Source: a virus
DNA: 38,120 bases
Virus record (IMG/VR): IMGVR_UViG_3300028920_001473
Location: 1 to 38,120 of that record
Direction: 5' to 3' (one strand)
In this document: positions 1 through 38,120 of the stretch, piece by piece
How positions within the stretch are numbered: position 1 is the first letter of the stretch
Layout: each line of letters opens with the position of its first letter
The notes under the pieces: generated by a model
The model's database searches: none
Told to the model about the DNA's origin: nothing
What the model saw: the letters and a program-made list of their open reading frames with translations, nothing else
Translations under genes and position numbers: made by a program

Positions 1-321
1 AAATGGCGTTTTAGTACTAATGTTGTTAGTAATAGTTGGTCTAAGGATGTACCTAGTTTTGTTAATCATCAACGTTTTTTTAAGAATCATCTTAGTTGTT
101 ATAGTATAATTGTTTTAGACAATAAAGACATTGGTTTTATCCGTGATATGGATGGTGATATTAGTATTGTTATTGATGAGTGTTATCGTAATAATGGTAT
201 AGGTAGTTATTTATTAAAACAATATGTTGGTCGTGCTGAAGTAAAGTTAGATAATGTTAGGAGTTTTTATGCGTTTCTTAATGCTGGTTTTAAACCTGTT
301 GGTTGGGTGATGAAAAAATGA
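1..321 (+). CDS. GNAT-family N-acetyltransferase, 5' end missing
   Basis: The reading frame is open from base 1 to the TGA at 319-321, giving 106 residues with the N-terminus outside the window. GNAT enzymes move an acetyl group from acetyl-CoA to an amine. The acetyl-CoA loop is visible as ISIVIDECYRNNGIGSYLL (RNNGIG matches the R/Q-x-x-G-x-G signature), followed by the C-terminal FYAFLNAGFKPVG strand-helix. The KWRFS start resembles amino-sugar acetyltransferases, where a tryptophan-rich beginning is common. A second acetyltransferase of a different fold lies two genes downstream, so a shared role in sugar modification is inferred. The substrate cannot be read from the sequence. Confidence 0.72.
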   Translation, partial: KWRFSTNVVSNSWSKDVPSFVNHQRFFKNHLSCYSIIVLDNKDIGFIRDMDGDISIVIDECYRNNGIGSYLLKQYVGRAEVKLDNVRSFYAFLNAGFKPVGWVMKK

Positions 322-333
322 ATTAAAAGGTGT

Positions 334-582
334 ATGAATATGGATAATATAAAAAATTTGGATGATGTTGAAAGTTTTGATATGAGTTATGTTGATGGTG
401 ATGTTCGTTTTTATAATGGTAATAGTCTTAAAAAAATACTTAAAGAAGAAATTGAAAGGTTGTATTTGGAGCAACAGAGTCTTATGCCTAAAAAAATGGA
501 ATATGATGAATATAGTTTTAAAGACAGGGTTATAGAAGAAAAAATACGCTGGATTGAAACTTTTTTTATGTTGGAGGAATGA
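334..582 (+). CDS. Hypothetical acidic protein, 82 aa
   Basis: I do not recognise this protein. It starts at ATG 334 after AATTAAAAGGTGT, which supplies a GGTG ribosome binding site; ATG 340 is a possible alternative. The N-terminal half is rich in Asp (MDNIKNLDDVESF), and the C-terminal half is charged and probably helical (KEEIERLYLEQQSL). There is no signal peptide or membrane segment. It sits between two acetyltransferase genes, 12 bases after the first and 7 bases before the second, so it is probably co-transcribed with them. Confidence 0.6.
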   Translation: MNMDNIKNLDDVESFDMSYVDGDVRFYNGNSLKKILKEEIERLYLEQQSLMPKKMEYDEYSFKDRVIEEKIRWIETFFMLEE

Positions 583-589
583 TATATTT

Positions 590-961
590 ATGGTTGATAA
601 TAAACGTTTTAAAAACTGGGAACCTCCTGTTTTTGATAAAGATGGTTGGACTAAATATGGTTGGCGTTGTCAGCATTATGAGAAATTAAAGATGGGTAAA
701 AATGTTGATATTGGTTGTTTTAGTTATCTTAATGCTCGTTATGGTCTTATCATTGGTGATAATGTTCAGATTGGGTCTCATTGTAGTATTTATAGTGATG
801 ATACTGAACGTGATATTTATGGTTGTGTTGTTATTGAGGATGATGTATTGATTGGTAGTCATAGTCTTATTTTACCTAATAGTTTTATAAAGAAGGGTAG
901 TAAGATACCTGCATTTAGTATTATTAAAGGAAAAAATAAATTATTAATAAAAGGTGGATAG
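590..961 (+). CDS. Left-handed beta-helix (hexapeptide) acyltransferase
   Basis: This 123-residue protein has hexapeptide-repeat character: MGKNVDIGCFSYLNARYG, then IGDNVQIGSHCSIYS, then IEDDVLIGSHSLILP. The repeated [I/V]GxxxxIGSH turns are typical of trimeric sugar O- or N-acetyltransferases; His64 and His91 are candidate catalytic or CoA-contact residues. It is shorter than many family members, with about four coils seen. ATG 590 was chosen because GGAGG lies at 573-577. A longer in-frame start at 554 would overlap the previous gene and has no ribosome site. The nearby GNAT gene suggests acetylation of a sugar or sugar nucleotide. The substrate is unknown. Confidence 0.82.
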   Translation: MVDNKRFKNWEPPVFDKDGWTKYGWRCQHYEKLKMGKNVDIGCFSYLNARYGLIIGDNVQIGSHCSIYSDDTERDIYGCVVIEDDVLIGSHSLILPNSFIKKGSKIPAFSIIKGKNKLLIKGG

Positions 962-965
962 ATAG

Positions 966-1091
966 ATGATGTCTGAAAGTAATTGTGTTGCTGACGAGCT
1001 TGAAGGACATAGCTTGTATGTGGCAAGTGGAAACTGCAATGAAGTTAAACATTCATCTCTATCCCACATACTTAAATTAAAAGGTGTATGA
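966..1091 (+). CDS. Hypothetical protein, 41 aa
   Basis: This is a short frame beginning MMSESNCVADELEGH and ending HILKLKGV. It starts 4 bases after the acetyltransferase stop, downstream of AGGTGGATAG, which provides a ribosome binding site. I do not recognise it, and it has two cysteines and no obvious domain. Its end overlaps the AAATTAAAAGGTG leader of the next small gene. Tight packing and the good ribosome site are the only support, so it may not be a real gene. Confidence 0.4.
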   Translation: MMSESNCVADELEGHSLYVASGNCNEVKHSSLSHILKLKGV

Positions 1092-1092
1092 A

Positions 1093-1203
1093 ATGATTAT
1101 TCCCAAATATGATTTAAAAAAACTTAGTGTCCGTCAACTAAAACATTTGAGGACATGGATAAATAAAGAGTTAGAAAGTCGTAAATTAAAAATACAGAGG
1201 TGA
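1093..1203 (+). CDS. Hypothetical basic protein, 36 aa
   Basis: This small lysine- and leucine-rich frame (MIIPKYDLKKLSVRQLK, then LRTWINKELESRKLK) looks like a single basic helix pair. It follows an AAAAGGTGT ribosome site. Its last codons lie inside the AAATTAAAAATACAGAGGTGA leader of the methyltransferase, so the two genes are nearly contiguous. The function is unknown. Its location between a good ribosome site and the next gene makes it plausible. Confidence 0.45.
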   Translation: MIIPKYDLKKLSVRQLKHLRTWINKELESRKLKIQR

Positions 1204-1207
1204 AAAA
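1182..1207 (+). repeat. Translation-start cassette, copy 1
   Basis: The 26-bp sequence TAAATTAAAAATACAGAGG followed by TGAAAAA precedes the methyltransferase start. It recurs exactly at 1706-1731 ahead of the 45-aa zinc protein. A related 18-bp form, AATTAAAAGGTGTATGAA, is at 321-338 and 1075-1092. All copies carry a GGTG or GAGGTGA ribosome site after an A/T-rich lead, so this looks like a reused 5' untranslated element. Confidence 0.75.
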
Positions 1208-1713
1208 TGGAATTAACATATTTGAAACAACCACCAAAACGATATACATTTGAACAACCAAAACTTAAAAGATGGGTTGAACAAAATTGTAAAGGGTTAG
1301 TTTTGAATTTGTTTGCAGGTAAAGTAAGGTTGCTTGTAGCTAAAGAAATTCGTGTTGATATAGACCCAGCTGTTAATCCTGATTATTGTATGGATGCCAT
1401 GAGTTTCATAGAGTATTGGAAAGAGAACGGTAAACCTAAGTTTGATACAGTTGTGTTAGACCCACCATATAATCTTAGGAAAGGTCGTGAAAAATATAAT
1501 GGTAGATATATAGGATGTTTCACTAAGATAAAGAAGGAGCTGGTGGATATTATTGCTGATGGTGGTATTGTTATTACTCTTGGTTATTCTACAGCTGGTA
1601 TTGGTTTAAAGAGTTTCAAGAAAGAAAAACTATGTGTAGTGTGCCATAGTGGTGACCATAACGATACTTTATGTTTATTGGAAAGAAAGGTAGTAAGGAA
1701 TATTATAAATTAA
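1207..1713 (+). CDS. Orphan DPPY-type DNA methyltransferase
   Basis: This is a 168-residue class I SAM-dependent methyltransferase. The cofactor loop is LVLNLFAGKVRLL (residues 31-43) and the acidic strand is IRVDIDP. The catalytic motif is VVLDPPYNL with DPPY at residues 85-88, as in N6-adenine and N4-cytosine DNA methyltransferases. A late strand IVITLGYST follows. It is very short and has no evident target-recognition domain, and no restriction endonuclease lies beside it. A role in protecting viral DNA or in epigenetic marking is inferred. GAGGTGA lies 4 bases upstream of ATG 1207. An RNA substrate cannot be excluded. Confidence 0.8.
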   Translation: MELTYLKQPPKRYTFEQPKLKRWVEQNCKGLVLNLFAGKVRLLVAKEIRVDIDPAVNPDYCMDAMSFIEYWKENGKPKFDTVVLDPPYNLRKGREKYNGRYIGCFTKIKKELVDIIADGGIVITLGYSTAGIGLKSFKKEKLCVVCHSGDHNDTLCLLERKVVRNIIN

Positions 1714-1731
1714 AAATACAGAGGTGAAAAA
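1706..1731 (+). repeat. Translation-start cassette, copy 2
   Basis: This is an exact 26-bp duplicate of the element at 1182-1207, again ending in a GAGGTGA ribosome site. The methyltransferase stop codon lies within its start. Identity over non-coding A/T-rich sequence suggests recent duplication or gene conversion rather than chance. Confidence 0.75.
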
Positions 1732-1736
1732 AGAAT

Positions 1737-1874
1737 ATGAGCGTATGTGATAGATGTAATTTAGATACAGGTATTGAATGTAATGTTACAGTTGATGGTT
1801 TGAATGGTACTGTTGTTTATTCTCTTTGTGGTTTTTGTGCATCAGAGTTAAAGAAATTTATGAAACATATATAA
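1737..1874 (+). CDS. Small zinc-ribbon-like protein, 45 aa
   Basis: The protein starts MSVCDRCNLD and later carries SLCGFCASELKKF, so two CxxC pairs are spaced about 24 residues apart, as in a zinc ribbon. The ribosome site is GAGGTGA in the duplicated leader, 9 bases upstream of ATG 1737. Such small zinc proteins are common in viral early regions and may bind nucleic acid or a host protein. The function is not known. Several other micro-proteins of this design occur in the window. Confidence 0.65.
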   Translation: MSVCDRCNLDTGIECNVTVDGLNGTVVYSLCGFCASELKKFMKHI

Positions 1875-1890
1875 ATTAAAAGTTGAATAA

Positions 1891-2136
1891 ATGATAAAAG
1901 TGGTAGGAAAACATGTTAACGGATATATAATATTCCGTAAAGGAGTTGATAAAACGGAGAAAGAATGGTGTATACTTTACACAGAAAAAAGACGCTGGTT
2001 TAAAAAAGGATACAGAGTTGTACCATTTGTTTGTATGGCTCATAAGATAAACAGTGCTATGAAAAATTTTAAGGAACATCTTGGTGAAAGAAACATTGTA
2101 GGTGTTTATGTTGAATATAAAAAACGTGAGAGGTAA
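1891..2136 (+). CDS. Hypothetical protein, 81 aa
   Basis: I do not recognise this protein. It begins MIKVVGKHVNGYIIFRKG and looks like a small alpha/beta domain: an N-terminal beta hairpin, an aromatic and basic centre (KEWCILYTEKRRWFKKGY), then a helix (HKINSAMKNFKEHLG) and a final strand (NIVGVYVEY). AAATTAAAAG lies before the start, another version of the local leader. No catalytic motif is visible. Confidence 0.6.
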   Translation: MIKVVGKHVNGYIIFRKGVDKTEKEWCILYTEKRRWFKKGYRVVPFVCMAHKINSAMKNFKEHLGERNIVGVYVEYKKRER

Positions 2137-2173
2137 TCTTTTTGAAAGATTAATCAAAAAAAGGAGAGATAGA

Positions 2174-2500
2174 ATGGAATATAGTATAATTAAAGTAATA
2201 GATGAAAACATAACAGATAGAGAGATAGAACAAAGGCTAGGAGAAATAGCCTTAGAGCTAGGAATAGAAGCATTTGGTGTTACCAAATGTCGTATTGCTT
2301 GGGAAGCAAACGGAGAAATTGAATGGCATGATGCAATAAAAACAGGCTGGGGACAAGAAGATGATTTTTATGACTTTAGAGTGTTGGGTTACGCTCTAAA
2401 TAAAGCATTTAAAGGCGCGCAGGCTTGTTTTAGAAGTCCGATAAGTGGACAATATTTTACAGGTCATCAACCAAGTAAAGAAGAATATAAAGAGGAATAA
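2174..2500 (+). CDS. Hypothetical protein, 108 aa
   Basis: The start at ATG 2174 is supported by AAAGGAG about 8 bases upstream. A longer in-frame start at 2102 lacks this and overlaps the previous gene. The protein begins MEYSIIKVIDENITDREIE and is acidic. It has a predicted helix (EQRLGEIALELGIEAFG) and a Trp-rich middle (CRIAWEANGEIEWHDAI). No family was recognised. It lies 2 bases before the putative OB-fold gene, suggesting co-expression in an early replication cluster. Confidence 0.62.
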   Translation: MEYSIIKVIDENITDREIEQRLGEIALELGIEAFGVTKCRIAWEANGEIEWHDAIKTGWGQEDDFYDFRVLGYALNKAFKGAQACFRSPISGQYFTGHQPSKEEYKEE

Positions 2501-2502
2501 TT

Positions 2503-2883
2503 ATGGAATGGGAAGAAAGAAGTAAACCCAGCTATAAGTTTGTAGATTGGGAAGAGTTAAAAGAAGGACATAACCCTGATGACAATATAGTGGTCAAGTT
2601 ACATGAATGGGTAGAAGGACAATTAGCTGATGTTATATATAAAGATGATGGTAGCATTAAAGCTTTTATCCTAAAAGTAGATGGTGAGGAGAAAGATATT
2701 TGGGTTTGGTCAAATATGAAACTCATTAACCAAATGGGTTTTGGTGATGATGATTATGATGAAGTCCAAATAGGTCAATGGATTCGTATATCATATTTTG
2801 GTAAATATAAGACAAAAAGTGGTGGTCAAGGATATGATGTACGTGTTGCAGTAGCTAAAGATATGCCAAAAAAAGGAAAATAA
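2503..2883 (+). CDS. Putative OB-fold, possibly single-strand DNA-binding protein
   Basis: This is a 126-residue protein. Its central part alternates strands in an OB-like order: VEGQLADVIYKDDG, AFILKVDGEEKDIWVW, then VQIGQWIRISYFGKYKTK and GYDVRVAVAKDMP. The VQIGQWIRISYFGK section resembles the loop and strand that follow an exposed DNA-binding face in small viral OB-fold proteins. Genes for a winged-helix protein and the primase-helicase follow, which fits a replication role. The fold assignment is a pattern judgement; no signature residue proves it. Confidence 0.5.
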   Translation: MEWEERSKPSYKFVDWEELKEGHNPDDNIVVKLHEWVEGQLADVIYKDDGSIKAFILKVDGEEKDIWVWSNMKLINQMGFGDDDYDEVQIGQWIRISYFGKYKTKSGGQGYDVRVAVAKDMPKKGK

Positions 2884-2902
2884 TTTTTTTTTGGTGTTTG
2901 GG

Positions 2903-3229
2903 ATGCCGAAAACAGACAATGGTAATCCAAATGTTTCTTATGCTGTATTTGATGAACATATTGTTCGTGATATGATGGCTACTATCGACAATTTCTTTGG
3001 TGATGTATTTACCATTAGACGTGTTGCTACTCATTGTGGTATATCTGGTAGTAAACTCGCTAGGTATATGCATCATCTTTTAAATTGTAACGCTGTCAAA
3101 GTTGCTGATATACATAGAAATCCTAGTGGTGATGTTTCGTATAGATATGTTCGTAATTTTTATGGTCATGAGATAGAAGGATTGCTTAAAATTATGGAGA
3201 AGAACGATAATTTGAGGAGAGAGAGATGA
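2903..3229 (+). CDS. Winged-helix DNA-binding protein
   Basis: ATG 2903 was chosen because GGTG lies 6 bases before it; an upstream TTG overlaps that site. Residues from FTIRRVATHCGISGSKLAR onward form a helix-turn-helix. This is followed by a helix (YMHHLLNCNAVKV) and a wing (HRNPSGDVSYRYV), the arrangement of a winged helix. The tail is a charged helix. The gene overlaps the next by ATGA. Probable role: transcription regulation or replication initiation near the primase, by inference from its place. Confidence 0.62.
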   Translation: MPKTDNGNPNVSYAVFDEHIVRDMMATIDNFFGDVFTIRRVATHCGISGSKLARYMHHLLNCNAVKVADIHRNPSGDVSYRYVRNFYGHEIEGLLKIMEKNDNLRRER

Positions 3230-3354
3230 GATGCATTTATAATGATAGTAGGATATGTCCTTATTTTAATAATCCAAAGGAGGATTGTTGGTATGAGGAT
3301 TTATGGCAGTGTATAAGAGCATCTGAGCTTCGTAAAGAAAGAGGGTGGGAATGA
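3226..3354 (+). CDS. Cysteine-rich micro-protein, 42 aa
   Basis: The start overlaps the previous stop (ATGA) and its own stop overlaps the primase start in the same way, so it is held exactly between two genes. It contains CIYNDSRICPYF and DCWYEDLWQC, giving four cysteines that could bind a metal, although they are not in two tight CxxC pairs. GAGGAGAGAG before the start is a strong ribosome site. The function is unknown. Confidence 0.55.
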   Translation: MRCIYNDSRICPYFNNPKEDCWYEDLWQCIRASELRKERGWE

Positions 3355-5474
3355 TAGATGAAAAATGGATATGGTTCTATTATGATAGTGGTTTCAGCAT
3401 AATACCAGTGCAGAAGAATGGTAAACAGCCTAATGTGCCAAGGTGGGCTGACTATATATATAGTAGAGCTGATAAGGAAACAATACAACATTGGATTGAT
3501 TGTAAATTATTCGAGAACATAGGTGTTATTTGTGGTGCTGTATCAAATAACCTTGTAGTATTTGATATAGATGATGCTAGTATAGTTGATGATATTGGTC
3601 TTAATCTTAATAATTTATCTGAAAAAGGAGCCTGGATTGTACAGACAGGTAGAGGGTATCATATTTATTGTAAATCAAATAGGAATCCTGGTGCTACACA
3701 GAAAAATAGTGATTTAAAAATTGAACACCGTGCTAATGGTGGTTATGTTGTTGCACCGCCTAGTATTCATAGCAATAGTAAACAATACAGTTTTATGAAT
3801 ATAGATAAACCTAGTGATTTAAAACCACTTGTAGCTTGTAATACTGAGCTTATGTGGTCACAGTTGCTTAATCAGGTTAGTAAGTTGAAGGGTATAACGC
3901 TTAATCTTGCTGATTTGCCTGCTCCGTTAGAGCATGTTGATGCTGATTGTGTAGCTAATATGCTTAAAGGAACTGAGAAAGGGCGTAGGAATGACACAGC
4001 ATATGCCCTAACGCAATATTATTACCATGTGAAGCATATGAGTCCTACTGAGACAAATACGCTTGTACATGGCTGGAATAATGATAATAAGCCAAGTCTT
4101 GGTAAGAGAGAGCTTGATACTGTCATTAAAAGTGCTTTAAGAAGCAATAGTAAAAGTGGTTGTACTAAAATTAGAGGACTTGGTTATTGTCCGTATAAGA
4201 CAAGTAGACAATGTAGATTTATTAATCCAGATGTGAAAATTAAGTCATATGCAGAACCTCCAAAATCTAGGGAAGAGCTGTATGACAGGATTAGAAAATG
4301 GTTATATTTATCTGGAACAGAGCGTATCGATTTAATCCTGGCTACAGCTCTTACAACTTTTTGTGGTGACAAACCCCTCTGGATTTTTCTTACAGGTGCA
4401 AGTGGTGATGCTAAGAGTGAATTACTTATGTCACTTGAGACACTTGATTATGTGAGAGTTATAGACCAAATGACACAGAATACTCTTGCATCTGGATACA
4501 AAGAAAAAGGAAAAAAAGTTCCAGATATAGGACAAGAACTTGAAAATAAACATACATTGATTATTTTCCCTGACCTTGCATGTCTTACATCACTTGATAG
4601 TAATGAAAAAAAGAAGATATGGGGTCAGTTCCGTAACCTATATGATGGAAAGATAACAAAAGATACAGGTAGTGGTGTAAAAATATATTACAGGAATTGT
4701 CATGTAACAATTCTAGCATGTAGCACTAGTGCTATACGTGATGAATACCATATAAATCAACAACTTGGAACAAGGGAACTACTTTATGGTACAGAAGCTA
4801 GACCAGAGGATGATATTAAAAAAATGAGAAAGGCATTAATGCACCGTGGAAAAGAAAAACAGATGAAACAGGAATTATCTGAGACAATGCAGAGTTTCCT
4901 TGAATCACATGAATATAATGATGATATAGAAATACCAGAGGAAACACTTTTGTTTATGATGAATGAAAGCATTAAACTTGCACAGTTAAGAGCAACAGTT
5001 GGAAGTAGTGACTGGGCTACTGGTGAAATAAGTGCAGATGCAGAAAATGAGGTACCGACAAGGCTTATACAGCAACTATCACTACTATACCGTGGTCTAT
5101 ATAGTCTTGACAAAAACTATCCAGATGATAAATATAGAAGCATTGTTGAAAACATTGTTAGAAGTAGTAGTAATCCTATTAGATATATACTTTATAATAT
5201 ATTTCTAAAAAGAAAAAATGATTGGATAAATTTAAAAGAATTAAAAGAAATGACAAGGATAGGAAGAAAAGCTCTTCTTAATCAACTTATGACAATGTGG
5301 AATCTACGTTTACTTGATAGAAAAATAGAAACAGAAACAGTAGGTGGATATATTTATACTACATCAGATGGATATGAGACAACAAGAGGTGGTAGAATAG
5401 AAGAAGTAGATTATTATAAAGCAACAAAAAAAATACTACCCAAAAAAGAGATAGACCAAAAACTTTTTATATAA
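3351..5474 (+). CDS. Bifunctional PrimPol-helicase replication protein
   Basis: This 707-residue protein starts at ATG 3351, which overlaps the preceding stop as ATGA; an earlier GTG lies inside the ribosome site. The N-terminal 165 residues are an archaeo-eukaryotic primase-polymerase domain: VVFDIDD (metal site, about 71-75), TGRGYHIY (about 100-105) and RANGGYVVAPPS (about 128-138). A Cys cluster (SGCTKIRGLGYC then SRQC, about 271-288) may bind zinc. The ATPase has Walker A GASGDAKS (about 349-356) and Walker B LIIFPD, with a sensor-like ILACSTSA strand. The C-terminus (WINLKELKEMTRIGRKALL) is a winged helix. Expected to synthesise primers and unwind DNA at the viral origin. Confidence 0.85.
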   Translation: MIDEKWIWFYYDSGFSIIPVQKNGKQPNVPRWADYIYSRADKETIQHWIDCKLFENIGVICGAVSNNLVVFDIDDASIVDDIGLNLNNLSEKGAWIVQTGRGYHIYCKSNRNPGATQKNSDLKIEHRANGGYVVAPPSIHSNSKQYSFMNIDKPSDLKPLVACNTELMWSQLLNQVSKLKGITLNLADLPAPLEHVDADCVANMLKGTEKGRRNDTAYALTQYYYHVKHMSPTETNTLVHGWNNDNKPSLGKRELDTVIKSALRSNSKSGCTKIRGLGYCPYKTSRQCRFINPDVKIKSYAEPPKSREELYDRIRKWLYLSGTERIDLILATALTTFCGDKPLWIFLTGASGDAKSELLMSLETLDYVRVIDQMTQNTLASGYKEKGKKVPDIGQELENKHTLIIFPDLACLTSLDSNEKKKIWGQFRNLYDGKITKDTGSGVKIYYRNCHVTILACSTSAIRDEYHINQQLGTRELLYGTEARPEDDIKKMRKALMHRGKEKQMKQELSETMQSFLESHEYNDDIEIPEETLLFMMNESIKLAQLRATVGSSDWATGEISADAENEVPTRLIQQLSLLYRGLYSLDKNYPDDKYRSIVENIVRSSSNPIRYILYNIFLKRKNDWINLKELKEMTRIGRKALLNQLMTMWNLRLLDRKIETETVGGYIYTTSDGYETTRGGRIEEVDYYKATKKILPKKEIDQKLFI

Positions 5475-5479
5475 AGAAA

Positions 5480-5553
5480 TTAGTCGTTCCGCTATAAATA
5501 CTATGTACATATATATATATATATGACCCTACCCTTTTTAACGGAACGACTAA
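5480..5553. repeat. Inverted-repeat site 1 with TATA-rich centre
   Basis: The arms TTAGTCGTTCCG (5480-5491) and CGGAACGACTAA (5542-5553) are perfect 12-bp inverted repeats around 50 bases. The left side continues CTATAAATACTATGTACA, followed by an (AT)n run. The same arms and the same CTAxAAAxxCTATGTACA core occur at 37200-37277 in the same orientation. Here the site lies in the 106-bp gap between convergent genes. It could be a protein-binding, replication or recombination site; a long-stem terminator is less likely given the 50-base interior. Confidence 0.85.
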
Positions 5554-5566
5554 AATAGTACTATTT

Positions 5567-5582
5567 AAACCTTTTGGTTTTT
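5567..5582. terminator. Weak bidirectional hairpin between convergent genes
   Basis: AAACC-TTTT-GGTTTTT forms a 5-bp stem with a 4-base loop followed by T residues on the plus strand. It lies after the primase gene and touches the stop of the leftward holin-like gene. The stem is short, so this is a tentative call. Confidence 0.25.
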
Positions 5583-5799
5583 AGTTTAAGTCTTTAAGTA
5601 ATTCAGCTGTTTCTTTATCCTTAGCAAGACCACTACCAGTAAATGCACGCAATACTAAATTGACTACAATGATAAAAGCCATTTGTTCCTCACCAGATAT
5701 TTCAAAACCCCAAATCCTGGCAATCACCATAGAAACAAGGAACAATACATTAACCCATATTGTTTTTGACCTCCACCATTCCTTATATGTATTAGGCAT
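5581..5799 (-). CDS. Small membrane protein, holin-like
   Basis: This 72-residue protein reads MPNTYKEWWRSKTIWVN, a membrane helix (VLFLVSMVIARIWGF), the polar ISGEEQM, then a second hydrophobic run (AFIIVVNLVLRAF) and a charged tail. The pattern of a short basic-aromatic start, a SKTIWVN-like motif, one helix, an EEQ loop and a second semi-hydrophobic helix is common in small phage proteins annotated as holins. GGAGGTGA precedes the ATG. It is the last gene of the leftward block, beside other small membrane proteins and a peptidase candidate, which supports a lysis role. The function remains inferred. Confidence 0.55.
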   Translation of the reverse strand: MPNTYKEWWRSKTIWVNVLFLVSMVIARIWGFEISGEEQMAFIIVVNLVLRAFTGSGLAKDKETAELLKDLN

Positions 5800-5811
5800 A
5801 TTTCACCTCCA

Positions 5812-6171
5812 TTATATTATTTTTACATTTTTTATTTCAATGACTTCTCCAGCTTCTGTAAAAGTTTTTCCATTAACCTTACCCTGTATCTTTAAAAAAT
5901 CATTTTTGAACTCTATATTATTTGTGTCATAGTAAAAATACAAAGTATAACGAAAACTATTTACTTCATATGTCAGATAAAAAAAATCTTCTTTAGAACC
6001 ATCCATATGTAAATATCCTTCAACTATAACATTACGATTTCTATATTTAACATAGTTTTCATTAACATCTTTTATATTTGTTTTAACTGGTAAATTATAA
6101 ATAGAAATAAAAATCAATAAGAATACCAGAAAAACAGATACTATTATACTAAATAACAGCTTTAAATCCAT
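5812..6171 (-). CDS. Membrane-anchored OB-fold-like protein
   Basis: The N-terminus is one long hydrophobic helix (LLFSIIVSVFLVFLLIFI) that should anchor the protein. The remaining 95 residues look all-beta: NRNVIVEGYLHMDG, FYLTYEVNSFRYTLYFYY, FLKIQGKVNGKT and GEVIEIKNVKII. The VIVEGYL and LKIQGKV strands resemble extracytoplasmic OB-fold proteins. AAGGAGGT lies 11 bases before the ATG. Its position between two small membrane genes near the end of the block suggests an envelope role in lysis or exclusion. There is no direct proof of function. Confidence 0.5.
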   Translation of the reverse strand: MDLKLLFSIIVSVFLVFLLIFISIYNLPVKTNIKDVNENYVKYRNRNVIVEGYLHMDGSKEDFFYLTYEVNSFRYTLYFYYDTNNIEFKNDFLKIQGKVNGKTFTEAGEVIEIKNVKII

Positions 6172-6191
6172 AAATATTTTTTACCTCCTTT

Positions 6192-6464
6192 TTATGATAG
6201 TTTTACCCATCCGATTAATATTATTATAACACTGAAAAGTATCCCAGCCAGCCATCTCCATGTTTTAAAATGTTCCTTGTTTACCTCTACATCATTTTTC
6301 ATTTCATATATTACACCCATGTGTTTATTACATGGAAGGTTATCAACCCTATTTACAAGATACATTAAAAGGTCTTTCTGACTAAACCTTTCATTACCAT
6401 TTTCTTCTTTGAACTCATCTATTGCTTTCCGTATGTTTTTACTCATATTATCTTTAACCATCAT
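6192..6464 (-). CDS. Tail-anchored small protein, XhlA-like arrangement
   Basis: This is a 90-residue protein with a hydrophilic helical N-terminus (KNIRKAIDEFKEENG, then SQKDLLMYLVNRVDNL). A PCNKHMGVIYEMKNDV segment follows, then a single C-terminal membrane helix (WLAGILFSVIIILIGW). A soluble coiled region plus a terminal anchor is the plan of XhlA-type holin-associated proteins, and small phage proteins with a similar CxxH segment occur beside holins. Neighbours here are membrane proteins. The start could be either of two adjacent ATGs or the inner MSKNIRK. Confidence 0.45.
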   Translation of the reverse strand: MMVKDNMSKNIRKAIDEFKEENGNERFSQKDLLMYLVNRVDNLPCNKHMGVIYEMKNDVEVNKEHFKTWRWLAGILFSVIIILIGWVKLS

Positions 6465-6475
6465 GCCATCTTTAA

Positions 6476-6619
6476 TTATTCCTTCTTTATTATTTTAAAA
6501 TTTTTTCTATCCTTAAACTCTTGACGTTTACCAGGATTCCATTGACTAACAGGTCGCATATATCCAACGACTCTGCTATAGATTTCCATTGGTGTACGCA
6601 ATTTCTCTAAATCTTTCAT
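6476..6619 (-). CDS. Stand-alone glycyl-radical peptide like the NrdD C-terminus
   Basis: This 47-residue frame contains LRTPMEIYSRVVGYMRP, then VSQWNPGKRQEFKDRKNF. The signature RVVGY(x)RP...WNxGK..EF..R is that of the C-terminal glycyl-radical domain of class III anaerobic ribonucleotide reductase (NrdD); Gly19 would carry the radical. No NrdD body is present in the window. In E. coli the stand-alone protein YfiD/GrcA replaces a damaged radical domain of pyruvate formate-lyase, so a spare-part role for host NrdD is one inference. The first 44 bases overlap the end of the HNH gene in another frame. A decayed gene fragment is the alternative. Confidence 0.6.
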   Translation of the reverse strand: MKDLEKLRTPMEIYSRVVGYMRPVSQWNPGKRQEFKDRKNFKIIKKE

Positions 6620-7121
6620 ATTCTCTTTTTTCCCAGTTTTTTTCATTATAATCCTCCAAATATTTTTTATACCTCCAATGAATTGACCTATATGATAAAT
6701 CTAATATTTTTCCAATAATATCCATATCTAAACCATATTTAAATAATTCATCTATGACTTCCATATTATTTATATATTTATTTTTCCAAGTATTTTTTAA
6801 TTTTATTTTTTGATTGTTTGATACTTTATGTCCAATTTTTGATTTACTTATTTTTGGACATTTTTTACCTTTATTCCAAGGTTTTCTTTTATATCCATGT
6901 AAATAATTATGTTCAGCGTGTGTCATTAATTGCAAATTTTCAATTTTATTGTTTTTTCCATTTTTATCAATATGATGTATTATATGTCCTTCTGGTATTT
7001 TTCTATTGTAATATTTTTCCCATATATATCTATGTTTTTGTAAATTTTTGTTATTTCGTTCTATCCTTTTATATTTTGTATTTCCATTTTTTTCTAAAAA
7101 TCTACCCTTTTTATCTCTCAT
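6576..7121 (-). CDS. HNH homing endonuclease
   Basis: This 181-residue protein starts at ATG 7121, preceded by GTGAGGTTTATTCAA; a GTG at 7136 is inside that ribosome site. The HNH core is IPEGHIIHHIDKNGKNN followed by IENLQLMTHAEHNYLHG: HH at 49-50, Asn62 and His68. WNKGKKCPKISKSKIGHKVS resembles a NUMOD3 DNA-binding motif, and a C-terminal helix-turn-helix (DIIGKILDLSYRSIHW) follows. Such enzymes cut a target gene and promote their own copying into it. Its TAG stop coincides with one copy of TATAG that may mark the insertion boundary in the glycyl-radical gene. Confidence 0.88.
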   Translation of the reverse strand: MRDKKGRFLEKNGNTKYKRIERNNKNLQKHRYIWEKYYNRKIPEGHIIHHIDKNGKNNKIENLQLMTHAEHNYLHGYKRKPWNKGKKCPKISKSKIGHKVSNNQKIKLKNTWKNKYINNMEVIDELFKYGLDMDIIGKILDLSYRSIHWRYKKYLEDYNEKNWEKREYERFREIAYTNGNL

Positions 7122-7203
7122 TTGAATAAACCTCACATATGTAATGTGTTAATGGTATATAAAAATGACTATAAACCTCACATTTTGTTCTTTCTTTTTT
7201 CAT
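7111..7203 (-). pseudogene. Possible 5' fragment of the glycyl-radical peptide gene
   Basis: A 30-codon frame begins MKKERTKCEVYS and then runs into unrelated HFYIPLTHYI sequence. ERTKCEVYS matches the segment that precedes RVVGY in NrdD C-termini. Joining its TATAG (7169-7173) to the TATAG at 6576-6580 restores CEVYSRVVGYMRP in frame. It therefore looks like exon 1, or a remnant, separated from the remainder by the HNH gene. A 13-bp sequence, ATAAACCTCACAT, occurs twice here (7126-7138 and 7171-7183), so CEVYS is encoded twice. Confidence 0.5.
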
Positions 7204-7213
7204 ATTATCATTC

Positions 7214-7243
7214 CGTATTTTTACATAACGTATTTTTACATAA
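7214..7243. repeat. Tandem 15-bp duplication
   Basis: CGTATTTTTACATAA occurs at 7214-7228 and again at 7229-7243. The second copy covers the stop codon of the leftward peptidase gene (7236). It lies just upstream of the glycyl-radical fragment and HNH gene. It may be a slippage product of local rearrangement. Confidence 0.8.
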
Positions 7244-7673
7244 TAACTAAATATTCTTCCCAATCCTTCGGCATGACAAAAATTTTGTCATTCTGTGGTT
7301 CCACAATCCATACATCACGGTTGTTATCAATAAAGAAATTGACAGCATGACCACCATTTGGTGTACTTGTCCAGAGTATACCAAAAGCTAGCTCGCTCCA
7401 TTTAGGTATCTGAATGTCACCCATGAGTTGAAAAGAGTAGTCGTCACAGTCGTGGAACTCTTTTATATATAACCTTTTATCAACCTGATTCCAGCTTAAG
7501 AATCGTTCATATTCACTGAATGGTGCAACTTTAAAAATACTATCTGATACCCATTTCTCTGCTTTTGGAAACTGAGCATCAAGTATGGTTATAACCTCTG
7601 TAAATGTTATAACATCTGTTTCAACTGGTGGGCTTATCCCATATCGTTTTTCAAGAAAATATCTAAAACACAT
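7236..7673 (-). CDS. Putative papain-like cysteine peptidase (agglutinin C-terminal-like)
   Basis: This 145-residue protein contains HDCDDYSFQLMG with candidate nucleophile Cys76, PNGGHAVNFF with His109, and VWIVEPQND (Glu125 to Asp129). The order Cys-Asp-Asp, GGHAVN and EPQxD resembles the papain-like domain found at the C-terminus of the fungal lectin MOA and in many uncharacterised phage proteins. It lies after the last tail gene and before small membrane proteins, the usual place for a tail-tip peptidase or endolysin. It could cut a protein or peptide cross-link of the cell envelope. No signal peptide is seen. The fold is recognised by pattern only. Confidence 0.6.
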   Translation of the reverse strand: MCFRYFLEKRYGISPPVETDVITFTEVITILDAQFPKAEKWVSDSIFKVAPFSEYERFLSWNQVDKRLYIKEFHDCDDYSFQLMGDIQIPKWSELAFGILWTSTPNGGHAVNFFIDNNRDVWIVEPQNDKIFVMPKDWEEYLVIM

Positions 7674-7679
7674 AATTTA

Positions 7680-8615
7680 TCAAGCCTTCTCAAGAATAAT
7701 ATTCCATTCACATGAATCACGTTTTCCACCGCTGACAATATAGTTATATTCACTTATAATCCATGTTGTATCAAGCTGGTTGTTGTTGAAACCAGCAAGT
7801 GTTACTTCTTCACCTGCATCAACTATTTCATCTAGTTCACTGAATAATACAGATGTAGATGAGTTTTCAAAACCAGATAAAGTAATTGATTCTGTATCTT
7901 TACCTATATCAAATACTATATTACTACCACTCCAAAAATGGAATTGTTGTATTCCACGATTTGTTTCCCATGTAACAATATTTGGTATATCAAGTTCAAT
8001 AGTAGCTGTATCACCAGTTATAGTAAAACGGTCACATCCTGTTTCCTGAAGGTCAAGGTTGTAGCTAAATATATTTATACCATATGCACCACCACTTCCA
8101 CAACCAGATATTGGATATATATAACGATAATATTTTAAATCAGTTGTTATATATATTACATCATCAAGATTTGTACGTTCTGAATCTGTATATATTTTTA
8201 ATATTGATGAATTACCTGCTCTTTCAACCGTACAATAATAAATTGTATTATTAGATATATCATGTTCATCTACATTATGGTTGCTTAGATTATAAAAATA
8301 AAAACGGTGTGCACCACCTCCTGTACGATTTAATGCAAGAGCTATTCCATCATCATTATTATTATATGCATCACCCCATGATTTTACAACATTACTAAGA
8401 TAATACGGAGAAGCATTTACAGCATTAAGGTTCTGATTTATTTTACATGCAAAATTGTGACTAAATGTTTTAAAATGGTTAACACCTTTATCTTTATAAA
8501 CATATGAATCATAATAAAAATAACCATTATATTCTAAACTATGTTTGTTGACAGTTATTATATTTCCAGATTGTTCAACCTCTGTATATGTTGTAAAATC
8601 TTCAAAGTTTGCCAT
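7680..8615 (-). CDS. Distal tail protein with lectin-like domain
   Basis: The protein has 311 residues. The first 200 are beta-rich and aromatic (LEYNGYFYYDSYVY, GIALALNRTGGGAHRFYF, SSILKIYTDSERTNLDD) like a concanavalin/LamG-type sandwich that may bind glycan. The last 90 residues (FHFWSGSNIVFDIGKDTESI then LSGFE) match the C-terminal domain of the 466-residue protein upstream: both have FWxGxxxVxDxxxxxxxLSGxE, then an xEVTLAGFNNNxLxTTW section and end in ExEKA-like residues. The ATG overlaps the preceding stop (TAATG). Receptor binding or a baseplate role is inferred. Confidence 0.6.
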   Translation of the reverse strand: MANFEDFTTYTEVEQSGNIITVNKHSLEYNGYFYYDSYVYKDKGVNHFKTFSHNFACKINQNLNAVNASPYYLSNVVKSWGDAYNNNDDGIALALNRTGGGAHRFYFYNLSNHNVDEHDISNNTIYYCTVERAGNSSILKIYTDSERTNLDDVIYITTDLKYYRYIYPISGCGSGGAYGINIFSYNLDLQETGCDRFTITGDTATIELDIPNIVTWETNRGIQQFHFWSGSNIVFDIGKDTESITLSGFENSSTSVLFSELDEIVDAGEEVTLAGFNNNQLDTTWIISEYNYIVSGGKRDSCEWNIILEKA

Positions 8616-8881
8616 TATTCATCACTGAAATCATTAATTTTAGCTATATTTTTATCATCATTTTTCATTTCTTTTCTAATTTTTAATATTTCATCAGCTA
8701 TTATCCTCTGTTTTTTCATATGATTATCATTACAATAATCATCAAACTCTTCCCTGCTTATCTTTTTTTCACGGTAGTCTTTTCCCTTCTCATTATGTTC
8801 AAGTCTAATTAATTCTTGCATTCTATATAGATAAGCCATTTTATCTTTTTCTTTTAATTCCTTTGGATAATTTATTTTCAT
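8615..8881 (-). CDS. Hypothetical charged helical protein, 88 aa
   Basis: The protein is almost entirely charged helix: KELKEKDKMAYLYRMQELI, EHNEKGKDYREKKISREEF, then QRIIADEILKIRKEMKND. It overlaps the upstream tail gene by ATGA and the downstream tail gene by TAATG, so it is made in step with both. A short chaperone or assembly adaptor is one possibility. Its family was not recognised. Confidence 0.65.
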   Translation of the reverse strand: MKINYPKELKEKDKMAYLYRMQELIRLEHNEKGKDYREKKISREEFDDYCNDNHMKKQRIIADEILKIRKEMKNDDKNIAKINDFSDE

Positions 8882-10278
8882 GCTTTCTCACATTCCATAG
8901 TCCAATTATAAATATTTGGATTGTTTTCATCCTGATTCCAGTTAAAACTTTTTATAAACCATGTAGTATTCAAATTACCATCATTCATACCACTAATAGT
9001 TATCTCAGAACCATTATCAGCAAAATCTTTCATATCATATAATATATCTGTTGCTTTACTATTATCATGATTAAATTCACGACCAGACATACTAAGTGTT
9101 TTACTAGCACGTTGAACATCATAAACAGAACGTTCACCATTCCAAAAATTAAGCTTTTTAACTTCACGACTATGACCAAATGTATAACTCTCAGGTTTAA
9201 TCATACTAACAGTACTACTATTAGGAGTATAATTAACTTTTACATAATTCTGAGTAACAGCAATATAAGGATTAATCCAAAGGTCATAATCAACAACAGC
9301 ATAACATAAACAATCACGAGCTTCATTGTTGTGTAATGACCCTGATTCCAAATAAATACCTATCTCAAGGTTATCTATATCATCCCATTCCCATACGGTT
9401 GAATCAGTAGGATTACTAGTATATTCCTCTGAATAAATATGCCATCTATAATCTTCATTAAGACTATATTCTGTACCATTTACTTGGTTACCCCACACAT
9501 ATATACAGGATGACATAGCACCACCGTAACCTTCTGTCTTCATACATTTATTAAAAATAGTAACCTTATGTATAGTTCCAACATTATAAGCAGCATCATG
9601 AGTAGGTATATTATAAGTATCTCTACCACTATTAGCATCTAATTCATATACATATGTATCATTTTCATCTTCGCTACCATCATAATCAACCATTTTATAA
9701 TGGTCACTACCACTAGTAGGTGTACATTCTGTTTTAGTTCCATCAGCATTAGGTCTAAAAATATCAGTTGTATTATAATATACTTTACTAGGACTACTAG
9801 CATGAAAACCAACTATCATATTATCAATATCAGTCCATGTCCAAGCAGTATTCTTAGCAGGATTACTAGTAAGAAGCATATCATAACGCTGATAACCAGT
9901 AGTAATATTATAATCATAAGAATAAGTAGTATTACTACTATAAGTCTTATTACCAGCACCATCATCCCATATAAGCTCAAAAGTGCCACTACTATTCTGA
10001 GCTTGATTAATAGATTTAGCACGAGCAACTATAGTAATATTATTAATAGTTGAACCAGTATAAGTAGCACTAGCGTTTTCAAAATTATAAAGGTCTGTAA
10101 CAGTACCAACATTATTTGTTTTAACATAAGTAGTAGTATCATAAACATTATAAACATCATCTATAGCATTAGCACTTTCAACAGTTCCAACAGCAGTCCA
10201 AACAGTAACACTACTACTAATTGGATAAAGATAAATATTTTTTGCATCAGGTGTCTGACTAATTTCAAATGTATCCAT
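8878..10278 (-). CDS. Tail/baseplate protein with repeated beta-sandwich domains
   Basis: In this 466-residue protein, two similar halves can be seen before the C-terminal domain. One contains VESANAIDDVYNVYDTTTYV with NITTGYQRYDML and WTWTDIDNMIVGFH. The other contains VDYDGSEDENDTYVYELD with YRWHIYSEEY and WEWDDIDNLEIGIYL. W(T/E)WDDIDNxxxGx recurs in both, consistent with duplicated jelly-roll domains of the kind seen in tail tips. The final 95 residues (LNFWNGERSVYDVQRASKTL onward) are shared with the 311-residue protein. Threonine and asparagine are abundant. Probably surface-exposed on the tail tip. Confidence 0.6.
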   Translation of the reverse strand: MDTFEISQTPDAKNIYLYPISSSVTVWTAVGTVESANAIDDVYNVYDTTTYVKTNNVGTVTDLYNFENASATYTGSTINNITIVARAKSINQAQNSSGTFELIWDDGAGNKTYSSNTTYSYDYNITTGYQRYDMLLTSNPAKNTAWTWTDIDNMIVGFHASSPSKVYYNTTDIFRPNADGTKTECTPTSGSDHYKMVDYDGSEDENDTYVYELDANSGRDTYNIPTHDAAYNVGTIHKVTIFNKCMKTEGYGGAMSSCIYVWGNQVNGTEYSLNEDYRWHIYSEEYTSNPTDSTVWEWDDIDNLEIGIYLESGSLHNNEARDCLCYAVVDYDLWINPYIAVTQNYVKVNYTPNSSTVSMIKPESYTFGHSREVKKLNFWNGERSVYDVQRASKTLSMSGREFNHDNSKATDILYDMKDFADNGSEITISGMNDGNLNTTWFIKSFNWNQDENNPNIYNWTMECEKA

Positions 10279-10290
10279 AAAAAAAAATCC

Positions 10291-10884
10291 TTACAACATA
10301 AACGGTAAAACTATTTTTAAATCCTCACCCTGCTGCCAGTTCTCATGAGATAAATAAACAGTAGTAGTAGAAGTATTATCAACATTCCATTCAACTTTGA
10401 TACCTATACGTTCATTTTCACCTATCTCCTGAGCAACATCATAAACATCTATCCAAAAAGGATAAACCTTATATTCATATGGTTCAAAACCATAAGAACC
10501 AACAGAAGAATTTTTATAAAAAGCAAGAGTATCCTCAGTAGTATCTTTATTAAGTTTTATAAGAGTAACTTGAAAATCAGAAATATAAGATATATTACCA
10601 TCTTTATCTTTCTGAGCTGAATCAGATATAGGGTCACTAGTAAAAGTAATCTGTCCTTCTATAACTCCTTCAAGATAATACTTTTTTTTAATATGATGAG
10701 GGAAAAAGAATTTATAACCATTACTATCCCATACACTACTACTAGTAGTACTAGCATCCTCACTAATAAAATTCTTTACAAGTATTTTATGATGATTACT
10801 TAAATCACCAAATGTCATACCCCAATCATCAACTTCTATACCATAAAACGTATAATATGCACGCTCATCTTGGGAAATCAGCAT
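10291..10884 (-). CDS. Distal tail-like structural protein, 197 aa
   Basis: The protein is beta-rich: MLISQDERAYYTFYGIEVDD, GQITFTSDPISDSA, DFQVTLIKLNKDT, EPYEYKVYPFWIDVYDV and RIGIKVEWNVDNTSTTT. AAGGGGGG precedes the ATG. It follows the tape measure gene and a 45-codon gene, the position of distal tail (Dit-like) or minor tail proteins. The sequence motif alone does not settle which. It ends with LKIVLPFML. Confidence 0.5.
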   Translation of the reverse strand: MLISQDERAYYTFYGIEVDDWGMTFGDLSNHHKILVKNFISEDASTTSSSVWDSNGYKFFFPHHIKKKYYLEGVIEGQITFTSDPISDSAQKDKDGNISYISDFQVTLIKLNKDTTEDTLAFYKNSSVGSYGFEPYEYKVYPFWIDVYDVAQEIGENERIGIKVEWNVDNTSTTTVYLSHENWQQGEDLKIVLPFML

Positions 10885-10913
10885 CCCCCCTTCTTATAAT
10901 AGTCATACCTTTA

Positions 10914-11051
10914 TCACACCGTCACAGTATGTTTAGTAACCCAAGCACGGTCAACATATACCTGAATCACACATTCATTATCACTATTAATAACCATACG
11001 CCATGTACCAGCACCACTATTCCTACTTTGACTTTCATGGTCAATAATCAT
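10914..11051 (-). CDS. Small tail-region protein, 45 aa
   Basis: This frame fills the gap between the tape measure stop (11054) and the next tail gene. It begins 2 bases after the stop with MIIDHESQSRNSGAGTW and continues RMVINSDNECVIQVYV, then DRAWVTKHTVTV. It reads like a small beta domain. No good ribosome site precedes it, so coupling to the tape measure stop is likely. The function is unknown. Confidence 0.55.
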   Translation of the reverse strand: MIIDHESQSRNSGAGTWRMVINSDNECVIQVYVDRAWVTKHTVTV

Positions 11052-11053
11052 TT

Positions 11054-14050
11054 CTATCGCATCCCGTATTTGCCCTGTAGCTCAGATGCTATAATCCTTG
11101 CATTAGTCCGAGCTATACGGTTTACATCAACATCACTACTAACATTAGCAACATGAGTATTCACATTAATATTTATTGTATTACCACCAGGAGGATTCGA
11201 ACCTCTCGGTGACACATGTTCACCCTTATGCATAACATACATACCAGTACTTGGTATCATACCACCACGCTGACGAAAACCACCACCAAGTAATCCTCTA
11301 AGACCAGCATTTACAAGAGGAGTCATAATATCACTTGAAACATTTTTAGCAACATCAGGCAACCATTCAGGAGTAGATGCTTGACCTTTTGTAGCAGACC
11401 AATATTTTAACCATGCATTAGTAGCATTAGCAAGCTCAAGTGGTATACTTATACCAAAAGTCTCATGCATCTGAGATGCAATCTTAGGATTAACCTCTTT
11501 TAACATTTCATAATAAGTACGTTGAGCATTTTCAAGTTGTACATAAAGACCATCTTCTTTATTTGTAAGCCAATCACGATAAGTTGTTAAATCATCTGTT
11601 AAACTTTTATAATGAGCTTTCATAGAATTAAACTCACTATCACGTATATCTTTCATCTCCCAAAGTTTATGAGACTCAGCATCAAGATATTTTTGAATAG
11701 CATATTGATGTTCATCAACAGAGTTAGAAAGAACCTCAGCTTCTTTAACAGACTCGTTTTTCATCAATTTGATACGTTCACGCATCTCATTTATCTGTAT
11801 TTTTTTAATCTGACGTTCTTCACTACGAGTAAGACCACGTCTGCGTTGCATACCTTTAAGTTGTATCTCCATTATCTGAAGTTGATATTCTTTAAGTTTA
11901 GTATTAACCTCATCAATAACTTTTTTAGCTTCTTTCTGAACATCATTATAACGTCTAATAGCATTAATATGTTTATTCATAGAAGCAGTATACTCATTTT
12001 GATATTCAGCACCATGTTTAATAGCCATATTAATATATTGCTGTTCACGTCTAACCTTTGTTTCCTGTTGAAATACACCAATTTCATAACCAAGTGTTCC
12101 TTTAAAACCACCTTGTTCATTAATCCAAGGTGTATCCTTTGATGGTGTAATACCACCAGAATGCATCTTTGAAAACAAAGACTGATACCCTTGAATGTTA
12201 CCCTCAGCATCAGTATATCCCTCTACTGCTTCACTGAGTTCATGTATAGCATTTTTTAAATCAATGATTTTATCCTCTGTATCTGCTATATATTGAGTAG
12301 CATCATCAAGACTTCCAAGGAAATAATCCATATATGGTTGTAATCCTTCCATTTCCCATTGTATTTCACCCATAGCATCTTTATATTTATTTGCATGAGC
12401 TGTAACGTCTTTATATAGGTCAGTACCTTTTACACTTCTTTCTCCACCAGCACCAAACCAATCAACAATTGCACCCCATATTGGAATATCTCCACCTAAA
12501 CTTTTTTTACCACTTTCAATAACTTCATCAATTGCATCATCAAGTTTTTTAACTTTTTGATATGCCATATCATATTTTCTAGCTAACAAATCTAAAGAAT
12601 CTGAAAGCTCCATATATTTTTCAATTTTTTCAAAATCAACAAATGTTTTAAAAGCGGCACCTTTTTTACCAGGCTCAACACCCATAAGATATTTAAAAAG
12701 ACTAGAAGGTTTATCAGCAAAATCTTTATCTATCTTTTGAAGATTTATATAATGTTGTTCAAGACCATCAACATAGTTTTCAAAACGAGCAACAGCAGCA
12801 TCAGCATCACCACCAGCGAGAAGAGTACCCCACCATAGCTGAGTTTTCTTAAACCATATATCAATATCAGACCATGCTTCACCTATTTCTCTCTGAACTT
12901 TTTCAAGACTTTGAGTAAGAATATCAGCTTCCATCTTAGTAGTATTCATCATCTTACTCATAGCTTTCTCTGTAGCACCAGTAGCCTTCTCAAGATATTG
13001 AAGGTCAGTTGTTAAACCAGCTATACCTTCTTCTGATGCAAGAGCAGCTACAACACGGAAACTACGCATATTAGCTATCATCTGTGAAAGGATATAATCA
13101 CCATATTCTTCAGTGGCATCTGATAAATCCTTAAGAACATGTTCAAAACCTTTGACATGAAGAGCAACCTGACTAAGATTAACACCATATTTTTCAGCTG
13201 CTTTAGATGCTTTCTCAGTAGGATTAGCTATATTCTGAAGAGTAAGAGCAAGACCACGAGATGCCATATCAACATGTAAACCCATACGAGTAGCAGTAGA
13301 TAACGAAGCAGCTACTTCATCAAAACTTACACCGAGACTAGCAGCTATTGGTACAATATATCCAAGAGCTGATTCAAGGTCTTCAAAAACAAGTTTACCA
13401 CGTCTAACAGTAGTAAAAAGAACATCAGATACACGAGATGCCTGTGCAACACTAAAACCATAACTGTTTATAACAGTTGTAAGTATATCAACAGCTTTTT
13501 CAACTGTACTAATACCAGCTATTGATGCTTTTACAGCTGTGTTAAGAAGTCTCATAGCTTCTGATGCTTCTATAGCTGCTGATAATATATCATAAAGTCC
13601 TTTAGTAAGGTCAACTACGCTTTTACCATAACGTACAGAAAGATTTTCTATTCCTTCTCCAAACTCTGTTATTTTTGTATCATCAAAACCATCTAACAAT
13701 GTATGTACTTCTGCAAGACGATATTCAAATTCTCTCCATTTTTGTATACCTTCTATTACAAAACTGGTAAGATTCTGTATAGCTTTTTGAACGTAGCCTA
13801 CAATCATTTGTAGTCCTACAAAACGAGTAGCTAGACCTTTGAGTTGATTTCCCATTTTACTAGAAGCATTAGCACCTTTTTCAACTTGCTGACCAAAATT
13901 AGTAATAGTAGTTTTACTACCATTTGCTGTTTGTTGTAATTGTTTTATTTGAGTAGTAACACCATTTACTTTTTTAGTGAACTCTGTAAAACCTTCTTCT
14001 TTAATTTTAACAATTACAGTCTGACTAGCACCATATGCCATATGAATCAT
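11054..14050 (-). CDS. Tail tape measure protein
   Basis: This is a 998-residue protein, the second largest in the window. The N-terminal 150 residues are coiled (FTKKVNGVTTQIKQLQQTA). The domain from EFEYRLAEVHTLLDGFDD to about residue 380, with LSVRYGKSVVDLTKGLYDIL, AVDILTTVINSYG and EVAASLSTATRMGL, matches the TP901 tape measure family. The C-terminus carries RGGMIPSTGMYVMHKGEHV, the GG-x-x-x-TG-x-Y-x-x-HKGE motif typical of these proteins. ATG 14050 overlaps the stop of the frameshifted chaperone as ATGA, which fixes the start. By analogy with measured phages it sets tail length. There is no clear membrane segment. Confidence 0.92.
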   Translation of the reverse strand: MIHMAYGASQTVIVKIKEEGFTEFTKKVNGVTTQIKQLQQTANGSKTTITNFGQQVEKGANASSKMGNQLKGLATRFVGLQMIVGYVQKAIQNLTSFVIEGIQKWREFEYRLAEVHTLLDGFDDTKITEFGEGIENLSVRYGKSVVDLTKGLYDILSAAIEASEAMRLLNTAVKASIAGISTVEKAVDILTTVINSYGFSVAQASRVSDVLFTTVRRGKLVFEDLESALGYIVPIAASLGVSFDEVAASLSTATRMGLHVDMASRGLALTLQNIANPTEKASKAAEKYGVNLSQVALHVKGFEHVLKDLSDATEEYGDYILSQMIANMRSFRVVAALASEEGIAGLTTDLQYLEKATGATEKAMSKMMNTTKMEADILTQSLEKVQREIGEAWSDIDIWFKKTQLWWGTLLAGGDADAAVARFENYVDGLEQHYINLQKIDKDFADKPSSLFKYLMGVEPGKKGAAFKTFVDFEKIEKYMELSDSLDLLARKYDMAYQKVKKLDDAIDEVIESGKKSLGGDIPIWGAIVDWFGAGGERSVKGTDLYKDVTAHANKYKDAMGEIQWEMEGLQPYMDYFLGSLDDATQYIADTEDKIIDLKNAIHELSEAVEGYTDAEGNIQGYQSLFSKMHSGGITPSKDTPWINEQGGFKGTLGYEIGVFQQETKVRREQQYINMAIKHGAEYQNEYTASMNKHINAIRRYNDVQKEAKKVIDEVNTKLKEYQLQIMEIQLKGMQRRRGLTRSEERQIKKIQINEMRERIKLMKNESVKEAEVLSNSVDEHQYAIQKYLDAESHKLWEMKDIRDSEFNSMKAHYKSLTDDLTTYRDWLTNKEDGLYVQLENAQRTYYEMLKEVNPKIASQMHETFGISIPLELANATNAWLKYWSATKGQASTPEWLPDVAKNVSSDIMTPLVNAGLRGLLGGGFRQRGGMIPSTGMYVMHKGEHVSPRGSNPPGGNTININVNTHVANVSSDVDVNRIARTNARIIASELQGKYGMR

Positions 14051-14588
14051 TTACTCCTTTCTTTAGTTCTCTTTATCATTTCTCTCTGACTATCTTTCAA
14101 AGGAATTTGTTTACCTTCTATTTTGTCTTGTCTTTTCTTAGCAAATGCTAGGATACCAAAAAAATCATTTATATCCATATTGTTTATATCTTCCATGTTT
14201 CCACATTCAAGATACATGGAATATTTACTCTCACGAAAATTCTCAAGTTGTTCCGAAATGGAAACTTTTATTTCGTTTTCCGAAAACCCTTACGAGGAGC
14301 AACCTCAAGCTCTCTACCAGATGACATTACTTTATTTACAATAAATATAAAATCCTCAGGATGCATATTATCTATATCATCAATAGATACTTTTGAGTCA
14401 ACGTTTTGAAGAATATCAAGAAGAAGTCTTTTATTAACCATGTTATTCTTCTGAAACTCTGACATATCATCCCTTTTTTCATATTCAGCTAACATTTCAA
14501 ATGTTTTCTCCTGCCTTTTTACTGTCATTTTTGGTAAAATGAAGGGTTCTCCTTTATTTACAAATGACAAACTTATTTCATTTTCCAT
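14047..14588 (-). CDS. Tail assembly chaperone GT fusion by -1 frameshift
   Basis: The G-type frame reads codons 1-102, then slips one base back on GGGTTTT (14289-14283). It continues as SENEIKVSISEQLENF to KRTKERSK, with a TGA at 14049-14047. The product would be 180 residues: 102 from the first frame and 78 from the second. The second frame has no start of its own at the correct place, is open throughout, and its stop overlaps the tape measure ATG. This is the G/GT plan of phage lambda and most long-tailed phages. GT is expected to bind the tape measure and tail tube subunits during assembly. Confidence 0.85.
14268..14588 (-). CDS. Tail assembly chaperone, G form
   Basis: This is the unshifted 106-residue product, beginning MENEISLSFVNKGEPFILP and ending GFRKTK. 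It lies between the tube protein (one nuclease gene intervening) and the tape measure, where G proteins are always found. The sequence is acidic and helical (EKTFEMLAEYEKRDDM) as in other G proteins. It would be made in excess over GT, since only a minority of ribosomes slip. Confidence 0.8.
   Translation of the reverse strand: MENEISLSFVNKGEPFILPKMTVKRQEKTFEMLAEYEKRDDMSEFQKNNMVNKRLLLDILQNVDSKVSIDDIDNMHPEDFIFIVNKVMSSGRELEVAPRKGFRKTK
14283..14289 (-). promoter_or_regulatory. Programmed -1 frameshift slippery heptamer
   Basis: In coding sense the heptamer is G GGT TTT, exactly in the X XXY YYZ register relative to codons 100-102 of the G frame. After slippage the P and A sites read GGG TTT. 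Lambda uses G GGA AAG at the same point in its G/T gene. No stimulatory structure was searched for. Confidence 0.85.
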
Positions 14589-14595
14589 AGTCCTT

Positions 14596-15042
14596 TCACA
14601 TATCCTCTAAATTACCCTCACAAAAAAGGGTTTTAGCCTCATTAAGTTTAAAGAAATCAATTTTTTTTTCATTAATATATAATAAATATATATCATGTCC
14701 TTTAGATAATAATTCTTTAAATCTTTTAATCTGGTTTTTGTTTAAACCAGTGTTCAGTGTCTTTACTTCAATCCATATATTATCCTTACATTTAAAATCA
14801 GGATAACCTTTTTTATTACACTTATTTGGTTCTAGGCCTAAATCCCAAAGATATTGTTTAGCAACAACTTCACTATATGTATCCCTATAAATAGGAATTT
14901 TTCTTATTTTTCTTGGAAAACATTTAACTGAACAATAGACTTTATCAGTATCTTTATCATAGAAAGTCTGCCCAGTATCTATTATAACATCATGTAAATC
15001 TTTTCCACATTTTGCACAAAGTCTCTTTGGTGGTTTAAACAT
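14596..15042 (-). CDS. Zinc-finger PD-(D/E)XK nuclease
   Basis: This is a 148-residue protein. Its N-terminus has LCAKCGKDL and, after about 25 residues, YCSVKCFPRK: a four-Cys metal site. The rest fits a PD-(D/E)XK endonuclease: GYPDFKCKDNIWIEVKT has the PD and the ExK, and LNKNQIKRFKELLSKGHDIY follows as the usual helix. This resembles Holliday-junction or VRR-NUC-type single-domain nucleases. AGGAGAGAAG gives a good start. It is unusual to find it between the tail tube and chaperone genes. It may be a homing-type insertion or a late DNA-processing enzyme. Confidence 0.72.
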   Translation of the reverse strand: MFKPPKRLCAKCGKDLHDVIIDTGQTFYDKDTDKVYCSVKCFPRKIRKIPIYRDTYSEVVAKQYLWDLGLEPNKCNKKGYPDFKCKDNIWIEVKTLNTGLNKNQIKRFKELLSKGHDIYLLYINEKKIDFFKLNEAKTLFCEGNLEDM

Positions 15043-15065
15043 CTTCTCTCCTAAAAAATTTAGAA

Positions 15066-15090
15066 AATGTAGGGATAAAAACCCTACATT
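15066..15090 (-). terminator. Hairpin after the tail tube gene
   Basis: AATGTAGGG (15066-15074) pairs with CCCTACATT (15082-15090) across a 7-base loop: a perfect 9-bp stem starting 11 bases beyond the tube gene stop. In the leftward direction TTTTCTAAATTTTTT follows. It could end or attenuate transcription, or stabilise the 3' end of an abundant tube mRNA. Confidence 0.65.
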
Positions 15091-15101
15091 AAATGTTTTA
15101 A

Positions 15102-15995
15102 TTACTCAATGGTCAAATGTTTAAACCTGAACGGTTGACTAGTCATCATACCTTCACCAGATATATTAATATCAATACTACCACTAGTAAATTTACCATC
15201 ACTAAGTGTCCATTTATCATCAACACCAACACCAACACCAGTGTCAATTACAAGACTACTTATATCTTTATTAAGTATGATTTCATCCCAATGTGCACCA
15301 CCACCATCATCAAGACTGATGTCACAACTACCTGTTATATCTACAGCTCCTGGTATAGCACATTTTTTGTCATGACTACCAACAGTATAATAATCAGTAA
15401 CATTGTTTTCTACTGTTATATCAAAACTATCAGTAACCCATGCACTACCAGTTACGCCTGTCCATGTAATACTACCAGCATAGTTGAATGATGCATATGC
15501 TCCATCAATAGCAGCTGGTTTATCACCAATTGTTGCACTTGAATCCTGTATTGTTGCTACACTAAAATCAGCTGTACAAACATATGGTTCACCACGGCTA
15601 CTACTTATTGTAAATGTTTTACATACGCAACCATTGAGCTTCCACCAGCTCTGAGTAGCATTATCACCATCAGTATTAGCACCTACTATAAACGCAAGTG
15701 ATGGTAATGTTCCTGTGCTTGTACGGTCACAACATTTAACAGCTAAACTATTTGTATCTGGTTGAAGTATCCATTCAACATGAAGTGTTGGGTCAAAATT
15801 ACTTTTTGTCCATCCACATACACTAGGACTACTTATACCACGTAATGGTGTCTGTATTTCTCCTGTTTCAATTCTAACATCTTGTACCTTATCAGATATA
15901 AGATAAGATGTAGTACCAGTAACCCATCCTTGGTTATAGTCTACTTCTTCTGCCCACCAGATTTGTCCTTGAAAAGGTTTACCTATATTAGTCAT
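15102..15995 (-). CDS. Major tail tube protein candidate
   Basis: This 297-residue, almost purely beta protein starts MTNIGKPFQGQIWWAEEVDY. Strand-rich segments include LHVEWILQPDTNSLAVKC, GDISLDD-like stretches and SGSIDINISGEGMM. It is followed by a strong hairpin, by the G/GT chaperone and by the tape measure, and is preceded by a tail-terminator gene, the invariant order for a tube protein. GAGGTGA lies before the ATG. At 297 residues it is longer than minimal tube proteins, so it may carry an extra surface domain. Assignment rests mostly on gene order. Confidence 0.65.
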   Translation of the reverse strand: MTNIGKPFQGQIWWAEEVDYNQGWVTGTTSYLISDKVQDVRIETGEIQTPLRGISSPSVCGWTKSNFDPTLHVEWILQPDTNSLAVKCCDRTSTGTLPSLAFIVGANTDGDNATQSWWKLNGCVCKTFTISSSRGEPYVCTADFSVATIQDSSATIGDKPAAIDGAYASFNYAGSITWTGVTGSAWVTDSFDITVENNVTDYYTVGSHDKKCAIPGAVDITGSCDISLDDGGGAHWDEIILNKDISSLVIDTGVGVGVDDKWTLSDGKFTSGSIDINISGEGMMTSQPFRFKHLTIE

Positions 15996-16042
15996 TTTAT
16001 TTTTTCACCTCATTAATTTTTTTAAATAATTCTATTTTTTTT

Positions 16043-16549
16043 TTATTCTCCATAATAATTCATAGCATACAAACTAATCACATGATGAAAAATCACCTTC
16101 TGACCAGTTTGTTCTATAATCTCACGCCCTGTATCAACTGGTTCAACCCATGTACAATTAGATACATCATTACGATTCTGCATTATTTTATCTACAACCT
16201 CGTTTTTACATGATACCATCCATGTTTTCATCTGATTTATCTTATCAGTATTAGTAGCATATATATTAAAATCAATATATGCTTCATCACGTCTAACATT
16301 ACCAGATATATTATGAACTTCTCCTGGTGCATCTACAAGTGTTACTTCTATAAATGGCATATATGGAAGCTCACCAGTTCTACATTCAGATGGTAAAAAC
16401 ATTGGAACATAACAAGTATCTCCTTTCCATTCGCCATCTGGATAACTAAAACTTATACAGCTTTCATCATCACCATCACCATCAACATCATAATCATATC
16501 CTATCTTACTGATTATGTCTTGACGTGGGTCAAACGCAGAATAGGACAA
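16043..16549 (-). CDS. Tail terminator/completion protein candidate
   Basis: A TTG start at 16549 is preferred: it lies 4 bases after the upstream stop and GGAGTG sits 8 bases before it. A GTG at 16585 lacks a ribosome site. The product is about 168 residues starting MSYSAFDPRQDIISKIGYDY. A beta layout follows (MPFIEVTLVDAPGEVHNI, EAYIDFNIYATNTD) and then a helix (DKINQMKTWMVSCKNEVVDKI). The combination and the place just before the tube gene fit terminator proteins that cap the tail tube. The family was not recognised by motif. Confidence 0.55.
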   Translation of the reverse strand: MSYSAFDPRQDIISKIGYDYDVDGDGDDESCISFSYPDGEWKGDTCYVPMFLPSECRTGELPYMPFIEVTLVDAPGEVHNISGNVRRDEAYIDFNIYATNTDKINQMKTWMVSCKNEVVDKIMQNRNDVSNCTWVEPVDTGREIIEQTGQKVIFHHVISLYAMNYYGE

Positions 16550-16553
16550 TTTT

Positions 16554-17477
16554 TCACACTCCTGAAACAGCAGGTTTGCGAACACGATTAATTATTTGTT
16601 TATATTTACGATAAAACCTATTATCATCTTTTGTGATTATAGGTATATTAGATGCAAGGTCGCCAAGTGTTACACGGTCTACTTCTTTAAGTCTTCTTAT
16701 AAGACGGTCAGCTGCTAGATGTGCAACTGCATCCCTAAACATGTCTTGGTCATAACTACGATATTCACTCCAATAATCCAAATATACTCCTTCGTTATCA
16801 CTTGGTATAGCACTTGTTCCATCATTCTGATAAATATTTATTTCACCATTAGCAGAATTTGAAACAGTTACTACAGCATGTCTACGACTACCATTATTAT
16901 TTATCCACCATGCCTTTATATCAGTAGCACAGCTAACATTGTTACCTGTTGCATATCCATCACCATTTATATCAGCTATTGGATGATATGGTGCTTTAAA
17001 TGTTGTATTTGTACCATTAAATCCTTCACCTGTATCTGGATTACAATTTGGTGCAACAGAATAATGATGCATATTTGTATCACGAAGTGCTTCCTGATAT
17101 GATTTCCAGCATAAATCTGCTAGGTCATCATCATCTATATCTTTGGTTTCACTTGCTCCTGTTATTTGTCTTACATCTTTTTCTATTTTCCAAGGCATAA
17201 CAAAAAACTCACTCATGTATATGCCTACTTGTGATGAACCAGAGGTTGATACAACCTTTACTTTATATCTTCCATATGTAGCACTACTTTGTATAGTATC
17301 ATAATTATAATAATAAACACCAGTAGAGCTTTTATTCATATTTTGACTATTAACAAGTGTAAATCCACATGGGTCAGTTATAGTTATCTTTACTGTATTA
17401 GGGTCAACTTTTGTATTATCACGGTCACGTATTGTAACCCAATGTGAATATGTTTCATTTCTTTCGTATACAGCTAT
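16554..17477 (-). CDS. Head-tail adaptor protein with apparent ATA start
   Basis: The frame is open back to 17486. The sequence upstream of the first ATG (17339) is clearly protein: AVYERNETYSHWVTIRDRD, VDPNTVKITITDPCGF, then NMNKSSTGVYYYNYD form one beta domain. AAAGGAGG (17494-17487) lies 9 bases before ATA GCT GTA TAC at 17477, and no ATG, GTG or TTG is in frame there. The 307-residue product thus seems to start at ATA; starting at 17339 would cut the domain. The C-terminal half is helical (DMFRDAVAHLAADRLIRRL) as in phage connector proteins. Position between head and tail genes supports an adaptor role. Confidence 0.6.
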   Translation of the reverse strand: MAVYERNETYSHWVTIRDRDNTKVDPNTVKITITDPCGFTLVNSQNMNKSSTGVYYYNYDTIQSSATYGRYKVKVVSTSGSSQVGIYMSEFFVMPWKIEKDVRQITGASETKDIDDDDLADLCWKSYQEALRDTNMHHYSVAPNCNPDTGEGFNGTNTTFKAPYHPIADINGDGYATGNNVSCATDIKAWWINNNGSRRHAVVTVSNSANGEINIYQNDGTSAIPSDNEGVYLDYWSEYRSYDQDMFRDAVAHLAADRLIRRLKEVDRVTLGDLASNIPIITKDDNRFYRKYKQIINRVRKPAVSGV

Positions 17478-17492
17478 TTTATCAAACCTCCT

Positions 17493-18707
17493 TTAACTTT
17501 TTTTGATTTTATAATAATCCTCATTTTTCTTTTTATCTTTTACAATATCATAATATTGTTCATTTGATTTTTTAAATTTATAAATCTGTTCATTTATTTT
17601 ACTATATTTTAATGGATAATAAATAGGCGAAAGTGGAATATATGTATGTGAAAGACTATCACTTAATGATATTATATCACTTAGAGTCCTTGTAAATGTA
17701 GAACTACGAGTAAAGCTATCACTCATACTAAGTGTATCGCTCATATTTCTTTTGAATTGTTCAAGATGACTAAAGCTATCACTAATACTAAGTGTATCGC
17801 TCATACTTCTTTTGAATTGTTCAAGATGACTAAGATTATCAGATAATGCTAAAGTATCACTAAATGTCCTACCAAACCGTTCAAGATGACTAAAACTATC
17901 ACTCATACTAAGTATATCACTCATACTTCTTGTAGCATTAAATGTTCCACGAGTAAAAGTATCACTAATATCAAGCGTGTCACTAAAGCTTCTTAAAAAA
18001 ACAATTGCAGCTTTAAAACTATCTGTAATATTAAGTGTATCACCAAAGCTACGTTTAAATGTTCCTCCACCTGTTATATCAAGGTCGTCTGTTGGATTAA
18101 GAGTATCGCTAAAGCTTCTTGTCCCAGTAAAACTACCACGAGTGAAATCATCACTCATATCAAGAGTGTCACTAAATGTCCTAAATAAGACAATTAAGGC
18201 ATTTAAGCTATCTGTTATATCAAACGTCTCACTGAAATCACGTTTAAATGTTCCTCCACCAGCTATATCAAAATCATCAGTTGCATCTAAAGTATCACTA
18301 AAACTACGAGCAAAAATACCAGTTCCACGAGTAAAATCATCACTTATATCAAGTGTATCGCTAAAAGACTCAGTGAACATACCTATAGCTTCTAATGAAT
18401 CACTTATACTAAGCGTATCACTAAATGTTGTAGCAGCAAGTGTAAGACTAACTTTTTTAGCAGCATGACTAATATCAAGAGTAAAACTAGAAGAAGCATT
18501 ATTACCACTCTGTGATGCAGATACAATAACTGTATCACCATCATCTACTATACTATCAACATTAATCTGATATCTACCATCAGCATCCGTAGTAGTGGTC
18601 TCAACTGTACCACCTGTCTTATATCCGTGGACATTTGCTCCATTAGCAGGACTACCTCCAGTATCATAGATATATCCATATATAACGTAAGGAACAGGAA
18701 GAACCAT
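17493..18707 (-). CDS. Repeat protein with carboxypeptidase-regulatory-like domain
   Basis: ATG 18707 overlaps the upstream stop (TAATG) and follows GGAGGTG. The 404-residue product begins with a transthyretin-like beta domain: VIYGYIYDTGGSPANGANV, TTTTDADGRYQINV, GDTVIVSASQSG. Then come 13 units of about 20 residues with core FSDTLxISDSF, separated by hydrophobic or HLEQFKR linkers. The C-terminal 45 residues are rich in Lys and Tyr (NEQIYKFKKSNEQYY). This would suit a long fibre or spacer on the virion. I recall FSDTLxxSDxF repeats from archaeal surface proteins. There is no signal peptide. Confidence 0.6.
   Translation of the reverse strand: MVLPVPYVIYGYIYDTGGSPANGANVHGYKTGGTVETTTTDADGRYQINVDSIVDDGDTVIVSASQSGNNASSSFTLDISHAAKKVSLTLAATTFSDTLSISDSLEAIGMFTESFSDTLDISDDFTRGTGIFARSFSDTLDATDDFDIAGGGTFKRDFSETFDITDSLNALIVLFRTFSDTLDMSDDFTRGSFTGTRSFSDTLNPTDDLDITGGGTFKRSFGDTLNITDSFKAAIVFLRSFSDTLDISDTFTRGTFNATRSMSDILSMSDSFSHLERFGRTFSDTLALSDNLSHLEQFKRSMSDTLSISDSFSHLEQFKRNMSDTLSMSDSFTRSSTFTRTLSDIISLSDSLSHTYIPLSPIYYPLKYSKINEQIYKFKKSNEQYYDIVKDKKKNEDYYKIKKS
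17652..18425 (-). repeat. Coding repeat array, 13 FSDTLxISDSF units
   Basis: Thirteen units of 60-66 bp are encoded here. The downstream units around 17700-17900 are near identical at DNA level, e.g. repeated TTCAAGATGACTAAA and CTAAGTGTATCGCTCATA. Upstream units are more diverged, alternating TFTRG and GGGTFKR linkers. This gradient suggests recent expansion at the 3' end. Confidence 0.9.
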
Positions 18708-21700
18708 TAAGTATTCCACACCTCCGTATCTTCAACTTTACTAACTATAACATCTGTACATTCTACATAATCATCTGTTATCCCAAGGTCAGCTATATAA
18801 ATTATCCATTTATAATGAGTACGATTCCAAAGACCTATAAACTCACCTGTTTGCAGTGTCACACTACTATTTATCGTTGACAACCCAGTATTTGGTATCT
18901 CCATATAACCAGTATAATTATATCCTTTATCACTAGTATTATTAGTCCATGTATAAGTCTTAGAATTTGTATAATTCCAATCATAGTTTTCATACATAGA
19001 TATGGTTTGTGTACCACTATCACTAAGTTTAATTTGGACTACATCAAATGTGTTAATTGAGAAATTTACACCACCACCTTCATAGTTATATCTTTCCCAA
19101 CTACCATTATCAACATCCCAACTATCTGCATCCCATATTCCTATATATTCACCTGCTTCATCAAAACCATCTATTTGTTGAGATACATTCCAAGCACTAC
19201 AGTTGCTACCAAGCCATACGAAATAATCAGTATCGTTGTTACGTATTGTAATATTCCATTGTTGTATTTCATCAGCTGATACATTTTCACATATTGTAAA
19301 ACTATAACTATCATTTGCCAGTCCGTCTTCTCCGTCATCAATGAGCATCCACCACCAATATTTCGTATTATCTGTCGTAAAATTAACATTTTTCATACTA
19401 ATATTAGTATTATTAGCAACACTACTATTTGCTACTCCAAACTGTTTCCAAGAACCAGAACTGTTACTCCACCAAGTAACATTAAGACTGTCTCCATCAT
19501 TATCATAAACAACAGCACTAACAGTTTTTCCACCTGCTACATAATCTACACAATCAGTATTATTAGTAGGTGCTTCATTAGATGCTGTTGGAACATTATT
19601 CCCCGCAGGTGCTTCACTACTCCAACTTATGTTCCAAGATGCCATGTTCACGCTATCACCACTGAAGTTACCAAAAATCATAACACTTGTATTTGTTACA
19701 CTACTTATGTCGTCTCCGTTTCCTGTTAGTCCACTTGTTATGTTATAGTTATGGTCGTTTGGGTCAATCAAGGCGAAACTGCAACTATTTGTATCGTTTA
19801 CACTTGCGTAGAATTTATCCCAACTATTATCAGCTGGAAGATAAACAGGTTCAGATAAAATATAACCATCAGGATAGCCACTAACACTATTATTGATATA
19901 AAAATATGTTATACACATATCACTACGATAATTACCACCTGTGAGTCCATCAAACCTTATTTTTGTAGTTCCTGTATACGGATGACTATCTCCATCCTCG
20001 CTATATGCAACAGCATTTGTAAATGCAGCACTTGTAGAAACATGTTGCTGTCCACTTTTTGTCCAAATTGTATCCCAACTACTACCATCCCATATTTGGA
20101 CAGATAAAGTTCCCATATCACTACCATACATATGATAATAGAAATCAACAGATATATTATTGCTTCCTTCAAACTCATCACTATCAAGATAATAATGTTT
20201 ATTATTTCTACTGCTCGCTTCTGTATAGATGTAATCAGTACCAGGTGTTGTCGCTAATGCTGTTGAATCAGCACCTGTATAGCTACTTGTTGTGCCGTCA
20301 TCATCAAAAATCCATTCATAGTCACCACCACCATCAGACCAGTTACCAGCATCACTCCATGTCGTGCCATCATTACCTGTGGGATTATCAAAAAATACAA
20401 CACCACTACCACCAATACCATATGTAAAATTCTCCCACCCAGTTTCAAAAGTCGTATTACAACTGGTGTTTATCCAGTTCTCAGTTGGAAAAGTATCATT
20501 AAAATAATTAGTCCGATATGGTGTTGTTTCAAAATTATAAATACTACTTACATTATATGTTCCATCATCAACAGTAACTTTCCAATAATAAGTAGTCTGG
20601 TATTCTGTTGTGGTATAATCATAAGATATACTTTCATTAAGGATACTACTGTTTGTTTGTACCCAAGTCCAACTAGTTCCATCATCACTTGTATAAAAAT
20701 CACAGACACTTTGGTTTCCATCATCATCTGTAACAGTCACATTAACAGTTATTGCTCCAACGCTTTTATTATATGAATTATTAGATGGTTCCTCATCTGA
20801 TATAACTGGTGCTTTAAGTGTAGTATATGTTGCATAAATAGATACTGCAGAACCAGCTAATTTTTGTAATTCTGTGTAAGGGTCATCAAATGGAGCACTG
20901 GAATCACTATAAAATCTTACCAAATCCTCTGTCTGTCCTGTTTCCCAATCACCATAAACATTATTGAGTGGTGATGTGGTTCCTCTAATCAACAAAAAAT
21001 ATTTAGTTGAAGCTGATAAAGAATATAATGGTTCTGAAAAATTAAATGTTTGCCAAGTGTCATCCTCTGTATCAGCAACTTCTTTTATTTCACTTACTGC
21101 AAGTAAGTCACCTGCATCATCATCTGCATCATGTTCATATAATGCACATTGATAACTATGTGTATCTGAGATAGTATCAAAATAGAAGGTCATACTTTCA
21201 AGAGAGCCACTACCACCACATTCATACCATGAACCAACAGAATATACATAATGGGTGCCGCCAGTTTCATAATAAAGAGGACATGCTCCACTACCTGTGG
21301 TTGCCCTCCCAAACGTAGGGTCAAAAACATACGTACCAGCAGGAATGTTCTGCCTTCCAAATCGGAACCAGAACAAATCATCAGTAACACCCTTATTAAA
21401 ATACATGCCCTCGTATTGTTTAAGGTCAGACCAGTTAAACATCATATTATAAACTTCTGTTTCATTAGCACTATAATTAAGCCATACCTCATAACCATCT
21501 TTTTCTACATAATCCAAAACAACAAGGTCACAAGCAAAAGTAAAACGAGCCTCATAAACATCAACTGGTGCTGTAAATGTTAGATTAATCTTCCAAAAAC
21601 CACCTGTATCATTCCAGGTTTTATCAACAGTTAGATACTGGTTGCCCTCAGTCCATTCAGAATAGGAATATCTTTTATACTCCAAAATCCAATCTGTATG

Positions 21701-21997
21701 AGCATTAAACAAACTCTTGAAATGTGACCAGTTAACACTTTTAGTTTCCTTTATACCAAAACTATTAGGTGGTGCATACCAATAATCATAAGCAGGAACA
21801 TCAACATGGTCACCTGGTATAAATGGTTCATCATCCAACTCAAGCAATGGAAGAACAAGACCACCAACGACAATTAAACCAATAACTGTCATTTTAGCAA
21901 CCTTTTTAAAAATAGAAGGATATTTATATTTGACAATAACTATCCCTAAAAATAGCAATCCGATTAGGATAAAAAGAAAAAAGAATGGAGAAATCAT
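18707..21997 (-). CDS. Giant surface protein with membrane anchor and N-glycosylation sequons
   Basis: The largest protein in the window, 1096 residues. It begins with two membrane helices (PFFFLFILIGLLFLGIVIV; MTVIGLIVVGGLVLPLL). A folded region follows (VDVYEARFTFACDLVVLDY, GTYVFDPTFGRA), then jelly-roll-like domains (STKYFLLIRGTTS; DEFEGSNNISVDFYYH), then Fn3/Ig-like segments (AITVNVTVTDDDGNQ; GKTVSAVVYDNDGDSLNVT). By eye about 40 N-x-S/T sequons occur, consistent with archaeal N-glycosylation outside the cell. GGAGATATGAA precedes ATG 21997. It may be a host-surface protein displayed on infected cells, or a virion spike; its place among head genes favours the virion. Confidence 0.65.
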   Translation of the reverse strand: MISPFFFLFILIGLLFLGIVIVKYKYPSIFKKVAKMTVIGLIVVGGLVLPLLELDDEPFIPGDHVDVPAYDYWYAPPNSFGIKETKSVNWSHFKSLFNAHTDWILEYKRYSYSEWTEGNQYLTVDKTWNDTGGFWKINLTFTAPVDVYEARFTFACDLVVLDYVEKDGYEVWLNYSANETEVYNMMFNWSDLKQYEGMYFNKGVTDDLFWFRFGRQNIPAGTYVFDPTFGRATTGSGACPLYYETGGTHYVYSVGSWYECGGSGSLESMTFYFDTISDTHSYQCALYEHDADDDAGDLLAVSEIKEVADTEDDTWQTFNFSEPLYSLSASTKYFLLIRGTTSPLNNVYGDWETGQTEDLVRFYSDSSAPFDDPYTELQKLAGSAVSIYATYTTLKAPVISDEEPSNNSYNKSVGAITVNVTVTDDDGNQSVCDFYTSDDGTSWTWVQTNSSILNESISYDYTTTEYQTTYYWKVTVDDGTYNVSSIYNFETTPYRTNYFNDTFPTENWINTSCNTTFETGWENFTYGIGGSGVVFFDNPTGNDGTTWSDAGNWSDGGGDYEWIFDDDGTTSSYTGADSTALATTPGTDYIYTEASSRNNKHYYLDSDEFEGSNNISVDFYYHMYGSDMGTLSVQIWDGSSWDTIWTKSGQQHVSTSAAFTNAVAYSEDGDSHPYTGTTKIRFDGLTGGNYRSDMCITYFYINNSVSGYPDGYILSEPVYLPADNSWDKFYASVNDTNSCSFALIDPNDHNYNITSGLTGNGDDISSVTNTSVMIFGNFSGDSVNMASWNISWSSEAPAGNNVPTASNEAPTNNTDCVDYVAGGKTVSAVVYDNDGDSLNVTWWSNSSGSWKQFGVANSSVANNTNISMKNVNFTTDNTKYWWWMLIDDGEDGLANDSYSFTICENVSADEIQQWNITIRNNDTDYFVWLGSNCSAWNVSQQIDGFDEAGEYIGIWDADSWDVDNGSWERYNYEGGGVNFSINTFDVVQIKLSDSGTQTISMYENYDWNYTNSKTYTWTNNTSDKGYNYTGYMEIPNTGLSTINSSVTLQTGEFIGLWNRTHYKWIIYIADLGITDDYVECTDVIVSKVEDTEVWNT

Positions 21998-22011
21998 TTC
22001 ATATCTCCATT

Positions 22012-22467
22012 TTAACTATATGTCTGAATAGTCCAAGTTCCTTGGAGCGTATCACCAGAAGTCATATTAACAGTTATACTATCATCATAGACACACATAC
22101 TGCTAAGACTAGTAGCGGCAGTAAACATACCAGCTTCAGTAATAGCCCATGTACCAGTAGCAGTAAAAGTACTTACACATTGATACTTAGCAGCAGATGG
22201 TTGACTAATAGTCCAATTAGTACCACTACTATTCTCATAAGACGAAAGCGAACTAAGTGTATTATCAGTTACAGCCTGCCCTGTTCCAGTTCCTATAGCC
22301 ATAGAAACAGGATAAGGCATACTACCAGCATAGATACCCTCTATTACACAATCACGAAGTGTATCACATACACGATTAGGAGTAATACCCATATCTAAAA
22401 GATTACCATCACTGTCAAAATGCTTCCAACTAAAGTTGCCTTTTATGTTAAAACCGTCATTACTCAT
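22012..22467 (-). CDS. Virion protein, head-fibre or decoration candidate
   Basis: This 151-residue beta protein starts MSNDGFNIKGNFSWKHFDSD. It contains PVSMAIGTGTGQAVTDNTL, WAITEAGMFTAATSLSS and SGDTLQGTWTIQTYS. The pattern IGTGTxxxxxxDxxL ... TEAGxF ... SGDTLxxTWTI is familiar from phage structural proteins sometimes annotated as tail or head fibre components. Its start overlaps the preceding small gene (ATGA). The exact virion location is unknown; its place next to the capsid gene favours the head. Confidence 0.55.
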   Translation of the reverse strand: MSNDGFNIKGNFSWKHFDSDGNLLDMGITPNRVCDTLRDCVIEGIYAGSMPYPVSMAIGTGTGQAVTDNTLSSLSSYENSSGTNWTISQPSAAKYQCVSTFTATGTWAITEAGMFTAATSLSSMCVYDDSITVNMTSGDTLQGTWTIQTYS

Positions 22468-22583
22468 ATCAACACTAACTCCTTATAATCAGGATTCTTC
22501 TCCAAACTTTCTATAAGATTTTTATGTAAAACATCATCACATTCAATCCTTTTCCCTGTTTTATTGTTTTTAAATATTCTCAT
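22464..22583 (-). CDS. Small protein, 39 aa
   Basis: It starts at ATG 22583 after GAGGTGATAAATT, a strong ribosome site, and ends overlapping the next ATG. The sequence MRIFKNNKTGKRIECDDV, then LHKNLIESLEKNPDYKELV is basic then acidic and helical. The function is unknown. It is the first gene after the capsid terminator. Confidence 0.65.
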   Translation of the reverse strand: MRIFKNNKTGKRIECDDVLHKNLIESLEKNPDYKELVLI

Positions 22584-22599
22584 AATTTATCACCTCAGA

Positions 22600-22628
22600 A
22601 AATAAAAAGAAAGGGAGAAAAAACTCCC
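22600..22628 (-). terminator. Hairpin terminator after the capsid gene
   Basis: Leftward, GGGAG-TTTTTT-CTCCC is followed by TTTCTTTTTATTTT, 9 bases after the capsid stop. The 5-bp GC-rich stem with a long T tract fits an intrinsic terminator or processing stop that would raise capsid mRNA over downstream genes. Confidence 0.65.
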
Positions 22629-22636
22629 AATCACGA

Positions 22637-23563
22637 TTATGGGTTACTTATCCACCCTATAGCTTCAGGGTCTAAAACAGCAGAACCCCAATATTGCCAT
22701 AACACAAGACGAGTTGAATCACTTATATTGATATAATCAGTTGAAAGAGTAGGTCTTTTACCCCATACTTCACCTAAAGCACGAGAGCTATCAATAACAA
22801 CAGCCATAACAGCACCAGTACCACCAGTACATTTGTTTGCATTACAACACTCAATGACCTTCATACCAGCAATAGTATCAAGTTGTCCTTGGTCAGTAAA
22901 TTTAACAGTTGGAAGATGTGATACATGATAACCACTACCATCCTTCATATATAAATACTGTGAAACCTCAGGATGCATAATAACAAAATCAGGTTTATAA
23001 GCATCACCTTGCATATGTTTCTGTACAGATACAATAGAATTATACAAATTATATGCAAAAGTACAACAGCTACCAACAATACCAGCATTCTGACAAGGAA
23101 CAGCTGTCTCAATATCTACATTAACAGATGTTGCACCAGCATCAGTAGCAAGATTACTCCACAGTTCTTCATCACGACACTCAGCCATACGTTTAGACAT
23201 CTCTTTAGCAATCATTTCCTTTACAGGACCAGTTGATTCCCAAAGTGAATAATGACAAAGCAAATCATAATCTCCCCATGCAGCAACTTTTATATTATAT
23301 GTTTTCATAGTAGCAGAAGTAGCACTAAGTTCTGCACAAGCTTCACCAGCCCAATAAGATGTACAACTTGTAGTCCTTGCACTCATAGCTCGGACTTGAA
23401 TCATATTACCGCCACCAGCAGTAAAATCATATTCCATAGCTGTAATTACACCAGATAACTGTCCATAACAGACAACACCATCAAGTATAAGGTCAGCATA
23501 TACATCTTGCATAACCCAGTCATCAACAGTACTATGATGTGTAAGCTCAGTAAAATCCTTCAT
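22637..23563 (-). CDS. Major capsid protein, HK97 fold
   Basis: This is a 308-residue protein. It begins MKDFTELTHHSTVDDWVMQD and has a beta-rich E-loop-like early part (LSGVITAMEYDFTAGGGNMI). A long spine helix follows (GPVKEMIAKEMSKRMAECRD), then P-domain features such as KPDFVIMHPEVSQYLYM, and GAVMAVVIDSSRALGEVWG near the end. Gene order scaffold-capsid behind a maturation protease, plus the FVIMHPE and AVVIDSSRALGEVW segments, supports the assignment. GAGGTG lies 8 bases upstream. Cysteines are unusually frequent (about ten), which might allow disulfide stabilisation. A strong hairpin follows the gene. Confidence 0.8.
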   Translation of the reverse strand: MKDFTELTHHSTVDDWVMQDVYADLILDGVVCYGQLSGVITAMEYDFTAGGGNMIQVRAMSARTTSCTSYWAGEACAELSATSATMKTYNIKVAAWGDYDLLCHYSLWESTGPVKEMIAKEMSKRMAECRDEELWSNLATDAGATSVNVDIETAVPCQNAGIVGSCCTFAYNLYNSIVSVQKHMQGDAYKPDFVIMHPEVSQYLYMKDGSGYHVSHLPTVKFTDQGQLDTIAGMKVIECCNANKCTGGTGAVMAVVIDSSRALGEVWGKRPTLSTDYINISDSTRLVLWQYWGSAVLDPEAIGWISNP

Positions 23564-23565
23564 TT

Positions 23566-23997
23566 TTAAGCACCTCTTATCCGTTTCTTTCCACCAGCAA
23601 CAACCCAGGCAATACGTTTTTCATATGCATTATTACCAGGATAACCAGATGCATCAAAAGCATCATAACTTATACCAGCTTCTTTAGCCATGTTACGCCT
23701 TACATTATTAGCAAACACTTCAAAAGTAGCTTTATCGTTCTCCTTTCCTAAAAACATATTGTTACCTAAATCTTCAGCTGGATGTGTCTCTCTAACCTCA
23801 GTAATCTTAGATTTTTCAGCTAACTCTGTCAAAACCTCTTCTCTTATAGATTGACGTAAATCTTCATCTTCTTTCTGTTTTTTAAGCTTCTCAGCATCCT
23901 CAGCTTTCTTTTTTTCTTCAGCAAGCTCTCTCTCAAGATTTGCTTTCTTCAAAGCATCAAGTTCAGCTTTAAGCTCATCAATTGTTTTATCAGCCAA
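23566..23997 (-). CDS. Scaffold-like coiled-coil protein
   Basis: The start is TTG 23997, placed 9 bases after GGAGG; no ATG competes. The first 75 residues are a continuous charged coiled coil (IDELKAELDALKKANLERE to EDEDLRQSIREEVLTEL). A small C-terminal domain follows (FEVFANNVRRNMAKEAGIS; NNAYEKRIAWVVAGGKK). Coiled-coil proteins just before the capsid gene usually act as internal scaffolds cleaved by the protease. It could also be the delta-type domain of a capsid precursor made separately. Confidence 0.62.
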   Translation of the reverse strand: MADKTIDELKAELDALKKANLERELAEEKKKAEDAEKLKKQKEDEDLRQSIREEVLTELAEKSKITEVRETHPAEDLGNNMFLGKENDKATFEVFANNVRRNMAKEAGISYDAFDASGYPGNNAYEKRIAWVVAGGKKRIRGA

Positions 23998-23998
23998 T

Positions 23999-24808
23999 TT
24001 ATTTTCCTCCTTTATTTTTTTCAGCTTTAATTTTTTCTATTAAAATTTCTTTTTTTAAATCATCATAAAGATTTTGATTATTAACATAATCCTCAAAAAG
24101 TATCGTCACAGCCTGATTTTTGCCCATACCGATACCGCAACCATCCTGTGGACTACACGCACCACGTGTAACAATAGCAAGATGGTCGCCTTGAAGATTA
24201 CGAGCAGTAAGCCTAAAATCATCATCAAAATCTTCTTCTACTTTATCAAGCCATACACCTATAGAAACCTCAGGTATAGTACCTGCCATAAGTCTACCTT
24301 GAATAAAACCAGCAGCAATAGCTGATTTTGGTGCAGAACCATTAATAAATGGTTTAGCAGTAATTTTTTTATTGGTTTTATCAAAAAAAACTTCTCTTAT
24401 AAAACCAACTTCATCCTCTGTTTTATCAGAGTGGTCAAGATTAACTGGTTGATTTTCCCAGCTATGATAAGCTTTTTCAAGTTCTTCAGCTGGAAAATAT
24501 ATACCATTATATGTATTATCACCAACAAGTATAGTAGCACGGTCAAACCCTTTAAATTCATTTGGTTTATCTTTAAAAACCAATGGTTTAAACATTTTTG
24601 ATGATAAATTCATATGTATCCTTTCTTTCTTCATATCACTCTCCTCATTTTTACCCTTTTTAGATTTCCTCCATATACTATAACAGATTGCAGCCGCTTG
24701 TTTAGGGTCATTAGTGTTTCCCTCATTTATAACATATGGCACACATCTACTTATAAAATCTTTTTGACTTTCATTTTTATTAGGAGTAGGTATAAAATCA
24801 CCTACCAC
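23999..24808 (-). CDS. Prohead maturation protease
   Basis: This is a 269-residue protein. Residues 15-50 (SQKDFISRCVPYVINEG, then AAAICYSIWRKSKKG) form a small helical domain often fused to phage head proteins. The protease part has QPVNLDHSD with His126, PEVSIGVW with Ser182 and LQGDHLAIVTRGACS with His209, consistent with a serine prohead protease of the herpesvirus-assemblin type. Position before the scaffold and capsid supports this. GTG 24808 is the likely start, inside the end of the upstream small gene; no in-frame ATG occurs until Met59. It would cleave scaffold and capsid during maturation. Confidence 0.8.
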   Translation of the reverse strand: MVGDFIPTPNKNESQKDFISRCVPYVINEGNTNDPKQAAAICYSIWRKSKKGKNEESDMKKERIHMNLSSKMFKPLVFKDKPNEFKGFDRATILVGDNTYNGIYFPAEELEKAYHSWENQPVNLDHSDKTEDEVGFIREVFFDKTNKKITAKPFINGSAPKSAIAAGFIQGRLMAGTIPEVSIGVWLDKVEEDFDDDFRLTARNLQGDHLAIVTRGACSPQDGCGIGMGKNQAVTILFEDYVNNQNLYDDLKKEILIEKIKAEKNKGGK

Positions 24809-24938
24809 CTTTTATCTTAGGATGACGGCAATCAGGTGTACGATTTCTACCACGCCCACCAGATTTCCAACCACGTTGGCTACCGTCTTTTTGTCCTCTA
24901 CCAGAGCCATCTCTAGCTCTAAATCTTCTCCTATTCAT
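24798..24938 (-). CDS. Arg-Gly-rich micro-protein, 46 aa
   Basis: ATG 24938 to TGA 24798 encodes MNRRRFRARDGSGRGQKDG, then SQRGWKSGGRGRNRTPDC. About a quarter of residues are Arg and another quarter Gly, so it must be strongly basic and disordered. It overlaps the genes on both sides. RDGSGxG and GGRxRN blocks occur in short phage proteins beside head genes. Binding of DNA or RNA, or of the acidic scaffold, is conceivable. No ribosome site stronger than AAAGATG is seen, so coupling is likely. Confidence 0.6.
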   Translation of the reverse strand: MNRRRFRARDGSGRGQKDGSQRGWKSGGRGRNRTPDCRHPKIKGGR

Positions 24939-25524
24939 CTTTATCATCTATTCCATAATTTTTATCTTTACGTTTTTTCTCAAATTCTTCATCCATCTGT
25001 TTAACAAGTTTTTCAGCAACAGGATGATTTTTTTCATATTGATAACCAGGAACAAATATTGCTTCATCATTAGACATAATACCTTCAACATTAGGTATTT
25101 TACCTTCTTCTTTCATCTTCTTAGTATGTTCCTTTGAATCATGCCAAGCATTACAATACCAATCATCAGGGTTCTGATAATATTTCTCAATCTGTGGATA
25201 AATCTCATCTTTACGGTCAAGTAACTCTTTAATCATATACATAGCAATAGGCATATAAGCAGTATCACGATATATAATCCAAAGAAGAGCCATAGGAAAC
25301 TCCATAACAATTTCTTTCTGATAATCCTCTTTGATTTTTTCAGCAGTACTCTGATTTATATTCCAAAGCGTTGATATAACAGGATTTCCACAGTATTCCA
25401 AATCTTCTTTAATACCATCAAGAGTAATCTTGTAATTCTTTTTAAGATGACGTTTGAGATACCACAGCATGACACGCATCTCAATTTTCATCTTATCAGC
25501 ATTCATTATATCCAAAAAAATCAC
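24931..25524 (-). CDS. Hypothetical head-region protein, about 190 aa
   Basis: I do not recognise this protein. It is helical and charged, with FPMALLWIIYRDTAYMPIAM in the middle and a Lys/Glu-rich tail. The start is uncertain: GTG 25524 overlaps the previous stop as GTGA but sits in the ribosome site, TTG 25515 is 6 bases after GGAGTGA, and ATG 25506 is further. It lies between portal and protease, where genes for head assembly or minor virion proteins occur. Confidence 0.6.
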   Translation of the reverse strand: MIFLDIMNADKMKIEMRVMLWYLKRHLKKNYKITLDGIKEDLEYCGNPVISTLWNINQSTAEKIKEDYQKEIVMEFPMALLWIIYRDTAYMPIAMYMIKELLDRKDEIYPQIEKYYQNPDDWYCNAWHDSKEHTKKMKEEGKIPNVEGIMSNDEAIFVPGYQYEKNHPVAEKLVKQMDEEFEKKRKDKNYGIDDKDE

Positions 25525-25949
25525 TCCTTCTTTTCTGGTTTCTCATAAATTTTTTTCAAATTAGTCTCACATGGTTCAATACCACATTTACGAAGACGAT
25601 TCATACATACATGAGCAGAACGTATATATGACTCAGCAAGAATATCCTCTCTATGTGCTATCTGTCCTCTAATGCCTTTAAGAGAATTAGCTATTTCTTT
25701 TTCTTTAGTATCTAAAAGTTTTTTTACATCACGATTAGTAGCACTCTTAGTTATCATAAGACCACCAAGTGATGGAAAATTAATTTTAGTAATCCTTTTA
25801 TTCTTAATATCATCAATTATCTTCCTAATTTCTTTAAGAGCATTATCATGCTGTGCCTCTTGATTATAAAAACCAATAAGTTCTTTAGTATTAGCAAGAA
25901 GCTCCTCTACAAATTTTCTTTCAACTACAGTAAATATTTTTTCCGACAT
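25521..25949 (-). CDS. Hypothetical helical protein, 142 aa
   Basis: The protein starts MSEKIFTVVERKFVEELLA and is mainly long helices (HDNALKEIRKIIDDIKNKR; REDILAESYIRSAHVCMNR). A central LGGLMITKSATNRDV loop breaks the coil. It ends NLKKIYEKPEKKE. No family was recognised. It overlaps its downstream neighbour by GTGA and its upstream micro-gene by 25 bases. Its position within the head gene set suggests an assembly or packaging role. Confidence 0.62.
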   Translation of the reverse strand: MSEKIFTVVERKFVEELLANTKELIGFYNQEAQHDNALKEIRKIIDDIKNKRITKINFPSLGGLMITKSATNRDVKKLLDTKEKEIANSLKGIRGQIAHREDILAESYIRSAHVCMNRLRKCGIEPCETNLKKIYEKPEKKE

Positions 25950-26029
25950 CTTTCACACAATCCCCACATACAACTCCAATAATTTTTTCCTTCAACTCCA
26001 CATCTTGACTTGCAAAACCTACAAATCAT
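25925..26029 (-). CDS. Possible zinc micro-protein, 34 aa
   Basis: The frame reads MICRFCKSRCGVEG, then YWSCMWGLCERCRKKYLL: CxxC, a further Cys, and a final CxxC. This is a credible treble-clef or zinc-ribbon array. It overlaps both neighbours, and no strong ribosome site is present. The Cys spacing is the only evidence. Confidence 0.42.
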   Translation of the reverse strand: MICRFCKSRCGVEGKNYWSCMWGLCERCRKKYLL

Positions 26030-26165
26030 ATTTTTTCAACAATTCCATTTCTTCCTTAGTCAACTGAACACTACCACCGAAATCATCAGATATTTCATAT
26101 CCATAATCAGTAGTTGTAACCTCTGCACAACACTTTCTTCCACCACATAATACAACTTTCGTCAT
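26019..26165 (-). CDS. Small CGGRKCC protein, 48 aa
   Basis: It starts at ATG 26165, overlapping the glutaredoxin-like stop (ATGA). The sequence MTKVVLCGGRKCCAEV, then EISDDFGGSVQLTKEEMEL reads as a strand with a Cys cluster, an acidic strand (DDFGG) and a helix. Small proteins with a CGGxxCCxxV start and a DDxGGxVxLTxEE end look like a recurring phage or archaeal type. The function is unknown; the adjacent redox gene suggests a metal or thiol role. Confidence 0.6.
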   Translation of the reverse strand: MTKVVLCGGRKCCAEVTTTDYGYEISDDFGGSVQLTKEEMELLKKYDL

Positions 26166-26365
26166 GTTCCCAATTCACCCCTCATTATTTTACAACATAT
26201 TTCCTCAAGCGAAAACTTTTCGCCATCAATATAAATAACAGGATATTCCTCATCTAAAGGAGGTTCATCTAAAACACTATCATATTTTATGTTAAACTGT
26301 TTGAACATCTTATCAATACGACTACAAAGATGACAATCATTCATCTTACGCACAAATATTTTCAT
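26162..26365 (-). CDS. Glutaredoxin/thioredoxin-like protein
   Basis: This 67-residue protein starts MKIFVRKMNDCHLCSRIDK, with a CHLC redox motif at residues 11-14 after the first strand. It continues with EYPVIYIDGEKFSLEEICC. The cis-Pro before the third strand (EYPVIYIDG) and the final helix fit a minimal glutaredoxin fold. It would reduce disulfides or carry electrons to a reductase. It sits oddly among head genes; the capsid protein is cysteine-rich, so a link to disulfide handling is a speculation. It overlaps the neck gene by ATGA. Confidence 0.72.
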   Translation of the reverse strand: MKIFVRKMNDCHLCSRIDKMFKQFNIKYDSVLDEPPLDEEYPVIYIDGEKFSLEEICCKIMRGELGT

Positions 26366-26763
26366 AAACTCTTAACCCATTTCTTCCAATTTTTATCAAA
26401 TATTTTATTCAAATCCTTCATAGCCTGATTAATAGCAGGTCTAAGAAAAGGTCTATAACCACAATATTTACCAGGACCAAGCGGTGTCTGAGGACTTAAA
26501 CCATACTCATTAAAAACAGCATAAGGAGCAATACGACTATCACACCAAATCTTCCATTTACCCTTACCCTGTTTAAGTTTAATAGACTCTCTAAGAGTAC
26601 CAGTATCAACAGGAACACCCTTTTCTAAATCAAATTTAGCCTGCAAATAAGCATTAAGTGTTAAATCATCCATAGTTGTATAATAAAGGTCTTCCTGCCC
26701 TATTTTTTTACAAAGACGTTCAACCTCTTTCAAACCTTCAAATTTTACTTCAACACGTGCCAC
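26362..26763 (-). CDS. HK97 gp10-like neck/tail-connector protein
   Basis: This is a 133-residue protein with a GTG start sharing a base with the upstream TAG. The sequence has VPVDTGTLRESIKLK, then KIWCDSRIAPYAVFNEYG and GYRPFLRPAINQAMKDL. The VDTGxLRxSI ... APYAxxxEYG ... RPFLRPA pattern is the signature of the HK97 gp10 family of neck proteins. These usually lie between the adaptor and the tail genes; here it lies between portal and protease, so the head and neck gene order is shuffled relative to HK97. Confidence 0.8.
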   Translation of the reverse strand: MARVEVKFEGLKEVERLCKKIGQEDLYYTTMDDLTLNAYLQAKFDLEKGVPVDTGTLRESIKLKQGKGKWKIWCDSRIAPYAVFNEYGLSPQTPLGPGKYCGYRPFLRPAINQAMKDLNKIFDKNWKKWVKSL

Positions 26764-26864
26764 TATTCATCACACCATCTATACATACAATAAATACAAC
26801 AATGACATTTACCAGTCAAATAAAGCTCAGTTTTACCACAACTAGGACAAGTATAATAATTCAT
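26763..26864 (-). CDS. Zinc micro-protein, 33 aa
   Basis: ATG 26864 overlaps the portal stop (TAATG), and its TAG overlaps the next GTG. It encodes MNYYTCPSCGKTELYLTG, then KCHCCIYCMYRWCDE. CPSCG plus CxCCxxC give ample metal ligands. Exact fit between two larger genes makes it credible. The function is unknown. Confidence 0.6.
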   Translation of the reverse strand: MNYYTCPSCGKTELYLTGKCHCCIYCMYRWCDE

Positions 26865-28321
26865 TACTTTTTCCTCTTATCTTTCTTAACTTTTTTAAGT
26901 CTTTCAGCTTCTTTTAAACGTTTCTCCTGTTCAACAAGCTCACGTTCACCCAATCTTCTCATCTCATTAATCATTTTACGCTGAACATCATTCAAAGGAT
27001 GAATAAGTATATTTTTAGCAGTAGGTTTCTTAGGTTCCTGTGGTTCATCATTAGGCTTAATAGTAGGTTTAACAACAGGCTCAGATTCAGGTTTCTCAAT
27101 TTTTTTACTAACATCCAAATCAACAACACCCTCATTCAACACAGTTCTAGCCTCAGAAAGGTCAATAATACCAGCAGAAAAATTAGCAGTAGAACTATAA
27201 GTCCTATTCTTCAAAATATTAGCCTCAGAAAGCTCATCTACAAAAATAGGATTCCAATCAACAACATAATTCCATTTAAAACCATTTGACTCAAGAAGAT
27301 TACTATAAATCTTTTCAAGAATAGGAGTAAAAATAACACTTTGAATATTAGAAATATCATCATAATAAGCAGAAACACCAACCTCAGTACCAGTAACATC
27401 ACCAGGATGCTGACCAGTAAGAATGTGGGTAGGCATCTCAAAAGCAGCAGCTATATTAGTATAAAAATAATCATAAAAAGGTGAAGGGTCAATACGAGTA
27501 GGATTTTTAACATCAAGATTATAATCTTCATCATGAATATAATAAGAAGGATGTTTCTTAAATAATTTCACCATCTCTTTCTCCTGCTCAGGGTTCATAT
27601 TATTCACAGTCATATCAAGAATACCATGACCGAACCAGTTAAGAATTTCACCAGATGAAACATCAGCGTTCATTTTAGATTTAAGAACATTTAACAAGAC
27701 ATCTACCTTTGAGATGCCAAACGGACTATGTGGAAGTTTGTCAATTGCAATAGAAATAACACGGTCAGGATGAATATAATCTTTATCACCCAAACCTTTT
27801 TTATAAACATAATAAAGAACACCATCTTTTTTACTAGGATGCTCTTTCATTTCAACTATATTTTCAGAGTTAATAGGAATAAGACCAAGAGGTTTACTAC
27901 CTTTTTTAACAGGACTATCAAGCTTATTACTATTCGATTCAATGAACGTACGTTCAAGAAAACCAGTACCATAAATATTAGCACATACACCAGCAGTATA
28001 AAGCTTATAAGGAAGCTTAGTCCTATAATTAAAATCATCAATAAGCTTCAAAGCCTTCTTAGGAACCTTATCTTTCTGATTCTTAGCTTTAATAATAAAC
28101 CAGTTACGAATAGTATCCTTATTCTTCTTCATAACAGCTTTCAAAGTCAAAGGCTCACGTAAAACAATTTTACGAAGAAGCTCAGGTTGAATAGTATCAA
28201 CATGAAAACCACCACTTATAGCAGAATTTTGGTTTTTAACAGTTTGCTGTATCTTGCTTTTTTCCGCTGGTTCTTCTAAACCAGTAACATATTTCCTAAA
28301 ATAATACCTAAGAGATGGCAT
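26864..28321 (-). CDS. Portal protein
   Basis: This is a 485-residue protein. After a short start it shows PELLRKIVLREPLTLKAVM, IRNWFIIKAK, YGTGFLERTF with PINSENIVEMKEH, then HPDRVISIAIDKLPHSPFG and ISKVDVLLNVLKSKM. GILDMTVNNMNPEQ and ILTGQHPGDVTGTEV follow, as in SPP1/DUF1073-type portals. The C-terminal 100 residues are basic coiled coil (KRLKEAERLKKVKKDKRKK) after a Pro-rich hinge. It immediately follows the terminase gene. The portal ring is the DNA entry channel at the head vertex and binds the packaging motor. Confidence 0.87.
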   Translation of the reverse strand: MPSLRYYFRKYVTGLEEPAEKSKIQQTVKNQNSAISGGFHVDTIQPELLRKIVLREPLTLKAVMKKNKDTIRNWFIIKAKNQKDKVPKKALKLIDDFNYRTKLPYKLYTAGVCANIYGTGFLERTFIESNSNKLDSPVKKGSKPLGLIPINSENIVEMKEHPSKKDGVLYYVYKKGLGDKDYIHPDRVISIAIDKLPHSPFGISKVDVLLNVLKSKMNADVSSGEILNWFGHGILDMTVNNMNPEQEKEMVKLFKKHPSYYIHDEDYNLDVKNPTRIDPSPFYDYFYTNIAAAFEMPTHILTGQHPGDVTGTEVGVSAYYDDISNIQSVIFTPILEKIYSNLLESNGFKWNYVVDWNPIFVDELSEANILKNRTYSSTANFSAGIIDLSEARTVLNEGVVDLDVSKKIEKPESEPVVKPTIKPNDEPQEPKKPTAKNILIHPLNDVQRKMINEMRRLGERELVEQEKRLKEAERLKKVKKDKRKK

Positions 28322-30583
28322 CTACCAATTACCCCCAGTACAAAAAGTAGGTTTACGAAAAGGGTCAAAATTAGTGATACTATAACGCAAAGCATCACAA
28401 TTACCACAAAAAATAACCCTTCCGTTCCTTCTAACACAAATATTTCCATTTGGAACAGTAACACAATATACCATTCCATTATATTTTTCTTTTTTAATTC
28501 TACTTTTAAATAATTGATGATAATTCGATTTATCAGAATAAACAACTACTCTCCAACATTTATGAATATTATTATCCAAATCCTCATCTCTTATCAAATA
28601 TTTAGTTCCATTTTTATTGATTTTAATTAATAACTCCTGAAAATCATTAATTAAACCCTCAGATGTTGAATTATATGTAATTTGACCATCATCATTAACA
28701 GAACCATCACCATCAACCATACCAATAAAACAATCATATAGTTCTTCATGGTTAGCATTATTTAAAAAATCCCTAGGTATTCTCTTATCATAACAAATAC
28801 CATCAGGTAAATTATCATAAAGATAATCTGAACGAATAGATAACCTGTAACAAATATTTTCTCTATCATATTTATTTTCTGAAATAGAACCACCATATAT
28901 ATCTTGAATATGTTTTATGAAATTCAAATTTGTATTATCAAAATGAATATATTTTCTATTTTTGCTAATTGATTTACATCCTTCAGCAAGATAAAAACCC
29001 AAAACATAAGGATTTACTATATATTCAGAGTTTTCTTTTGTTTCACATCCAGCTACCTTTGGCAACCAATATGATTCTATTTCTCCTTTTTCTATGTCAG
29101 AAATTTTTATTTTTATTGGTTTAAATTCTTTTAATTTTTTTGCATAATATTGTTCCATAACAAACATGTTGTGATTTTTAGTGACAGCAAAATCTATTTT
29201 ACCATCATATTTATAGATATAATCATCATATTTTTTTTCAATATAATCAACTGGCTTTTGATATTCCAAAATACCATATTCATCCATAGTTACAACTTTC
29301 TCAGTTCTGTTTAAATCTTTAAATAATTTCCAACCATCATCTGTAAGAATTTCAGTTTTATCATCATAACAAGCATGGTCATCTTTCTTAACTGGCAACT
29401 CAGGGTCATTCTTACCGAGTCTACCCTTCTCATACCTATAACTCTCTAACTCTTTAATAAGATTCTTACAACTCTTATCAATATGAATAACATCATTCTT
29501 AAAAAACGATTTCAACTTAGAAACACCACTAAAAATATCATTATCAGCATTAACAACACGTATTTTTTTATTCTTCAAAGCCTCAGAAACACTAAGAGCA
29601 GCAGGGTCAATAAAAACATTACGAATACCATACCTACGATTAAAACCACTCATAAACTCTGCCTTCTCACTATCAACAAGACCAGACTCATAAAGCTCTT
29701 CCTTAACATACATATTATTATCCTCATCAACACCAATAATAAGAATACAAGCAGGATTACGAACACCATCATCAAAACCAGCTATATGATAACGACATTC
29801 ATAGTTTTTAAAATCACCAACATGTTTATCAATATCAAAATCTTTATAAACCTGACCCTCAAAACTACCCCATTCACCATAAAGATAACGTCTTTTATAA
29901 TCCTCATCATAACTATTTTCCATCATAGGAATGTAATCAGTAGGTAAATAAGTATTATCATAACTAGTAGTATGAACATAAGCATAAGACCTATCCTTGT
30001 TTTCAAAGAATTTCCTATAAACCCAGTTAGTTCTCCCCGCAGGATTACCAGCCATAACAGCACAACGGTGGCTAGTATGATTACCTCTAAGTCTTCCCTG
30101 TAACATAAGAAATACTTCCTCATCAATATCAACAGGTTCATCAATAGCAAAACCATCCAAATTCAAAGACTTATATTTACTAGGCTCATCACAACTACGG
30201 AACAATACCTCACTACCATTCCAAAACTTAAAAGTCATAGTATGAGAAAGAAACCGTTCAGTAATATTAAAATCAAGAATACCTTTTTCATCAGCAGAAA
30301 GCTTCTCACGAGCCTTATTAATAGCCATCTGATACTGGTCAATTTCTTCTAAAAATGTTCTGACCACTGTATCCCTGAGCATTGGTATAGTCTGAGAGCC
30401 AAAAAACCACAAACTACCTGGGTGTCTGATACACTCTCTAATAACGACATGAGACATAAGAAATGTTTTCCCTGCTCCATAAGCTCCACTGTAAAGGACA
30501 TATTTTCTATTTTTTAATAAATTCAAAACCTGTTGCTGTTTAGGAAGAAACTTCCTAGGCTGAGGAATAACAATATTATTCAT
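28322..30583 (-). CDS. terL: Terminase large subunit interrupted by an intein
   Basis: The precursor is 753 residues; the spliced enzyme would be 429. The ATPase has Walker A GAYGAGKT (33-40) and Walker B LDGFAIDEP (142-150) with Asp148-Glu149. The nuclease has HIAGFDDG (Asp271/272), RNVFIDPAA (Asp326) and, after splicing, DDHACDALRY. Inteins are removed from protein, so the active-site DHxxDALRY motif exists only in the spliced form. The start ATG 30583 follows a 54-codon gene by 2 bases. The enzyme cuts concatemeric DNA and drives it into the head. The C-extein is only 25 residues. Confidence 0.93.
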   Translation of the reverse strand: MNNIVIPQPRKFLPKQQQVLNLLKNRKYVLYSGAYGAGKTFLMSHVVIRECIRHPGSLWFFGSQTIPMLRDTVVRTFLEEIDQYQMAINKAREKLSADEKGILDFNITERFLSHTMTFKFWNGSEVLFRSCDEPSKYKSLNLDGFAIDEPVDIDEEVFLMLQGRLRGNHTSHRCAVMAGNPAGRTNWVYRKFFENKDRSYAYVHTTSYDNTYLPTDYIPMMENSYDEDYKRRYLYGEWGSFEGQVYKDFDIDKHVGDFKNYECRYHIAGFDDGVRNPACILIIGVDEDNNMYVKEELYESGLVDSEKAEFMSGFNRRYGIRNVFIDPAALSVSEALKNKKIRVVNADNDIFSGVSKLKSFFKNDVIHIDKSCKNLIKELESYRYEKGRLGKNDPELPVKKDDHACYDDKTEILTDDGWKLFKDLNRTEKVVTMDEYGILEYQKPVDYIEKKYDDYIYKYDGKIDFAVTKNHNMFVMEQYYAKKLKEFKPIKIKISDIEKGEIESYWLPKVAGCETKENSEYIVNPYVLGFYLAEGCKSISKNRKYIHFDNTNLNFIKHIQDIYGGSISENKYDRENICYRLSIRSDYLYDNLPDGICYDKRIPRDFLNNANHEELYDCFIGMVDGDGSVNDDGQITYNSTSEGLINDFQELLIKINKNGTKYLIRDEDLDNNIHKCWRVVVYSDKSNYHQLFKSRIKKEKYNGMVYCVTVPNGNICVRRNGRVIFCGNCDALRYSITNFDPFRKPTFCTGGNW
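28400..29371 (-). mobile_element. LAGLIDADG-type intein in terminase, 324 residues
   Basis: It starts with Cys405 (CYDDKTEILTDDGW, block A), continues with FAVTKNHNMFV (block B) and has the homing-endonuclease dodecapeptides VLGFYLAEG and FIGMVDGDGS. It ends with GMVYCVTVPNG and RRNGRVIFCGN before Cys+1 of the C-extein. Splice junctions are therefore HA/CYDD and CGN/CDAL. The penultimate residue is Gly, not the usual His, which in known inteins either slows splicing or is compensated. The endonuclease domain is intact by motif, so mobility is likely. Confidence 0.93.
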
Positions 30584-30585
30584 AT

Positions 30586-30750
30586 TTAACGTAAATTAAG
30601 GAAATAACGAATAAGTTCCAACTCTTTATTAGTCTTCTCAAGAAGTCTTTCAACTTTATGGAACCTTTTGATTATTGACTCCAATTCATCATGCTTATTA
30701 ATCCAACGAAGATTCATAGGATTGTGCTGGAACAACAGAAATTTATACAT
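30586..30750 (-). CDS. Coiled-coil protein before terminase, 54 aa
   Basis: The frame begins MYKFLLFQHNPMNLRWINK and continues as a coiled coil (KVERLLEKTNKELELIRYF). Its TAA is 2 bases from the terminase ATG. There is no strong ribosome site; the upstream frame stays open without an ATG, so the start is not secure. A short partner or small-subunit fragment of the terminase is possible, but it lacks a helix-turn-helix. Confidence 0.5.
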   Translation of the reverse strand: MYKFLLFQHNPMNLRWINKHDELESIIKRFHKVERLLEKTNKELELIRYFLNLR

Positions 30751-30934
30751 GAACCGTAAGAAAATGCTCCACTGGAGACAATAAAAATAGCACAGTAACC
30801 ACCTGTTGCCCTATCAGCATCCTATTAACATATTAATTTATGAGTTAATACCCAACCACTACCCCGCTATAGCTTCGCTACGCCACTTTTTAACTCTATA
30901 TATACAATATAATGGAATAAAAAAATAACAAATG
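30751..30934 (-). promoter_or_regulatory. Leader/promoter region upstream of terminase
   Basis: This gap is one of the longer non-coding stretches of the leftward block. In the leftward direction TTGTATATATAGAG (about 30908-30895) offers a TATA box. Downstream are a short TAGCGAAGCTA hairpin and an imperfect palindrome at 30824-30849 (ATTAACATA-TTAAT-TTATGAGTTAAT in plus sense), which could be an operator. A 25-codon frame (MLIGQQVVTVLFLL) is present but unsupported. The interpretation as a late promoter is an inference from motif and position. Confidence 0.4.
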
Positions 30935-31222
30935 TTATGTAAACTGTCTTTTTAACTTTAATTTATAGATTTCTTTGCGAATAATATTATATTCAGCTCC
31001 AAAATCAGTATGCCTTTTTTCAAAAAGATTAGTTGTACCAAGATTATGTTTTCTAAATGCTTCTCTACGTCTCTGTTCAAATTTTAAAAGCCTTACTTTC
31101 ATTAATTTTACTTCATAAGCACATTTTTCACAAAACTTAGGATAACGCCCACGACCACAATACTGTATCATAACGCCACAAATTTGACATATCAAGACCT
31201 TTTTTCCCTGCTTTTCACCCAT
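30935..31222 (-). CDS. Zinc-finger protein, 95 aa
   Basis: The sequence has ICQICGVMIQYCGRGR then FCEKCAYEVKLM: two CxxC pairs about 19 residues apart with an extra Cys between, so a zinc ribbon. A basic helix (KVRLLKFEQRRREAFRKHN) follows, then LGTTNLFEKRHTDFG and a final basic helix. Such proteins upstream of the terminase in archaeal viruses may bind DNA. It overlaps the upstream zinc micro-gene by 31 bases. Confidence 0.68.
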   Translation of the reverse strand: MGEKQGKKVLICQICGVMIQYCGRGRYPKFCEKCAYEVKLMKVRLLKFEQRRREAFRKHNLGTTNLFEKRHTDFGAEYNIIRKEIYKLKLKRQFT

Positions 31223-31320
31223 CTATCAAAGCACTCCTTACAAAACACATAACCAGCAGTAGTATAATACTTGAACTCTCCACGTTTCTCAATACATTTA
31301 TTACAACCATCACAAAGCAT
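31192..31320 (-). CDS. Zinc micro-protein, 42 aa
   Basis: ATG 31320 follows TAGGTGCTAAATA. It encodes MLCDGCNKCIEKRGEF, then AGYVFCKECFDRWVKSREK, with CxxCxxC and CKEC pairs in a zinc-ribbon spacing. It fits between the phosphoesterase and the next zinc-finger gene. The function is unknown. Confidence 0.62.
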   Translation of the reverse strand: MLCDGCNKCIEKRGEFKYYTTAGYVFCKECFDRWVKSREKRS

Positions 31321-31330
31321 TATTTAGCAC

Positions 31331-32134
31331 CTAAATAGGAATAGGAACAACACTTTTTATATATCCATCATCAATAATAACCTTAATATAACCAAGAGGT
31401 AACGGTGGATAAAGTTTTCTTTCACCATAGTTACTAATATGTTTTTCATAGTTGGTTAAAAAACTACCACAACTACAATGATACTGTATTTTTTGTTCAA
31501 TGTTACTGTTTTTTTTATTAAAATTTATTTTCATAGGAGCTATACTAATATTAACACCAAGTTTATGAGTATGACCAGCAGCTACAATATCAACATCAGA
31601 AAAATTATCAGCAAATTTTTTCAACTGATTATATGAATAACCATGACTTATACCACCACCAACACCATGTTCAGTTTGTAATAAAATAGATTTTTTACCA
31701 AAATTTAATCTAGTAATACAAACAGAATCAAGATATTTGATACCAAGATTACGACATATAAAAAGAAGCATATTATTAGAATATCTCGTTTTATATGAAA
31801 ATTCATGATTGCCCTCATGCATACCAATTATTTTATCAGCAATTGGTTCTATATCGTTTTTAAATAATTCCCATTGGTCAGTAATCATATTCATTTTCAT
31901 ATTTTCTTGACCAATTTTTATATATTCTGCCATTTCTTCAGGGTTATATCTTTTAATATCTGGTGCTATAATGCTCTCTACAAAATCACCTAAACCAAGC
32001 ATAAGAGCATGTTTATTATTTTTTATTTCGTCTATAACAGATAAAAACTTGCTTCTTTTACCTCTTGGATAATGTGTATCACCTAAGAGATAAATTTCCT
32101 TATGACCTTCAAGGTCAATGCTATTTATTTCCAT
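31331..32134 (-). CDS. Calcineurin-like metallophosphoesterase
   Basis: ATG 32134 is chosen because GGAGAG lies 7 bases before it; an ATG at 32206 would overlap the preceding gene deeply. The 267-residue product shows the family metal motifs in order: LLGDTHYPRG (DxH), LGLGDFVES (GDxxE), GMHEGNHEF (GNHE), TEHGVGGG and AAGHTHKLG (GHxH). These enzymes hydrolyse phosphoesters in nucleic acids, nucleotides or proteins using two metals. It has no capping domain to suggest an Mre11 role, and the substrate is unknown. It overlaps the repeat protein upstream by 14 bases. Confidence 0.88.
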   Translation of the reverse strand: MEINSIDLEGHKEIYLLGDTHYPRGKRSKFLSVIDEIKNNKHALMLGLGDFVESIIAPDIKRYNPEEMAEYIKIGQENMKMNMITDQWELFKNDIEPIADKIIGMHEGNHEFSYKTRYSNNMLLFICRNLGIKYLDSVCITRLNFGKKSILLQTEHGVGGGISHGYSYNQLKKFADNFSDVDIVAAGHTHKLGVNISIAPMKINFNKKNSNIEQKIQYHCSCGSFLTNYEKHISNYGERKLYPPLPLGYIKVIIDDGYIKSVVPIPI

Positions 32135-32492
32135 TTGATTCTCTCCATATTCTATTATAAAAAGGATGACATTCCCTCCAGAATTTTCCATATTCCTTTC
32201 TTTCATCTATATGTTCAAGACGATACTTCCTATTACATTCCATTTTTTTATCTATATGTTCAAGATAATACTTCCTATTATATTCCCTCATTTCATCTAT
32301 ATGTTCAAGACGATACTTCCTATTATATTCCATTTTTTTATCTATATGTTCAAGATAATACTTCCTTCTACAAAATATACAGTAATAATATAATCCATCT
32401 TTTTCTCCTTTATTTTTATTAAAACAAATAGTAGGATAAATACATTCACATTTTGAACAGTATTTATAATCAGCTTCTTCAAACTTTTTCAT
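32121..32492 (-). CDS. Zinc-finger protein with EHID repeats
   Basis: This is a 123-residue protein. Residues 10-41 carry YCSKCECIYPTICFNKN and YYYCIFCRRK: a four-Cys zinc site typical of the small domain found in HNH-type phage proteins. Then four tandem 15-residue units occur (residues 45-104), reading YYLEHIDKKMEYNRK and YRLEHIDEMREYNRK alternately. The C-terminus is FWRECHPFYNRIWRE. AGGTGATAG precedes the ATG. Repeats of this KYxxEHxDxxxEYxRK type recur in phage zinc proteins, sometimes ahead of an HNH core that is missing here. It is possibly a decayed or specialised endonuclease relative. Confidence 0.68.
   Translation of the reverse strand: MKKFEEADYKYCSKCECIYPTICFNKNKGEKDGLYYYCIFCRRKYYLEHIDKKMEYNRKYRLEHIDEMREYNRKYYLEHIDKKMECNRKYRLEHIDERKEYGKFWRECHPFYNRIWRESNGNK
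32181..32360 (-). repeat. Four 45-bp coding repeats
   Basis: Four 45-bp units encode the EHID repeats. Units 1 and 3 are nearly identical, as are 2 and 4, so a 90-bp pair has probably duplicated. The recurring DNA core is TCTATATGTTCAAGA(C/T) in plus sense. Confidence 0.9.
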
Positions 32493-32520
32493 AATCTATC
32501 ACCTCACAACCCTATACTCA

Positions 32521-32622
32521 TCAATATTCATTCAACCACCTATGCAACATTTTCATTTCCACCTCATCAATCAAACCCTCAGAAAACAAAACATTAACAA
32601 GATAACGCAACACATGCTTCAT
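32521..32622 (-). CDS. Hypothetical protein, 33 aa
   Basis: It starts MKHVLRYLVNVLFSEGL and continues IDEVEMKMLHRWLNEY. TTGAGGA lies directly before ATG 32622, inside the end of the sulfotransferase gene. It looks like a short amphipathic helix pair. Its function is unknown, and the support is a ribosome site and gap-filling only. Confidence 0.45.
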   Translation of the reverse strand: MKHVLRYLVNVLFSEGLIDEVEMKMLHRWLNEY

Positions 32623-33250
32623 TCCTCAACACCTCCCTTTCCTCATCAATAAAAATACCTTTACTAACAACAACATTCTCAAACTCAGGAGTATCAACAC
32701 CAATAAACTTACACATACAATCAACAGTATCAAAAGGATGCTCAACGAACTCCTCATAAGTATAATGAAACACATCATTAAAGTTTTTATGAAGAAATTT
32801 TACATAACCATAAAAATCAATCCAACTTTTCAAACCACCAACACAACTATCAGCAAACTCCTTAAAAGAAACATCATTCAACCGCATAACCTTCCTATAC
32901 TCAGAAAAAAGACTAACAGCCCAATCAACAGGATTACGAGTAGAAACAATAATCTTAGCATCAGGAAACATTGTTTTAAGACGAGCAGCAACAGCAAAAC
33001 GAGATTCAAAAGTATAATCAAAATGACATTTATAATTAAAAGGCAATACACTAAAAAAAGCATTAGTAAGAAGCACCTTACCATCATCAGGAATAGTAAG
33101 ATTCTCCAAATAATATTTACTATTATGATTAGAAAGATGAATACGAACAGGCATAAACTTAACACCTGTTAACCTACTAAAAACCTGTTTATCCATAAAA
33201 GTAGTAGCAGTCTTATGCAAACCCACATGAATAAAAACCTCAGAACTCAA
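32594..33250 (-). CDS. Sulfotransferase
   Basis: The start is TTG 33250, which overlaps the upstream stop as TTGA and follows GGTAGG; a GTG at 33286 lies inside the upstream gene. The 218-residue product starts MSSEVFIHVGLHKTATTF, containing the 5'-phosphosulfate loop (residues 9-18). It then has AKIIVSTRNPVDWAVSLFSE with Arg105 and Ser113 for the 3'-phosphate of PAPS. These define the PAPS-dependent sulfotransferase family. A carbohydrate or protein acceptor is likely. A methyltransferase gene lies upstream and acetyltransferases elsewhere in the window, so glycan decoration is the leading inference. No signal peptide or transmembrane helix is seen. Confidence 0.85.
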   Translation of the reverse strand: MSSEVFIHVGLHKTATTFMDKQVFSRLTGVKFMPVRIHLSNHNSKYYLENLTIPDDGKVLLTNAFFSVLPFNYKCHFDYTFESRFAVAARLKTMFPDAKIIVSTRNPVDWAVSLFSEYRKVMRLNDVSFKEFADSCVGGLKSWIDFYGYVKFLHKNFNDVFHYTYEEFVEHPFDTVDCMCKFIGVDTPEFENVVVSKGIFIDEEREVLRNEACVALSC

Positions 33251-33381
33251 CCTACCAACCCCAAATGCACACGACAACGAGTACACAACCCATTACCAAC
33301 TACCTTATCAGCAAGACATATCTCACGATTACAACGCTTACAACGATAAACAATATCATTCTTTTTACGTCTTCTAGCCAT
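33247..33381 (-). CDS. Zinc-ribbon micro-protein, 44 aa
   Basis: The sequence starts MARRRKKNDIVYRCKRCNRE and continues ICLADKVVGNGLCTRCRVH. A CxxC pair, an extra Cys and a second CxxC make a zinc ribbon with a very basic N-terminus, suitable for nucleic-acid binding. It overlaps the methyltransferase stop by 8 bases and the sulfotransferase start by TTGA. Confidence 0.65.
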   Translation of the reverse strand: MARRRKKNDIVYRCKRCNREICLADKVVGNGLCTRCRVHLGLVG

Positions 33382-33910
33382 CTTTCACAATCCACCAATC
33401 ACCAACATGTTCACCAACACCAAGATTCAAAACAACATTCCTATCCTTACAAAAATCACGCAAAGCACGAACAACATCTTCCCATTTATAAGTATGACGC
33501 TTGCCCGCTAACAACCCACCTGCCTTAATTTTATCAAAATACAAATCACAAACCTCAAGAAACGTATCATAAACACCACAAAAATCCAACCATATAAAAT
33601 CAAGATTATCTGGTATATCATCAATAGCATCCTTAGCAAATTTTTTGATAAAAACACAAGTATCACGATACTTTTCAATTTTCTTCATAGCAACAGGATA
33701 ATATTTAACGAAACAATTCTCCATATGTAGAGAACGAGTATACCATTTTTCAAGAAACGGCTCAAAAGGGTCAACTAAATAAAGCCTTTTAATATTTAAA
33801 AACATATGAAAATGTTCAATAAGAACACCTTCACCAACACCAACAAGAAGACCAGTAAGAGGAACATCACATGAACTAGATAAAATATTAATCATCTTAT
33901 TAATATACAT
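33374..33910 (-). CDS. SAM-dependent methyltransferase
   Basis: The protein has about 178 residues if it starts at ATG 33910 (ATG 33898 is an alternative). TGLLVGVGEGVLIEHF is the SAM-binding glycine loop, LYLVDPFEPFLEKWY the acidic strand with Asp, LDFIWLDFCGVYDTF the post-loop strand and KIKAGGLLAGKRH the last strand. This is the layout of Methyltransf_24/FkbM-like enzymes acting on sugars or small molecules. DPPY-type DNA motifs are absent. Its neighbour is a sulfotransferase, so the two may modify the same glycan or lipid. The acceptor is unknown. Confidence 0.75.
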   Translation of the reverse strand: MYINKMINILSSSCDVPLTGLLVGVGEGVLIEHFHMFLNIKRLYLVDPFEPFLEKWYTRSLHMENCFVKYYPVAMKKIEKYRDTCVFIKKFAKDAIDDIPDNLDFIWLDFCGVYDTFLEVCDLYFDKIKAGGLLAGKRHTYKWEDVVRALRDFCKDRNVVLNLGVGEHVGDWWIVKDG

Positions 33911-34067
33911 TCCTATACCAACCCCGTCTCTTACACATCCTAACAATCCTCACCCATTCATCATAAACCATATCCCAGTCAATACAAGCATCACCACACA
34001 TCCGAAACGGAAACATAGACTCACCCTTCTTAAGAGCCAATGTTTCAACCTTATCATAAAAACTCAT
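33900..34067 (-). CDS. Hypothetical protein, 55 aa
   Basis: ATG 34067 has AAGGAG about 7 bases upstream, located at the end of the preceding gene; longer versions lack support. It starts MSFYDKVETLALKKGESMF and continues FRMCGDACIDWDMVYDEW. The function is unknown. It overlaps the methyltransferase start by about 10 bases. Confidence 0.6.
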   Translation of the reverse strand: MSFYDKVETLALKKGESMFPFRMCGDACIDWDMVYDEWVRIVRMCKRRGWYRNVY

Positions 34068-34068
34068 C

Positions 34069-34212
34069 CTATTTCTCCTTAAACATCTCCAAATACTCAA
34101 TAGTATCCTTAATCTCATCCAACAACGCAAAAAACTGCTCATCACTCAAATGCATCAAACTAATACTACCGTCATTCCTGCCTTTTTTGGGTTTAATACT
34201 ATAGAGTTTCAT
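34069..34212 (-). CDS. Hypothetical protein, 47 aa
   Basis: It starts at ATG 34212, overlapping the previous TGA (ATGA). MKLYSIKPKKGRNDGSISL is followed by an acidic helix (DEQFFALLDEIKDTIEYLE). This resembles a regulator-like or coiled partner protein, but no motif settles it. Confidence 0.58.
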   Translation of the reverse strand: MKLYSIKPKKGRNDGSISLMHLSDEQFFALLDEIKDTIEYLEMFKEK

Positions 34213-34382
34213 TCTTTCACAACCACTAAAACATAATAATCAGAGGGATTAGAATATGGAGCTGGTAAATTACTAAATAAACGAGGTAAAGAATAATCCT
34301 TTTTTGTAATTGTTCTAATACTAACCCTAGTTCCAGGTGGAATACGAAATTCTTTTTTTGATTGAACTTTCTCAAAGTTCAT
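34209..34382 (-). CDS. Hypothetical protein, 57 aa
   Basis: The frame begins MNFEKVQSKKEFRIPPGTR and continues VSIRTITKKDYSLPRLFSN to end DYYVLVVVKE. The RIPPGTRVSIRT segment suggests a small beta domain. Exact ATGA overlaps on both sides support that it is a real gene. Its function is unknown. Confidence 0.6.
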   Translation of the reverse strand: MNFEKVQSKKEFRIPPGTRVSIRTITKKDYSLPRLFSNLPAPYSNPSDYYVLVVVKE

Positions 34383-34672
34383 AACACACCCCTCTCAACA
34401 TCATCATCAGTTTTCTTATCCAAACCAATCTTCTGAGCAACCAGATGATTAAACTCATCCTGAGCCTTCCAAGCCTTATCAGCAGACTTACAATAACGAA
34501 AAACATGAACACCAAGGTCATCAACAAGCCCAAACAACTCATCAAAATCATCAGAAGGAACAATACCAAGACGGTCACACAACCAAAAATGAAAACGCTC
34601 ACGCCTACTATAACCACCATGCTTATCAGCATACAACTCCTTCTTCTTTTTTTCCTCCTCAACTTTAGACAT
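34379..34672 (-). CDS. Hypothetical charged protein, 97 aa
   Basis: It starts MSKVEEEKKKKELYADKHGG and contains RRERFHFWLCDRLGIVP and a helix-rich acidic centre (DDFDELFGLVDDLG). No family was recognised. It overlaps the next gene by ATGA and its upstream neighbour by 8 bases. Confidence 0.6.
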   Translation of the reverse strand: MSKVEEEKKKKELYADKHGGYSRRERFHFWLCDRLGIVPSDDFDELFGLVDDLGVHVFRYCKSADKAWKAQDEFNHLVAQKIGLDKKTDDDVERGVL

Positions 34673-34892
34673 CTTCCAACTCCCTAAAAATCAACATAGT
34701 CAACAACGCCAAATCAGGACTAGGAATATCCCACTCCTTACAAAGACCAATAAACCAACTAGCAGCCTCAGCAGCATTAAAACGACTAACAGGTCGCTTC
34801 ATACTAAGATTACCCTTCTTCATCTTCTCAATCCAAGCCAAATCACTATCATCCAAACGAGCAACAACCCTCTCAGTTTTACCATCATCCAT
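34665..34892 (-). CDS. Hypothetical protein, ribbon-helix-helix-like start, 75 aa
   Basis: ATG 34892 is 5 bases after GGTGA and 1 base after the upstream stop. An ATG at 34904 is the alternative. The product begins MDDGKTERVVARLDDSDLA, a strand followed by a helix as in ribbon-helix-helix DNA-binding proteins, then EAASWFIGLCKEWDI and LALLTMLIFRELEDV. The DNA-binding role is a weak inference. Confidence 0.5.
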   Translation of the reverse strand: MDDGKTERVVARLDDSDLAWIEKMKKGNLSMKRPVSRFNAAEAASWFIGLCKEWDIPSPDLALLTMLIFRELEDV

Positions 34893-34893
34893 A

Positions 34894-35169
34894 TCATTCA
34901 CCATCCAACTTAAAACTCGGAGCATAATTCAAAAGAAACATACTAAGCTCACGATTATAATACTTATTCAACAACTTACGATAACCATCCACAATACCAT
35001 CATAACGCTCAACACTTATCTTATGCTTAAGATAAAACCTGCTATCAGACATACCACCATACCTCTCCTTAACCTCATCCCAACTAATACTAGGCTCACT
35101 AGCCAAATACAAATCATTCATACAAGATTCAAAAATCTTTAATGCTTTAGACTTACTAATATATACCAT
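34894..35169 (-). CDS. Hypothetical protein, 91 aa
   Basis: It starts MVYISKSKALKIFESCMND and shows SISWDEVKERYGGMSDSRF, then KISVERYDGIVDGYRKLL. It is helical with a possible helix-turn-helix in the WDEVKERYGGMSDSRFY segment. No family was recognised. GGGATAATTT lies before the start. Confidence 0.55.
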   Translation of the reverse strand: MVYISKSKALKIFESCMNDLYLASEPSISWDEVKERYGGMSDSRFYLKHKISVERYDGIVDGYRKLLNKYYNRELSMFLLNYAPSFKLDGE

Positions 35170-35172
35170 AAA

Positions 35173-35964
35173 TTATCCCTCCTTCATCCTTTTTAAATCA
35201 GATTGTTTAATCTTAAAAACAACTTTGGCTTTTTTACCACTATGTAACCGCCAATATTCTCCATCAAAACTAGGAACCAAACCCATTTCCCATAAATTAA
35301 TTATTGATTGAAAAGGATTTATATTTTTCTTATGTTTAATATATGCCCATTTATCAAGTTTGAAGAAACTAGATATATAACCCTCAACGGAAACCCAAAC
35401 GGAATCCCAAACGGAAACCCCAACGTAACCCCTAACAGAACCCCTAACGGAACCACTAACGGAACTCCAAACGGAACCCCAAACGGAATCCCAAACGGAA
35501 ACCCCAACGGAATCCCAAACGGAACACCCAACGGAACCTATAACGGAACCCATAACGGAACCCCCAACAGAACCCCAAACGGAATCCCATTCTTTTAAAA
35601 TAAGTTTATGTTTAACCGATACCTTTCTAACCATCTTTATATCATTAAAAGGATGAACAATTTTTTTACCTTTCTTAACAATATTATAAAGCTGTTTTTC
35701 ATAAAGTTTAAAAGCATCCCAACAACATTGTTCATGACTTGGACTAAACCAACGAGGACGTTCACTTTCATCAACCTTGAGAATCCATTTATCTGGGTTA
35801 ATGTAATCATTGTTTTTTGGACTAATTTCTATACGAACAAACTTTTTACAATCATCATTATCGTTGTAACCTGCCATATCAATAAGTTCATGATGGCTAT
35901 CAACTGCTAGTTTCCATGTAACCTTTTTTCTTTTAGATATTATACAACTAAATGCTTTACACAA
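35173..35964 (-). CDS. SVxG tetrapeptide-repeat protein
   Basis: The start is TTG 35964, seven bases after AAGGAGGG; it is clear because GTG one base on is out of frame. The 263-residue protein has an N-terminal domain (KKVTWKLAVDSHHELIDMA, FVRIEISPKNNDYINPDKW). A central array of 17 four-residue units reads (G/D)SVx from residue 127 to 194, e.g. DSVWGSVGGSVMGSV. A C-terminal domain follows (WEMGLVPSFDGEYWRLH, then KAKVVFKIKQSDLKRM). Four-residue periodicity with V and S suggests a beta-helix or beta-roll rod. Similar arrays occur in phage proteins of unknown role. Confidence 0.65.
   Translation of the reverse strand: MCKAFSCIISKRKKVTWKLAVDSHHELIDMAGYNDNDDCKKFVRIEISPKNNDYINPDKWILKVDESERPRWFSPSHEQCCWDAFKLYEKQLYNIVKKGKKIVHPFNDIKMVRKVSVKHKLILKEWDSVWGSVGGSVMGSVIGSVGCSVWDSVGVSVWDSVWGSVWSSVSGSVRGSVRGYVGVSVWDSVWVSVEGYISSFFKLDKWAYIKHKKNINPFQSIINLWEMGLVPSFDGEYWRLHSGKKAKVVFKIKQSDLKRMKEG
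35383..35586 (-). repeat. Seventeen 12-bp coding repeats
   Basis: In coding sense the unit is roughly TCCGTTxxGGxx; Ser is almost always TCC and Val GTT, though elsewhere in these genes AGT and TCA are frequent. In plus sense it reads AACGGAAYCCCA. The uniform codons indicate recent expansion at DNA level. Confidence 0.92.
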
Positions 35965-35967
35965 AAA

Positions 35968-36522
35968 TTATCCCTCCTTAAAAGGTGCATTATTCTTCTT
36001 CTGCCAACTACTAACATAATCACCAGATGGAAGTTTAACACGTTCAAGTTCTTCCTTAAGACAATTATCACACAAAGTCTGAACCCAAGGAAGATTATCA
36101 CGATAAAAACTATGATAACCATCATTACCGTAATCATGGTTACGGACATCATCACCACAACGCTCACAAATAAAAAAACTATCAGATTCGGCTTTATGAA
36201 TCAAATCATGAATTGCTTGCGGAGCCGCATCAACATAAAAACGAAGACCACCAAATTTTTCCTTCACCTGCACCACCTGAAAACCAGGCTGAATACCTTT
36301 CTTAACCACAAAATCCTCATAATCACTATCATAATGACGAGATTCATTAGACATAAACCAATCCTTTATACTACTACAAAGATTATAAATCAAATCAAAC
36401 CAGCCATTTCCTGTTTCTATTCCAAAAATCATTAGACTTCTTTTAATATCATTTCTATTTTTAAAAAATTCTGGAAATGTATTAAATATTTTATCTTGCA
36501 GTTCTTTATCCATCCTTATCAT
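35968..36522 (-). CDS. KEKFGGLRFY-family phage protein with zinc ribbon
   Basis: The protein has about 181-184 residues. ATG 36513 (MDKELQ) lies 9 bases after GGAGG; ATG 36522 overlaps the upstream stop. It contains GIETGNGWFDLIYNLCSSI, VVQVKEKFGGLRFYVD, HKAESDSFFICERCG and LCDNCLKEELERV. This order, GxGWF then QVKEKFGGLRFY then CxxCG...CxxC, is a recurring small phage family of unknown function. The zinc ribbon closes the domain. It overlaps the TM micro-gene by ATGA. Confidence 0.7.
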   Translation of the reverse strand: MIRMDKELQDKIFNTFPEFFKNRNDIKRSLMIFGIETGNGWFDLIYNLCSSIKDWFMSNESRHYDSDYEDFVVKKGIQPGFQVVQVKEKFGGLRFYVDAAPQAIHDLIHKAESDSFFICERCGDDVRNHDYGNDGYHSFYRDNLPWVQTLCDNCLKEELERVKLPSGDYVSSWQKKNNAPFKEG

Positions 36523-36626
36523 CCTCCAAAATTAGAAACCACCAACACAAAAAGAACCAAAGTATTAAAAAAACTAATCCAAAAAGTAATATTAATCTTC
36601 AAATCAAGATACCTTAAATCATCCAT
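36519..36626 (-). CDS. Single-pass membrane micro-protein, 35 aa
   Basis: ATG 36626 follows GAGGTAGAGATGT. The sequence MDDLRYLDLKINITFWISFF, then NTLVLFVLVVSNFGG is a short polar lead and one membrane helix. It overlaps the next gene by ATGA. It may anchor a complex or alter the host membrane. The function is unknown. Confidence 0.55.
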   Translation of the reverse strand: MDDLRYLDLKINITFWISFFNTLVLFVLVVSNFGG

Positions 36627-36662
36627 ACATCTCTACCTCTTTTGCAAACTTTTCCTAAAAGT

Positions 36663-37094
36663 CTACCCAAAACTAATACTCTTAACCTCCTTAGCAACAC
36701 GCCTAGTCTTCTCAGCCTCAGACTCACGAACACTACCACCATGCAACATATTAGTAACAGTAGTATGGTCTTTCATCAACTGACTAAGAGTCCGCCTCAT
36801 AGTACTACGCTTACTAGCATCCTTCTCACCATCAATATCATCCATCTGGTCATTAATCATCTTAACATAATTACCAATAACAACACTACCAAAATTATGA
36901 TAATCATCATCACTAATCTGAGACACCAGCTTAAAATCCTTATAAATAGTCTGACGACTAGTACTCAAATCAGGATACTCCAAATCCAAAATACGCTTCA
37001 ACTCAGCACGATTAGTAACACCACGCTTCAACACCAACTCCTTAATAACCTGCCTACGCCTAAGAGTCACATTACCATCAGGATGCTTAACCAT
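36663..37094 (-). CDS. Helix-turn-helix protein, terminase small subunit candidate or regulator
   Basis: ATG 37094 is 4 bases after GGTGA; a TTG at 37127 is the longer option. Residues TLRRRQVIKELVLKRGVTNR and AELKRILDLEYPDLSTSRQT show a DNA-binding helix-turn-helix. A long helical region follows (VIGNYVKMINDQMDDIDGE; KRSTMRRTLSQLMKDHTT). A DNA-binding head plus an oligomerising coil is the plan of small terminases, but the large subunit lies 6 kb away, so a transcription regulator opening the leftward block is also likely. Confidence 0.6.
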   Translation of the reverse strand: MVKHPDGNVTLRRRQVIKELVLKRGVTNRAELKRILDLEYPDLSTSRQTIYKDFKLVSQISDDDYHNFGSVVIGNYVKMINDQMDDIDGEKDASKRSTMRRTLSQLMKDHTTVTNMLHGGSVRESEAEKTRRVAKEVKSISFG

Positions 37095-37199
37095 CTCATC
37101 ACCACAACCACAATAACCATAATACAATAAACACTTTTAAATGTTTTGAAAGACCAAAAAAAAAATCAAAAATGGTGCATAGGTGTTTACAAAAACGGT

Positions 37200-37277
37200 T
37201 TAGTCGTTCCGCTAAAAAGTCTATGTACAACAGCTATGATTTTTATATACCCCTGGTATTTCTGACGGAACGACTAA
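37200..37277. repeat. Inverted-repeat site 2 with TATA-like centre
   Basis: TTAGTCGTTCCG (37200-37211) and CGGAACGACTAA (37266-37277) enclose 54 bases, including CTAAAAAGTCTATGTACA and TTTTATATA (37241-37249). The first 30 bases match 27 of 30 with site 1 at 5480, in the same orientation. It lies upstream of the first leftward gene, so arms flanking a TATA box could act as an operator. See the paired site at 5480-5553. Confidence 0.85.
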
Positions 37278-37325
37278 CGCTCTTCGAGACAGTGTACAAA
37301 AATGTACATTCTAAAAAATCGGCAC

Positions 37326-37398
37326 ACGTTATACTCTCCTCACTTTTTTGGTTTTTATTCAAAGTCACGATAAAAAAAAGGCTAAAAGAGTATAACGT
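37326..37398. repeat. 12-bp inverted repeat with 49-base loop
   Basis: ACGTTATACTCT (37326-37337) is matched by AGAGTATAACGT (37387-37398), a perfect 12-bp inverted pair. AATGTACATT (37301-37310) is a nearby 10-bp palindrome. The sequences differ from the TTAGTCGTTCCG arms, so a second binding factor is implied. Confidence 0.8.
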
Positions 37399-37561
37399 CA
37401 AATGTATACAAAAATATATATATTTGTATATCTTTAGCTATTAACAGTAACCTCTATTTCCACTGGAAAATACCTATGATTTACAAAATCAAAATTATAA
37501 ACCCCCAGCCATGCTACATGCTCGTATGCTACACTTTGACGTGGTGGGGTGTGTCATGATG

Positions 37562-37643
37562 TGTTATTATTGTAACAATGGCGACCTTGCTAGACATTAT
37601 CATACATGTTATTATAGTAACAGAGCATGCTAGATATTATCAT
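37562..37643. repeat. Two composite direct repeats
   Basis: Copy A has TGTTATTATTGTAACA (37562-37577) and TGCTAGACATTATCAT (37588-37603). Copy B has TGTTATTATAGTAACA (37607-37622) and TGCTAGATATTATCAT (37628-37643). Each box matches 15 of 16 between copies. The first box is itself a dyad (TGTTA...TAACA), as expected of a dimer-binding site. The spacing between boxes differs by 5 bases, so the two boxes are probably separate elements. Confidence 0.8.
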
Positions 37644-37803
37644 TCTATATCTGTTGTGGGAATAACGTGGGCATTGATAACAATTAACATGGACAGTGGC
37701 ACGTTTATTTCAATTCGTGTTACTTCTATTGTTATTGGATTTTTTCCAATAGTTATTGGTATTACTTGTTAATATTCCAATATCCCTCCGAGAGAAACTT
37801 ATC

Positions 37804-37832
37804 CTTTATATAATTTGCGATAGCTTTATAAG
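37804..37832 (+). promoter_or_regulatory. TATA-like promoter for the rightward gene
   Basis: CTTTATATAA (37804-37813) and GCTTTATAAG (37823-37832) each match an archaeal TATA box. With transcription starting about 25 bases downstream, either would give a leader of roughly 15-35 bases before ATG 37870. GAAGTGATAAA supplies the ribosome site. Confidence 0.5.
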
Positions 37833-37869
37833 CGAACTCTGCATATTATAAATAAAGAGAAGTGATAAA

Positions 37870-38103
37870 ATGGAAAATGTGAAAAACGAAATTGAAAAGA
37901 AGCTGGTCGGGTTGGCTATGGTTGAAAAGAAATACCCTATAGAGAAAGAGGTCTTCGCTAATTATTGCGATAGTCAGATTAAATCTATAACTGTTGCAAT
38001 AAATAAGAAGCTTAATGGCTCTGATGTTGAGGACTTATATTTTATTGAGCATGCAGTAAAGCTCTTAATGTTCTTTCTTGAACATAAGATAAGGGAGGAT
38101 TAA
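37870..38103 (+). CDS. Hypothetical helical protein, 77 aa
   Basis: It starts MENVKNEIEKKLVGLAMVE and contains EVFANYCDSQIKSITVAIN and a Leu-rich helix (FIEHAVKLLMFFLEH). It is all helix and charged, perhaps an oligomerising regulator. It is the first rightward gene after the repeat region, so probably an early gene. GAAGTGAT precedes ATG 37870. No family was recognised. Confidence 0.6.
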   Translation: MENVKNEIEKKLVGLAMVEKKYPIEKEVFANYCDSQIKSITVAINKKLNGSDVEDLYFIEHAVKLLMFFLEHKIRED

Positions 38104-38106
38104 AAG

Positions 38107-38120
38107 ATGCAAGCGAAAAA
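38107..38120 (+). CDS. Start of next rightward gene, truncated by window end
   Basis: ATG CAA GCG AAA at 38107 follows GGGAGGAT at 38094-38101, a strong ribosome site within the end of the preceding gene. Only four codons are visible, so nothing can be said about the product. Confidence 0.5.

Follow-up and report, generated by a model that had tools for sequence, protein, structure and literature searches.

A host-type, membrane-anchored and sequon-rich giant protein encoded among the virion genes of a tailed virus

In several lineages of tailed viruses, our data show a membrane-anchored, sequon-selected giant protein of host derivation that is conserved beside the virion genes. The copy studied here, a 1096-residue product that we call P0001, is encoded in a 38,120-base IMG/VR virus record that lacks end repeats (the window, meaning the whole stretch of DNA that was analysed). 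As this copy lies between the genes for the major capsid protein (MCP) and the connector, we regard it as a homologue, or viral branch, of the giant surface proteins of Thermoplasmatota and not as a member of that family. Judging from sequence comparisons, we see an even chance that P0001 is a virus-borne, host-derived, N-glycosylated surface protein displayed on the infected cell, where it would mask receptors or exclude other viruses. A sequence-only reading had already noticed the giant gene; its observation is confirmed, and its proposal of a host-type surface protein that decorates infected cells, excludes other viruses or joins virions outside the membrane is partly supported.

Results

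The giant gene lies within a set of virion genes

The minus-strand set of the window encodes TerL (with an intein), the portal, a DUF2213-like protein, the MCP, a PHROG-5417 protein, the giant and a partner protein, beyond which lie the connector (a positional assignment), the proteins of the tail and the tape measure. The giant was said to sit inside the head-gene set, and it does fall between the MCP and small protein (22012-23563) and the head-tail connector (16554-17339). The open reading frame is real, with the coordinates and length first given for it, and it runs on the minus strand from an ATG at 21997 that is preceded, 5 nt upstream, by the Shine-Dalgarno (SD) sequence GGAGAT. The features of the locus are as follows, L143 and L144 being related viral contigs described below.

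22637..23563, minus strand: major capsid protein (PHROG 267; Pfam Phage_capsid below cut-off; 58% to L143)
22012..22467, minus strand: small PHROG-5417 protein, directly upstream of the giant (PHROG match)
18707..21997, minus strand: P0001, giant membrane-anchored protein, 1096 aa (open reading frame and SD)
21932..21988, minus strand: hydrophobic helix 1, aa 4-22 (mean Kyte-Doolittle 3.0; helix in model)
21893..21931, minus strand: basic loop KYKYPSIFKKVAK, aa 23-35, predicted by the positive-inside rule to face inwards (sequence)
21836..21892, minus strand: hydrophobic helix 2, aa 36-54 (mean Kyte-Doolittle 2.3; helix in model)
21293..21802, minus strand: N-domain, aa 66-235, ending in DPTFG (alignments A1 and A6; model; tree)
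20816..21292, minus strand: DUF4082-type domain, aa 236-394 (aligned in A1 with L144)
20513..20812, minus strand: Ig-like domain 1, aa 396-495 (60% identity with L143; matches host Ig repeats)
20363..20512, minus strand: split scaffold domain, first half, aa 496-545 (59% identity with L143)
19898..20362, minus strand: exchangeable domain, aa 546-700, of MAM type in P0001 (Pfam; comparison with L143)
19607..19897, minus strand: split scaffold domain, second half, aa 701-797 (61% identity with L143)
19283..19606, minus strand: Ig-like domain 2, aa 798-905 (31-47% to Ig repeats of Thermoplasmatota surface proteins)
18707..19282, minus strand: C-terminal domain, aa 906-1096, and stop (38% identity with the C-terminal domains of L144 and L143)
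17493..18707, minus strand: partner gene, with a carboxypeptidase-regulatory-like domain and SFSDTLDISDDF repeats (Pfam; homologues in L144 and L143)

The giant starts 14 nt past its upstream neighbour, and the ATG of the partner gene lies within the giant's stop (TAATG overlap), with an SD sequence, GGAGGTG, inside the giant's end, an overlap absent from the sequence-only reading. This spacing and overlap make it very likely that the giant is carried on one transcript with virion genes. Relatives of the small PHROG-5417 protein precede the giant in L143 and L145, and the provirus described below also has one. The CarboxypepD_reg match of the partner protein (4.4e-7) falls just under the Pfam cut-off, and homologues of the partner gene adjoin the giant in L144 (36%) and on the contig of L143 (33%). 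Repeat proteins styled like the partner occur nearby in L146 (DTLLSR-type) and in the provirus (DNITLNELLSK-type), and are perhaps fibres.

Other genes of the window were also noted. In TerL (28322-30583, minus strand), an intein-like insertion with a LAGLIDADG domain interrupts the protein in frame, and the TerL of L143 (431 aa, 58% identical) lacks it. A sulfotransferase (32594-33286, minus strand; Sulfotransfer_3, 1.5e-10) has a counterpart on the L145 contig and none on the four remaining viral contigs; glycans, possibly including those of the giant, might be its substrates. A hexapeptide-repeat transferase of the sugar O-acetyltransferase type (554-961, plus strand) is a second candidate for glycan modification. 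A run of (W/G)xSVxGSV-type repeats (35173-35964, minus strand) is 64% conserved on the L143 contig and may vary in repeat number, and an HNH-type homing endonuclease-like reading frame, read by eye, adjoins the tail genes (6576-7136, minus strand).

Anatomy and topology of P0001

Two N-terminal helices and several beta domains had been claimed for the product. Both helices are strongly hydrophobic on the Kyte-Doolittle scale (aa 4-22 and 36-54) and are helical in the AlphaFold model as well (4-25 and 27-51), in which the ectodomain is mostly beta. We used the full-length model for the two helices only, because it is poor (pLDDT 35.6). The N-domain modelled alone was better (pLDDT 73.5, pTM 0.70), and a fold search with it returned nothing significant, with best E-values of 1.9e-3 in the PDB (a DUF4450 protein) and 1e-2 in BFVD. 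Acidic residues come after the second hydrophobic segment; with the basic loop between the segments, the positive-inside rule would place ~1040 residues of P0001 outside the cell. The MAM match (PF00629, aa 550-652, E 1.7e-6) is above the Pfam cut-off, and the DUF4082 Pfam match is present in L144 and absent in P0001 itself. The N-domain is common to the other viral giants and to Thermoplasmatota surface proteins.

P0001 is selected for sequons

About 40 N-glycosylation sequons had been counted in P0001; the enrichment stands and the count does not, as we find 47, compared with 17.3 +/- 3.5 expected from 5000 composition-preserving shuffles, the maximum of which was 31. Serine or threonine occurs 48 times at position +2 from asparagine and 14-23 times at the other offsets tested on both sides (23 at -2). 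The excess is confined to the +2 offset and is hence not a by-product of beta-strand periodicity; this offset control ruled out both periodicity and chance as the source of the sequons. None of the 42 other reading frames in the window exceeded a z of 2.0, compared with 8.4 for P0001, and among reading frames of more than 300 aa on the related viral contigs the giants alone were enriched (z 2.4-4.5). The L143 giant, once its parts were joined, also has 47 sequons (z 6.9), and the giants of Thermoplasmatota hosts have z values of 5.4-10.7.

A protein without transmembrane segments from the virion cluster of L144 (13079-14458, plus strand) shares the DPxFG-DUF4082 module of the giants (27% identity, E 2e-4), and with 2 sequons against 3.9 expected it has no excess. 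The sequons track the membrane anchor and not the fold, which matches the prediction of selection for N-glycosylation outside the cell. Between P0001 and L143, 30 of 46 asparagines in sequons are kept, compared with 11 of 41 elsewhere (p 5e-4), a difference that partly reflects regional differences in identity. The hairpin with its basic loop, the sequon excess confined to anchored proteins and the relative lacking an anchor lend indirect support to export and glycosylation, and we consider it very probable that P0001 is exported, adopts the topology given above and is glycosylated.

Viral relatives share the anchor and the setting

Homologues of the giant are found within structural-gene clusters on five other IMG/VR contigs, representing about three tailed-virus lineages; the A1 profile matched L143-L146 and A2 added the fifth, L153. 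The L144 and L146 proteins are identical, leaving five distinct viral giants including P0001. All five have a hydrophobic hairpin and basic loop (basic in L143, L144, L145 and L153 as in P0001) followed by the N-domain, and the L144 giant has one more hydrophobic segment ahead of the hairpin.

The closest relative, L143, belongs to the same virus group (MCP 58%, portal 60%, TerL 58%, connector 66%) and shares with the window the gene order MCP, small protein, giant, carboxypeptidase-regulatory/repeat protein and connector. Its giant is split over both contig ends (1134 aa when joined) and is 39% identical to P0001, lower than most neighbours (58-60% for MCP and portal). By BLAST, the giant and the small protein that precedes it are all that L145 has in common with the window, and its giant is placed after a putative MCP and the small protein. 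The giant of L144/L146 is located among the tail genes, and the gene after it encodes a short carboxypeptidase-regulatory-like protein with homology to the product of the partner gene. Exact-peptide scans of IMG/VR with P0001, MCP, portal, TerL and primase, and of GTDB genomes with P0001, found no relative, and P0001 and the MCP had no match among phage records. A DNA pattern for DPTFG gave chance matches only.

Thermoplasmatota encode host-type relatives and a related provirus

Archaeal genomes were obtained by a 16S pattern and then searched in six frames, which gave matches in 27 of 243 Thermoplasmatota genomes. The best matches are reading frames of 2312, 2299 and 946 aa covering aa 60-510 of P0001. 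Over 330-440 residues, the ectodomain shows homology to giant surface proteins of Thermoplasmatota, with 29-35% identity in the aligned 60-400 region and BLAST E-values down to 5e-32, and the description of P0001 as a host-type surface protein is thereby well supported. The host giants consist of a cytoplasmic N-terminus, one transmembrane segment, Ig domains, an N-domain that ends in DPTFG or DPIFG (in four of five), the DUF4082-type domain and many Ig repeats; an IDNIDDLVDRxLAK-like N-terminal motif is clear in three of five. By eye, their genes stand among ordinary genes of the cell, and PurL is the neighbour in three genomes. The full N-domain was detected with the A1 profile in 4 of 390 Thermoplasmatota genomes, one copy lying among surface-protein genes on a 1.82-Mb contig, and in none of 837 genomes from four other phyla (195 Asgard, 295 Halobacteriota, 200 Thermoproteota and 147 Nanoarchaeota), where the DUF4082 part was matched at most.

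A portal profile matched one of the 390 Thermoplasmatota genomes (G043), on a 53-kb contig that by eye contains a provirus with cell genes on its flanks:

Contig C4, ~16.8-38.9 kb, Thermoplasmatota genome: G043 provirus (L155/L156)

The provirus is colinear with the window over the portal, DUF2213 protein (50%), small protein, connector, tail protein and tape measure. It lacks the giant and has a 640-aa DUF2341/repeat protein between its small protein and connector, and thus the giant is not essential to the group. The provirus and, independently, the surface-protein homology support Thermoplasmatota as the probable host phylum of these viruses, which have few relatives in databases.

Domains are exchanged between giants

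P0001 and L143 are 23% identical within aa 546-700 and 59-61% identical on either side, and unrelated sequence occupies the position of the MAM domain in L143. The DUF4082 part is replaced by a BNR-type region in L145 and by another long region in L153. In the N-domain tree the window, L143 and L153 are joined (98/97), and L144 groups with host proteins. A single viral clade was rejected by the AU test (p 0.0175 without L145, 0.0036 with it) in a tree of 10-12 rows in which the L145 copies form long branches, indicating that the N-domain has been exchanged between viruses and hosts more than once. By these comparisons, domains evidently move between viruses and hosts.

Discussion

In order to account for a host-type membrane protein among virion genes, we propose that the gene encodes a viral form of a giant cell-surface protein of Thermoplasmatota, produced alongside the virion proteins. 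The two-helix hairpin would insert into the host membrane with the N-terminus out, the basic loop in and the ~1040-residue ectodomain out, and host machinery would N-glycosylate many of its 47 sites. Late in infection the glycosylated protein would cover the cell, where its exchangeable domains (MAM in P0001, others in relatives) could bind or mimic surface ligands and, once exchanged, would follow host surface diversity. Host receptors or the coat would be masked or replaced, so that progeny would not re-adsorb and competing viruses would be excluded. We consider it likely that P0001 is located on the cell rather than the virion, and we put forward masking or exclusion as its purpose tentatively. 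Against display on the cell stands the rule that genes adjacent to the MCP usually make virion parts. The superinfection-exclusion proteins known from phages of bacteria are as a rule small, and are expressed early or by lysogens, whereas P0001 is giant and probably late, which also counts against the proposal, as does the absence of the giant from the related provirus.

The main rival reading, which we think unlikely, is a glycoprotein of the virion: P0001 would take part in attachment as a receptor-binding or decoration protein, added to the particle either at the membrane or once the cell has lysed. The place of the gene between MCP and connector, on the same probable transcript and 14 nt past its upstream neighbour, would suit such a role, as would its coupling to a repeat protein that is possibly a fibre. 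The giant also diverges faster than the MCP and portal (39% compared with 58-60%) and swaps a domain, as receptor-binding proteins do, and virion proteins of the tailed halovirus HRTV-DL1 stain as glycoproteins (PMC10384203). However, tailed particles assemble in the cytoplasm, on the opposite side of the membrane from the P0001 ectodomain, none of the other structural proteins of the window is enriched in sequons, and the anchorless virion-cluster protein of L144 already provides the same module without a sequon excess. The tail fibre and receptor-binding proteins of tailed viruses are soluble and lack an anchor, unlike P0001 with its membrane hairpin.

Less probable still is an adhesin that attaches the infected cell to surfaces or to other cells nearby and aids spread. 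Adhesive surface proteins often contain Ig, MAM and DUF4082-type domains, and the host homologues are large multi-Ig surface proteins, yet the present evidence does not distinguish adhesion from masking. We find it quite improbable that P0001 acts in egress, as a late coat-protein mimic disrupting the host coat ahead of lysis: its late-gene position, its homology to coat-type proteins and the fact that family searches recognised no lysis gene in the window agree with this, but it has no enzymatic or pore-forming motif, and mere disruption would not need the conserved ectodomain detail and sequons. Recent passive cargo, a host gene acquired by chance with no viral role, has clear host homologues in its favour and is very improbable given that in the window and in L143 (as in L144) the gene is open and full-length, its hairpin and sequons are conserved and its neighbours are similar.

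Returning to display on the infected cell, tailed viruses are usually pictured as cytoplasmic builders of soluble particles. It is possible, with chances a little short of even, that the tailed viruses of Thermoplasmatota have on repeated occasions acquired coat proteins of their hosts as late genes and recombine the domains with hosts and each other, for a virus-specific cell coat or for glycoproteins on particles outside the membrane. In the literature we found, neither cell-coat conversion nor the addition of glycoproteins to particles outside the membrane is described for tailed viruses, and our search of incomplete coverage revealed no tailed virus with a membrane-anchored giant glycoprotein of host type. 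If the infected cell is indeed re-coated, archaeal tailed viruses would own a surface-remodelling tool, and receptor masking, exclusion and the exchange of surface proteins between viruses and archaea would become testable questions. Sequon excess at +2 with within-genome controls also offers a simple genome-only test for extracellular viral proteins.

Comparison with known systems

Pleolipovirus spikes are membrane-anchored, with an exposed and often glycosylated ectodomain, and P0001 resembles them as an anchored viral protein with an exposed ectodomain. These spikes sit in the viral envelope, whereas the window has a siphovirus-type gene set (TerL, portal, MCP and tape measure) and no sign of an envelope, which sets P0001 apart from spikes of that type. 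HRTV-DL1, like the window virus, is a tailed archaeal virus with probable N-glycosylated proteins; its virion proteins have 3-9 sequons, compared with 47 in the host-type, membrane-anchored P0001 (PMC10384203). Viruses of Thermococcales encode modular lectin-like (ConA-type) proteins whose binding domains are gained, lost and exchanged between viruses at one locus, and the exchanged domain of P0001 may be comparable; in the portions of that report considered here they are highlighted in spindle-shaped families, and a host-type scaffold and sequon selection are not reported (PMC12934983). Among described archaeal head-tailed proviruses, 1 of 38 is from Thermoplasmatota, in a study whose main text does not mention glycosylation, S-layers or transmembrane proteins (PMC11705971). 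The closest likeness is to the unnamed family of Thermoplasmatota giants (L140, 2312 aa; L141, 2299 aa; L142, 2006 aa), with which P0001 shares the N-domain, the DUF4082-type domain, Ig repeats, an N-terminal anchor and a sequon excess. The host proteins are longer and have a cytoplasmic N-terminus and a single transmembrane segment, whereas the viral giants start with a two-helix hairpin, and their genes adjoin cell genes, whereas that of P0001 adjoins virion genes.
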